A stretch of 64,000 bases of DNA from Tolypeutes matacus (lineage: Eukaryota > Chordata > Mammalia > Cingulata > Chlamyphoridae): positions 426,439 through 490,438 of the forward strand of contig JAKSZT010053769.1 in NCBI GenBank assembly GCA_026826555.1. Reading direction: 5' to 3'. Positions 1 to 64,000 of the stretch are shown here, piece by piece. The position numbers and the translations under genes were made by a program. The stretch's first letter is position 1; each line of letters begins with the position of its first letter. The notes below the pieces were generated by a model. The model was not told where the DNA came from. It was given only the letters and a program-made list of their open reading frames with translations, and did not search any database.

Positions 1-441
1 CTACTGATAATGGTCTTGATGTTGCAGTTGTGTGGTTTACTTCACTAGATTCCACTGGCATTTTATGTCTCTATTTGGTCTGAATGTCTGCTGAACAAAA
101 GAATCACATTCAATAGCTTTGATTTCTTTTACTCTTGTTATTCCAGGGTGGCTTGGTCTTCCTCATTTCTTTCTCTGTCTCTCAATGCTTCTTTAGTTTT
201 TTATGGTGGCTTCAAGAATGAGATATAATCTGGCTTTGATCTGTTCAGCTGATGGCAGATGTTCTAATCCAGCTTTGATGTTTCCTGAATATCCACAGAT
301 GATATTATGCAATCCCTTGTCCTTCCCTTTATCCATCTCCTTATCCCTTTGGGAAGAAGACCGATATGACTGACAATGGGTTCTTCTGTAACTAGACCTT
401 TTACTGCTGTGGTTATGGGACTGTGGATGAGGTCTTGACCT
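1..441 (-). pseudogene. RSRC1P: RSRC1 processed pseudogene (partial)
   Basis: This is a retrocopy of RSRC1, which encodes an arginine/serine-rich coiled-coil splicing factor (SRrp53). Read on the minus strand from 441 to 1, it gives an RS-like stretch, then DKGKDKG, then [11 protein letters not shown] (about 252-285), then VKEIKAIECDSFVQQTFR (about 79-133). It ends in a diverged segment that runs off the window edge. The order matches the middle of RSRC1 with no introns, so it is a processed copy. It is broken by an in-frame TAA at 193-195, by frameshifts and by a deletion in the EALKAKERNEEE-like region. The N-terminal third is missing: similarity starts abruptly at 441, where an LTR-like repeat begins. 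No function is expected. Identification is from recalled RSRC1 sequence; the match is long and colinear. Confidence 0.88.
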
Positions 442-745
442 GAGGCTAGGAGACATACAAAATTGAGGCATCAGCTGGGTGATGATTTCTCCCAGAAGAC
501 TGGCAGTCTAGGTTTGTTGTGAGAGATCCTAGGTCCTTGGCTTTTATGTCACATGCCAGTGCACATAGTGGCATCTTCTCCTTTCCTAAAGTCCTGTGGC
601 TTTTATTGGCAGCAGTTAGTGAGTGACTGTAAGTCCCATGGCCTTTCATTGGAAGGCAAAGCTTTGGCATTAAATGGTCTTAAGGAATGGCTTTCAACCC
701 ATTGCTAGGTGTTGGCCTTCTTCATTGTCCCTGATTGAAGTTTCA
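442..745 (-). mobile_element. LTR-like repeat fragment (family C, MaLR-like)
   Basis: Read on the minus strand, this stretch shares blocks with the element at 5139-5570. Shared blocks include AAAGGCCATGGG, a GCC-ACCATGTGCA-like block, GCATGTGACA, AAGCCAAGGA and CTCCTAGCCTCA. The AATAAA-bearing 3' end seen in the other copy is missing, because the RSRC1 retrocopy starts exactly where it should continue. The family looks like an old MaLR/MLT1-type solo LTR. The far boundary is approximate, and 746-900 may belong to it in a more diverged form. Confidence 0.5.
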
Positions 746-1716
746 TCAACAGGCCTGGAATTGGTTTCATGCTCATGATCACTCAGTGGTACCCCAACCA
801 TACTGTCATTACTACTAGCTCTTAGTGGTCAGTTATTTAGTGGTCAGTTATTTCAATTCATCTCCATGTAGTTATTTTCTACAAGGCTAGGGTGCCCATC
901 AGGAGCGATTCTGTCATCTGCCATAGTTTCACCCAAAATTGCACTCTGAAGGGCTAGATCCTAACGTTCAAACTAAGGTCGCAACTCAAACATTCTCCTA
1001 CCTTATCTTTTAGAGTTCTCTCTTCTCAATTGTTTTTTTCCTTATGGTCTGTTTTTAATTGTGATCACCTCTTTTCATCAGAAATGTTTTAGTAGCTTTG
1101 AACTTCAAAGGTTCATGTCTCAGTTTCTCTCCTCCTTAGAAACATGAAGATGAAAATATATAACTGGGGTAGTGGCTTCACCCACCCTAACAGCAGCTTC
1201 AAAGTAGGATCTCGACATTTAGACATTCTTTTACACTTCAGAAGTGTGGATGCATTTCTATCTTACATATGAATTTAGATACAATTAATTGAGTCTACCT
1301 AGAATAAAATGTAATCTACATTAAATTCCATTTTGTACCCTAGAAGAAAAAAAATATGATCATAAGTTAATAATTGCAGTTCTTCTCACTTCAAAATTTT
1401 AACTTGTGGTTTTCAATAGTGACTCATTATTACACAGTGATGAAGAAAATATATTTTAGCAAGCAAATCAAACTAAAAAGAATTTGTTTGTAATTTGGGG
1501 TCCTTCTCAAAAATCATATGTGAAATAAAAATGGTGTTAGTTAAATTAAACCTGATTCAATTTTGACTTCAAATCTAGATTTCTCATAAACTGTTACAAG
1601 GGTTGGTCATATTTGCTCAATGTAATGGATAAAGGTTTTCTGTATATTCGAACTTACAGTGCTTTAGGTCTTTCATTTAATTGGATTATGTCCTTGTAGA
1701 GCATCATTTTATGTAA
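746..1716. other. No gene seen; unassigned AT-rich DNA
   Basis: Nothing codes here. A small local duplication (AGTGGTCAGTTATTT twice) sits near 824-855. No repeat family was recognised. Confidence 0.5.
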
Positions 1717-2000
1717 TTGCTTCCCTCATTCTTCTTTTTCCTTTTCTTTCTTTTTTTTTGTTCCCACCTCTTCCCTTCTTTTTCATTGAACCAGCAAACC
1801 TTATCTCTTCCTCTTTTCTCTGCCCTTCTTCCCCTTCTCTGTTCATTTTTTTCTTCTTCTTTCTCCTCCTTTTTCCATTACTCATCATTTACATTCCTCT
1901 TTACTTACATTCTTCTCAATTTTTCTTATTCTTTCCCCCTCCTCTTTACTAAATTTCTTCCTCATGCATTCTCTACTTTTTGATCACCCTCTTCTTCCTC
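1717..2000. repeat. Pyrimidine-rich low-complexity tract
   Basis: The plus strand is almost entirely C and T (TTCTTTTTCC, CCTCCTTT and similar). Two overlapping open frames here encode only F, S, L and P-rich sequence, so they are composition artefacts and not genes. Confidence 0.85.
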
Positions 2001-2287
2001 ATCTTTACTTTGGTTCTAACCACCAGAATTTAATTTTCATGTAGTCTAGTTTTGGAAGTTAGAAATACCTAAGAGTAAAATTAAATTAATTTTAATATAG
2101 ATTATAATGTTAATTGAGCTCGATTATTAAAAGCATCTTTCAAAGATATACCTTATTTTAAAAAGTTATTTGCAAATCCTTAAAATAGGCAGACCCTTAT
2201 CCATTAATTATATAAATTCCATTCTGCTTGGATGGAGCACCATGGAAATACAGAGTAAAGATACAAAGAATTAAGTCTAGCCTCTCA

Positions 2288-2592
2288 ATGTGCTTTATTT
2301 TGTTTTTATGCATTCTATAATTTGTTGCAGAAAAAAATAAAAAATACAGCTTATATACATCATCATCTTGACTGCATCATAATGATTATCACAATCTGTC
2401 CAGAAAGAATAGCAATTTCTTGCTGATCTGTGAAGCCCCATAGTCTTAGCCCATTGCTTATACATACTAAATAAACCCTTACGATGAGTTTTAACTGATA
2501 TATCATCCTTCAAGCCTGGATAAGAATTTGTGTTGCAAATTTCCAACAATGTCTTTTCATCTTGTACACATAAAGGACAAAATTTAGGACCT
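2288..2592 (-). other. Unrecognised gene-like open frame with poly(A) signal
   Basis: On the minus strand an open stretch of about 90 codons reads with ordinary amino-acid composition, for example GPKFCPLCVQDEK, then YPGLKDDISVKTHRKG, then KQWAKTMGLHR and YSFWTDCDNHYDAV. It is preceded by an in-frame TGA and has no clear ATG. About 100 bases past its most protein-like part lies an AATAAA (2292-2297 on the plus strand). It could be a terminal exon or an old, decayed retrocopy. I do not recognise the protein. No poly(A) tail or flanking duplication was found. Confidence 0.3.
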
Positions 2593-4429
2593 CATCTGGC
2601 TAGAGGTTTGATTCTTTGTTATTTTGGAATTAACAAGGAAATATATCTGTCTGCAAGCTTCTCAGGAACACTTTTCAGAGGCTTTTAACACCTTTTGAGG
2701 CCGAGATTTTGAGTTAAATTTCTGAACAAAGGGAGTTCCCTTTAAACTGGTCTCTGAGACACAATTGCCAGATCTGCTAGTAGATAGCTTCCCTCTTCCT
2801 ACAGATGGAAACACTTACAGTGTCAAATAGGTCACCCTCCTTTGGAGATCAGCAGACTTGATGGCAGAGCCTGCAGATGGTATTGCATTTAATTAGTGTT
2901 GTTCTTCAAAACTATGCTACCCCAATTTACCAGTGTCTGCACTGGTCATGAACTTATAATTAAAAACTTTTTGTACATTTAGGATGAGGGGCTAGATCAC
3001 ACTATCTTGAAGGTCCATTCCATTTATAAATTTTGTTCTTTTTTAAAAATCTATGAGTAATTAAATACATGAAATGATTAATAAAAGTAATTAGCCAGGA
3101 AAAATTTACCTTGCATAGTCTTTTGGCTGCTATGACACAATTAAAGGTCACCATTGAGCATTTATTCCCTAGATGACTAATATCAGCTGCTCATTAGTAT
3201 GTCTGAAAATTGTTCGACTGAATGGGGACAAAGGAAAGTCCACTCATAATGCCTTAATCCTTTTGATTTGTACTTAAAAGGGTATCCATTCACTAAGAAA
3301 CCCTAATACAAGTATATCATCTGTGAAGGCTAAGTCAGGCTTTATTCCTGTGTCAACTAATGACATTAAAATGTGCAAATGCACTTTTATTTTTTCCATT
3401 CATGAAAGATTAACAGGCATGTGACCAGTGTAATTATATTCACTTGATCTAAGTCATGATTAAATCACCATTTTTCTCCTATTTAAATTCATTTTTGCTT
3501 CTTTTTACTGTTGTGTTTTCATTCATGCTTCCAGAGGTTTTCATTTACCATATCGCTCAAACATTATTTTATGATGTTAATGATCTCTTTTCTTTTCTTA
3601 TTCACAGTTTCCATCACCACGACTTCCAATTTTTCCTCACCAGAATGCTTTTCTAAAAAATTATGTACAAAGTTCACTTGTCATTATTCCCCTCTCTGAG
3701 GTTTTCATATGATCTGAGGTATCAGCCATACTAAAGACAGAGCTGGGGATGATGAAAGGAGAATGGAAAAGCCACCTGCTATATCATAAGGGCCCTATTT
3801 TCCTTTATGAACTTGGAAGGCAGGGTGGAAGGAGCCATAGAAAAAATATTAATTCCTAACCAAGTATGCGATTTTGAGTAAAATTATTTAATCCATTTGT
3901 GTCAGTTCTCTGGTTTGTTAAATGACTAAGATAATGCTTAATTTGCAGTTAATGAGGTTAACTGAGATATCACATATAATGTGCCTATCACAGTATTTAA
4001 CCATTGCCAAATCATATTGGATGTATTTCTTGCTTGTCTTTTACCAGCTTTCCAGGGCTTGGCTTCATTCAAATGACATTCCATAAAAACTGAAATACGG
4101 ATTTTGTCCTAAGTTTTGTATAATATCCTTATAGCTATGGAAACACCTTGAGGAGAGAAATAAATCCTTATTCATAATTTTGTTTGCAATACAATATGCT
4201 GCATGTGGTAGGTGATAAAGTTTTGTCAAGCTGAATTTGTGGTTATTTGTGGTATGCATCCATTCTGGAAAATAAAAATATATAGCATATATGCAATAGA
4301 AACCAGTAAGATTATTTAAATAAAAACTCACCATTATTTTGCATTTAATGAGTACTAAAGAATATCTAACCATAACATTTTTCTTTTCACTTTTTATTGT
4401 AGTAACTGATATAAAGCACACAATTTTCC
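2593..4429. other. No gene seen; unassigned DNA
   Basis: Short open frames at about 3456-3699 (plus) and 4065-4445 (minus) have AT-driven composition and no recognisable motif. No repeat family was identified with confidence. Confidence 0.45.
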
Positions 4430-5060
4430 ATTTTACCTGTATCAAGTGTACAATTCAGTAATATTAATTATATTCACAATATTGTGCTACCATCACCAGC
4501 ATCTATTACCCCTCTTTTTTCATCCCCCCAAACAGAAACTATTCACCATTAAAGTGTAAGTACTCGCCTCCTCTGCCCCCATGCCTCTGGTAACCTATAA
4601 ACCACCATCTGTCTCTATAAAGTTTTTTTCCAGGTAGTTCATATAAGTGAGATCATACAATATTTGTCCTTTTGGGTCTGGCTTATTTCACTCAACATGA
4701 TGTCTTCAAGGGTCATCCATGTTACAGCATGCATCGAAACTTCATTCCTTTTTACAGCTGAATAATATTCCATTGTGTGTATATCCATCCATCTGTATAT
4801 CCATCCAGTTGTTGATGGACACTTGAGTTGCTTCCACCTATTGGCTAGTATGTATAAATGCTTCTATAAACTTTGGTGTACAAATATCTGTTTGAGTCCC
4901 TTCTCTAAATTCTTTTGGGTATATACCAAGAAGTGAAGTTGCTTGGTCATGTGATAATTGCCTTTTCAACCTTTTGCGGAATTGCCAAACTTATTTTCAC
5001 AATGACTACATCTGTCTATAAGTGTCTCTATTTTTCTTTCTATTGTATATAATTGATCTT
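4430..5060 (-). mobile_element. Old L1 (L1M) 3' end
   Basis: The plus strand carries the antisense of the mammalian L1 end of ORF2 and 3' UTR. Landmarks are AATAATATTCCATTG (about 4761), TTGATGGACACTTGAGTTG (about 4813), GGGTATATACCAAGAAGTG and the upstream TTCATATAAGTGAGATCATA. The copy is diverged with no open frame, which is typical of L1MB/L1MC-age elements. Confidence 0.85.
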
Positions 5061-5138
5061 TTGCAATGTAACTGATTGATCGCTTTCTCATTTATGTTTC
5101 TGTATATATTTTAAAACATTTTGTCATGGTTATCATGA

Positions 5139-5570
5139 TGTTGTTAGGGATTGAATCTTGTCTCCCACAAAAGGCATGTTCAGATCCCAACCCTTAGTCC
5201 TGAACCCATTTGTAAGTGGGACCTTTAAAGATCTTACTAGTTAAAAGTATTCCCAAACAGAATGAGTGTGGAATTAATCTGATATGGTTGAAATCCTTAT
5301 AAGCAAAGGAAATTGGACACAGAAGACAAAGCCATGGGGAGGTACCAGAAGCTGGAAGTCAATGCAACTCAGAAGATGAAAAGAGAAACCACCATGTCCA
5401 TTGCCATGTAACAGAAAAGCCAAGGAACCCCAAAGAGTGATGGCCAGACAGAAGACACCATCCCTGAAGGAAACAAGCCTTCTAGACTCTGAAACCATGC
5501 GCCAATAAATTCCTCTTGTTAAGTCAACCCATTGTATGGTATTTGTTTTAGTGGACTAGAAACTAATACC
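5139..5570 (+). mobile_element. LTR-like repeat (family C, MaLR-like)
   Basis: The element starts GTTAGGGATTGAATCTTGTC, has a mid section with CCTTATAAGCA and GCCATGGGGAGG, and ends with CCAATAAATTCC then GTATTTGTTTTAGTGGACTA and AACTAATAC. An internal AATAAA near the 3' end and the ACTAATAC terminus are MLT1/MST-like LTR features. A partial sister copy lies at 442-745. No internal retroviral sequence flanks it, so it is a solo LTR. TSDs were not identified. Confidence 0.65.
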
Positions 5571-5599
5571 CATGGAGTTTGTATTAAACAACTATTAAA

Positions 5600-6870
5600 C
5601 AACCTAAATCTCTAGCCTACAAATTCCAAATGGTACCAACTAAGCTTCAATAACATACACAGTATTTACTCCTATGCCCCTCCATTCCTCCTCTTTATAT
5701 TATTTTTGTTACACCCTACCTCTTTATATTTTGGGTTTCCATTACACAGACATATGATTATTTTCTTTTCACTTATATTCTAAATATTATAGGAGACAAA
5801 GAGCAGAGTATACTAAGGATACATACAACACTACTGGGGTTTGCATTTTACCATCTACTTACCTGTACTGAAGGCCTTTATTTCTTCATATTGCTCCAAG
5901 CTACTATCTACTGTCCTTTCCTTTCAACCTGAAGAACTCCCTTTAGAATTTCTTGTAAGGAAGGTCTCTGGTGACAAACTCAGTTTATGAGTTTATTTAT
6001 AAACTTTCTCAGTTTATGTTTATCTGTGAATGTGTTAAACTCTCCCTCATTTTTGAAGGACAGTTTTTCCAGATATAGAATTCTTGGCTGGCAGGTTTTC
6101 TTCTTCATTACCTTAAATATGCCATACCACTGCCTTCTTGCTTCCATGTTTTCTGATGAGAAATCCCCCTTAATTTTATTGGGAATTCCTTTATGTGATG
6201 AATCACTTCGCTTTTGCTGCTTTCTGAATTCTCTATCTTTGGAATTTGACATTTTGAATAATATAAGTCTTGGAGTTGGTCTATTTGTTTCATCTATTTG
6301 GATTTCATTGAGCATCTTAGATATGTAGCTTCATGTCTTTTGTCAGAGATGGGAAGTTTCCAGCCATTATTTTCTCAAATACTCTCTCTGCCTCTTTTTC
6401 CTTCTCCTCTACTTCTCAGACTCTCATAGTACATATATTGTTATGCTTCATGTTGTCCTACAGGCTTTTCTCTATCTGCTCTTCAGACAAAATAATTTTA
6501 TTTGTTCTGTCTTCCAATTTGCTAATTCTTTCTTCTTCCTGTTCAGATCTGCTCTTGAAAGCCTCTTGTGTATTTTCAATCTCCATTATTGTGTTTTTCA
6601 TCCCCCAAAGTTCTTTTAGGTTCCTTTTTAAGATTTTCTAATTCTTCTTTTCGTTTATTCATTGCTTCTTGATTTCTTTTAGTTCTATGCCCATGTTTTC
6701 CTTTAGCTTATTGAACTTATTTATGAGATTTGATTGAGCATCGTTTATTAGTTGTTTCAATGTTTGTACCTCCTCCATTATTTTAATTTGTTTCCTTGAG
6801 TAAGCCATCTCCTCCTGTTTCTTTGTATGGTTTGTGATCTTTTGTTGATGACTGGGCATTTGATTTTTTC
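5600..6870 (-). mobile_element. L1/HAL1-type ORF1 region, degraded
   Basis: The minus strand encodes the two ends of an L1 ORF1 protein in separate broken frames. The N-terminal part starts MPSHQQKIT at 6859 and has a coiled-coil-like stretch. The C-terminal domain at about 5990-6190 reads FSSENMEARRQWYGIFKVMK and then LSFKNEGEF. ORF1p is the nucleic-acid chaperone that coats L1 RNA. Frameshifts and stops break it throughout. The low-coordinate flank looks like the 3' end of a half-L1 (HAL1) rather than ORF2, so a HAL1 is as likely as a deleted L1. Confidence 0.75.
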
Positions 6871-6875
6871 TATTT

Positions 6876-6951
6876 TATTTTTTTATTAGAGAAGTTGTAG
6901 GTTTACAGAAAAATCATGCAGAAAATACAGAGTTCCCAAATACCCACTCAG
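6876..6951 (-). mobile_element. L1 3' UTR piece (left part, split)
   Basis: The plus strand reads GAAGTTGTAGGTTTACAGAA, then CATGCAGAAAATACAGAGTT. This is the conserved L1 3' UTR module, and it resumes at about 7592 after an LTR-like insertion. Confidence 0.65.
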
Positions 6952-7590
6952 GCAGTTTGAAATTATTTTATGAATCCCAAAAAGAGAAAAATTATGTTTG
7001 TAAACCAATCTATTCCTCTGGGTGTGATGCCTTCAGTTATGTTAAATTTATTAGAGGGGACTTTGTTTAAATTACTTGATAAGATTGATTTAGGGCTTTT
7101 GATTGGCTACTCTTATGTCAGTGAGGTGCCTCGGGTTGAGTCTCTGCCTCCCTGCTAGTTCTGATTTAAATAGACACACAGACAGACAGAGGAAAAAGGG
7201 AGACTGCATATTTGATTCTGCAATGTGAGACTGAGGATAGCAGGAAAACAGAAGCTAGTGGGAGGCTTAACTCAGAAGATTAATAAGGCCCATGAAAGAG
7301 ACAAGCCCTATGCCTGGTTGCTCACAGCCAAGCTCCAAGAGGTAGTAGATTCTGGAGGGGAAGGCAAAGACCTCCACAGAGATTGGCAGCCATCTTGCTT
7401 CACTACGTGGCAACATGCCAAGATCAACAGTAGCTGACTTTCATGAGAAATCGTCTCTGATGGTTTGAACTTTTCATGGCCTTGGAACTGTAAGATTTTA
7501 CCCCAAATAAATCCTCTCTATAAAAAGCCATCCCATTTCTGGTACTTTGCATCGGCACCCCTTTGGCAAACTAAAACACCCCCCTCCCAT
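6952..7590 (+). mobile_element. LTR-like element (family B)
   Basis: The start resembles (TG)CAGTTTGAAATTATTTTATG. The end has CCCCAAATAAATCCTC, then TTTCTGGTACTTTGCATC and TTTGGCAAACTAAAACA. The same 3' half recurs in reverse at 33319-33978 (shared blocks GTAGATTCTGGAGGGGAAGG and AACAGTAGCTGACTTT). The AATAAA about 60 bases before the end suggests an LTR R region. The element splits an L1 3' UTR. Open frames inside it are not genes. Confidence 0.65.
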
Positions 7591-7760
7591 TGTTAATATC
7601 TTGCATTAGTGTGGTACTTTTGTTACAATTGATTAAAGAATATTACTATTGTCCATGGTTTATATTAGGGTTCACTGTTTTTATTTCTGGTAACTTATAT
7701 AACACCTAAAATTTCCCCTTTTAGATGAATCCAAATATATAATTCCATGATAGAAAGGTC
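7591..7760 (-). mobile_element. L1 3' UTR piece (right part, split)
   Basis: The plus strand reads TTGCATTAGTGTGGTACTTT, then GTTACAATTGATTAAAGAAT and TTAGGGTTCACTGTTT. This continues the module broken at 6951. Confidence 0.65.
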
Positions 7761-7799
7761 TTGATAATTGATAATAGAGACAGTAGCACAACATTGTGG

Positions 7800-8830
7800 A
7801 TATAATTAATGGCATGTGGTTGTTTTGATGTGCTAATTCTAGGAGTCAGTTTTTCCTTCTTGCCTAGCGTTTCAGTGTCGATTGGCTGTATGTTAAGGCT
7901 CTTCTTCAATGCTTGGTCCAGTTTATACTGAGCCTTTAGAACAGCCCACGGTTAACAGTTCGGCTTTTCTCTTTTATTTTTTTTCTGAGCCTGTGTCTTG
8001 TCCTGGGCATTTTCAGTAACTTTCATGATTATCTTGTATATGCAACTGTCTCTCTTCGAGGAGAAGATCACCTTCCCCCTATTCCTCCTCCAGGAGTGCT
8101 GGGCTGTTCTCTTTGTGTTTACACAATTTTTCCTCACTGGCAGCTGTGGTTTGCTCAGCTCTATTCCTGTGCTCTGGACTGCCCTTCCCCCTCCAGCTTT
8201 CGGCCTTGGGACTGCACTGCTGTTCAACAACTCCACACCCCCCCTCTGTGCAGCTTGTCTGCTGTTAGTAACTTCTGGGTTAGGAAATTCTGACCTGTGC
8301 CCTGAGTCTGTCCATCTCTGATCCAGATGAAATCAATATACAAAAACACCCAGTATTTTCATTTAGATGCACCAGCAATTAGGGTCTGGGCTGTGAGTGT
8401 GCACAGTTCACCAAAAGTTCCACTATGGGTCACTGTGGCTTCAGGGAGCCACTTTGACTGCACACACACACACACAGATTGCTAAGATACACGTGTGGGT
8501 TGCTAATTTGCTGGTATGGTTGGATCTGACATCAAGTACCAAAGTAGAAGGTGCCCTTGCTGGGAAGCCACCACTATGCGATACATAAACTGTGTGGATA
8601 TGCACCTGGATGACAGGACTGTACTGGTAAATTTGTCCTGCCGCTTGCCACCATTTTTCAGGTTTTTGTTTGTTTTTTCCAACTCATCATTAGTTGAGTT
8701 TTTCTCCAGTCTCAATCTTCCTCCAGAGTTCCAAGAAACCTAGGTCTGCCCTTTTACTTAGAGGTCTCTATGGGGCACATTCACGGGGATGTCTTACACT
8801 ACCACCTTGGCGTCATCACTCCAATTATTT
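7800..8830 (-). mobile_element. Probable L1 5' UTR, minus strand
   Basis: The GC content is higher than the surroundings and the sequence is non-coding, with a (CA)n at 8461-8478. The far end reads CTTGGCGTCATCACTCC, a decayed form of the usual L1 5' start. It lies upstream (minus sense) of the ORF1 region at 5600-6870, as expected for one old element later split by the pieces at 6876-7760. Open frames on either strand (7952-8321, 8397-8743) are judged spurious. The family assignment is inferred from position and composition. Confidence 0.5.
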
Positions 8831-11800
8831 TGTCTTAACTGCCATCCAATTACCTTGTGAAAAGGGATTGAACCACTTAAGTGTACTTTATGTATGTAAT
8901 CAATTAATATAAGTGTAGTTGTTCAATGACTGTCTTTCTAACTTTGATTAATTTACTAATTAGAAGGATCTACAAAAGATTAAATTGCCTTTGTACAAGT
9001 CTCGATTTTTAAATTATCATATAATAGCAGTGAATGCATGATGTTTTAATACTACTAAATTAAATATTTATACAAATAACTTTATTAAACATAAATATGC
9101 ACATTTTCTCTTAGTTTGTATAGTCCTTAAGTCAGCAATTTTCCAACTAGGCTGATTAAAAGCATTTTATTAAAAATAATAGATTATAAATGAAAAGGGA
9201 AGAACAACAAAGTGAGTTTTTTGTTAAGCTTAAGAAAATAATTTCCTTATTTTGATCTGGTTTTGTTTGAGTACAGAAAAAAAAAACATGTGCTTATTGC
9301 TAAAGTCATTTTAAATAAAAGAAAATACATATTTTTCAAAGCTTCTAATATCCAACCACTGAGAAGGTAGCCATTTTTTAACATTTTGATTAATTTCCTT
9401 TCTTGACTGACCCTTGCCATCTCACACCAACACCCATTTCCCATGCTGTGGGAGAGACAGGATCAGAACAGCAAGCCTGCTCTGCAAGCAGCTGACCAAA
9501 TGACTGCTCCCTATTTTTTAGGCACCCCCAAATTTCCTGAATGGTTTTTTTGGAGCCTCCATCACACCCCTTTAACTTGGGAGAAGTTTCTTAACATGAC
9601 ATCAAGCTCGCCACAAGTTGGGGCTCTTTGACTCTTTCCTTCCTTCCTCTCCTTTTCCTCCTGACAGTCAGTCCTCCTTTGGGACTGGAGAGGAGGCTCA
9701 CTAGTGGCTAGTGGCTAGTGGGAGTGGGGTCTGTTAGTTTTGAGTGGTCTGTCCAACTACTGGCCAATCGATTTGCAATGTTGGGATCATGGCATTACAC
9801 TGCCCTATACTTTGGGCCATATTCAAAATTATAAGGCACTAGGGAAAAGCCTTTTCAACATCCTATAAAAGTGTGATTTCAACCTCACCAGAAGAAAGTG
9901 TGATTTGTTATTTTTTACTTTTCCTTATGAAAAGTTTAATTATTTCCTTTGCTAGTTTAATTATCATATTCTTATCCATTTTGTCTTAATTCCATATTTA
10001 AATGTTCTAAAAAAGCTTTCCCCTTCTAGAATTCTTCATTCATGGATATTTCTCACAGCTATTCCCTTTATTTATTTATTAATATTTTTAACTTCCTGCC
10101 AGAGAGCTGAGTGTCATCCTCGCTAACAAATCCTTTATTCCTGAAGGCAAGTCTCCTAATTTTTCATAATTGCCCTCTGCCAAAAATGATGCCAAAGTTA
10201 TTACTGCTTCTCTCTTCCCATAGAGATTCATTGAATATCTTTTTCAAGATCTGGAACACAGGAAAAAAAAATGGTCCCTGGTAATCGTCATGGTTTATAT
10301 ATTAGTTAATTAAATAATTCATTAATTCTTTCTTTTCAATTCTTTCAAAACATATTTCCCGAGTGTCTCCCATTTACTAAACATGCTGTATAGTAGTAGC
10401 AAAATAGATCAAAACTCAGAATCATTGCTATTATTTTAGATTCCCAAACTCACTCTTACTGGCTAGTTTTCTGTTCAGTTACATAATACATGTAACCATA
10501 AAATGTTATAGTGGGATCCTCCTGCAACAGAATCATTTGCTTGTTTCTTCTAATTCTCTAAAAACAGTTTCAGACAGAGAAAAATACTTAAAATGTGAAT
10601 AATGTTTTTAGTTATATCATCATTTGAATTTTTTATTATTTTCCTTTATATGTACAAACACTGCTTCTCTAAATTAACAAATCTTTTATGAGAAAGATAA
10701 AAAAGCAAATTGTGCAAAAAACCTACAAAAACAAAAACAAAACCATCCACATAGGCGGTAGGTTAACTTGAACTCAATCTTAATGCTGTCTGGAAAAATG
10801 AGATCAGGGACCAAAAAAAAGAAAGCTTTTTTGTTTTTTCTTTCTAAACAGCATGAGAGAGGATTTAGGTCAATATGTAAATGCTTACATACAGGAAGAG
10901 AAAACACTATAAGCTGCTTCAGAAAGTCAAGCCACATTATAGACAGAGAGGAAATTATATGTTATAAGGCTGTGGTATGGAAAAGGGAAGATTTTCTGAA
11001 ATCCAGTGTTACTTATTGCTCCCACACAATTTAGTAGTATCCTAGCAGGTATCCTGTCAAGAAGATAAGGCATGTTATCAGATAGAAATTGGTTTCCAAA
11101 ATTTTCTTTTATTCAATCACTAAATGCTAAACAGAACCACAAATTGATTTGCTGTGTGCAAATTCTCCTTCATTTATCTTCTGCTATACTCAATAATTGG
11201 GTAGAGGTGACTAATGCTAAGCAGCTCAAGTTCAAAGTATCCTCCTAGTATATAAAAAAAAGAAACCTGTGTCTGTGACTCTTAATTTTTTTCCTAATAT
11301 ACTGGGTTACATTATTTTCTGTAAAGCAGAAAATAATGTTTGTATTTTTTGACACAGTGCTAGAAAGATAAGTGCTTGATTTTTCCCTCAGGTACAGCTC
11401 CAGGTATCTTTAGCACAAAAGGAAGCATAAAAGTGCTCTATCAGTTTGATAGCTCTTTGCTCCAGTGGTCTTATACCTGGCACTGTTTTGAAGCAGATTT
11501 ATATAAAAAGAACAAAATTAATGACTACCTACAAAGTTCTTTCCTAAAACTGTGCTTAGAGTTTAGTGCTTAGTGTTTACTGAAGGGTACTGGAGAGAGG
11601 TATCAATCTTACTTGGTAGATAAAGTAATCACTTCTAGAAGTTGCTGCAATGCCTATGTTGACACATAGGCATATGACCATAGTTAAGGTGTAGACAATA
11701 AGTATATTTCCAGTGGTTCCCAGAATAAAGATTAACTCAAAAATCTTCACTCCCCAGCCCTTTCAGAATCATCTAAGCTTATTTAAGTCTTCAATCTAGG

Positions 11801-11839
11801 TTATTTTACCTCTACATGAAAACATCTATTTCATAGTCT
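8831..11839. other. No gene seen; unassigned AT-rich DNA
   Basis: No coding frame, retrocopy or confident repeat was found. A triplicated CTAGTGG motif occurs at about 9705-9721, and 9640-9660 is CT-rich. Short opposing frames at 10686-11034 are AT-driven. Confidence 0.45.
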
Positions 11840-11850
11840 AAAAATTTCTG

Positions 11851-12044
11851 GGGAGCAGGTGTGGCTCAAATGGTTGAGCACCTGCTTCCCACATGGGAGG
11901 TTCCTGGTCCTTCTAAAAACAAAGACAAACAATAAGCAAACAAATGAAAAACCAACTCAGGGGAACCCATGTGGCTCAGTGGTTGAGCACTGGCTTCTCA
12001 TGTGCGAGGTCCCAGGTTCAATCCCTGACCCCAGTAACTCAAAA
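11851..12044 (+). mobile_element. DAS SINE, tandem dimer
   Basis: Two tRNA-derived monomers lie head to tail. The first starts at 11851 (GTGGCTCAAATGGTTGAGCA, then CACATGGGAGGTTCC). The second starts at about 11959 (GTGGCTCAGTGGTTGAGCAC, then GAGGTCCCAGGTTCAATCC). Each has a Pol III A-box-like TGGCTCA and the second has a B-box-like GGTTCAATCC. The tail is A-rich. An 11-bp TSD with one mismatch flanks it: AAAAATTTCTG (11840-11850) and AAAAATTTTTG (12045-12055). DAS SINEs are characteristic of armadillos and are the main basis for the species call. Confidence 0.93.
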
Positions 12045-12055
12045 AAAAATTTTTG

Positions 12056-12502
12056 CCCACATTTTTCTTCCCTCTGGACTACATGTCAGAAAAAGAAAAT
12101 TCAGTATGTTTAATTTTTCTAATGGCAGGTCTAGAAGATAGAAGGTGCCTGGTAAATATTTGATAATTAAAATAATGAATGCTACCTTGATATCTACTTT
12201 CCAATTAAATTCGTTGCTTTGATGGAAAACATATGTTCATTGCCCAGAGGACATACATCTCTAGAGTTCAAAGCTAAAGGGCCTTTGACAATGACTGAAG
12301 CAATGTCTCTGCAAATTGAACTAAAGCAATATTATTAATGGATATTATTGTTACAAATATTATTTTTACCTCATCTACGTAATATGAAACTAGAGGTTTA
12401 CAAGTAATTAAAATTATAAATATATAATATGATCAGAAAACAACTTATGTAATAAGTAATGTCATTTATGTAATATAATGAATTCACAACTACTCATGTC
12501 TT
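12056..12502. other. No gene seen; unassigned DNA
   Basis: This is AT-rich sequence without a recognisable repeat or coding frame. Confidence 0.45.
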
Positions 12503-12515
12503 TCTATTTGCTTTT

Positions 12516-13290
12516 TTTTTAAAGCAGTTTATTTTTTTCTGTCAGTGTAACATTTTGATATATTATTTTTACATTAGAAACATTTCAGGATTACAGATAA
12601 TTCATGGAAAAATACAATGTTCACATATACTCTGCTATTGTTGATACTTTGTATTTGTGTGGTACTTTTTATATATATATATTTTAAAAGATGCGTAGAT
12701 TATATAAATGTTATACAAAAATTACAGGGATTCCCATGTTCCCCACCTCCCACACCTCCCATAACATCCCACATAAACATCTTTCATTAGTGTGGCACAT
12801 CACCTGCAATGGATATACACATCCTGGGGCTTTGCCACTAAGCATGGACCATAGTTCACATTGTAGACCACACTCTCCCACACAGTTCTGTATGGTATAT
12901 GCTGATGTAAAATGGCCTATATCTGTCATTGTAATGTCGCTTAGGATAATTCCCAAGTCCTGAAAAAGCCCCTGTATTACAACTGCTTTTCCCTTCCCTG
13001 CCCCGAAAGCGTCCAGTGGCCACTGGCTTCAACTCACTCCTGTAATTTCTTCCATTGCTTGAATCACAATATGTCGACACCAGAATATCATTAAGTCCAC
13101 TCTAGTCCATAGCTCTTCCCCCAATCTTGAGGAGTTTGGGATGGTGATGTCCAGTCCACCTCCAAGTGAGAGGGGGCCCATATCCCATGGATATGATGGA
13201 TGGGATTATCCTGCTTGCAGCTGCAGGCTCTCTTCATTCCCTGGGATGGCCGTTGTCCATCATCATCTCCTCACCAGGTGACTTGGGTGA
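12516..13290 (-). mobile_element. 5'-truncated L1 (3' UTR only), armadillo lineage
   Basis: On the minus strand this is L1 3' UTR: a TCACCTGGTGAGGAGATGAT-like start, GCCACACTAATGAAAGATG, GGGAGGTGTGGGAGGTGGG, and an AT-rich end. The poly(A) appears as T-runs at 12511-12520. A perfect 13-bp TSD, TCTATTTGCTTTT, flanks it at 12503-12515 and 13291-13303. Opposing frames at 12691-13080 are not genes. Confidence 0.92.
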
Positions 13291-13303
13291 TCTATTTGCT
13301 TTT

Positions 13304-13984
13304 GTCCCTTGAAAAATCAGAGTTAATTGCTACTTGAGACCATACTTATAAAAATATCTCGTAATGATTTATGAAATCAGTCTCAAATGTACCCTATTCT
13401 GACTCTCAACTACATACATATTTTTATTTTGCTTTATCAGTATTGATCTTTCACTCCTTGGTCTGTAAGTTATTCAGGGACTTTGGCCAAAACCAAAATT
13501 CTCTCACATTATTAAATAATTTACCTTACCTAATAAGATTAGCCTTATTGCTGGTACATTGGGAAAACCATTTTCTATTTTAGCACTAGCTAAAGATAGT
13601 GTTCTTCTTTTATTCTAATAGGCATTTGATTGTTAACTTCCCATAAATAAAATGCCATCCAAACAATAAATTTTATGTTCATGAGCATCCATTTATTTTC
13701 ACAAATCACATGAGATTTAAAATACAGGTATGCCTTTACATCATCAGTTGGACACATTATATTATATTATAAACATAGAAAATTCTGATATCTGATAAAT
13801 TATTCAAACCAAAATCTAGAGTTAGTCAGTTGCAGTGATGGAGCAACGCCTAAGAAAATTAGTCAATTGTGACCTGTAATTATCACATTCACAATCTCTC
13901 TTATATTTTTGAAAAGGTGAATAGCCAAATAAAAATTTCTCACATTTTTTGTTTGCATACCATCTAAGAACTTTTCTATTTATG
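13304..13984. other. No gene seen; unassigned DNA
   Basis: Nothing was recognised. It ends just before a direct duplication, AATTCAATCAACCCTT, at about 13997-14028. Confidence 0.45.
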
Positions 13985-14200
13985 TTACTTGTATTAATTC
14001 AATCAACCCTTAATTCAATCAACCCTTCCAACATGCCCATGAAAGAGTTAATGTTGTTAGCCACATTCTAAGAGGTAAATAAGACATAGAGGAATTAATC
14101 TCCTACTCTAAGTCCACAAATCTAGAAACTGTCATAGCTGCAATTTGAACCCATTGACTCTTACCATCCTCTAAAGCCAGCAATCTCAGGGCCAATTCTT
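13985..14200 (-). mobile_element. MIR SINE, old
   Basis: The antisense MIR order is kept: a degraded atgaggaaactgaggcacag-type block (about 14070-14095), a degraded aaggtcacacagctag block, and GCAATTTGAACCCA (about 14141-14154). No TSD is visible, as expected at this age. Confidence 0.6.
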
Positions 14201-15480
14201 AGGAGTTGAGCAATGCAAGGCTGTACCTAGCAGTCTTGAATGCTTTTAATCACTCTGAAATATTGCCTTTCAGAGTGGGAGATAGTTTTCTAGTAGAAAA
14301 TTAAGGAATACCTATATATTTGTAACCAAACAAATATATCAACTAAAGTGTACCAATATGTATACAGTATTTTTTTAAACCCTTAACTCAAATGCTACTG
14401 AAATAAAAAGTAATTCGCTCAATAATACTTTTTATAGCTACATTCAAGGTTAACTTTTAGGGTAACAAAGGAATTTTTGTGGCTTATGAGATAGTGAGTA
14501 ACCTTTCAATGATAATGCCCTCAAAGCATGAAATGCCATACAGCTGGAGAGTACTGGATTAAAATAGAATCATTTTCTTCAAATCATTCTAATTAGTTTA
14601 AAACAGAAAATGCACACAGAACTTCCTGGATAATGATTTGCAGACCTTCCTGGCCAGGTGCAGTGCCAGGTGCTGGTTTGGTTCTGGTCGCAGGCAGGCA
14701 AAATTATTAGCCAACACCAATGTGTTGAGTGACACACTGTAGGCCCTCTCAGAACACCATGGAATGCTCCTGCTATTGAAAATCATTTTGCAAACTTTAC
14801 CTCAAGGAAACATTCAGTCAAATATCCATGCCAATGACAAAATACTATTCTCAAAACATATGCTTTGGTATAATTTGAGCTAATGATCTATGGTTAATAA
14901 AAGAAAACATTACTTAAAACATTGTTTTTTAAATCTTGTTAAGTCATAGTAAACTTGTAATGCTTTTTTACTTTCCCCATAATTGAAATGGTATTGGGAA
15001 AATAGAGTATATTTTTATTCCTCGATTAATTCTGCTGAGCCAAGAAAACATAGATAAGATTAATTTTATATTATAAAAGACTTTCAAAAAATTATCTCTG
15101 AGGGCTTTTATTGCTCAATATCATTAATAGAATGTCTTTTATTTTATTATCCAGACATTTCTTTCAAGCTTGCCTGATTTTTCAAAAGTATCCAAGGTTA
15201 GTACAACTATGTAGAACAAGTAAGCTTTTATTTTTGGTTTTCACACATCCTCATTTTATTGAAAATTGTCAAAATAGAATGGGAAAAAGCTATTAAATAC
15301 CTCAACCATTCAAACATTTGCCTTTTAAAATAATTTTGTTTATTTGGTTTCATTATGGCAATATGAAAAAAAAATCCATGAATTTGCACATCACCTCAAA
15401 TAGTATTTCTGAATATATTAATTCTCACATTTATTTATTTTTTTCTTCTACTGGAAAACTCTTTCCTCTGACATCCTTGT
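14200..15480. other. No gene seen; unassigned DNA
   Basis: Frames at 14598-14786 (minus) and 15111-15536 (plus) have no recognisable features. No confident repeat was found. Confidence 0.45.
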
Positions 15481-15484
15481 GCCT

Positions 15485-15868
15485 CACTCCTGAACTTACC
15501 CTCTTTATGTCTTTTCAGATGTCAACTTTTCCGTAATGCTTTCTCTGACCACCCAATTGAAAATTGTAACACCATGCATCTCTTTGATCTCACCATTACA
15601 TGTTGCCCCAGCCTTATTTTTATCCATAGCATTTACCACCCTGTGACATACCTATGTGTCTGTGTGGTGGTGTGTGGTGTGTGTGTGTGTGTGTGGTATG
15701 TAGAAGAGACAGAGAGACTTTTGATTTCCACTAGATAGAATGAGAGATCAATGAGAGCAACCATGATTGTCTTTATGGTTTACTGTTCTGTCCTCCACAA
15801 TTAGAGCAGTTCTCGCAGCACATCCTAGGTTTCCAATAAATATCTGTTGAATAACTACATACCTTTAA
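15485..15868 (+). mobile_element. L2 LINE, 3' region
   Basis: Antique L2 landmarks occur in order: TTTCTCTGACCACCCAATTG (about 15540), CATAGCATTTACCACC (about 15624), a gap with a (GT)n, GTTCTGTCCTCCACAATTAG, and the terminal CAATAAATATCTGTTGAATA (about 15834). Confidence 0.85.
15661..15696. repeat. (GT)n microsatellite
   Basis: This is a TG-rich tract with GG interruptions, lying inside the L2. Confidence 0.95.
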
Positions 15869-16009
15869 AAAAAACCTTGGTATTATAACTTAAGCAGTTT
15901 TCCACATCTTTAAATAGTCTAAGAACACATGATTTTTAATATCTGAATACTCATCTCTAGTCAGTCATATAATTTTTTAAGTAATTTCAGAGTTTTTGGA
16001 CATTTAGTT

Positions 16010-16360
16010 TGTTTTGAGTTGTCCCCTAATATAAATTAAATGACAGGAAACACTCTTGTTCAGTAACATGGATTTTTCTCTTATGAGTTCTTTAAAATAA
16101 ATTTGAATAAGTGGCATTGCTGGCTCAAAGTGTATGGGCACTTTTATTATATTGCCTACTGCATCTGCTTTTAATCACTTTTACCAGTTTATAAACAGCC
16201 ATCAGTGACATCTGACTATTCTCATTTACCAACAACCTCACTAATATTTAATATTAAGATTTTTTTTAATGTTTTCTAATTTGATCAATAAAAACTCATT
16301 TCAATGATGTTTGAGCAATTATATCATCATTACTGTTTAATTTCAAAATGCCGGTGGGGA
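16010..16360 (-). mobile_element. Old L1 (L1M) fragment
   Basis: The plus strand reads GTGGCATTGCTGGCTCAAAG and GTATGGGCACTTTTA, then the block around AACAACCTCACTAATATTT. This is the antisense of the late L1 ORF2 region. Confidence 0.65.
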
Positions 16361-17050
16361 TTGCTGGAGAGAGCAGAGTAGATCCATGAGCTCACATTAT
16401 TGTCTGACCTGAAGGTCCCAAATTTTTATTTATGGCACTTCTAACAAGCTTGACTACACTGAACATAAAGCCTATTTTATATAGAATTAGCCATCAGTGC
16501 CAGAAACAATTGCTATAGTTACTAAAGATTGTCTTGTCAGGTGACGCTTGGCATCTAGAGAAATAAATAATTATCCCTTATTATGACAATTCATTTCTCA
16601 AAGGAAAACTCTTAGATACACTATTTTAGATGATGGGACTGATACACAAGACTTCATAAACCCAGAAATTTTACTAATCCACTTCAAAATGGAGTGAGAG
16701 AAGGAAAGAGAAAGTGAGAACTTGAAAGTAATGACTTAGAAACAAAGACTTTTGGGGGCTCACAATTGTTGTTTAATAGCTAAATATTTTGAAATTATAT
16801 CATATAGTGTGAACTTTGTGTAAAATAAGATAATTATTATAAAACTTATCTTTTAAAAATGCGATTTGGTTAATGGCCTTGCCTTGCAAATTTGTTGTCT
16901 TTTCAGTTGTCCCTTCCTTACAGTGAAGTAATTCCCCTCTCTGAGGCTTGGCTGGAGCAGAGCCTGACTTCCATTACAGAAGGCAAAGGTCCACATGCTC
17001 TCTTCGCCTACCCTCCTCCAGACCAGGGGACAGGAATGTGGTCTAGGAAG
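16361..17050. other. No gene seen; unassigned DNA
   Basis: An open frame on the minus strand (16853-17155, 100 codons) has no motif I recognise and overlaps an opposing frame. I treat it as chance or old-repeat sequence. Confidence 0.4.
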
Positions 17051-17059
17051 CCAGTCTTG

Positions 17060-17395
17060 ACCTTTCAATCCAGGACCTGAAATCAAAGGTGGATGATAGA
17101 TTTTGGTAAAGTCTTCCTCATAGCTGCAATATGGTGTCAGCAGAAGTGATCTCATTCCCAGTGGTGGCAGTGGTGATGACTTACCATGTTGTCACTGAGT
17201 CGTAATTATTAAGGTTGTGGTTCGGGTTGTTTAGCTCCTCAGTTCACAGCCTGCTTCTCCCACAGTTTTCCAGGCTATCCTATGAATTACTTCATGGTTT
17301 TCCAATAATTTTCTTTTCAATTTTAATTATCTAGAATCAGTTTCTGTTGCAGCAGTTAATAACCCTGACTAAAACAGAATTTTAACCTAAAATTA
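17060..17395 (+). mobile_element. Possible old LTR-like repeat
   Basis: The 3' end reads GTTTCTGTTGCAGCAGTTAA and then CCCTGACTAAAACAG. This resembles the CCTGACTAATACAG terminus of several old mammalian LTR repeats. The rest is too diverged to name. Confidence 0.3.
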
Positions 17396-18310
17396 AAATT
17401 ATTTATAACTGCAAATATAATAGCTGATGGAAGGTGTGTGTATTTGATGAGTATTTTCATCTAATACAAGGTTAATTGCCTAAAGGGAACTCTGAGAAGT
17501 AGGGTAATGAAAATAGGATATTGCACTAAAAAGATAAAAATTATGATGATATTTGCAGGTCACAACTAAAATGATAAAGGCTTAGTTTGAATAATAAATC
17601 TCTTTTGAAGCCTTGACAGACATTCTACTCATATTTATGTGTGTATGTGTGGGAGGTTGGAATTTTTTATTTTATGGTTTCATCCAGAGTTTACCACTAT
17701 ATTGATCAAGTCAGAATCTCTTATGCCAACATTTATATGGACAAACCTTCCTATATGTTATATTGAAATTTTATTCTAGAGTCTTCAATAAGTGATTTTA
17801 TCTTCCATTTGTGCCTGTATTTCATATAGGTATAGTGTCTTGTAGTCTTAAAATATCACCAAATTTGCCCTCTGCTTCAGAGAACTTACACCACTCAGTA
17901 CCCCTCATGTTGATGAGATGGAATTCATCTCCAAATATTTCTCCTCTCTAGTGGATAACTTAACATGGAATCACCTATATAAAATGCTACATTAGGACTT
18001 CTGGGACAAGGTTCTACAAAGGCAAAGATTTTCCTAGAGATTGTTTACATCCTGTGAAAAACACTGCCTTGCAAGAGATGGTTTATTTATAGCAGTCGCT
18101 CAGAAGATAAGAAAGAGAAGTTCTCTCAGCTTTTTTTGACATAAAACATATTAGATTTGCCAAAGCATTTATTTGCCACAGCAGAAGAGCAATTCTTACT
18201 GATGGACACTAAGTGTTCATTGGAACAGAGCCTTATGATCTCTGTCACAAACCAAATTTTTTCTATGTGTTTAATTTACCATTTTGAAATAGCAAGTTTC
18301 TGGTAGATTA
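17396..18310. other. No gene seen; unassigned DNA
   Basis: AT-rich sequence; nothing was recognised. Confidence 0.45.
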
Positions 18311-18339
18311 TGTCCTATTGTGAACTTTTTTGGTTCTCT

Positions 18340-18456
18340 ACCTGTAACCTAATAATAATAGTTAATGTATTCTTACTTGCTTACTTTCTATCAAGCAATA
18401 TTCTAAGTACTAATTTATTTAATTCTTGAATAATTAATGAGGTACGTATTAGAATG
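18340..18456 (-). mobile_element. MIR SINE, left part (split by LTR)
   Basis: Antisense MIR: CAATATTCTAAGTACTAATT, then ATTTAATTCTTGAATAATTA and GAGGTACGTATTAG. The element stops at an LTR-like insertion and resumes at 19076. Confidence 0.65.
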
Positions 18457-19075
18457 TGTAGCAGTTTGGCAGTTTGATACAGTTATGAATTCCAAAAATA
18501 GATATTGGATTATGCTTGTAAACTGGTCTGTTAATCTAGGCATGACTAAGTTATGATTAGGGTGTTGACTGGGCCACATCAGTAGGGCGTTGAGCCCCAC
18601 CCCTTGGTGGGTGGGGAATCAAATATAAAAGGCATGGTAAAGGACAGAGTTGGAGAAGTTTTGATGTTGGAGTCTTGAGCTGGAGCCCCGGGAAGTAAGA
18701 GAGCTTGGTTGTGAGGAAAGAGAGATGGACCCCGGATAGAGACAAGCCATTCACCTGATAGTCGACAGCTGGCTTTGTGGAGAGAGGCAAAGCCTAAGAG
18801 AGCCTCATAGTCTACAGCTGACTTTGTGGAGGAAACAGAGGTGCCAAGCCCAGAGAGAAACGCAGCCCTGGGAAGAGAGGAACCCAAGAAACCCGAATCC
18901 CAGTAAACGTTGGCAGCTGTCTTGCTCCAACACATGGCAATGGACTTTGATGAGGGGAGAAACTTATACTTTATGGCCTGGTAACTGTGGACTTCTACCC
19001 CAAATAAATACCCTTTAATAAAAACCAACCTATTTCTGGTATTTTGCATCAGCATCCCTTTGGCTGACTAATATA
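18457..19075 (+). mobile_element. LTR-like element (family A)
   Basis: The element starts TGTAGCAGTTTGGCAGTTTG. A GC-rich middle has CCACCCCTTGGTGGGTGGGG. The 3' end has CCCCAAATAAATACCC, TTTCTGGTATTTTGCATC, and finally CTTTGGCTGACTAATA. Related copies lie in reverse at 25199-25795 and 39594-40137. The TG start, near-terminal AATAAA and length of about 600 bases are those of a solo LTR. It splits a MIR. The minus-strand frame at 18579-19055 (158 codons) lies inside it and is not a gene. Confidence 0.75.
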
Positions 19076-19140
19076 GTATGGTACTATTTAGAAATAAGAA
19101 AGTTGAAATTAAGGACATTTTCCAAGGTCCAAAATTTGTG
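19076..19140 (-). mobile_element. MIR SINE, right part
   Basis: GGTACTATTTAGAAATAAGA, then ATTTTCCAAGGTCCAAAATT corresponds to the next part of antisense MIR after the LTR insertion. Confidence 0.55.
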
Positions 19141-19319
19141 TCTTAAGATCGATATATTATCATTTTCTTCAAAGTTATCCATGAAATTAACCTGAAAATT
19201 TTAGGAGGTTTCTAGGGAAAGTCATGGTTGTATATTGGCAAATATAAAGCAACGCTATGGAAATATAGCATGAGACATGTATATTATGAATGGACAGCTG
19301 GCAAAATGGCTATAATATG

Positions 19320-19600
19320 CCAACCATCCTACACACCACTACCAAATCCATCCTAATTATCACTTTAATTATTCTCTTCAAAAGATTCCATTAACTGCTG
19401 AAAGTTCAGTCTCCTGAGCTTTATATCTAAACTCTTTTTATTTTGATTCCAATCTACTTTTCTTTACCTGTCTATCATTATTCTAATATGTACTCTACAT
19501 TCCAACTAAAATAAACTACTTGTTCTTTTTCAAATGACCTCTGTACCTTGACTTGGGTAAAACTGCCATCTTCCACTTTTCCTTTTAATAATAACCTATT
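19320..19600 (+). mobile_element. Possible L2 fragment
   Basis: A pyrimidine-rich run with L2-like wording (AACTACTTGTTCTTTTTCAA). The similarity is weak and the call is tentative. Confidence 0.3.
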
Positions 19601-22219
19601 TTAAAATGTACAATGAAAATTTTTGTGATATTTCAAATAGAATCCACCACTTCTTCCCTGAAACTTCAGATTTCATTCTTTTGGCCCTCCTTATGGTTAA
19701 CACTAAGTTTATTTATTGGTGTAGTTACTTCTCTCTTCTACTAGGTTTTAAGCTTATCCTTTTAACTCTTACATTTTCTCTGGGCTATAGCTAGAAAAGC
19801 TTGTATGTCTATTTTCAAACTGATAACCCAGAAATATAACGCCATTGAAGCCAAAGCCACAAGAACTAGATTCAGAGGTTTCTTATGTAAAAGAAAAGTA
19901 AGTATGCACTAGTTATTATATGTAATGTCAATTTTCAAGATTTTTTACACATTTTCTCATATGTGAAGAAGGTGATATTCTGGTCAACAGAAAATTAAAC
20001 ATTAAAAAAAAGTTTTCCTCCTTTTTCTGCACAGTCTCTCTCTCCTCCAATCTCCTTAGAAATTCTTCTTCAGACCCTAAGCTATACACCTCTTCCTTCT
20101 TCCTTTCCCTCTGTATTTCAGATTCTGAATCCAAACCTATCTGGCAACAATCCAGACCTTATCAATGAATGGGGAGAGAATGAATTAGACTATATCAAAT
20201 CAGACTCTCTTTAGAAGATGAAGGGAGAGAATTGCCTATGAACATTCTTACATTATTAATATGGTTCTGTCCAGTAAATATCAAGAGACTCTTAAACATT
20301 TAATTACCCTACTAACATTCTAACCAGGAAAAAAAAAACAAAACCTCTAGATATAAAAGGTCACATTTGTGAGTAAACATGAATAAAAACAGTAAAACAT
20401 CTTAACACTATGATATGATAACAGCTCATTCTAGAACTCTTGGCCTTTATGTTCTTTTTAAATAAATGTAAAAGGTTTGAATATAAGGTCAGTGTTAACA
20501 TTTTCAAAATTTCTAATTAACAGTATCAGTAGATATTGATTTTTTTCACTGAACTATCAGAGTTTGCACTCTTTTATTTTGGACCTATAGCCTCTCTCCA
20601 GAAACTACAAAGAAAATAAGATGTATGTGAAGAGTCTTCATATTGGAAGGACCCAAGCAAATAGGAACAGAAATCCCCAGACTGAGGCCTATTTGCTTTC
20701 TCAACCTAACCACCTTCCACAGACCATCCAGACAGGAACCTCGTGTGCATGCATGTAGACAACCCAACCTGTATGACTAACCCTCGCCCCCACATTAGTT
20801 GCCAAGTTACATCTAAAAGTATGCACACTGAAGGCAAAGTTTGCCCTCTGAAGGACAGACTGGAAAAAGAGATTGGTACGGAACTAGGAAGTAGGCTAAA
20901 AGCCATTTGGGTGGGGAACTCAAGGGTCTTGGGTACCTGGAGTATGGTCTAGAAGAGGAGGTGCCTCTGGTTGGATATATCCTTTTGGACTCATATGCTT
21001 CCCAGTCTGTGGAATGGGAGGCAGCTTGTCAGTTCAACAGTAATCTAATATACAACCAGTGAATATTTTAGAAAGGAAATAAGAAAAATTGGCTTTTATA
21101 TAATTAAATTATTTTTCCAGTTAAAATTTCTTTAAAATTAGACAGTTCATATTGGTCATTTATATTGTGCCTTTACGTAGATAGAGTCTGTAAATTTAGT
21201 TTATTAGCTATTTAAACAAAATACTCTAAAAATGTATTCAGCACAAAGCCTACATTCATTATTTGACTAGAAACCTTTAAAGTAAATCACATGTTGGGAA
21301 AAAATATAGAATCAATTTTAATTTTGGAAATATTCCCATTGATGCTAATGACAATGTTTTTATTAAAATGATGTTAGCCGTATTTACTTTGGGAAAGGTT
21401 TCTCTTAAAAAAAAACACTGATAATTTCAGGTGAGTACCCAAGACCTCTAAATAGCTACAAACATTCTTTTGGGTACATATATTTCATATGATCTTTTCT
21501 GTGCTTAACTCATTGCTAAATATAACAACATATTACCTTTCAACAGCTAGAATTGATTTATAAAGTAGAAAACCATTTATCTTCTGTTGACAACAAATAT
21601 TTATCTAATACTGAAAGTTTGACCCAGTAGAAGTCATTTACCTTTTCTTTGTTTCAGCTACTTAGCTGTAAAGCTGAAAAAAAAAAAAGTGATGGTTAGT
21701 CTCTACCCAATTTTTAAAGTGTCATTAAAATAAATTATAAGAAGCCCGAAACAAACTTTAAAAATTTTCAGGGAAAATGAATCTAACAATTCATTTCTTT
21801 TCTACTTGTGCCTTTTGTCCTCTCTGATCCTTCTTTCCTGCTCTTTTATTTATTTAGTTTTGATTAAGTAATATTTAGAGTTTCATTTCAATTTTTCTGT
21901 TTGCTTTTTAGTTTTCCTTTCTTGCATTATTTTTATAAGTGGTCTTCCTATGAATGTAATATGCACCAATCACATAGCACAATCCATTTTGTTTTAATAT
22001 GTACTACTTAAGGTAAACTATAGAAATATTGCAAACTTAGACATATCACACAGAGACCCATCCTTTATATTACAGTTTATATACATAATGCATCTAGATG
22101 CATTATAAAACACTCAATACAATGTTATAACTTTACTTTTAAACTTTCATGTGGTTTGTAAAAATATTAAGATTTAAAAAAGAGTTTCTTGAATTTATCC
22201 AGATATTTACCATTTCCAA
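19601..22219. other. No gene seen; unassigned DNA
   Basis: Open frames at 19928-20134 (minus) and 20585-20952 (both strands) show no family motif. No retrocopy features were found. Poly(A)/poly(T) runs occur at about 20328 and 21676. Confidence 0.4.
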
Positions 22220-23140
22220 CGTTTTTCATTCTTTTCTGAGGACCCAAGTTGCTATTTACTATCATGCCCCTTTCTTCTGAAGAACTTGCTTTTGCATTTC
22301 ATATAGTGCAGGTCTCTTGCAACAAAATGTCTTAGTTTTTGTTTTTTTTAATCTAAAAATGTCCTTATTTTATTGTCATTCTTGATTTTTCTGCTCATAG
22401 AATTTTGGGTAGAGAATTTCCTTCTTATATTTTCTTCTGGACCTATGGTTTCTGATGAAATATTAGCCATTGATTCCATCAGTTATGCACAAATACTGTT
22501 TTTTAAATTTGTTCTCCATCTTTCACTTTCAATTGTTAGAACTTGGTGTGGATATTTTTATGTTTTTTCCAATTGGTGTTTATTTAAAATGTTATATCTG
22601 TGAATTATGGTCTTTATTAAATTTGGGAAATCCACACATTATTTCTTCAAATATATTTTTTGTCCAATTCTTGCTATCCTCTCCTCTAGTATTCCAATTA
22701 CATGTATATTTCACTCTTTGATATAATCTAACATGTGTTTGAGTCTCTATTCATTTTTAAAAATCTTTTTTTTTTTCTGTTTCTTACCTTGAATAATTTC
22801 TAATTGCTCTTCTTCATGTTTACCTATTCTTTCATCTGCCATGTCTACTTGGCTAAGCCATTCAGTTAATTTTTAGTTTTAGAATTATATTTTTTTTGCT
22901 CTAGAGTTCCCAATTGGTTCTTTTGCATTATTTCTATTGTTTGGCAGAGACATCCCACTCCTCTCCTGAGATTTTCATGCATTCAAAAAATGTTTTATTT
23001 TACTTCATTGGCAATAGTTTAAAATCCACTTTAAAAGTCCTGTCTGTTAGATTTAATATCTGTTTCATCTCAGGTTAGACTTGGTTGATAATATTTGCTC
23101 TTGAAAATGTTTCCCATTTTCTTGGTAGTTTGTATGTAAG
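22220..23140 (-). mobile_element. HAL1/L1 ORF1-type sequence, degraded
   Basis: The plus strand has the antisense of an L1 ORF1 region: GTGCAGGTCTCTTGCAACAA, GGTTTCTGATGAAATATTAG, AAATATATTTTTTGTCC, CCCAATTGGTTCTTTTGCA and TTTCATCTCAGGTTAGACTT. The last block is typical of the half-L1 (HAL1) 5' part. All frames are broken. Confidence 0.7.
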
Positions 23141-23149
23141 GTAACTTTG

Positions 23150-25190
23150 CTTGTATGCCAATACCACATTCTCTTGATCACCAACATTTTATAATAATGT
23201 TTAATGTCAGAGTGTTATTCCTCCAACTATTTTTTTTCTTTTGCAAAATTGTTTTGGCTATTTTAAGCCGTTTGTATTTTCATATGAATTTTATGATCAT
23301 CTTGTCAATTTATACAAAAAAGAGTGGCTAAGATTTTGATTTGGGTTGCAATGACTCTAGATATCAGTTTAAAGAAAAGTGACACCTTCACACTATTAAA
23401 TCCTCCACCCCATTAATATGGTATATCTTTTCACCATATAAGTATTCTTTGATTTCTTTAGTAATGTTTCTACAGGTCTTACATATATTTTGTCATATTT
23501 ATCCCTAAATATTTTGTTTTTCGATGCCATAGCAAATTGCATGGTTTTGTTAATTTCAGTTTCCAATTGTTTATTGCCAATATATCAAAATACAATTGAT
23601 TTTTGTTGTTTGGGTCTGCATCCTATACTCTCACTAAACTCATTTGTCACTTCTAGTAGTTTTTGTAGATTCCAATGGATTTTTCACCTTGATGATCAGG
23701 TACTCAGTGAGTAAAAAATAGTTTTACTTCTTCCTTTTCGATCTGGATCGCTTTTATTCCTTTTCCTTGCCCCATTGCACTTGTTGGAACCACTAACCTG
23801 ATATTGTCCACAAATGGTGTGAATGGACATTTGTTGACTTGGTCCTCATTTTAGAGAGAACAGTATTCATTCTTTTAACATCATGGATGAAGTTAGCTCT
23901 AGGTGATTTGTAGCTTCCCATTATCAAGTCCCATAAGTATACTTGTATTACTAATTTGATGTTATTTTTAAACCAAGAATGATGCTGGATTTCGTCAGTT
24001 GTTTTGCCTGTGTCTAGTGTGATGATCATATGGTTTTCTAAATTTAGTTTATTAAGTGAATTATAGTAGTTAATTTTTGAGTGTTAAACCAAGCTTGTAA
24101 TCCTGGGATAAATCCCACATTGTTATGATGTATTATACTTTTTATATATTTTGGATTTGAATTGCTAAAATTTTGTGAAGAATGTTTGTTTCAGTTCTCA
24201 GAAATGATATTATCTATAGTTTTTTTGTAATGTCTTTACCTGGTTTTATCTAGGATAATTCTGAATTTACAGAACACTTTGACAACTATTCTGTTTCTGT
24301 TTTCTTGAAGAGTTTTTCAAGAATAGGTATTATTTGTTGCTTAAATATTTGAAAATTTATTTGAATTCACCAGTGAAGCCAACTCAGTCTGTGTTTTCTT
24401 TATATGGAGGATTTTTTATTGTTTGCTCTTTTACTCCTACAAATTCAATTTCTTAGATAGGCATAGACTATTCAGGTTAGCTATTTCTTTGGAGTTGAGG
24501 ATTGATATTTCAGTCTTTCAAGAATTTTGTCCATTTTGTGTAAGTTGGTAAATTTACCAGCATAAAATTGTTTATATATTCATATCTTCTTAGGGTATGT
24601 GTTAACTGTAATAATGTTCTCTCCCTCATTCTTGATATATAGTAATTTGTGTCTTCCCTCCTTTCTCCTGATGATTCCAGGGTTTTTTTTCAATTTCATT
24701 AAGTGTTTCAAAACTTCAGCTTTTAGTTTTATTGATTTCTCTATTTTTTAAATTTCTTTTTCATTTTATGCTCTGATATTTATTATTTACTTTCTTCTGC
24801 ATACTTTGTGCTAAATGTCCTCTTCTAGTCCCAGTTTCTTTAGGTAAAATGCAGAGGTCATTGGTTTGAGTTTTTTTTTTTTTTTCCTATTCTGATATAG
24901 GTGTTCTATTGATATATTTGTAGGTACTGATTCAGTGGCATCCCATAAATATTGGTATGGCTTGTTTTAATTTCTATTCAGTTAAAAATAATTTCTTTTT
25001 TAAAAAAAAATTCTCCTTTTACCTGTGGGATATTTAGATATGTCCTATTTGGTTTAATTGGAAGACAGTATCCTTAGTGCAAGAGATTTAAAATAACAGT
25101 TACATTTCAAAATCTCTCACTTTGTTGTGGTTGTATATTCTTTGCTGGTGTGTTACTTTTAAATTTCCTTGCTTCCTTTCCTCCCTTCCT
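23150..25190 (-). mobile_element. Old L1 ORF2 fragment
   Basis: This is the antisense of the L1 reverse-transcriptase region. Landmarks are TCCTCCAACTATTTTTTTTC, TTTTGGCTATTTTAAGCCG, TTTGATTTCTTTAGTAATGT, GGATAAATCCCACATTGT and GCTTTTAGTTTTATTGATTT. It lies upstream (minus sense) of a HAL1-like block, so these are two different elements. No intact reading frame remains. Confidence 0.82.
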
Positions 25191-25198
25191 TTACCTTC

Positions 25199-25795
25199 TG
25201 TATTAGTCAGCCAAAGGGGTACCAATGCAAAATACCAGAAATCTGTTGGCATTTATAAAGGGTATTTATTTGGGGGTAGAAGCTTACAGTTACCAGGCCA
25301 TAAAGGTAAGTTACTTCCCTCACCAAAGTCTATTGCCACATGTTGGAGCAAGATGGCTGTCAAAGTCTGTGAGGGTTAGGCTTCCTGAGTTCTTCTCTTC
25401 CCAGGGCTTGCCTCTCTCCAGGCTCAGCTGCTCTGCTATCTCTACAAGGCCAACTGTAGACTATCAGGCAAATGGCTCATCTCTCTTCCCGGGGCCTCTG
25501 CCATGTCTAATCGAGCCTCTCTGCTCCTCTGTGTGCTTACTTTCCAGGCTCCAGCACTAAAACTCCAAACTCACTTCTCTTCGGTGAGGTTTCTCTGTGT
25601 TTCCCCACCCACCAAGGGGGTGGGGATGAAACATCCTATAGACATGGCCCAATCAATGCCTTAATCATTATTTAATCAAGTAAAAGTGAAACCTCTGAAT
25701 CCAATATAATTTAATATGCCTGGAGGGAAAGACAAATTTACAAACATAATCCAATATCTAATTTTGGAATTCACAAACAATATCAAACTGCCACA
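25199..25795 (-). mobile_element. LTR-like element (family A)
   Basis: The reverse-oriented copy runs from TGTATTAGTCAGCCAAAGGG (its 3' end) to ATATCAAACTGCCACA (its 5' end). It shares the CATTTATAAAGGGTATTTAT block and the CCACCAAGGGGGTGGGGA block with the copies at 18457 and 39594. The 5-bp flanks (CCTTC, CCTAA) match only partly. The open frames at 25122-25560 lie within or across it and are not genes. Confidence 0.78.
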
Positions 25796-25802
25796 CCTAA
25801 TT

Positions 25803-25880
25803 TTCCCTTCCTTCTTCTCTTCCCCTCCCTCCTTCCCTCCCTCCCTCTCTTCTTTTCTTCCTTCCTTCCTTATTTTTATT
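25803..25880. repeat. (CCTT)n-rich tract
   Basis: Repeated CCTTCC and CCCTCC units on the plus strand follow the LTR directly. Confidence 0.9.
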
Positions 25881-25889
25881 TCCTTATAT

Positions 25890-28800
25890 GCTATTTTGTA
25901 GGAAAATTATAGTACATTTTTCTTGAGCCCCTACAGAGAAATCTGATGCAATCTTCCAATTAGATGAGCCTATAATTTCCACTTTTAAAACCTTTAATTA
26001 TTAATAGTCATTACATATATTCTTAGAATTGGGAGTGCTAACATGAAATTATTAGTCCGATTTTCATTGTTATACTTTATTTTCTCATCGGTAATAATAA
26101 CATTTGTTACAACACTGTGAAGTTTCTAGATATTTCTTTTCTAGAGTTATAACTGAAAAGAATTATATCTCTTTCTATCCCATTTCTCATACTATCCTTT
26201 CCTTTTGTTTTTTTCCCTTTGCTTGTATATATTTTGTCCCTCATTCCACCATTCACATTTGCAAAAAAAAAAAAAAAAAAACCTTTGTAACTTTAATAAA
26301 AAGCTTTGTCTTCTTGGTGTACAACGATTGAAAGAATTAAATGTTCACTTTAGTCATTCACAGATTGCTTAAAACTGCCAATCATATAAAATTAGAGTAA
26401 TCATATAAATTAAATTAATTCCTCAGATCTCATGAAGATGTCATAATGGAGCACATACATATTAAGACAGAAATCTTGACTTCTCCAGGTGGTTTTAACT
26501 GCTACTGTTATACCGCTATAATTGTTTCCAAATATATATTCTCATTTCTAAATTAAGCCAAAGGTCTTTTGGGTTATAATTTTGTTCAGATATTATTTTG
26601 GACAGTCCTTTAACAGCTAATGTAAAGTTATTTTTAGGTCTTGTACTTAAATATCATGAATCCTCTGAAGTGAGTTGCTACAATAGTACGTAGTGGGAAC
26701 ATGGGTTCAGGACAAAACAGAAACTTTAAGCAAATGATCCCTTCATTCCTTGCACAGTATAAAGAGTCCAGAAAAGCTAAATAATCTCTTTGTCACTTAC
26801 ATGGCACAGAGTCCAAAAGAGCAGGGGAAGAAATCCTATCATGGCTAGACTTTCAAGATGACGGAAGTCAGTAGATGGCAGTTCTGCACACCCCTTAGCT
26901 ATAAAGAAAAGAGACTAAAACTGTACTGTTTGAGTGTGGATCTTAACCAGCTCAGGAAGAGTGGGCCCTGCTACTGAGAATTCCTGTTCTGACAATTATT
27001 TGGTACTTCTTGTTCCTGATTTCTGGGATTAAAATTTGCTAAGATCTTTTCATTAGGCTTGACATTTCCCCCAGGTTATGTAACAGCACACAATAGAAAG
27101 GGAGTTAGGGGTAGCAGATGGCTGGTGTTTGGCCATTAAGTGTGCTCCTGACTTCCCCAGAGAAGGAGGTGAGGGTAGGTCAGACCTGGGAGATGGCTGC
27201 TTAACAGATGTCTGGGATTTCCCTAAAAAATGCTATATAGATCTTTTTCCTCATCCGTAGAATTCCTTTAGTCCTTTCAGGAACAGAGAATTACATTTGT
27301 ACATCTAATTATGAAATTTACCTCTAAGCTACTTCTACTTTCCTCCACCTCCTCTTCTCCCCCTCATCTTTTAGAAAATGCCTCAGGTCTCTTCATATAT
27401 AATCCCTGCAAACTGAGTTTGAGGTTATAATTATTTGCCTGAAATAACATGCTGTATCACCTGTCCACTGCCACGTTGGGTTGTACTTTATTTAGTTTTC
27501 CAAACCAAGAGAATCCTTTCCTTTCATTCATATATATCAACATATCTTTCCTATAGGCTGCACAAGCTACTACCTAGTAATAACTAAAGTCACATATTCC
27601 TTTGATTTGAATCAAGGCAAGAAGTTACATGAAGATAGAAAATTTCTATTCTTGAGTGAATAAATTCTATTTGAGTAAATTTTTCTAAATTCTATTGTTT
27701 TCATTTTATGTAATAAGGCTCCTTTTAAACAGAATTATCTTCTCTTTTCCCAAACATCTGAGACAGGTAGACAGTTGTTTTTTAAAGATATATTTGAGTG
27801 TCTCTATCTTATAATGATTAAGTATTTTTCTAAACCAGTGTTTGATAGCATTGTAAAGACTCTTACAAAATCATGGAAAATTCGGGTATCTCTTTTTGCT
27901 ACAGAGAGATTAAGCTAAATTTCCAGTCAACATAATAGTCTGAATAAACCTTAAAGTCCCCAAGCACATATCTGATAATATTTTATCTTTGCTCATAATT
28001 GCTTAAATGGAAGCTCAAAGAAGTAAAATTGAAATCTTCAGGTGCCAGAAACAAACACAAAACTCAAAGCCATAGTATCAACTGAACTCCGAACACCTCA
28101 CAAAGTTTAAGATTGGAGATGAGAAAGGAATCAAGGATACATGCTCCTTGCTTGGTTGGGAGTTAGAGCTAAAATCCTTGCATAAAGCCTGAGACAGGAA
28201 GAGGTTTTCTTTTTTGCCAATTTGAAAATTTTACCCAGTGAATCCAGAAATACAGCATGGGACCAATCTACTTTCTATTGGCTCTATGTGGAAAAAAAAT
28301 ACTTATGAAAGAAAAGTCGCAAACAGACAATGATGCAAAAACTAGATCAATGTGAGGGTGGGGGTGGGGGTGGGAGTTGGGGTGGGGTGAAAAGGGTTGG
28401 GAATGGGGACCCAAAGAGAGGCAAGTGAGAACTAGCCACATGAGAATGGCTCCAAACTGGAGGGCAAGCTTGGAACACCCATGAATGACAATTTTCACTG
28501 AGGGCCCAGGTTTTAATTACAAAGTTCTTGAGGAAATGTCTCACCATAAGAGGAAGCAGAGTCAATAAATGAAAGATTTTTCACCTTGAGGAACTGAAGA
28601 AAATAGAGCAATCTGAGAGACTCAGCCCTCAGGGTTCTTTACTCTTCGGCTTTTGTTTAATGAAAGAACTGGGTAACTTATTAGTAGATTTGAAGAAAAA
28701 TAATGTTGGAGTTTTATTACTCCACATTTTAGAGTAGATTTAAAAAGGGAATTGACTGATTTACATGTTTCATAAGATATTTTTCTATACCACACCTTTG

Positions 28801-29190
28801 GGTAAGTCAACAAATACTGATGCAACTTGTATACACACACATACTTACATATGCACATTTATATATGAGATTAACTACATATTTATATGTACCCTAACTC
28901 TGTAAATATTTTACAGCTATTTAGTTAAGCAAACATTATATATCATTTTAGTCCTAATACATTTAAAAATATCTTATTTATTTCTATTTTCTTTCTCAGC
29001 CTGCATATTTTTTGCTTTTTAATTACCAGTGACATGGGAAAATCCAAAAGGTTTATGTCTCCATTTTTCACAGCACTTCATAATTGTATATCCTTAAGGA
29101 TAGTGTCCATATTTAGTTGACACATAATAATAAATTCTGGATCCATATAAATGTATATTAATATATGTTAGTGCATTTTACATTATATGT
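25890..29190. other. No gene seen; unassigned DNA
   Basis: No coding frame or confident repeat was found. Contents worth noting are an A18 run at about 26264-26281 and a G-rich tract at 28356-28386 (listed separately). Open frames at 28268-28565 and 28622-28858 are judged chance. Confidence 0.4.
28356..28386 (+). repeat. G-rich tract, G-quadruplex-type
   Basis: GGGTGGGGGTGGGGGTGGG followed by AGTTGGGGTGGGG gives at least four G-runs of three or more with one-base loops. It lies alone in AT-rich DNA. Confidence 0.8.
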
Positions 29191-29265
29191 ATGTGGTAGG
29201 TTGAATTATGTACCCCCCAAAAAAACATATTCTTAATCTTAATCCATGTTCTTTAAGTATAAAAT
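29190..29265 (+). mobile_element. Possible LTR 5' fragment
   Basis: GGTAGGTTGAATTATGTACC, then CCAAAAAAACATATTCTTA, resembles the start of MLT1-like LTRs in this window (compare 5139). It breaks off after about 75 bases. Confidence 0.35.
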
Positions 29266-29852
29266 ACTTACCAGTAGCCCAAACTCAATTACAATTTTTG
29301 TATTCCATTACTTTTTCTCTTCAGAGGAATTAGCAACACAGAGCTGTCATTAGCCTTTTCTCAGGAACATCCATTCTTCTCACCAGATTATTTTTCCCTC
29401 AGATATGACTGGGTTAGAGTGGCTCCCATGGTTTTTGGAACACAAGATTCCTTAGACACTTTATACACCCTTATTAATAACAAATAATTCCTGGACATCT
29501 CAGGGTAAGTAGAGGAAAGAACAGCTGTAAAGGGAAATAGAAAATGTTTGTTTTATGTATTCATCCACGGTTATTTTTAATTTCTAATAGCGGGTGCTAC
29601 AGCCAATGCAGACAATTAGCATGGGAAGGCAAAATTCATGTAGAGATATACTGACACCTGGTGGAAGAGAGAAAACATGAACTAAAAGATCGTTTTAAAG
29701 AAGTTTGTTTCCTAAAATTTAGCAGTGTATTTAGTGCACATAACACTTTGAAACACAGAAAAATTTTGGAATAAATAAAAATTAGACTAGAGAAACACAA
29801 ACCTTCCCGTACCTAATACACTCACTTTCTTACAATTACGTAGTCTGTCTTT

Positions 29853-31206
29853 TTTTTTTTTCCTTAGTGATTGATCATTTATTGTTGCTCAAAAAATACA
29901 ATTTGCTGTAAAAAATTGGCATGGTTGCTTATGGTGTATCATACCAGATCTTACTGCATCATTACATAATATGTATTTTATGTACCTTGTAACTTTCTAA
30001 AACTTAAAATTCTGAATTCATGAACACATTTTAGCTAATGTGTATTATATAAAAATTATGATCTGCATTTGAGAATACAAGTACAATTAACAAAAATTTT
30101 ATTTGTATTCATAAAAATAGAAAAAGTTAAATGAAAAAAATATCAAAACTGATTCAATATTTAAGGACATTTTAATGTTTCTTTAACCACTTAATGGAAA
30201 ATTAAACTTTTTTTTTTTTTTTCATTTGGGAACTGTTTATTCAGAGTTCTACCTTTTTTTTTAATTAATTTATTTTTTATCGTGGGTAAAAATCAAAATT
30301 TTCACAATACATATCAATATTTGTAAAATGAGATATAAATATATATGCATATATGTGCATTTGCTTGCAAAAATGTTATTTATATATATATAAATATATT
30401 TTAAGAGGTACTTAGATTACCTAAAATATTACACGGAACCCACCGGGATTCCAAGTTGCCCACCTCCCACACTTCCCACCACATCCCACACAAACATCTC
30501 CCATTAGCGTGGCTTTTGGAATCTGTGCTAATGAGAGTGACAGAATTGGACGCAAATTAAGTCCTCCCTGCACATGGTTCATCAGTTCCTTCTATTCAAA
30601 CCTATATGTGATGCTGGAGTTTTTAGGTATACTTCCAGAGACTGGAGCCTCTGGCCTACCTATATGCCAGGTGTGCATGGAATCTCGGTGGAGCTGCAAC
30701 TCCTACCCTACAGCTCAATGGACTCATCCAAGTCACCTGGCGAGGAGACAATGATCGGCAACGGCCAGCCCAGGGAATGGAGAGGGCCTGCATCTGCAGG
30801 CAGGATCATCCCACCCACCATTTCCATGGGATATAAGCCCTCTCTCACTTGGAGGTGGAGTGGACATCACCATCCCAGTCCCCTCAGGATTGGGGGAAGA
30901 ACTATGGACTACAGTGGACTTGATGGTATTCTGTTGTACACATATGGTGATTCTAGCAATGGAAGAAATTATAACAATGAGGTGGAGCAAGTGGCCACTT
31001 GACACTTTCGGGTCAGGGAGGGGATGTGTAGTTGAAATACAGGGGCTTCTTTAGGATTTGGAGGTTGTCCTGAGTACCGTTGTGGCAACGGATGTAGGCC
31101 ATTTTAAATCAGCACACACCACTCAGAACTGAGTGGGAGAGAGTGTGGTCTACGATGTGAACTGTGGTCTATGGTTGGTGGCAAGGCCCCAGGATGTGTA
31201 AGTCCA
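29853..31206 (-). mobile_element. L1 insertion: 5' inversion and 3' transduction
   Basis: One insertion is bounded by a TSD of about 15 bp with one mismatch: TACGTAGTCTGTCTT (29837-29851) and TACATAGTCTGTCTT (31207-31221). In minus sense, 30514-30263 is L1 3' UTR ending in an A-run (T-run at 30254-30262). Then comes a 31-base non-L1 piece with AATAAA (30236-30241) and an A15 run (30208-30222). Next is about 345 bases of non-L1 DNA with AATAAA (29878-29883), and last a terminal A-run (29851-29861). On the other side, 30515-31206 is L1 sequence in plus sense that ends about a dozen bases short of where the minus part begins. This is the twin-priming pattern. Open frames at 30509-31054 are L1 3' UTR and not genes. 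Confidence 0.82.
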
Positions 31207-31339
31207 TACATAGTCTGTCTTTGAACATTACAGTTTTCAATCCCAGGCTAATTATCTGCTTTTTGATTTACAATATTTTAGTGTCCCTACCTAGACATGG
31301 TACTGTAAATATTAAAGACAACATATGTCAAATAAAAGA

Positions 31340-31668
31340 CCTCAGTTAAAATCTACCTTCATTTTCTCCCTTCCTTTCAGTCACAATGGATGGCCCATCA
31401 CAGGATAATCCCCAGCTCTTTGCTTGATTTTGTGGGCGATTCATCTTCTCCTCTCTCTCCTGTATCATCCACATCTTCTGCTTTCTGGCTCCTTCTTACC
31501 ACGATTTAAACATTCCTAACTTTCCCCCATCTTAAAAGATTAAAAAACAACAATAAAAACAACCTTCCATCACAACAACCATAGCAACAAAGAAACCACC
31601 AATCAGCTGCACTTCCAATTACAACTCCATCTCCCCCTTACTTCTCCTTTGTAGCACCAAGCTTCTTC
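31340..31668 (+). mobile_element. L2 LINE, first part (split by SINE)
   Basis: This is C/T-rich L2-type sequence and the upstream half of an element that resumes at 32106. The family is clearer in the second half. Confidence 0.55.
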
Positions 31669-32105
31669 TTCTTTTTTTTTTTTTTTAAGATTTATTCATT
31701 TATTTATTTCTCCCCCTACCCCTCATTGTTTTGCACTCACTGTCTGCTCTCTGTGTGTTCTTCTGTGTCTGCTTGTCATCTCTTTAGGCGGCACCGGGAA
31801 CCGATCCTGGGACCTTCCGGAGTGGATAGAGGTGCTCAATCTCTTGCACCACCTCAGTTCCCTGATTTGCTATATCTCTCATTGTGTCTCTTCTGTGTCA
31901 CTTTTTGTTGTGTCATCTTGCTGGACTAGCTCTCTGCGCGGGCCAGGACTTCATGCGGGCCAGCATTCCAGCGTGGGCCAGCACACTGCGCAGGCTAGCT
32001 TGCCATGCGGGCCAGCTTGCTTTTCACCAGGAGGCCCCGGGAATCGAACCCTGGACCTCCCATATGGTAGACGGGAGGTCAATCACTTGAGCCACATCTG
32101 CTTCC
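31669..32105 (-). mobile_element. DAS-II-type SINE
   Basis: On the minus strand the element starts with a tRNA-like head. The A box TGGCTCAAGTGA is at 32083-32094, and GGTTCGATTC (B-box core) is at 32041-32050. Next come a GC-rich body of repeated GGGCCAGC units and a second tRNA-like segment (GTCCCAGGATCGGTTCCCGG at about 31798-31817). It ends in an A tail (T-run at about 31673-31687). A 14-bp TSD with one mismatch flanks it: CACCAAGCTTCTTC (31655-31668) and CACCTAGCTTCTTC (32106-32119). Open frames at 31726-32248 are SINE-derived. Confidence 0.93.
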
Positions 32106-32680
32106 CACCTAGCTTCTTCAAAGAAGGAGCTACACTTACTTTCTCCATCTCCTCTATTTGTGTGGACTTCATAAACCACTTTAGGTTTTGCCCACAAGTT
32201 CCACAGAAACTGCTTTTTCTCCTCTTAAGGTCAACATTGTCTTCCTAATTCCTAAAACAATCAGTGGACATGTTTTAATACTGCTCTTGCTTAACCATGT
32301 GGCAATATTTGAAATTTTACCCTCATTCGCCATATACTCTCTTAGGTATCTTAGAAGTCAAACTTTTCTGATTTCGCTCCTGTCTCCCATGATACTCATT
32401 CTCAGTCTTCCATTCTTTATTATATTCTTCTGTCCAACTCCTTTTTTTTTTTTCAGAGTTCTTATTCTTCACACTTTCCCTTGTTGAGCTCATCCCATCT
32501 GATGATTTCAAATAGTAACAATATATGTTGACAAGCTCAAATTGGCATTTTCTGTCTAGATTTCTATTTTTGTACCCCAAAGTTCCATTCTTTCATTAAT
32601 CCAATTATTCAATGACAATGCCACTGGTTGTAAATGTCATTTCCCTGAACTTATACTAGATTAATGTATCCCTTGCTTAG
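32106..32680 (+). mobile_element. L2 LINE, second part
   Basis: L2 coding-region wording continues: AGTTCCACAGAAACTGCTTT, CTTAAGGTCAACATTGTCTT, GAGCTCATCCCATCTGATGA and the diverged ctgatgactcccaaat region. Together with 31340-31668 it forms one L2 split by the DAS SINE. Confidence 0.75.
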
Positions 32681-32749
32681 GTTCCAATAGCACCAGTTAT
32701 AAGCAATTATCATAGGACTTCTCTAACCATATTTTGTATATTTAATAGA

Positions 32750-33318
32750 ATTTTTCTTCTTTTTAATTTGTTTTTATACATTATTGCAATTTTTGTGTAT
32801 TATTAAAACATTCCAGAGCCATATAGAGTAAAAATGTGAAATTTCTTCTTCTGTCCCCTATGTCCCGACACATACCCATACATACACTCAAACACACACA
32901 CTCACACACACACATCCTTTCCCCTTCTCAGAGATAAAAATGTTTGCATACTCTTTTTTTTCTTATGTTCATTTTTTTGTGCATTTCCATAGTACATGTC
33001 ATTATATTTTAATATAGTTAGTTTCAACTATGAGCATCTATGAATTTGCATTTTCATTTAAAAAGATATATTTTCAGAAAGACTGAGAGGGAGGGAAGGG
33101 AAGAGAGAGAGAAAGAAAGAGAAAGAGAATGAAAGAAAGAGAGACCTACCTTTTCCTATTGATGGGCATTTAGATTGTTTCCCTTTTTACTTCTGCATTG
33201 AGCATTGATGTGCACAAATCTTTATGCAAACTTTGGATTTACCATGGGTAATTTCTTAGAGTCTATGCCAAGAATCCATGAATTTTTAATTTTGATAGAT
33301 ACTGCAAAAATATTGTCT
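32750..33318 (-). mobile_element. Old L1 (L1M) 3' part, left piece
   Basis: CCTATTGATGGGCATTTAGA (about 33156) and the diverged ataaattcctagaa region are antisense L1M. It includes a (CA)n at 32892-32914 and a GA-rich tract at 33075-33145. It is split by the LTR-like element that follows. Confidence 0.72.
33075..33145. repeat. GA-rich low-complexity tract
   Basis: The sequence is purine-only, with GAGAGAGAAAGAAAGA-type units. It interrupts the old L1. Confidence 0.9.
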
Positions 33319-33978
33319 GTTTGCCACAGGGATGCTGATACAAAGTACCAGAAATGGGTTGGCTTTTATAATGGGGATTTTATTTAGAATAACGCTTACA
33401 ATTTGAGGCCATGAAATGTCCAAGTCAAAGCCCTATCAAAGATGCTTTCTCACCAAAGTCAGCTACTGGTGATCCTGGTGTCCTACCATGTGGCAAAGAT
33501 GGTGGCCGATCTCTGCTGAGGTCCCTGCCTTCCCCTCCAGAATCTACCGTATCCCAAAGCCCTTCTGTGGGCAACCAGGCATAGGGATTGTCTCCTTTCG
33601 GGTATCCTTTCTTTAGTCTTGGCTGCTCCGCTTTCTTCCTGAGTTCAGCTGTGGGCTATGAGGCCTATGCCTGGTCTCTTCAGGCTTGAGCTGCTCTGTG
33701 GGCCCAGTCTCTTGGGGGCTTCGTGCTTAAGCTTTGGCTCCTGGCAATTCTCAAATCCTCTCTCACATGGCAGGATAAGAAATGGCAGGTTCCTTTTTCT
33801 GTGTGTGTGTGTGTCTCTCTGTGTCTCAATTTATATAAAGCTCCAGTAAGAGGGTAAAGACCCAACCTGAGTCATGCCTCATTGACATTGTCCAGTCAAA
33901 AGGGCCCCACACCTACAGGAATGGATTAGTTCAAAAACATTCTTTAGGGATTCACCATATTCAAGCTATACTTTCACA
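33319..33978 (-). mobile_element. LTR-like element (family B)
   Basis: This is the reverse copy of the family seen at 6952-7590. In minus sense it ends TTTCTGGTACTTTGTATCAG and then CCCTGTGGCAAACA. Other shared blocks are CCTATGCCTGGTTGCCCACA and GTAGATTCTGGAGGGGAAGG. A CT/GT-rich stretch at 33795-33826 lies inside. It splits an L1M. The frames at 33658-33865 are not genes. Confidence 0.7.
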
Positions 33979-34140
33979 AAGCCTACATATTGCCAATATT
34001 ATTAATATATCTACAACATCCTAGGTAATAAATTAAATATCATAGATCTAATTTGTATTTTCCTGATTACCCACAAGGGCCAAAATAGCTTTCATATAGT
34101 TAGGTTATTTGTATTTTAAAACTGTTATTGGTTTCCCATT
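33979..34140 (-). mobile_element. Old L1 (L1M), right piece
   Basis: CTAATTTGTATTTTCCTGAT, then TTACCCACAAGGGCC is the next block of antisense L1M after the LTR insertion. Confidence 0.65.
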
Positions 34141-34289
34141 TTTCCATGAAGATTTTTGTCTTGTCTTTATTTAACATTATAGTTTATGCTTATATATTAT
34201 TTATTTACTTATTTACTCATCTATTCACTTATTGTAAGCTACTGTAAAACAGACACTTTTGGGTAATTAAGATTTGGTGGGGGACCACA

Positions 34290-35290
34290 CAGATGGGGTG
34301 CTTTTCTTTTATTTATGATTACAAAGTTTACATTCTACCAGGAGAGGAATAAAAGTAATTTGATAAAAGTCTTATCAGGAAAACTGCTATGAAAACAAAC
34401 AAGATGATATAAGAACTATGCAAGCTTATTGGAAGAAGAGATATTTTGGCTAGGAATTATATCATATGAAGCACCAGGTAGGCAAAATCTGGGGGGAAGC
34501 TTTCTAGGTAGAAGCAAGAACGTAGAAAAAGATGGGGGGTCAAACTAAGCACTGGATACTTGAACATTTAGAGATCGAGCACAAGAAAACCCAGAAAGGA
34601 GAATGAGAGGAAATGTCTGGGGATTATGTAGAGAAACCAAGAAAGTGTCATGGAAGCCATGGTGAAGGAAAAAGTGATCATAATTCTTGTGGAGAACTGA
34701 AAAAAGGCCTTTTTCTCTGGTGGGCTGGAAAGGAGGCTTAATTGCCATGGGAGAAAGAGAGAATGAGAGGTGAGAAAAGGACGCAGTGACTACAGATAAC
34801 ACATCCTGTGAAAGGAAACAGAAAATAAGGTGTTAGCTATAGGGATTGGGAGGTATTAGAACATATTCAAGTGAAATCATCAAGTAGAGAGGGAGAGATT
34901 AATGTTGCAGAATCGAGAAAGAATAACAAACAATAAAGTCCTTGGGATCATAAGAGGAACAGGGATATGGGGTATAAGGAAAGGGCCTGTAGCCTTCGAG
35001 GGAGCAGGGATATTATGTTTATTTTGCACATTTAAGAAAGATGGTAGATTGAATTTTAGGAGAATAAGGAAATGGTACTTGACTTCTTCTATTTCCTCAA
35101 TGAAATTCATGAAGCAAGGCATTAGCATAAAGAGGTGAAAGATGGCTGGGGTGGGACACAAAATTTGAGAAGAAAAGACACTGTAAAATTGCCGATGCAT
35201 AAGGACAGGAATAGAAAATATTAGGGAAATACAAAAGGATTTCTGGACAGTGTTTGGAGACCATATAAGATTTACCATTGTTACCAAATG
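34290..35290 (-). mobile_element. L2-like old repeat
   Basis: In minus sense this looks like L2 3' region. On the plus strand, AAAGTTTACATTCTACCAGG is the reverse of L2's tagaatgtaagctcc block. The CTGGGGGGAAGCTTTCTAGG and AAAGGGCCTGTAGCC blocks fit too. It is strongly diverged and its right boundary is uncertain. Confidence 0.45.
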
Positions 35291-35314
35291 CTCCCTTTCC
35301 CTTCCACTTTAATT

Positions 35315-35729
35315 TTTTTAAAAAAGATTTATTTATTTATTTGTTTGTTTATTTGTTTATTTATCTATTTATCCCCCCACCTCAATGTTTTGCGCTCGCT
35401 GTCTGCTCTCTGTGTGTTCTTCTGTGTCTATTTGTCTTCTCTTTAGGTGGCACCAGGAACTGATCCTAAGACCTTCCAGAGTGGGAGAGAAGTGCTCAAT
35501 CTCTTGCGCCACCTCAGCTCCCTGGTCTGCTGTGTCTCTTGTTGTCCCCCCTCTGTGTCTCTTTTATTGCATCATCTTGCTGCACCAGGTCTCGATGTAG
35601 ACCAGCACTCCACGTGGACCAGTACTCCTGCACGGGCCAGCTTACCTTTCACCAGGAGGCCCCGCGTATCTAACCCTGGATGTCTTATACGGTAGGTGGG
35701 AGCCCCAATCACTTGAGCCACAACCATTT
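35315..35729 (-). mobile_element. DAS-II-type SINE
   Basis: This has the same architecture as 31669-32105. The A box TGGCTCAAGTGA is intact at 35709-35720, but the B box is damaged (GGTTAGATAC where the sister has GGTTCGATTC). The tail contains T-runs and (TTTA/TTTG)n at 35326-35370 on the plus strand. Imperfect TSDs of about 20 bp flank it: CCCTTTCCCTTCCACTTT (from 35293) and CCCTTTCTCCTCCCACTT (from 35730). The frames at 35278-35695 are SINE-derived. Confidence 0.9.
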
Positions 35730-35744
35730 CCCTTTCTCCTCCCA

Positions 35745-36464
35745 CTTAAATTTTAGTTTGGTTGAGTACAGAATCAAGTCAAAATTATTTTTTCTCACAT
35801 CTTTGAATGTAATTATTCCATTTATAGCCTTCTAATGAGAAATCTCATGTAAACCTGATATTTCTCTACACTTTCACAATGATACACCTGTGAATTTATT
35901 GCTAATATTCATCTTGTTAAACACAAAGTTTGAAGACATATATTTGCTTTCAGCTTTAGGGAATTTTCTTTTATTATTTCTTACTTACTATTCTCTCCCT
36001 TCACTACTGGAACCTTTACAAAATGAATGTTAGAAATTTTAAATCTATGCTCCAAGTGTCCTAATACATTTTCTGTCCCCTTATCACTTTTGCATAGTAA
36101 TATTGGAGAATTCCTTGACTCAAACATTTAGAACACTACTGAATTTAGCCCATTGGATTGGACACATTTGTATACCAGCCTTCCCAGTACAGATTTACTT
36201 CAATAGTTTCAGAAGCACCATCATACTTTTCAGCCCGAGAGCACATTCTCAGTGCTTTAGCCTTTAAGCAAACACCACTACAGCTATTCTTCAGTACAAA
36301 TAGGGTCAGGAGACCCAAATGATCCAACTGCAATTCTCTACGTAATTTCCTTATGATTGCTCTTTACATCTCTTCGTTCTGCACTTGGATATTTTCCAGG
36401 ACCATGATCTTTGAAGCTGTCTTCTTCTGTGCACTTTGGACTGTGGTTTCTTCTGTCACTTATT
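35745..36464 (-). mobile_element. Possible HAL1/L1 fragment
   Basis: TTTGGTTGAGTACAGAATC and CCTTCTAATGAGAAATCTCA resemble antisense half-L1 ORF1. It would continue at 41276-41370 across the L1 inserted at 36480. The similarity is weak in places. Confidence 0.4.
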
Positions 36465-36489
36465 TCTCATATGATTTTTAAATTTTTTT

Positions 36490-37030
36490 ATTTTGTTTAA
36501 TTTATTGAAGTTTAAGACTCATACATAAACATACATAAACAATAAATGTATAGTAATAGTTGTGAACTTACAAAACAAACATACATAACACCATATAGGA
36601 CTTTCACACCTCACCCTACCGTCAATACCTTGCATTGTTGTGAAACATTTTTAACTAATGATTAAAGAGCATCCTCAAAATATTACTTTTAACCAAAGTA
36701 TTCTTCCCCCAACCCATGCTACAATTATTATTATTTTTATATCATTTTTACATGAACATACATAAACAATAACTGTATAGTAAAAGTTGTGAACTTACAA
36801 AGCAAACATGCATAACATTATACAGGGGTCTCATACATCAACCCACCACCAACTCCTTGCATTGTGAGACATTTATTACAAATTATGAAAGAATATTGTT
36901 AAAATCTTACTACTAAATATAGTCCTTATCTTACATTTCATGTATTCCCCCCCAACCCACCCTTTTATTATTTTTAAAATATATTTTTATGACAGAAGTT
37001 GTAAATTTACAAAACAATCATGCACATGTG
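36490..37030 (-). repeat. Tandem units in L1 3' UTR
   Basis: The module GTTGTGAACTTACAAAACAA / GTTGTGAACTTACAAAGCAA / GTTGTAAATTTACAAAACAA starts near 36559, 36787 and 36998. Each is followed by a CATGCATAACA-like block, so the unit is about 210-230 bp, repeated about three times. Confidence 0.75.
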
Positions 37031-37639
37031 CAGAATTTCCAAACAACACCCCTCTATCAACACAATACACCATGGTGGAACATTTGTTATAAATTATGAG
37101 ATAATATCCTCAGATTATTACCAGGTCCACAGTGTACATTTGGCACACTTATTCCATACTCCTCCATTATCAACACAGTACATCTTTGGAATAGATGCAT
37201 GAATATTACATTATTACTGTTAACCCCAGTCCATAGGTCACTCCAGTTCTATTTTTCCCATGCTTCTCCACATTTTACCACCCTGCAATAGTGACGTACA
37301 TCTGCTCTAGCTCACAAAGGACACTCTTGCATCTGTACCATCAACCACAATTCTCATCCACCTCTGGATTTACTGTGCTATTCAATCCTAGATTATTCTC
37401 TAGCTTTCTGTCAATTGGTATTTACATCCTTAGACTACCATTTTCAGCCACATTTCCATTTATAAACCAGCTGTTACTCACTATAATGTTTTACTATCAA
37501 CTCTGCACATTTCCACACTTTTACCAAAAAGTTAATTAAAACTTCTACATACATTAAACATCAGTAGTCCATCTCAGCCCTCCTCTTATCTTCTTTAAGA
37601 ATCCATCACCTACCACCAGGTCTTGAAGATATTTTCTTC

Positions 37640-38305
37640 TAGAAGCTTTTTTTTTTTTCAGGTTTTTGATCCATTTTGAGTTCATTTTTTATAAGATGTA
37701 AGATAGGGGTCCTCTTTCCTTCTTTTGGCTATGTATATCCAGTTCTCTCAGCACCATTTGTTGAATGAACTGTTCTGCCCAAGCTGGGTAGGTTTGACAG
37801 GCTAGTCAAAAATCACTTGACCATAGATATGAGGGTCTGTTTCTGAACCATCAATTCAGTTTTATTGGTCTTTGTGTCTGTCTTTATGCCAGTACCATGC
37901 TGTTTTTATCACTGTAGCTAGGTAATATGATTTAAAGCCCAGAAATGAGAGTCCTCCAACTTTGCTTTTCCTTTTTAAGATGTTTCTGGCTCTTCAGGAC
38001 CCTTTACCCTTCCAAATAAGATTGATAATCATGTTTTCCACTTATTTATAAAATGTTGATGGTATTTTTATCAGGATTAGATTGAATCTATATATCAATA
38101 TGAGTAGAATTTACATCTTAATGATATTTAGTCTTCCAATCCTTGAGCATGGGATGTTCTTCCAATTATTTATGTTGTTTTTTAAATTTCTTTTAATAAT
38201 GATTTGTAGTTTTCTGAATACAAGTGCTTTACATCATTGGTTAAGTTTATTCCTGAATATTTGGGTTTTATCTGTCATATTTTATTTTCACCACACTTTT
38301 GACAC
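37640..38305 (-). pseudogene. L1 ORF2 remnant (late region)
   Basis: Read on the minus strand, the L1 ORF2 block that follows the reverse transcriptase is recognisable: PKYSGINLTNDVKHLY, then ENYKSLLKEI, then a FIQQMVLREL-like block. Stops and frameshifts occur throughout. The endonuclease and catalytic RT domains are absent upstream, and most of the C terminus is absent downstream. The gap upstream joins almost directly to the inter-ORF spacer after ORF1. Confidence 0.78.
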
Positions 38306-38338
38306 TTTTAGTTACTTTTATTGATATAATCTTCATTT

Positions 38339-39321
38339 CTAGAATCTCTTCCAGACCTCTCTCTCCTGTCTTTTCTTTTTAGGCTGTTCCACAGCTTTTA
38401 GAATTTCTTGCAAAGCCAGTTTCTTGTTACAAATTCTCTCAGTTTCTGTTTATCTGTGACTATTCTAAGCTCACCCTCATTTTTGAAAGACAATCTTGCT
38501 GGATATAAGATTCTTATTGGAAGCTTTTCTTTTGCAGTACTTTAAATATATCATACTTCTGTCTTCTTGCCTCCATGGTTTCTGATGAGAAATCAGCACT
38601 TAATCTTATTGGTTACCCCTTAAATGTTATGCATTGCTTTTGTCTTGCTGCTCTCAGAATTCTCTCTTTGTCTTTGGCATTTGATATTCTGAGGAGTATG
38701 TGTCTCAGAGTTGGTCTATTCGGATTTGGATGGGGGTACATTGTGCTTCTTGGACATGGATGTGTATGTCTTTCAATAGGGTTGGGAAATTTTCTACCAT
38801 TATTTCCTCAACTATTCCTTCTGCCCCTTTTCCCTTCTCTTCTCCTTCTGGGACACCCTTCATATGTATGTTTGCACATCTTTTGCTGTTGTTTAGTTCC
38901 CTGAGACCTTGTTCAAGTTTTTCCATTCTTTTCTTCATCTATTCTTTTGTTTGTTTGCTTTTGGAGGCCATTTCTTCAAGCTCATCAATCCTTTCTTCTG
39001 CCCCCTAAAATCTGTTATTATGATTCCAGTGTATTTTTTTTCCAGTGTATTTTTAATTTCATTTATTGTACCTTTCATTCCTATAAGATCTATTTTTCTA
39101 TGTATGCTTTCAAATTCTTCTTTGTGCTCATCCCATGTCTTCTTAATATCCTTGATTTCTTTAGCCAGCTTATTGAGTCTATTAAGGAGATTTGTTTGAA
39201 CATCTATGATTAGTTGTCTCAACTCCTTTATGTCACTTGGAGGCTTATCTTGTGCCTTTAACTGGGACATATCTTTGTGTTTCTTGGTGCAGATTGTGAT
39301 TTTTTGTTGGTGTCTTGGCAT
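38339..39321 (-). pseudogene. L1 ORF1 (full length, broken)
   Basis: This encodes the L1 ORF1 protein, an RNA-binding trimer that packages L1 RNA. The start is the ATG at 39321-39319 (MPRHQQKIT), and the TAG stop is at 38341-38339. In order there is an N-terminal segment, a coiled coil (LLNRLNKLAKEIKDIKK region, about residues 45-130), an RRM-like domain (NIHMKGVPEGEEKGKG, then IVEEIMVENFP), and a C-terminal domain with METMEARRQ-like and LSFKNEGE blocks. Its span of 983 bases fits the usual length of about 330 residues, but several frameshifts break it. The longest surviving frame on this strand begins upstream, at 39519, in the 5' UTR. Confidence 0.88.
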
Positions 39322-39593
39322 CTGCCTTACTAGAGTATTTATTCTGGGTGCAGTTTCTCTTTTTAGTTTAGGGCTTTCTTGCCCTTGCTGTTTGTGTAGT
39401 AGGAGCCAAGGATGTAGTTGGTGTTGTAAACTGTGGAGGCTCAAGCTGCCCTCATTGCCCCAGGAACCAATGAAGCTTCTCCCAACTTTCTCCTTTGTTA
39501 GGGGTAGGGACAGAGCCACAGCCGTGTGTAATAATCCAAGTCATGCAGGCCTAGAACATAGCTGCCCAGAGAGACTGACGAAGCTTCAGGCCC

Positions 39594-40137
39594 TGTATTA
39601 GTCAGGCAAAGGGGTGCTGATGCAAAATACCAGAAATCTGTTGGTCTTTATAAAGGGTATTTATTTGGGGTAGAAGCTTACAGTTACCTGGCCATAAAGC
39701 ATAAGTTACTTCCCTCACCAAACTCTGTGCAGGGTCCGGCTTCCCGGGTTCCTCTCTTCCCGGGGCTTGATTCTCTCCAAGTTCAGCTGCTTGTTCTCTC
39801 CACAAGGCCAGCTGGAGACTCTCAGGTGAACAGCTCGTCTCCTTTCCCTGGGCCTTCTCTCCTTCCTCACGACCAAGCTCTCTTACTTCCCGGGGCTCCG
39901 GCTCAAGACTCCAACATCAGAACCCCAACTCAAAAGCCTCCAACTCTGTCCATTGCCATGTCCTTTTCTCTTTGAGACCCCACCCAACAAGGAACAGGGC
40001 TCAACACCCTACTGACATGGCCGAATCAAATCCCTAATCATAACTTAATCATGCCCAGATGAACAGACCAGTTGACAACAATAATCCAATATCTATTTTT
40101 GTAATTCATAACTATACCAAACTGCCAAACTGCTACA
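39594..40137 (-). mobile_element. LTR-like element (family A) inside L1 5' UTR
   Basis: The element starts TGTATTAGTCAGGCAAAGGG and ends CAAACTGCTACA, so it has TG...CA termini. The flanking 5 bp are GGCCC (39589-39593) and CGCCC (40138-40142), which match at 4 of 5. The 544-base length and its 18457/25199 sisters make it a solo LTR. It interrupts the L1 at 36480-41260, so it is younger than that L1. Frames at 39602-39975 are not genes. Confidence 0.82.
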
Positions 40138-40306
40138 CGCCCCTTTCTCCCCTGCCTAGGGGGGGGATGGAGCTGCAGGTGTGAGCATCAATTTATGCCA
40201 TGCAGGTCCAAAATGACTGCAGTTGCCCCGGTAGACTTCTGACTATTCAGTCAGTGCTAACCGAATGTATCTGCAGTTACCTGGAGAAGCTGGTATAGGT
40301 CCCTCC

Positions 40307-41060
40307 AGCTTCCTTCCTGCTAGAGGTGGGGCTAAAGCCTAGGCTAGGGCTGCAGGCCAATCTAGGTGAAAGAAGCCATTCTCTACCATCACTGTGATTT
40401 TCAGTCTGCCCTGCTTCCCCTCATTCTGGGGATGGAGTCAAAATGGAGGCTACAGGCCCCTTTCCAACTTGGACAGATTAAAACTTTAGCCCTTCTTAAG
40501 GTTGTAGTTTAGCCAGCTGAATTTACTAATCAGTAGCTGAAGTCTGTGGCCAACCATCTCTTCCTCCCCTGTTTTTGGGAAATGGAGCTTCCAACTCCAG
40601 CCACAGAATAACTCCTGAGATGGCTTGTGCAGCCAGAGTAGGATGATCACCCGTCCACTGTGGCGTGGCCTGTATTTTCCTATAGAGGATGGGGCAGGTC
40701 CCCCCAGATTCCTCCCTGCCAGAGGTATGGCTTGGGCCTATGCTAGAGCTGCAATCTGATCTGGATGTAAAGAAGCTGGTTCCTACCAGCACTGTGATTT
40801 TCAGTCTGCCCCGATTCTCCTCATGCCAGGGGCTGAGTTAAAATGGCAGCTACCAGCCTCTTTCTGACTTGGACAGGTTCAAACTTTAGCTGTTCTTAGG
40901 ATTATACTTTAGCCCACTGAATTTGCTAATCATTAGCTGAAGTTGGTACCCAACCGTCTCTTTCTCCCCCGTTTTTGGGAAGTGGAGCTTCCAATTGCAG
41001 CCATGGAATAACTCCCGAGGTGGCTTGTGCCTCCAGTGGAGGATGGGCACCGGCCTCTGA
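40307..41060 (-). repeat. L1 5' UTR tandem monomers (~403 bp)
   Basis: Two successive copies share ACTGTGATTTTCAGTCTGCC (40390 and 40792), CCCTGCCAGAGGTATGGCT / TCCTGCTAGAGGTGGGGCT, TTTTGGGAAATGGAGCTTCC / TTTTGGGAAGTGGAGCTTCC, and TAACTCCTGAGATGGCTTGT / TAACTCCCGAGGTGGCTTGT. The spacing is about 402-404 bases. Tandem 5' UTR monomers are known in rodent L1 promoters. Opposing frames at 40526-41217 are not genes. Confidence 0.85.
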
Positions 41061-41378
41061 GGCGTGGAGTGCTCCACTTACGAATCTTCTCTGCAGATGA
41101 GCAGTCTCCTCCTTCCATTCTTTTAAGGATATTGCAGGAGTCTCTTCTGGTCTCCTGGGGACCCCAAACAGGTGCTTTAGATAGCTCTGGGTGATTATTA
41201 ACTGCCCCGTAGTACAAGCTGACTCTTGAGCTCCTTACTCTGCCGCCATCTTGCTGGTTGTCTCATATGACTTTTGTCTTCAGGAATTCTTCAAAATTTT
41301 TGGTTTTCTGATGGCCCATTTTCTGCTGTTCCATCATGTCATCTATTTACTTCATGGTTTTGTGATACAATAAAAAGT

Positions 41379-41648
41379 CCATTGAGGGTGGTGGGCCACA
41401 CTTGTGGGAGTGTTTGTGTGGGATGTGGTGGGAGGTGTGGGAGGTGGGCAACATGGGAATCCCGGTGGGTTCTATCTAATATTTTAGGTAATCTAAGCAC
41501 CTCTTAAAATATATTTATATATATATAAATAACATTTTTGTAAACAAATGCACATATATGCATATATATTTATATATCATTTTACAAATATTGGTACGTA
41601 TTGTGAAAATTTTGATTTTTACCCACAAAAAAAATAAATAATTTTTTT
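41379..41648 (+). mobile_element. 5'-truncated L1 3' end
   Basis: The plus strand reads CCATTGAGGGTGGTGGGCCA, GGTGGGAGGTGTGGGAGGTG, AATATATTTATATATATATA, then TTTTGATTTTTACCCAC and an A-rich end. It is the same subfamily as the minus part at 30263-30514, in the opposite orientation. A weak 8-bp TSD (TAAAAAGT at 41371-41378 and 41649-41656) may flank it. Confidence 0.82.
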
Positions 41649-42189
41649 TAAAAAGTACATATGCATTTAGAGTGCCCTCTTGTCCAGCCCTGCTGTGCAG
41701 GTAGTATGCAGTTTCCAAAGGCCATAGACCACATCTCAGGTATCCACAGCTCATTCTAATGACTTCCCTAAATGAAGAATTTAGCCTGGGCATCCCATCA
41801 CAAGGAGATCTTAGCCATCGGTCACTCCCTAAAGAGCTCCTTACTTTAAATGAAAGGATCTTTATGTTATTGTTCATTAATAGTTAATGTGCTAATATAT
41901 AAATACTTTTAGCATTCCAATATCTTATGATGGCTTAGTTACAAGGTCCCAAATAATAATGTTTTATTCTATTTTAAATATACTTACCAAGAATTTTTGG
42001 GTGAAATTTGAAAAAAGGATAAGTATTAAGCTGAGCCTAAATTCCTTCACTTTCCTAAAAATATATTTGCATTCATCAGGTATAAAGCAACAACAGCAAA
42101 AATAAACAGCTTGAATCAAAATTTAAGACATAAAGCTTTCTAAATTCAATATTTCCAGGCTCAGTGTCATGTAGTATTTGAGCTTGGAA

Positions 42190-42280
42190 TTATGTCTTCT
42201 TTCCCTCCTTTTATATATATGAAAAGTGAGGCACAGAGTGGTTAAGTGACTTGCCCAACATCACACAGTTCACTCTTTCT
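42190..42280 (-). mobile_element. MIR SINE fragment
   Basis: TGAGGCACAGAGTGGTTAAG, then TGACTTGCCCAACATCACAC is antisense MIR core with high similarity. Confidence 0.8.
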
Positions 42281-42469
42281 CTTTTTTTTTTTTACTTTGA
42301 TTAGACCCCAAATCTTAACTTTCAGTCAAGATTTCTTTCCATGTTTACCTCTGCTTCTTTTATTCATACTTAATTTTATTCTACATATCTAAAATCTCCT
42401 CACTCTCTAAAAAGTTTACATGTTCTATGAGAAAAAAAACTAAGTAAATAAATGTCTATTGCACACTTT

Positions 42470-43835
42470 TTTCCAATATACTCCAATGACCTTATTCAGA
42501 TTTCCCCAGTTTGACTGGAACTTGTGTGTGCATGTGCATGTATTAAATTTTACCCAACTTTATCACATGTGTAAGTTCCTGTATCTACCACCATAGTCAG
42601 GATACAGGACAGTTCCATCGCTACCAGGATCCCTTTTGTTACCCTTTCATAGCCACACTCTCCTCCCTTTCCCACAACCCCGAGGTCCCTAACCCCTGAG
42701 CACTACTAACATGTTGGTTCTACTTTTCCATTATTTTGTCATTTCAAAAATGTCGTATACATAGAATTCTGTATTATATAACTTTCTGGGATCAGCTTTT
42801 TTCTCTTAGAAAAATTCCCATAGGAAAAATTCCCAAGTAGTTGTGTGTGTAGATAGTCCAAACCTTTTTATTGCTAAGTAGTATTCTATGGTATGGATGT
42901 ACCATCGTTTGTGTAACCATGTACCTATTGAATGACATATGGGTTGTTTCTAGTTTGGGGATCTTATGAGTAAAGCTGATATGAACATTCATGTACATTT
43001 TTTTATGTGAATGTATGATCATTTCTCTGGGATAAATGTTCAAAGGTATAATTGTTGGGTCATAAAGTGATTGCATATTTAGGTTTATAAGAAACAAAGT
43101 ATTTTTCTGAGTGGCTGTACCATTTTATATTTCCACCCGTGATCTCTTAGGGATCACCTTTCTCTGCATCTTCTCCATCATTCGATATTGTCATTATTAA
43201 TTATTTTAGCCATTCTGATAGGTATACAACAATGTTTCATTGTGGTTTTAACTTTAATTTCCCTAATGGCTAATTATGTTGAACATTTTTTCCTATATTT
43301 ATTTGCCATCTGTATATCCTCTTCAGTGAAATGTCTATTCATATCTTTTGCCCATTTTCTAATTTGTTTTGTTTGCTTTTTTATACTTTTGAGTTTTGAG
43401 AGTTCTTTACATATTCTAGATTCTGGTGCTTTTCAAGATATGTGGTTTGCAAATTCTAGTTTGTATTTTGTCTTTTCATCCTTTTAACAGAGTCTTTCAC
43501 AGAGGTTTTTAACTATGATGAGGTTCTATTTAACATGCTTTCCTTTTATGGATTGTACTTTTGGTGTCAAGTGTAAGAACTTTTTGCCAAGCTCTAGATC
43601 CTAAATATTATCTCCTACGTTTTTTAATAAAAGTTTTAAATTTTTATTTAAAAGTTTAAATAAGTCTATGGTCAATTTTTAGTCATTATTTTATAAAGTG
43701 TGAGTTTTAGGTTGATGTGGTTTTTTGTTTGTTTGTTTGTTTTGCGAATGGAAGTCCAATTGCTCCAACATCATATGTAGAAAATAATATCCAATTGCTT
43801 ATGAACCTTTGTCAAAAATATCCATATGCAAATGT
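42470..43835 (-). mobile_element. Old L1 (L1M) 3' half
   Basis: Antisense L1M landmarks: TAGTATTCTATGGTATGGAT, ATGGGTTGTTTCTAGTTTGG, TGGGTCATAAAGTGATTGCA, GCCCATTTTCTAATTTGTTT and the aataaaagttttaaatttt end of the block. The frames at 42792-43097 and 43188-43487 belong to it. Confidence 0.85.
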
Positions 43836-45269
43836 ATTTTGAGTATTTGAAATTTCCTAAAATAGGAACTAATTACACTTTAAATCTTTTAAACCATACT
43901 TCTTATCTGTAACCACTAGGTGGCAAGATTGGCTTTTATAAGTTTATAATTTATTCGCAACAGGTCCCTGAAATTTATGCTATATCTTGAGTGAAATTTA
44001 CTTTAAACATAAAGATTCTAATTTATTACAATCACCAAACAGGAATGAACTTATGGGAAAAGCTCTAAATATTTAACTAAGGATAAGTACAATATTAGTG
44101 TATTGGAAATGTTAAACCTACTCAGTTTTAGCTGTTGAACTCAGAAAACGACATAGAAATCAGACAAACAGTAAAGTAGGGTACTTGAGAGTATCAGTGA
44201 GGCAGTTTTCAAAAACTGCATAATTTTTTAAAAATTTCACTGAAGAAAGATAGAATAACTTCATTGATCTTTATTTCTAGAGTAAAATGTAAAGTATATT
44301 TGCTGGAAAAAAAGACATTCCGAGTAAATGCCTGCTTTGAAGTTGAACAATTTGTGTTATTAGATTAAAACAGTACTTTTCTTCCTCCAATAATCATTTC
44401 TTACAATAACATATCCACACTTACACAATGCTGTCCTTGCTTTCTAGAAATATCCCTTCTAACTAGAGAAATGTTTATTGGCTTTGAATACAAAGAGATG
44501 AAAGGAAAAAGCTTGCCAAGTAAAGGAAAGTAAAAATCCTAGTGGGAAACATTGGCATTTTGAGGAAGCTCTGTTAAATGTCTACAACTTTTTAATAAAA
44601 TTCTTTAATTCATTTCATTAGTGTCAAATGTTGTTAGCTAAAATTATGTGAGTAAAATGAAGGTGTGGCATTCTCCAAAATGAAGTGTCAAACTGCTAAT
44701 TACCTGATGACTTTGGGTAACATAGAGGGAAAAACCTGTGGCTTAAAATGAAAAAAAAAAAAAAAACCTCCAGGTGTTTATTTAATAGTCCATTGCACTG
44801 TCCTGTATGTCTGGTAATTGCTAACTACCATTTTTCACTTTTTGTCTTAAAGAAACTGCTTATTTGACAGGGATCTTATCCTTAGTGATATTGTGGGAGA
44901 GAGGGAGAGAGAGCATTAGCAGGTAGTGTTCTGACACATTTTCACATACTCTGGAGAAATGTGTGTCCAACATATATATGCCATAACTATAGTTTTTATT
45001 AATTGCCAGATTTGAAACTGTGGAAGAATAAATTTCAATTGCAAAAGCTACATTTAAATTTTCTCCTCAATTTAATTTCAGAAACATCAGATTATTAAGT
45101 TAACAATTCATTTAAGTTTTTGTCACTGAGCGTTATGATTTACCATTTCAGCAGGAAGTCTTTAGAAGACCTAAGTATAGACATGGATTCAATGGAATAG
45201 GACTTAAGACTTAGGTCTTTCATTTCTATGTCAATGAACTAATTGTTTTTGATACCCAAACATAAAAAA
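43836..45269. other. No gene seen; unassigned DNA
   Basis: No coding frame or confident repeat was found. It contains a CTCF-type motif at 43913-43925 (listed separately), an A17 run at about 44751-44766 and a short GA tract at about 44896-44913. Confidence 0.4.
43913..43925 (+). promoter_or_regulatory. CTCF-type core motif
   Basis: CCACTAGGTGGCA fits the CTCF core (CCACYAGRKGGCR). It lies outside any recognised repeat. Single motif matches occur by chance, so occupancy is unproven. Confidence 0.4.
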
Positions 45270-45470
45270 GGCACTATTATTAGCCCTTTGTATGCATATG
45301 TTGCCTCATCTTCATATTAGTCCTTCACTGAAGATAATAAATATTACTCCTATTTTATAAAACTGGAGTGGTTTTAGTCACCTGCCTGCGATAACAAAGT
45401 TGGTAAGCAGCAGATGAGTGTATTTGGACCTAAGTTTCATTCTGAAACCTACTTTCCCTTGGCTCCATCC
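45270..45470 (-). mobile_element. MIR SINE, old
   Basis: Antisense MIR in order: GCACTATTATTAGCCC, CTCCTATTTTATAAAACTGG, AACAAAGTTGGTAAGCAGCA and a diverged ggattcgaaccc region. Confidence 0.6.
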
Positions 45471-45484
45471 CTTAACTGTGCTAC

Positions 45485-45575
45485 CCACATTTCTCACCTG
45501 CAAAATGGGCAGTTTACATAATGTGAATTCTAACATCCTTCTGATCCTAAAAATCTTTCCTCTCTGGTGTTGGGA
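45485..45575 (+). mobile_element. MIR3-like fragment
   Basis: TTCTCACCTGCAAAATGGGC, then TCCTTCTGATCCTAAAAATC is close to the sense MIR3 core. Confidence 0.45.
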
Positions 45576-45753
45576 GAGAGATTTTCAGCTCTGCCTGAGT
45601 CTGGTCTAAATCACAGAGGGAGCTATACACTTTACCAAAACCAATACTCACCAGTGGACAAGGACAAACTTTCAGAAATTTCCATATGAAAAAAATTGGC
45701 ACGTGTATTTGTGTGGAAAAAAGCAATACCCTCTTCTGATCTCTGGTAGTGTT

Positions 45754-46710
45754 GTTTTATTTTTGCTTTTTCTTTTTTTTTTTCTGTATTTTTTTTAGAG
45801 ATTTTTATTTTTAAAGAAACTTTAGATTACATAAATGTTACATAAAAAATACACAGGTTCCCATATGCCTCCCTCCCTCCCCCTCCCACACTTTCTCACA
45901 TTAACAACATCCTTCATTAGTGGTTTCATTTGTTACAATTAATGAACACATATTGAAGCATTGCCACTAACCATGGATTATAGTTTACATTATAGTTTAC
46001 ACTCTGTCCCACACAATTTTGTAAGTTAGACAAGATATATAATAGCCAGTATCCTTTATTGCAACATCATGCAGGACAATTCCAATGTCCCAAAAATGCC
46101 CCCATACTGCACCTATTCTTCCCTCTCCTTCCCCTCAGAACCTCTTGTGGCCACTGCCTTTATATCAATGATACAAGTTCTTCCATTGCTAGAATAACAA
46201 TAAGTCTTTAGTAGAATAATAGTAAGTCTACTTTAGTCCACTGTTCACTCCCCAATCTTGAGGATTTAGGGATGGTGATGCCCACTCTGCCTCTAATTGA
46301 GAGAAGGCTTAGATCTCTTGGGGAAGATGGGTGGAACTATCTTGCCTGTAGTTGCAGACTCTCTCTGTTCCTTGAGATGGGCATTGTCCATCATCATCTC
46401 CTTGTTAGTTGTCCTAGGTGAGTTCAGTGAACTGGAGAGTAGGTGTTGCAACTCTGCTGAGATTCAGGGCCCAAGTGACACATGGCTGGACCAAAGATTT
46501 AAGTCTCTTGGATATACACCCATCAAGTATAGTACTAACTATAGGTTCAATTAGACAGGGCAGAAGAGCCATGTGTAGGGAAACCACAAATGAGTCCAAC
46601 TATGTCATATTGGGGAGCATAAATTCCAATGTAAGGTCCACTGACAGGATGCCAAACTCCTGAGCTGTCTGCCCTGCCTATAAAGTCTAGATGTCTCGAG
46701 AGCCTTCAGG
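45754..46710 (-). mobile_element. 5'-truncated L1 (3' UTR and end of ORF2)
   Basis: This is the same 3' UTR module as 12516-13290 but an older subfamily: CCATTGCTAGAATAACAATA, CCCAATCTTGAGGATTTAGG and GTCCATCATCATCTCCTTGT on the plus strand. T-runs at 45755-45797 are the poly(A) tail. A perfect 12-bp TSD, TCTGGTAGTGTT, flanks it at 45742-45753 and 46711-46722. The frames at 46297-46663 are not genes. Confidence 0.92.
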
Positions 46711-46722
46711 TCTGGTAGTGTT

Positions 46723-47509
46723 CAACATGGCTCTTTATCTGGGATGAGAACTATTCTAAGAACATGTTATTTGATGTAAAATAAGAGAGATGACCTAGCA
46801 TGATAAAATGGAAGGGAACACTTCAGTAGTAACAGTACAGAGCAACTTTTGCTGTTTGAAGTTGGCTCATCCTTGGCTGACACCTTCTGCTTCTTATTCA
46901 TCCCTGAGTAACCAAATGATATACTTGAGCCTTGCTCTCCTCCACCAAAAACAATATAGAAGGCAGGAAAAGAACCAACTGTCATATATATGTGATCCTT
47001 TTATTTTTAAAGGGTATGTAAATGTACAGTAAATTAGTGATAATGGGATAGGATCAAAATGTGAGCTTTCCACCCACTAGATGGGGAGCTTGCTTTGCAA
47101 AATTGTATGCAAGAATGGAGAAATTAAGTCAATTTGACTTTGCTGACTGGGCAAAATTTGCTAATTTAAGTCATATATTTGACTTTTGTTTGAGTGGTCA
47201 ACACAGTTCAATTTCAAGCTAGGGCATAATTTGCACAACAACTAAAGTTGAAATTAATACTCAGAAACAAACCATGCTCTATTTAGAACTGAAATCCATT
47301 AAGTTGTCTGCATTAGAGGAAGAAGCTGACCAATGGAGAAAAAGCCAATTTGTTATATTAGAATAGCTGAACTGGTAAAAAAAATTGATATAGCATGCAG
47401 CAATCTAAGGATGGGATTAAGCTCCAATGAGGTCACTTTGTTTTAATTTTAACTCTTAGGAAGAACATAATTCAACCTGTTTAAAATGCCATCTGGGTTA
47501 ACCAAGCAG

Positions 47510-47541
<32 letters not shown>

Positions 47542-48655
47542 GACCCAGCAAACCTGAAAGAATGACTCCAAATTTTTCAATTTCCAGCTATTAAACAAAT
47601 TTGTGTGGACCTTACAATTAATGACTTATATAGACATTAGTGTATCTATTTTACATATGCCTACTCACCTTTCAATTAATCAAAATCAGGCTGAAAAATG
47701 TTAGTGCTACTATAGCCATGTAGTGACAGATGTCTTAGAAATTACATGAAATTATGTCAAAAATGCCAATAATTCGGTACATCAAAACAGAACGAACCCT
47801 TTCAAGATTCGATTCTTAGCCAAGTGTTTATCTTGAGGTTCCATATTGGCAGTGTATTTATACAGGGAAAAAAAGAGAATCTATGAATAGATGGGCAGAG
47901 TGACTGGGTTTTGATGCGAGGGGAGATGCTGCATGTTTTCGGTGTTTTTCCATATTAGTGTCCAAGAATGGAAAAATGATTCTTGCCAGGATAATTCAGT
48001 GTTCTACAAGCATAACACACACCATAGTTATATGCCAGAGTCAAAGTAGCTTAAAAAGTTCAAATGTTTCATATAGTTTTGTATTGATTACCATGAGTAT
48101 CTCTTTATAAATGACAACAACAGCCACAACATCAAAAAATAGGTGCAATGTTTAAAAACACACATGAAAAATATTAAACCTATAAAAGAAATTACTTAAA
48201 AGTGTTATTTTATTATTTCCATTTATATTAAATTTATATTCTCTCTCAGAAAGATGGCCACTCTGTAGCATTTGTTAGGTATAATAAAGTAAAGGAGACA
48301 GAAGCTTGAGTATATTAGGGTAGATATTTCCCAAATGCAAAAGTTCAACCAAAAAATGTCATTCAGTGTTTTCTAATATTGTTGGATTAGAAAAGTTTTC
48401 ATGATTAGCAAATTTTCAGAATCATCTGGGAAGATGTCTCCTATCTTTTATTTTCTTTTAATAAAAATATCTGAGAGCCATAAATATTGCATATCTATCT
48501 GAGTGGTTTCTCAGGATATTCAGGTTTGGCAAACCCTACATTCCTTCACATACTTCTTGAGGGCAGGAAATTCTCTCTTAGCACCTATGCCTAAAATAGG
48601 GCATGACCCAAACTAAGTAATGGAAGGGTGGGGATACTTTTAGCTCTTAGGGCAA
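46723..48655. other. No gene seen; unassigned DNA
   Basis: Nothing codes here. A (TTTTG)n tract lies at 47511-47546. A CTCF-like sequence, CCACTAGATGGGG, lies at 47074-47086 with one departure from the core. Confidence 0.4.
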
Positions 48656-48659
48656 GTGC

Positions 48660-48800
48660 CATTGTATTAATTTTGTGAATACTTACTGACTTTTTCTTCA
48701 CTGGTCAATGAATGCAGGAATCAAGCCTATCTTGATCACTGCTGTATCCCCAGTGCTTTGTACTAGGACCACCACATAGAAAAGCTCAATTATTATTTGC
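48660..48800 (+). mobile_element. L2 LINE, 3' end
   Basis: ATCACTGCTGTATCCCCAGT, GCTTTGTACTAGGACCACCA, CATAGAAAAGCTCAATTATT is the L2 terminal block. Confidence 0.75.
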
Positions 48801-49935
48801 CATTTAGAATGCCTTAAAAATACAAATGATCTTACCTATGATTCTCTTTATATTGGGCCCAGATTTGGGACATTGAAAAATGCATGATCCAGCTTTACTT
48901 ATCCAAAGTATCATGTTTGTCCACAACAACCTAATCCCTCTGCCTCCCAAAAGTTGATCTTCACCCAGATTTTCCATAAGAGCAAGATATTACTGGACTG
49001 CAGAAACTTGACAGACCTTGGAACATAGTAATGCAAACCAAAAATATTGTTAGGAATTAGAGGAATACAATTGTAAAACTGGATTTCAAGCCTTTGGTGC
49101 TTATTCACATCCACTCTCACTTTATGTTAGGATGTGCTAAAATAGAACAATAAAATATTTTATTGCATTTGCTTGCAGCAGAAAATGATGTGATGTGTTC
49201 AATGTTTTTCATCCATATATTCTTGTCTGTAACTTGATGAAGTGATTGATGTTTCAAATATAGAGATTAGGATTCAAATATGGACCATTTTGTGACTGTC
49301 TGAGCCAAACACTTCATAACTCCAAAATTCTTTATTTGAATTATCAAGTATATATTTTTATTCAAAATTAAATCCAAGAGTAAAGAAACCTATCTTACAG
49401 TCAAGAAATGCATCTTCATGTCATCTGAAGTGGTATCAATTAATGATGTGCATGAAAGTTTGTTTCTTTGTTTATGTAGTGCTAGCTAAATGTGATTTTG
49501 TTTCAGTTGAAAGCAATTATGATGTTCTAGAGCACAAGTTGGAAACAAACACTTAGTTCTTAAAGTCTGAATATGAAAGTTTCTGAGCCATAGGAAACAT
49601 AAAAATGAGGAAAGTCCCATTCACATCTGTAAAATAGCTTTCTGGGAAGCAATGGTTAGTGAGGAAGAGATTCTATTATATATATCCTAGGAGTCCGATG
49701 ATGGGGGTGACTTGAAAATATTGTGGTCTATATTTCAAAGGCAAAAAGACTGGTAGAAAATCATGAGGCATGAGGCCGAGAAGTAAATAAGAAAATGTCA
49801 TTTTAGTTATTATATTGAAAACTTGATTTAATAATGACTCTAGCGTTACAGAGAGGTAGGATTCTCAGAGCTCCCCAATTCCAATGCTCCTTTTTGTAAA
49901 AGTCCCTGATATTTATTCAAGCCTCATAGTCCTCA
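48801..49935. other. No gene seen; unassigned DNA
   Basis: AT-rich; the frame at 48911-49120 (minus) has no recognisable feature. Confidence 0.4.
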
Positions 49936-49939
49936 ATAT

Positions 49940-50205
49940 CCTCATACGTTATCGTCTGGTATGACTGACATACTTATAACTCTCCAAAAGCACATAGTTG
50001 ATACACACCAGTGTGCAGTTGCTCAATCCATACCTATTATCCCAAAGGTCCTTCACCCAAATCCTTACCTGGCCAACACATTCTTCAGAGCTTGTGCAGA
50101 AACCAACTCTTCTCAGGTTTCTCTGACTCACCTTATTTAAGTTACAATACTCTCCCATGTGTTCCTTTAGCTTCTTATACATATCTATACACCCATGTTT
50201 CTCAC
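49940..50205 (+). mobile_element. L2 LINE fragment
   Basis: TTACCTGGCCAACACATTCT, TCAGAGCTTGTGCAG and TTTCTCTGACTCACC follow the L2 order (ctacctggctaactcc, ttcaagactcag, cttccctgacc). The opposing frames at 49949-50232 are not genes. Confidence 0.6.
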
Positions 50206-50221
50206 TCTTACCCAGACATTG

Positions 50222-50346
50222 GAATCATGTAAGAAGCTGTAGCCCCCACTCCCAGCAATTCTTAGTTAATTGGGCTGAGTTGCTGCCTTGACTTTGGGGG
50301 TTTTATAAGTTTCCAAGGTGATGCTAATGTACTGCCAAGGTTGAAA
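50222..50346 (+). mobile_element. hAT/MER-type DNA repeat fragment
   Basis: TTGGAATCATGTAAGAAGCT, then CCCACTCCCAGCAATTCT and CCAAGGTGATGCTAATGTAC, then GCCAAGGTTGAAAAACTC follow the body and right end of small MER3-like transposons. Confidence 0.55.
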
Positions 50347-50451
50347 AACTCTTTTTCACAGTTTTATCTTATTGGATTGAACTTTTCTGTGTATTTGTCT
50401 GTCTTTTCCTTGTGGTCAAGAATTATACTTTGTTTACTTGCTTTTCTTCAG

Positions 50452-50615
50452 AATCAAATGCAGCGTTACTGCCTGATCACTTATATGCTCTTGGAAGATG
50501 TATGATGACATATACTGAATTAACTGAGGATAACCTAGAAAGAACCAGAATTGAGGAACATGAGGCTTTCTTTAAGAGGTTGAATGTGAAAAAAAGAGAG
50601 AAAAATAATAGATGA
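50452..50615 (+). other. Candidate exon or decayed coding segment
   Basis: A good splice-acceptor-like run (TTTGTTTACTTGCTTTTCTTCAG, of which CTTGCTTTTCTTCAG is at 50437-50451) precedes a frame reading NAALLPDHLYALGRCMMTYT, then a charged tail with ELTEDNLERTRIEEHEAF, closed by TGA at 50613. About 65 bases later a second short frame, from about 50681, reads REKAMETKSIQEEMVALVEK and GKNSGLLGT. The composition is protein-like and unlike the AT-driven frames nearby. I do not recognise the protein. It could be true exons of an unknown gene, or a retrocopy with an insertion; no donor site is convincing. Confidence 0.3.
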
Positions 50616-50769
50616 GGGCTATCTGCTAGAGACAGATTGTTTTTTTGAATTATAATATGATTTGTATATTTATATGTAGAAGGCAAGTGAGGGAAAAAGC
50701 AATGGAAACAAAAAGCATCCAGGAAGAGATGGTTGCTTTAGTAGAAAAGGGAAAAAATTCTGGATTATT

Positions 50770-51582
50770 AGGCACTTGAACTTATAAAGGAAGCTGAAGA
50801 AAGGCCTAATTAAAGATATTTTAAATGTGAAAGACCAAGTTGCTGGTTATACCACTAAACCCAGTGCAATACAGTATTTCTGAGAGGAGGGACATTCCCA
50901 AAACTGACGTTTTCCAGTGCAAACAAATCAAACAAAATATAAGATTTTACATCAATTCTTATGTTACTGAAACGCAAACAAGTGTGGACTGAAAACTTAG
51001 GGAATTGACTTCCTAAAAAGGAATATAAGTACAACCTCTTTATTTTTGTAAAGGATTTTATTCTCAATTACTTCATTATGCTTTGCTCTTTCCCCCACGT
51101 GCTCTCTCTCTCTCTCTTTCCCCTCCATCCTTCTCACCTTCCTTTTCTTTCTATAAACTTCCTCTAGGTTATATATTTCTCAGAGTACTGAAGAAAAAAT
51201 GCAACCAAAAATTGAGAAATAAACTGAAATTTAAGCAATGACCTTCCCTTCCTTCAGACATACACACATGTAACAGATTTATATGCCTTATTGTAAACAT
51301 TCTGCTACATCTTTCCTCCACCTGCTACAAGGAGTTAGAGAATCTGCTTTTAACAAGAAAGATAAATGCACCAAATGTCACTGAGCCTCAGGGGGATCAG
51401 AGATGGTAAAACAAGTGGTTTAATGTTCTGATTTCCTTTTTCTAATGCATGTACTGGATTATATTTTCAACCCAGTCTCTGAAACCACACAGCCAAGTGT
51501 GGCTTGTGCGTGGGCTAAGAAAATTTGCACTGATGAATCAAGCAGATAAATAACCACTCTCTCATTTGTATGTCTCTACATG
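50770..51582. other. No gene seen; unassigned DNA
   Basis: A (CT)n-rich tract lies at about 51103-51124; otherwise nothing was recognised. Confidence 0.4.
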
Positions 51583-51590
51583 GTTTACCA

Positions 51591-51783
51591 CAGGGGTTCT
51601 TAAACCTTTTTTGTTCCACAGACCCTTTGCCAGTCAGGTGAAAACTATAGACCCCTTACTAAGTCCACTATGCTGTGTAAAATTTAATAAATATGTCAGA
51701 CCCACACCAACACGTCCCCACAAGAATATTTTTTTTTTTTTAATTTCAATTCAAGCTCATGGACCCCTTGTTAAGAACCCCTG
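51591..51783 (+). mobile_element. hAT-like MITE with perfect 13-bp TIRs
   Basis: The element starts CAGGGGTTCTTAA (51591-51603) and ends TTAAGAACCCCTG (51771-51783), exact inverted repeats. Inside are ACAGACCCTTTGCCAGTC and TCATGGACCCCTTG. The 8 bp on each side (GTTTACCA, GTTCAGTA) agree at 5 of 8, which fits a decayed 8-bp hAT target duplication. It is too short to encode transposase. The strand is arbitrary. Confidence 0.82.
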
Positions 51784-51791
51784 GTTCAGTA

Positions 51792-54012
51792 GGAATGATG
51801 TCAAGAGAGGATGAAGTTAATTGTTTTGGTAACAGCTATTTATACTCAGTACAACAACAATATTTATATAGAATTTTTATTATTTCTAAGCTTCTTTCTT
51901 TTAGGTACTAGTTATTTTTGTCATTTTTCATTTTCAGAGCTGACCTTCAATATAACAGAACAAGCTATTATTGAGTACTAATAAGTTTCAACACACTGCA
52001 GTTAGTGTGCTTCACAGGTCTCACAACTTACTGCCACGGACAGATATGAAATTAAAAGTGAGACAGATTTATAACAGTTATAAAAGATAAAGTTAAAAAA
52101 AAAAAAAAGGAAGAAAGAAGGCAAGAAAGAAAGTCAAAAAGTAATAATTAAAGTCAGAAAGCCCAGGAAGCCAGCAGAAAAGCAAACGAGGAATAAAGAA
52201 GGAACGAGCTGCAGGATGGAGGATGAAATTCCTCTGGGGTGGGGTTGCGGCATGTGGGTCTCAGAAAGCCTAATGGTGGAAATGAAATTTAAATGAAGCT
52301 TTGAAAGATTTTGGTAACATTTTGACAAGTGAAGAAAAGTAATGAGGATTGGCACAAAGGTGATTAAGTTCAGGAAACATTAAAATTTCAGGTAGGTAGA
52401 GTATACAGTACATTTATGTCATCTGTTTGATCAGTGTCCTATGTGCTTGGCATTGACGCTTTTGGGGTGAGTGGAAAACAGGATGCAATGGAAGATAAAC
52501 TTGACACACAGGAATGAGAATATGCTTTTGAAAAAACTCAAAAACTCAACTCAGCGTTTTTTTCTACTTGATTACTGTGTCTGAAACACCTAGAGTGGGA
52601 TGATGCTTCTCTCAATTTTATTTTCTATGCAATAAGAGTTTTAAAAACTGTATTTAAAGAAGGTTTTTCTGAAAGCTAGTTGCTGAATGGATTTCACAAG
52701 CTGTAGGTGTAGGGATACCAGCTAGGAGAATATGGTAATAGTCCATGAACATGTTAATGATGACAGAATACTTTATCAACCATTTGAACTTTCTCAAATA
52801 GAAATGTTCTAAACAAAGTAATTGTAGCTAAGACTCATAAATATTTTTCTCTGATGTAGAGAATTAAGTGTAAATTTTAATTATATTTAATATGATGCAA
52901 TATGTTGAATTATGCTCTTTTGGGATACATATATCCCAGTGGTGCTACACAATGCCTTGTCGATAATAGAATTTAATTTCAATTTTCATCTTCATATTAT
53001 AACTAAAATTCTGCCTGAATGGATTTTTTTCCTTTGGTGCTGGATGATGTATTTTATGTTTATGCTTCTTAAGGATATTAGCACCGAGAATTTGGTTAAC
53101 TCTTTAATCTGGTTTATTGGAACTTTCTTCTATGTATGCATTTTTATAAAACAATCACAACTGGGACACATTTCCTGGTTGACTACTTCAGAAATGCTTG
53201 GGTGGCTTGTATACTAAGTAAAGTGTTGATGGAATATAAAAATTATATTTCAAATCAATTTCCAGCTGTTTTATTGCTTTCTTGTTCATGGTCACATAAG
53301 GGAAAGTGAATAATACTGAACCAATTATGAAATCATGTGTCACTCCACTGGTGATGAAAAATGGACTAGACACAGAATGTCATCAACTCTACTGTACACA
53401 GACATTCCATCAACCTTAGGAACTGAGTATTTATAGGCAGCCAGACTTGGCTTAATGGCTGTCAGGTGTTCACTGACAATTTGGTACTCCCTTTGGGCAT
53501 TGGTAATAATCCATCAAGGTCCAAGGTGGTGTACTTTTCACATGCATAGATCATTCTGCAACATCCTCAGCCGGGTACAATGTCATTTGAGTATTCACTG
53601 GATTACAATGACTGGGCAAGTCTTTACTTCTGGACAAGAAGCCGTAGAGTAACTTATGAATACACCAGATCCCTTCATAGCAGAACAGCTGAAAACATAA
53701 GCAGGTCCAAAATTATATCATACTGCTAGGGGAAAAAAAAAAACAAAACAAAACTATAACCCTTTAAAATAAATAAAGACAAAAAAAAAATTCCTTCCCC
53801 GGTGTGAAGGAGGAAGGATATCTTGGGAAATATCTGTCTGAACAATCTAAACTTTAAGCTACACTATAATGTTCATATATCTCTGTGTAAGCCAAGAATG
53901 GTAGTATTTTTGTATTTATAGTTGGGATTAGGGATAGTGGAAGATTAAAGTTATCAACAAGAATGGTGACAATTTGAAGGGGATTTGAGCTCTTGTAAAA
54001 TATAGAGCTTTT
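51792..54012. other. No gene seen; unassigned DNA
   Basis: No coding frame or confident repeat was found. A-rich runs occur at about 52095-52108 and 53731-53752. The frames at 52134-52355, 52912-53373 and 53455-53652 have no recognised motif. Confidence 0.4.
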
Positions 54013-54227
54013 TAATGGAAGCAAGCAAGGAAGGGAGGGAGGGAGGAAGGAGGGAGGGAAGAAGAAAGAGAGAGAAAGAAAAAGAAAGAAAGAAAGAGAG
54101 AGAGGGGGAAAGAGAGAGAGAGAGAAAGGAAGGAAGGAAGGAAGGAAGGAAGGAAGGAAGGAAGGAAGGAAGGAAGGAAGGAAGGAAGGAAGGAAGGAAG
54201 GAAGGAAGGAGAGAGAGAAAGAAAAAG

Positions 54228-54260
<33 letters not shown>

Positions 54261-54313
54261 AAGAAAGAAAGGAAAGGAAAGGAAGGAAGGAAGGAAGGAA
54301 GGAAGGAAGGAAG
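54013..54313. repeat. (AAGG)n/(AAAG)n microsatellite, left of gap
   Basis: The sequence is purine-only: GAAG and GGAA tetramers with GAAA blocks, including an uninterrupted run of AAGG units at about 54128-54207. Large frames across it and the gap (212, 220 and 143 codons) encode only repeats and unknown residues and are artefacts. Confidence 0.97.
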
Positions 54314-54413
54314 NNNNNNNNNNNNNNNNNNNNNNNNNNNNNNNNNNNNNNNNNNNNNNNNNNNNNNNNNNNNNNNNNNNNNNNNNNNNNNNNNNNNNNN
54401 NNNNNNNNNNNNN
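54314..54413. other. Assembly gap, 100 N
   Basis: Exactly 100 N lie inside the purine tract. A round 100 is a common placeholder for a gap of unknown length, so the true repeat length is unknown. Confidence 0.98.
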
Positions 54414-54480
54414 AAAGAGGAAGGAAGGGAGGGAGGGAGGGAGTAGGGCAGGGAGGGAGGGAGGAAGGAAGGGAAGAAAG
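54414..54480. repeat. (GGGA/AAGG)n, right of gap
   Basis: Continuation of the purine tract with GGGA units. Confidence 0.95.
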
Positions 54481-54659
54481 GCCTATTCTCATGCATGTTT
54501 GAAATAATTATTTGTTGGGAAACTGATAAAGTTTGAATCTTACAGTGGTTTAATCCAATCATTCTGCCATAAAATTCATGTGATCTAGAAATGTAAACAC
54601 AACAGAAAAATAACATGATGATGGCAAATCTTTGAAAACATAGGATTCATTATCAACTA

Positions 54660-54900
54660 AGTAATATTATTAATAGTAAATACTTGGAGAGATATTACTA
54701 TCTTCCTGGCTCTATGATATGTACTAAACAATACTACATTAATTAATTCTTACAACGTCTTATAAAATAGGTACTATTTTTACCCAAGTAATTTATATAT
54801 AATGGGACTAAGATTCAGAGGGTGTAAGCAATTTGTCCAAATGGGTGAAGACGATGTGATTCGAATCCAGGCTATATATTTCCAGGGGCTGTGTTACATT
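54660..54900 (-). mobile_element. MIR SINE
   Basis: Antisense MIR in order: ATTAATTCTTACAACGTCTT, AGGTACTATTTTTACCCA, ATTCAGAGGGTGTAAGCAAT, then TGTGATTCGAATCCAGGC. Confidence 0.75.
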
Positions 54901-55114
54901 CCCCAAACATTCATTATCTCTAATTATCAATTGCCAACACCATCCCACTCTTCAATTCATGTAGAGACACAGAGTGGACTGTAAAGTCTCAAATATGCAC
55001 AAATTGTCCATCTAGTCCCTTTCTCTGAAAGAGATTATGTACCCACACTAAATCCGTGATATTTAACAGCTGTGATTTAAAAAGTCAGTCTTTTTCTTAT
55101 TTTCTCCCATTCAT

Positions 55115-55430
55115 TCATTCACTAAAATAGTTATTGAGTGTTATTATGTGGCATGCAATATAACAGGTGCTGGAGAAACACTGTTGAAATAAACACACAT
55201 AGCCAATAATTCATGGAATCTAGTAGGGAAGGCAGAAATAAGCACAGGTTTAAATAATTATTATACAGGGAAAGATCTTTGGGAGACTAAAGCACTTGAT
55301 GCAATTGAAATTAGGATCTACAGGAAAGGAAAGGAGGTGATATTTAAGCTGATATTCAAAAGATGGGTTCAAGATAGCCAGAAATTTTGGTAGTTACAGG
55401 AGCTAAGTAAGTCATAGGGTCACCAGAGAC
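55115..55430 (-). mobile_element. L2 LINE, 3' end
   Basis: TTCATTCATTCACTAAAATA, GAGTGTTATTATGTGGCATG, CAGGTGCTGGAGAAAC, and GGAGGTGATATTTAAGCTGA is the L2 3' end in reverse. Confidence 0.75.
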
Positions 55431-55539
55431 TACATAGCTGCATAATTCAATGGGTACAATACTTGAGTTTACCTAACCTGTTTCGCATGTACCTTTCTTG
55501 ACCACAGTCCCCTCCTTCTTTAAAAGTATCCTTCCCCAA

Positions 55540-55713
55540 GTTCCAGGCTCTCTGGTTGTTCCTTCTCAATCTTCTTATGCAAAATTCTTTTCCCTACAAC
55601 CTCACTTTAAATGTTGGCATTCACTTAGGTCCTTTTCTCTTCCCACTGATTTCTCTGTGTGAATTCATGCATTCTTATAGCTAATTATAGTTAATTAAAA
55701 TTAACACTGCTAT
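55540..55713 (+). mobile_element. L2 LINE, part 1 (split by RPL21 retrocopy)
   Basis: GTCCTTTTCTCTTCCCACTG, then TCTCTGTGTGAATTCATGCA matches L2 sequence that continues directly at 56287 after the retrocopy. Confidence 0.7.
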
Positions 55714-56286
55714 TTTTTTTTTTACAATCCACAAGTCTTATTTATTTATTTATTTTTATACTTCTTATGCCATTAATTCATAGGGAGTAGATTTCAGTAG
55801 CTCAGGCTTTTTTCCACTGGTTCTCACAAAGTGTGCTTCTCTGGGTGCAGCAGGCCGGCGCTTCAGTTGGACCCGGGTAGCTTTCTCTTTGGCTTCCTGC
55901 TTTTTCTGATCATTTTCCTTCACACATTTTAGGAAGCTATCTCTGATCTTAGAGTGCTTAATATGCTCATTAAGTATATTAATTCTCTTGTCGAGAATCT
56001 TGCCCTTAACCTGTTTGTTTACCACGATACCAACAGCATGCTGGGTAACATTGAAGACTCTTCTGGTTTTGCCATGGTAACACTTGTGGGACATTCCTTT
56101 TTGAACAGTGCCCACTCCCTTTATGTCTACCATATCACCTTTCTTGTAGAGTCACATATATGTGGCCAAAGGAACAACTCCATATTGTCTAAAAAGCCTA
56201 GAAACACATAGCGGGTTCCTCTCAGCTTTCCCTTTGTGTTCATCATTTTGGTGAATTACTGCTAGATGGCGATTCTGGCCAAAAGG
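55714..56286 (-). pseudogene. RPL21P: RPL21 processed pseudogene, full length
   Basis: This is a retrocopy of the 60S ribosomal protein gene RPL21. In minus sense it has the 5' UTR from a pyrimidine start (CCTTTTGGCCAGAATCGCC), the ATG at 56246-56244, the coding region, the stop TAA at 55767-55765, a short 3' UTR and an A tail (T-run 55714-55723). A frame from 56133 to 55765 still reads [18 protein letters not shown], then [19 protein letters not shown]. It is inactivated by a 1-bp deletion near 56204 and by an in-frame TGA at about 56153 where the parent has an arginine CGA. A 12-bp TSD with one mismatch flanks it: TAACACTGCTAT (55702-55713) and TAACATTGCTAT (56287-56298). Confidence 0.96.
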
Positions 56287-56800
56287 TAACATTGCTATAT
56301 TGATGACACCCAAAGCTAAGTCTCTGGGCCAGATTTCTTTAGACCATCATGTCTAAACTTGAATGCTTAATCTTGCCCCAAATCTTCTCCTTCTCCATCT
56401 ATGTTCTATATCTTAGGACCTGCCTCCACTCAATGTCTTAAACCAAAATTTAAAAAATGAGCATTACCCTCAACTTCTATTTCTCTCTATCCCTCACCTA
56501 TACCCAGTCACCAAGTCTAAATATTAATACTTTACCTCCTAAATAACAGTACTTTTATTCCCATCTGTTATTACCTTTCATCTTTTGTCTAGACTAACAC
56601 ACTCCACCATGACTGTTCTGTGTGTGTCTAGTCTTTTATCTTTCAATCATAACTTCACAATGAATCCAGAGTGTTCTTTTTCTTTTGAAAGCATGAATTT
56701 ATTAATGTTACATTTTGCACACAACCCTTCAGAGGCTTCCTATTGGCTTAAAAAATTGTTTTGTTTTGTCTTTTTAGTTATCACGGCTATATTGGGAGTC
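56287..56800 (+). mobile_element. L2 LINE, part 2
   Basis: TATTGATGACACCCAAAGCT, TCTCTGGGCCAGATTTC, CAGTCACCAAGTCTAAATAT and CTTCAGAGGCTTCCTATTGG are successive L2 blocks. Confidence 0.8.
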
Positions 56801-56802
56801 TT

Positions 56803-57245
56803 CCAGTTATGAGTTATAGAAACCAACTGAAACTGGTTTAATCAAGGAGGGGGATTTATTGACTATCATTAACTGAGAAGTTCCAGGATGATTTGTAGTC
56901 ATCACTAAATTCAGAAGTTTATTGATTTGGGTTTCTCTAATAGAGCTTTACCCTGTATTGGCTTTGTTCTAAAGAAGGTCCTTCCCAGTAAACACGAACA
57001 TGTAAAGTGCAAGCTTTCAGCCTATCAATTTCAAAAGCATAATATAAAATGTGACCCTCTTTCTATATTGTTCTAATAAAAGTCTGGCTTCATTCATGTA
57101 CAATTTTCCACTCAAAAATTGAGGAATGAGAATAAAGTCACTTGAAATCCATAGACTGTGATTAGGAAAAAATTGTTCTTCATTGAAAATAGAGCTGCTC
57201 TTTCTAATTAGGACACAGGCAATAATATCGTATAGCAAAATTTCC
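56803..57245. mobile_element. Unnamed repeat inserted in L2
   Basis: GGGAGTCTTCCAGTTATGAG, then AAACCAACTGAAACTGGTTT and GGGGGATTTATTGACTATCA is a wording I know from an old mammalian DNA transposon or LTR family but cannot name. It separates two adjacent parts of the same L2. Confidence 0.45.
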
Positions 57246-57640
57246 AGATGTCAGCCTCAAACAGCTGCACAATTCCTTATGATCTCATGCCTGTTCATCT
57301 GTCCAGTCTCATATCTTACTCTTCCTCTCCCCTTATCACCTGTTCCAGCCTCAATGGGCTACTTGCAGTTCCCCAAATAGGTTCTCTTTTATGCAGATAT
57401 TTGTAAGCATGTTTATGTTTGCCAGCAACACCTGCTCCCATTCCTGTAAACTCCTAAAAATCCTTTGCTGATTAGACATCACTTTTTCCCAGAAGCCTCT
57501 GACCCTCAATTTATGGGATAGATGAGCTTTTCTTGCCTAATTGCTAGTCTGTCTTCTTCTCATAAATATTAAGACTTCTTTTCCATTTACTGCACCCCCA
57601 GCACTTAATACAGTACTTGGTCTCAAAATATCTTAGTTTT
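57246..57640 (+). mobile_element. L2 LINE, part 3 (3' end)
   Basis: TATGATCTCATGCCTGTTCA, CCTGTTCCAGCCTCAATGGG, CCCAGAAGCCTCTGACC and CCCCAGCACTTAATACAGTA run in L2 order to its 3' end. Confidence 0.75.
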
Positions 57641-57885
57641 ATAACTAATCTTGGAAGAATACTTAATCTACAATATAAGTGTAAAAACACATTGCTAACA
57701 AAATTGTTTTTGCACTTTCAAAAGGCAACATTCATGAAGTATTTAGCTCAATGCTTCATATACCTAGAAGGTATACAACTATTTCTTTTTGCCCTTTCTT
57801 TAAAATTGAATTAAATCTATCAATTCATAGCATGAAGACAAAATCCATCTAATATTTCAAAGGTTTAATTATTCTGTTAGGGCAG

Positions 57886-57945
57886 GGTCCTGAAAACTGT
57901 GGGCCTTCAGACCAAATCTGGTGCGTAGCCTGTTTTTGTTTTTTC
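57886..57945 (-). mobile_element. MER5A-like hAT fragment
   Basis: CAGGGTCCTGAAAACTGTGG, GCCTTCAGACCAAATCTGG and TAGCCTGTTTTTG match one end of the MER5A-type transposon. The other end is missing. Confidence 0.65.
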
Positions 57946-57964
57946 ATTTTTTAAAATACCAAAT

Positions 57965-58240
57965 AATTTTTATAAACTGATTAAATTATTTTGGGCATAT
58001 CCATACAATGGACTTCTTGTATTTATTAGCAATGCGTTAAAATAATATTTATTGACCAGGAAACATCTACATATATTACATGAAAATCAATGTTTCAAAA
58101 GTGTATGATCCCAATTTTTCTTTTTACATTTTTAAATGGCTACATTTTAAATAGTTATATAAATATCTATGTTGTCTCTTGGCTCCCAAAGCCTAAAATA
58201 TTTCCTATATGGTACTTTATGGAAAAGTTTGTGTCACTGT
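57965..58240 (+). mobile_element. Old L1 (L1M) 3' end
   Basis: GGGCATATCCATACAATGGA, AGCAATGCGTTAAAATAATA and AAAGTGTATGATCCCAATTT is the sense L1M 3' end. Confidence 0.65.
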
Positions 58241-58437
58241 TCTATAATATCCCATAATTAGTTAATATGTGATTGAGAAATAGAATTTAGCATCCATTTT
58301 AAAAGATTGGACAAGATGACTACTAAATTCTTTTTTTCTTTCATCTTTCAATTTATGTTTTTTACTTTACATTTGTCATACTCAAAGTCTTAAAAATCAA
58401 AGTATTAAAGGGATAAGAAATGAGTGTGCTCTAAAAC

Positions 58438-58570
58438 AGTGAGTGGTTCTTAACCTTTCTGTATTATGGTTAGTTCTGAAAATCTGATGAAATCTATGGA
58501 ATCTCTCTGCAATAAATGCATGTATGCAAACATCAAAATATTTGCATATACTTCCAAAAGGATTTGGCTT
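58438..58570 (+). mobile_element. hAT-like MITE fragment
   Basis: AGTGGTTCTTAACCTTTCTG, AAAATCTGATGAAATCTATG and GCATGTATGCAAACATC resemble the left half of a MER-type hAT element related in wording to 51591-51783. No right end was found. Confidence 0.5.
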
Positions 58571-59820
58571 TTTCCTTCTGATCTATGGGTTATGTAGACA
58601 TTCAAGGACTACGAAATTAGAACTACTCTAACAGTTTCTCTTGTCAAAAGTTTAGTTGTTTATTGAAGAGTACCAATGAATGCAAAATCCATAGAGACAG
58701 AATTTTTTTATTTGCATTATCTGTCTGCCTTCCTTCAAGATAGAGGAAGTGAGCTGTCTCAGGAATAAGAAATTGGTTGATAGAAATTACATTTTTTTCC
58801 TAGGGTTGACTCTGAAGTTAATTTCAGTTTCTCTTCTTCCTTCAATGGCAAGACCTTTTAAGAAGAAAGTTTTAAAGATAGGTCACAAAGGAAGTTCTAT
58901 TATGATTCTCCAATTGGATTGCCATGTCTCATCTTTCATTTGGATTTTAAGAAAGCAAGATACTCATGTCTAAGTGAAACCCTTGTTAAAGCTTTCAGAA
59001 CTTTATTTAATGCACTCCAACCTCATAGGTTTGGCTCCATTCTCTGAAGCTGAAAATAGCTAACAAATGGCTTTCCAGCACTGCCTGACTTCTACTGTAT
59101 TACTGTTCTGTCTGTTGGCATGCATGATAAAGGGAGATGACATCATATCTTTTAAATCTTTCTCTCATTAAGAAACTTATTTTAAGATTTTCTTAGTAAG
59201 AGATACTTTGTTTCATCATATCCACAATCAGGATATTGTGGGATAAAAATAAAAAGTAAAAGTCCCTTCAAAAATGAATATAGGAAAAAGGCTAAATATC
59301 TAGAACATATGTTAAAAGTCAAATATGTGAACTTGTATTGAAGCACAGGAATATATCTAGGTGTATGTGAACACATCCTAGTAGATATATATGTATGTTT
59401 CCCCATATTAAAATCAGTTTTAACATCTACCTTAAGGAATGCTGGAAATCTCTGAGGAATTTTCCAAAACATGATTTACATTGTAACTTCCTTGTCTTGT
59501 GGAAGATCTCAGAAAGATGGATTTTAGATGGAATAAATTTTCCAGATATAATGTGATCTTCATTTCACACTACCTTGGAAGAGAAGGAATTTGGGGGAAA
59601 AGAGTTTCTGTTAGCCATAGGAGGGCAAATGAACTTCAAACTTGGCTGCAGGTCAGAACAGAAGGCTTCAAAAGAGCACCCAATTTTGTCTCTACGGGAG
59701 TGGTCATTCACTCTCTGTCCTAATACCATTTTATAAAATTCTGATTAAGCCTTTGAAATTCAACACACATTCTTGTGAGTTACCTGCTTTGGGTGAGGTC
59801 TACAGATGGCTCCTTGGGGA
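58571..59820. other. No gene seen; unassigned DNA
   Basis: The frames at 58749-58973, 59182-59472 and 59499-59824 carry no recognised motif. Confidence 0.4.
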
Positions 59821-59824
59821 GTAA

Positions 59825-59905
59825 AAAGTTGAAGGAAAAAACCTTTGTCCTCATGGAGCTTGCAATGTAGAAGGTAAGAGAGAGGATGTACATGAATAAT
59901 TGTAA
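59825..59905 (-). mobile_element. Possible L2 fragment
   Basis: TTTGTCCTCATGGAGCTTGC, then ACATGAATAATTGTAAT matches reverse L2 over a short span. Confidence 0.5.
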
Positions 59906-61684
59906 TAGAAATCTGCTTCAAATATAGTGGCAGATACATTCCATAATAAAAAAAAAAACACTCCCAAGAAGAACTTTTTTGCACTTTGACCATTTACTCA
60001 TTCAGTAGCTCCCTAAGCCCTACGTGGTGTAGAGGTCATTTAGGTTTGCTTATTTTACCCCAGGAGGTAAAGAAGCTATAGTAATGTCAGTTTTTCAGCA
60101 CATTTATTCTCTAGAATATAATTTCAATTCATAATTCCTGACCTAAAATTTAACTCCTTACTTTTTAGGTATTCAGTCAAACTAGTTTAATATTGTTTAA
60201 GGTAACTTAGTTTGTGTTTTACTACTTCACAATAGATATGATGCAAGAAAAACCAATTCTGTTTGACGGCTGGCCCAGAGTAAACAAATAAATTGTTAGA
60301 TGGCATCCTGAAATGATGAAAGAGAGCATCTGACAATAGACACAGACCTATATTACCAATCCCCACCAAAAGAGTAGCATTTTAGTAATAGTAACTTTCA
60401 GTCTTTAAGGACAGATTGCATAGTTTCATTATCTTAAATATAATATAATGAGAAAGTATATGATATATTATTGAAAGAGATCTATCAAAAATTTTAATTA
60501 AACATTTGGAACTGGAAAAGGAAAGTTTTAGTTATCTGGAAAACTAATTTATCTGGAACTAAGTTTATAATGTATTTGTGTCAAATAAAGATAGTGTCAT
60601 TATACTATATATGTTTTTCTAAAATATATATTAGAAAGCAGGATTAGAAGGAATAACCACACTTTGAAATGTTATTTAATATAATCCCATACATATATAA
60701 CTCAAGTTGAATTTCCTGATGTTTTTGTCCTTGAAAGCCAAAAGAAACTTTAGCATTTGTACATACAGATCCTGTCCAATTTTACTTTGGAAAAAAAAAA
60801 AACAAATGAAATAGAACAACACAAACAGAGAAAACTATTAATTCATGGTCTCTCAATTTCAGTGCCCTTAAAATGAGTAGTAAATGCTTATTTTCCTAAC
60901 CTATCGTTTATTTTCAAAGTGAACCGCTATTACATATATTTGAGAAATTCGGGTTGAAAAGTAAAGTGTCCTTTTTGAGCATCAAAGAATATCATATTAA
61001 GAGACACATTTCAAACTATGGGTCTCTTTAGATTATTGCCTTTACAAAAAGTGTTTTGTAGCCTTTGATATTTGCTAACATTTTACTTTACCTGTAATTG
61101 GGAAGTTGACTTCAGGCTTGAATAAGGTAAGTTTCTTCCCACTATCATTTAAATACAATTGTAATTTTTGTAATTAATAATTGTGATTTATAAGTATATA
61201 CAACGCTTACTATGTTTTATAATATTTAATATATATTCAAAAAATAAATATATATGCAAATAAGTGCCAATTTCCTTTTATTCTCAGGATGGCTGTAATC
61301 TTAATATGCCACTGCAATATAGTGAAAATATTACCAAATAAACCCTACATCATTTTTAAAAAGTGTTTTTACAGTCATTTATATCTCTTAAAGCAGAATC
61401 CCTTTCATTGATTTATGCACCTACCCTATGATAAAAATGTATATATTAGACAACATGATAAGCCCTGGGAAGGCATGATACATCCTCCTTAAAATTCAGT
61501 ACTATTTGAATGTATTTTATCTGTGTCTGTGATTTTGATCAGAGTATGTTTAAATAATTTCACTGGTAAATATTTAAATATTTTTTGATGGAAGCTAGCA
61601 TATGTTTTGAAACTTTCCACCCACATCAAATATTTATCCCCACTGTCTTATCCCCCCATCTTCCCCTTCACTCTCCTCAGATAA
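59906..61684. other. No gene seen; unassigned AT-rich DNA
   Basis: Nothing codes here and no confident repeat was found. Confidence 0.4.
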
Positions 61685-61689
61685 TCTTT

Positions 61690-62430
61690 ACTTGAAAACA
61701 GTTTGGAAGTTTCTTATAAAGCTAACCCATATAATATAACCCAGCAATCCCATTCCTTGATATTTATCCTAGAAGAACACAAACTTAAGTTATCACCAAA
61801 AAAAATTGTCAGTGAATTTTCATTGTCTCTTTATTTGTAATAGCCCCAAATTGGCTATTCTTCAGTGGGTGAATGGATAAACAAATTATTGTTCAGCCAT
61901 ACAATAGAATACACCCCCAACAGTAAAAAGGCAAAAACTAATGATAAATACAACAACTTGAATGGATCTCAAGGTTATTATGCTGAGTGAAATAAAAGCC
62001 AATATCAAAAGGTTACCTATTGCGTGATTCCATTTATATAACATTCTTGACAGAAAAAAATTATAATGATGGAGAAGAGCTCAATGATTTCTAAGGGTTA
62101 GAGTTGGGGAAGGAAGTTGAAAAAGGAGTTTCTTTGGAGCAATAACTCAGTTCTGTATGCTGATTTGTGATTGTATTTACATAAATCTATACATGTGGTA
62201 AAATCTATAGGAATTTTGCAACAACAGATGAAATTTGAGTAAGATATGTAAGTTAATAATATTGTACCAATATTAATTTTCTCATTTTATTATTTACACT
62301 TTGCTTATATAAGATGTTATCATTAGGGGAACATGGGTACAGGGAACAAGGGAACAATCTGTACTATTTTTTGCAACTATTATGTGAGTCTAAAATTATT
62401 TCAAAATAAAAATTTTAAAAATAGAAGCTT
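61690..62430 (+). mobile_element. Old L1 (L1M) 3' end
   Basis: ACAGTTTGGAAGTTTCTTAT, ACCCAGCAATCCCATTCCTT, TGGGTGAATGGATAAACAAA, CATACAATAGAATACA, TTGCGTGATTCCATTTATAT and the final AAAATTATTTCAAAATAAAA run in sense L1M order. Confidence 0.88.
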
Positions 62431-62754
62431 TCACATAGCAAAATTTCAGTGCCCCACTGCCAAGCATACTACAAGCCTCCCTTCACTTATATCCACACTA
62501 TTTTCCTTCAAACTTTTTACAACAGAGTCTAAGATGAGGTTTTTCAGCTGGTCTTTCCAGTTATACAAGCCTGAAAAGTAGGAGTTGATTCTTACATTTA
62601 GGAATTATAACATCTAAAGTACCCTCAAGTCTTACAGATTTCATCTCCTAACTATTATTTGAATGCTGCAACATCTCTTTTTCTGAAATGCCAGTGTTCT
62701 ATCCCAGCTATCATCTCTTATTCAAATGGGAAGCTATTCCTAATCTGTTTTTAT

Positions 62755-62950
62755 ACTTTTACATATTACTATATAAATATATTAATACATTTTATATAAT
62801 ATGTAATAAGATAATATAATATTTAACATATAGTATTATATATTATACAATAATAATGTATAATTATATATTATATATCCAAATCAATATATAGTCTTAG
62901 TGATATGTTATATAATACATCATCAATTACTATGTTAATACCTATTTTAA
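62755..62950. repeat. AT-rich tract
   Basis: Almost pure A/T with ATAATAT and TATTATA units. Confidence 0.85.
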
Positions 62951-63039
62951 TACATAGAAGTGAAAAGATTGATTATTTTTATCAATATATTAGTGTATGG
63001 ATACCTTCACAAACCAATCTTGAGTTCACATTGACACTG

Positions 63040-63180
63040 TGCATCAAACAAACCAATGGCTGATTGCCTACTCTGTGTAAGGCACTGTCCAGAATTTCAG
63101 AAACCAAAAATGCACATGATAAGGCTCCTGCCTTCAATGCTTTCAATTCTAAGCTATGTTTTGGGTTGTCTGACTGAAAT
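63040..63180 (-). mobile_element. L2 LINE, 3' end
   Basis: TTGCCTACTCTGTGTAAGGC, ACTGTCCAGAATTTC, AAGGCTCCTGCCTTCAATGC is the reverse of the L2 terminal block. Confidence 0.65.
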
Positions 63181-63275
63181 TGCAGGGATTCTGTGATCAG
63201 TTCCCTTGCCACTTCCCCATGTTTCTCATATTTACCCCCACACACACACATCTTTATTGTTGATATCTCAGTATC

Positions 63276-63726
63276 TATATTAGTCAGGATTCTCTAGGGA
63301 AACAGAATCAGCAGGAGAAATCTGTAAGTAGTATGAGATTTTATAAAAGTCTCTCATGTGACAGTGCGGATGCACAAGTCCGGGTTTCACAGGGAGGCTG
63401 CAAACCAGGGGCACTGATGAAAGTCCAGTGAAGGTCCTTGATGAGTTTCTGGCAGACATTGGCTGGCCAAAGACGAGGTGGAAAATTCTCTCTGAATGCT
63501 GAAATCCCTTCCTGTTTTAAGGCATTCAGCTGATTTGATAAAGTGTCGCTCATTGCTGATCGCAATCTCCCTTATTAATGTAGATGTAATGAACTATCTA
63601 TGCAGTAAACTCACTGGTGACGAAAGTCCACAAATGTCCTTGTATTACCATTAGCGCAGTGCTTGTTTGACCAAACAACTGGGCACAATTACCTGGCTGA
63701 GTTGACACATTAGCCTAACCATCACA
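63276..63726 (-). mobile_element. LTR-like old repeat
   Basis: It starts TATTAGTCAGGATTCTCTAG, then AAACAGAATCAGCAGGAGA. It ends GGCTGAGTTGACACATTAGC and then CTAACCATCACA. Both ends match a widespread mammalian LTR-like repeat whose usual form begins TGTATTAGTCAGGGTTCTCT. I cannot name it with certainty. The frame at 63341-63565 is inside it. Confidence 0.7.
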
Positions 63727-63769
63727 GCATCCTTTGCTACAAAGCTGATTGAAGAAACTTTAATAAGAA

Positions 63770-63960
63770 TAGCTACAACTTTTATATTGCTTCAAAATTT
63801 AAATAATTATGTATATAACATTTTATTTAATCCTCACCAACCCTAGGATACCAGCACCGTTATCTCCATTTCTCACAAGTTTTCTTTCCCTAAAGTCTTT
63901 CATTAAGTGACAGAGCCTGGATTCAAACCATGAGATCTGATTCTCAAGCTGATGAGTGTT
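63770..63960 (-). mobile_element. MIR SINE
   Basis: Antisense MIR: TTTTATTTAATCCTCACCAA, CCGTTATCTCCATTTCTCAC, AAGTGACAGAGCCTGGATTC, then AAACCATGAGATCTGATTCT. Confidence 0.7.
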
Positions 63961-64000
63961 TAAATCATTGCCTGGATATTCGACAAACTATACAATGAGC

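What the first reader, a model, noticed from the sequence alone, without database searches (positions are those of the whole stretch)
29853..31206. One L1 insertion combining a 5' inversion with two serial 3' transductions
A TSD of about 15 bp (29837-29851 and 31207-31221, one mismatch) encloses more than an L1. In minus sense the order is: inverted L1 5' part, L1 3' UTR, an A-run, 31 non-L1 bases with AATAAA about 14 bases before an A15, about 345 non-L1 bases with AATAAA about 16 bases before an A11, then the TSD. Known biology: twin priming inverts the 5' part with a small junction deletion (about a dozen bases here), and read-through of a weak L1 poly(A) site carries downstream DNA to the new site. 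Two A-runs, each with its own signal, suggest two successive rounds, so the source lineage can be traced.
Basis: partly seen in the sequence, partly recalled or inferred. Interest (0 to 1): 0.75.

Follow-up and report, generated by a model that had tools for sequence, protein, structure and literature searches.

The report
L1 insertion with two transduced tails
A jumping gene landed here in one event with its front end flipped, carrying behind it two pieces of DNA that most likely were picked up on two earlier stops, one matching a large tandem-repeat family and one matching DNA near olfactory receptor genes; it is a neat but ordinary kind of insertion.

Summary
A 16-bp target-site duplication (29837-29852 / 31207-31222, one mismatch) encloses one insertion. 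In minus sense: inverted L1 5' part (693 bp), L1 3' end (260 bp, ending in A9), a 31-bp piece, A15, a 346-bp piece, A9-12. Three L1 copies with the parts in order show 12 bases missing at the inversion, as in twin priming. The own genome (3.6 Gb) gives origins for both non-L1 pieces. The 346-bp piece has 39 other scored matches (80-92%); in the two copies checked it lies 2.3 and 2.9 kb downstream of OR4-type olfactory-receptor frames. The 31-bp piece matches a clustered ~2.4-2.6 kb tandem-repeat family. Most copies of both families have an A-run at or within one base of where the piece begins; in the OR family it usually forms an L1 endonuclease site. Read-through from an L1 inserted there would give this, and native flank is excluded. 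No parent was found: 0 of 39 OR-family and 0 of 8 repeat copies have an L1 abutting the piece, though two OR copies have a sense L1 277 and 745 bases upstream. The source families are named, the source loci are not; template hopping is not excluded. A good example of known mechanisms.

The parts
29837..29852 (.). left target-site duplication (16 bp; the last TTT may belong to the tail)
   Evidence: 15 of 16 identical to 31207-31222
29853..29861 (-). final poly(A) tail (T-run on + strand; 9 bases, 12 if the TTT of the TSD is counted)
29862..30207 (-). second transduced piece, 346 bp, AATAAA near its 3' end; copy of DNA that in two checked loci lies 2.3 and 2.9 kb downstream of OR4-type olfactory receptor frames
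   Evidence: 39 scored matches besides itself, 80-92%; tree
30208..30222 (-). A15: tail of the inferred intermediate element, merged with the native A-run of the OR unit
   Evidence: native bases before GTTTAA in the family
30223..30253 (-). first transduced piece, 31 bp, with AATAAA; matches a clustered ~2.4-2.6 kb tandem-repeat family
30254..30513 (-). L1 3' end (3' UTR), with A9 at 30254-30262
   Evidence: 92.5% to 41395-41643; ten places at 99% over 30254-30330
30514..31206 (+). inverted 5' part of the same L1 (693 bp)
   Evidence: 41 differences in 692 to L042
31207..31222 (.). right target-site duplication (first T shared with L1)

Best explanation
One L1 insertion, the third stop of an L1 lineage. 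(1) A full-length L1 inserted just upstream of a 31-bp stretch inside a copy of a tandem-repeat family; its RNA read past the L1 end to the next AATAAA. (2) That L1 + 31 bp + tail inserted at an A-rich L1-endonuclease site downstream of an olfactory-receptor-type gene; its RNA read through 346 bp to another AATAAA. (3) That RNA was reverse transcribed at the present site by target-primed reverse transcription with twin priming, which inverted the 5' part, lost 12 bases and truncated the element. Shown: TSD, inversion, 12-base loss, tails, the two source families, A-runs at or next to both boundaries in most native copies read. Inferred: the two intermediate loci and their order, since neither was found.
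For: Single TSD around everything. Inversion geometry and 12-base loss against three other copies. 346-bp piece: 39 other scored matches, fetched and seen to continue beyond the piece, so it was cut out of a larger unit. 28 of 39 copies have a T-run then a purine run at the boundary, in L1-sense orientation (recounted). In 11 of the 16 long group-A loci, 23 of 422 A-runs of four or more (36,720 bases) follow TTTT. 31-bp piece: L051 and L052 and seven further places at 2-3 mismatches, reversed control 1; the four of those seven that were fetched align with the same family. The A-run abuts the piece in 2 of 8 copies and lies one base away in 5 of 8. Each piece ends 13 or 16 bases after AATAAA. 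Sense L1s do land upstream in such OR units: L042 at 277 bases, L018 at 745.
Against: No intermediate was found: 0 of 39 OR-family copies (58 of 98 first-look candidates never scored) and 0 of 8 tandem-repeat copies have an L1 abutting the piece; L042 and L018 have native DNA between L1 and piece and no 31-bp piece. Only the locus itself spans OR piece + 31 bp + L1 among 40 scored of 630 candidates. 11 of 39 OR copies do not show the endonuclease-like pattern, and one of 8 repeat copies, L056, has no A-run at the boundary. The 346-bp piece has an end branch of 6.7% against at least 1.9% private changes in the L1 part, so its donor copy is probably absent from the assembly or was already diverged. 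The nick at the present locus, CTTT/GA, is not the preferred TTTT/AA.
Confidence: 0.85

Rival explanations
1. Template hopping in one event: reverse transcription began on the tail of an OR-region transcript, jumped at its internal A-run to the tail of a tandem-repeat transcript, then at that A-run to the tail of an L1 RNA. No intermediate L1 loci needed.
For: Both pieces begin at or next to native A-runs; no intermediate L1 found. L1 chimeras with other RNAs exist (PMC13174262, outline and passages).
Against: Needs two jumps onto unrelated poly(A) RNAs. The mRNA chimeras in the passages read have the foreign RNA at the 5' end of L1, not 3'. In many OR copies the boundary is not just any A-run but T-run/A-run; 23 of 422 A-runs nearby follow TTTT, though in copies that read TTTTTAGAAAA (L009, L011) the boundary itself is not counted among these.
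Confidence: 0.07
2. Nested insertions: a plain L1 inserted first, then poly(A)-tailed fragments inserted into its A-tail, their own duplications hidden in the A-runs.
For: Insertions into A-tails are common (recalled); a pure-A duplication would be invisible.
Against: Would need two independent events; 5' truncation of each fragment at or next to a native A-run is not expected.
Confidence: 0.05
3. 29862-30253 is native flank and the TSD match is chance.
For: None found.
Against: Homology to both families starts and stops at the A-runs; of the units L011 and L017 only this stretch and dispersed repeats match the window; TSD match not reached in 400,000 random draws.
Confidence: 0.01

Closest known systems
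L1 5' inversion by twin priming
   Same: Inverted 5' part next to the TSD, short loss at the switch point; twin-priming rate 18.4% in 897 human germline L1 insertions (PMC12016303, passage).
   Different: Nothing beyond carrying transductions as well.
Partnered L1 3' transduction
   Same: L1 + tail + downstream DNA with its own signal + tail; 466 of 5,311 human L1 insertions (8.8%) carry a transduction (PMC12350158, passage); two tails are often seen in partnered transductions (72% in PMC13009371, passage, whose counts there do not agree with each other).
   Different: Two transduced pieces in a row, both from multi-copy families.
L1 conformations combining twin priming and transduction
   Same: A figure legend lists tails and transductions among features of canonical L1 insertions, grouped into TPRT and twin priming (PMC12350158, legend).
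   Different: The legend does not mention two serial pieces; the figure was not seen.
L1-RNA chimeras by template switching
   Same: Foreign RNA-derived sequence joined to L1 in one insertion (PMC13174262, outline and passages).
   Different: In the passages read the mRNA partner is fused to the 5' end of L1; here the pieces are 3' and end in tails.

Membership tests
L1 (LINE-1) insertion by TPRT | flanking target-site duplication | tested here: met
   15 of 16 bases
L1 (LINE-1) insertion by TPRT | poly(A) tail at the 3' end | tested here: met
   T-run 29850-29861
L1 (LINE-1) insertion by TPRT | endonuclease site TTTT/AA or close to it | tested here: inconclusive
   CTTT/GA at the nick (read)
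Twin priming | 5' part inverted, its L1-3' end next to the TSD, small loss or gain at the switch | tested here: met
   12 bases lost
3' transduction | non-L1 DNA between L1 tail and final tail, inside the TSDs, ending after a poly(A) signal | tested here: met
   AATAAA in both pieces
3' transduction | piece derives from another genomic place | tested here: met
   (families, not single donor loci)
3' transduction | source L1 found directly upstream of the piece at that place | tested here: inconclusive
   not found in 39 of 39 OR copies and 8 of 8 repeat copies read, but 58 of 98 OR candidates and most repeat candidates were not examined, and the donor copies may be lost or unassembled; transduction is held as the best mechanism, not as proven
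3' transduction | whole insertion absent from an orthologous empty site | not testable with these tools
   no other xenarthran genome held; own-genome flank searches for a paralogous empty site did not complete

The most novel reading that the evidence does not exclude
A single reverse-transcription event stitched three unrelated poly(A) RNAs (OR-region transcript, tandem-repeat transcript, L1 RNA) by hopping at internal A-runs, and then twin-primed. The missing intermediates and the A-run boundaries do not exclude it.
Probability: 0.07. Interest if true: 0.55.

Novelty: new member of a known kind. Interest (0 to 1): 0.25.

Why it matters
It is a worked example of how one L1 lineage can pick up and move DNA in successive rounds, here from near olfactory receptor genes and from a large tandem-repeat family. 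It also shows a limit of tracing lineages by transduction: when pieces come from large duplicated families, the family is easy to name and the source locus is not.

Tried and rejected
Native flank: rejected. An ERV LTR or a second L1 3' UTR as origin of the 346-bp piece: considered because it is multi-copy with AATAAA; set aside when long duplicated units with olfactory-receptor frames appeared. L049 and L050, which seemed to span the 31-bp region, are independent L1 copies with other sequence there. L053 shares 21 exact bases with the 31-bp piece and then diverges: set aside. L042, an OR-family copy with a sense L1 277 bases upstream, and L018, with one 745 bases upstream, as parents: rejected, since native DNA lies between L1 and piece and no 31-bp-like stretch was found in the 1.2 kb before the piece. 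A known RNA in the stretch: one Rfam match, 24 bits against a cut-off of 90. A link between the 31-bp source family and the OR units: only short weak matches. A local OR source in the window: none seen with L011 and L017 as queries; only dispersed repeats are shared. Serial or nested L1 transduction in print: five searches, seen as listings only; the phrases for serial transduction had no occurrence in any listed L1 paper. This is weak evidence, since only part of each result is listed and subscription papers are not held.

Not examined: 58 of 98 first-look OR candidates, 590 of 630 junction candidates, 3,054 of 3,094 tandem-repeat candidates. Of the seven non-self places, four were fetched (L056-L059) and three were not. 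In one search, 11 of the 16 long group-A loci were used; L014, L015, L017, L019 and L021 were left out. My note says 27 of 39 endonuclease-like boundaries; the recount is 28.

Full report
What is there. The stretch 29837-31222 was read directly. A self-comparison of the window found two L1 copies that settle the anatomy: 12670-13290 matches 30387-30513 in one orientation and 30724-31207 in the other, and 41395-41643 matches 30263-30513 at 92.5%. So 30514-31206 is inverted relative to 30254-30513. In three copies with both parts in order (L042, L028, window 12.8 kb) 12 bases lie between them that are missing here. The inverted part ends at the right TSD and the 3' part starts at the internal switch point, the twin-priming geometry. 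The TSD is 16 bp with one mismatch; the boundary bases T (right) and TTT (left) can be shared with L1 and tail.

The 346-bp piece. I fetched those 39 (20 with about 4.8 kb on each side; 19 with less). Among the 20 long loci the homology continues on both sides, up to several kb for pairs within a group, while in the window it stops at the tail on one side and at the A15 on the other. Reading frames of three long loci were listed (L011, L017, L025). Upstream on the same strand, L011 and L017 have broken olfactory-receptor frames: Pfam 7tm_4 at E 4.1e-27 for L017:948-1805 and 2.1e-10 for L011:1812-2231, no family for L011:1575-1811; the best solved structure for the L017 frame is consOR4, E 7.6e-75. 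The piece starts about 2.3 kb (L011) and 2.9 kb (L017) after these frames. In L025, of the second group, I saw no such frame by eye and tested none but an L1-like one. Two groups exist: 13 rows form one, and the window piece falls in the other, 27-row group, with an end branch of 0.067 and no supported closer partner. Near the 3' end 25 of 39 copies keep AATAAA, 9 read AATCAA and 5 neither.

The boundary. In the family the bases before GTTTAATTTTCC are often AAATTTTTAAAAAA or close to it: 28 of 39 copies have a run of three or more T followed by three or more purines there; 11 do not, some because the alignment starts a few bases off. On the other strand TTTTT/AAAAAA is TTTT/AA, the preferred L1 endonuclease site (recalled), and a sense L1 inserted there would leave the junction A-run + GTTTAA seen here. 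Around the piece in 11 of the 16 long group-A loci, 422 A-runs of four or more occur in 36,720 bases; 94 follow TT and 23 follow TTTT. So a boundary of this kind is uncommon; in copies that read TTTTTAGAAAA, such as L009 and L011, the boundary is a weaker form and is not among the 23.

The 31-bp piece. At up to 3 mismatches the full 31 bases occur only here. A 27-base pattern from its first part finds three more places: L051 and L052, which are 81% alike over 389 bp, and L053, which shares 21 bases only; reversed control 0. A 27-base pattern from its last part finds seven more places at 2-3 mismatches, reversed control 1; four of them were fetched and align with L051/L052. L052 as query has 3,094 first-look candidates; the 40 scored match at 83-100%, many in clusters. 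L054 holds two copies about 2.3 kb apart at 84%, and other clustered hits lie about 2.6 kb apart. So this is a clustered tandem-repeat family with a unit of roughly 2.4-2.6 kb; only reading frames were looked at for coding. Of the 8 copies read, the A-run abuts the place where the piece begins in 2 (L051, L057), lies one base away in 5 (L052, two in L054, L058, L059), and is not there in 1 (L056). After the piece the family reads on into AAAATTTC or similar where the window has its A15.

How it works. Read-through of an L1 at the first place, then at the second, then insertion here with twin priming, explains the order of parts, both poly(A) signals, both boundaries and the single TSD. The 5' inversion must belong to the last round, since an inverted, truncated copy has no promoter (inference). 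The L1 end here reads CACGATAAA where L028, L018, L021, L049 and L050 read CACAATAAA; a weakened signal would favour read-through, but the change may have come after insertion, L042 and window 41.6 kb differ there too, and a second AATAAA follows.

What speaks against it. Neither intermediate L1 was found. None of the 39 OR-family copies has an L1 and tail abutting the piece. Two have a sense L1 nearby: L042, 277 bases upstream, whose L1 is 93.9% identical to the inverted part here, and L018, 745 bases upstream; both have native DNA in between and no 31-bp piece, so they are not parents, but they show that sense L1s of related kinds do land there. L033 has an antisense L1 fragment 44 bases up, and in L028 family homology breaks within about 17 bases of the site. 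None of the 8 tandem-repeat copies shows an L1 in the tens of bases read before the piece. The junction query scored 40 of 630 candidates and only this locus spans all parts. The L1 part has at least 13 private changes in 675 (1.9%), while the 346-bp piece has 6.7% on its own branch and 28 differences in 343 to its best relative. If its donor were in the assembly a closer match would be expected, so the donor copy may be missing whatever the mechanism; this makes the missing source L1 less telling. Both families are highly duplicated, the kind that assemblies lose or collapse (inference).

Known or new. From passages: twin-priming rate 18.4% in 897 human germline L1 insertions (PMC12016303); 8.8% of 5,311 human L1 insertions carry a transduction (PMC12350158), and a legend there names tails and transductions as features of canonical TPRT and twin-priming insertions; two tails are often seen in partnered transductions (PMC13009371); in dogs about 1.8% carry a transduction that could be mapped (PMC12458276, preprint). 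Chimeras by template switching are described, with the mRNA partner 5' of L1 (PMC13174262, outline and passages). I therefore file this as a new member of a known kind.

Noticed in passing
L054 (G000:C4591:205500-209500) and L055: A clustered tandem-repeat family with a ~2.4-2.6 kb unit, copies about 83% alike, 3,094 first-look candidates in the genome, 40 scored; not identified further.
   Followed up: partly
L049 around 270-320: Another related L1 ends A10 - 17 bp (GTAACCAGACACAAAGC) - A19, which looks like a short transduction too.
   Followed up: no
L042 (L1 277 bases upstream of the OR-family piece) and L018 (745 bases): Sense-oriented L1 copies just upstream in OR-type units, not parents of this insertion but of related kind.
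   Followed up: partly
L028, just upstream of the OR-family piece: Family homology breaks within about 17 bases of the same A-rich site; the sequence beyond looks like antisense L1 (recalled, no call names it), so the site may have been hit more than once.
   Followed up: partly
window 41395-41643 and 12670-13290: Two further L1 copies related to the one in the finding, at 92% and about 80-83% identity; a more distant one at 45946-46581 (68%).
   Followed up: partly
L009-L024 versus L025-L028: The two groups of long OR-type units share only about 570 bp (150 up, 343, 80 down) at about 82%, while members within a group share up to several kb. Why this stretch is kept is not explained.
   Followed up: no
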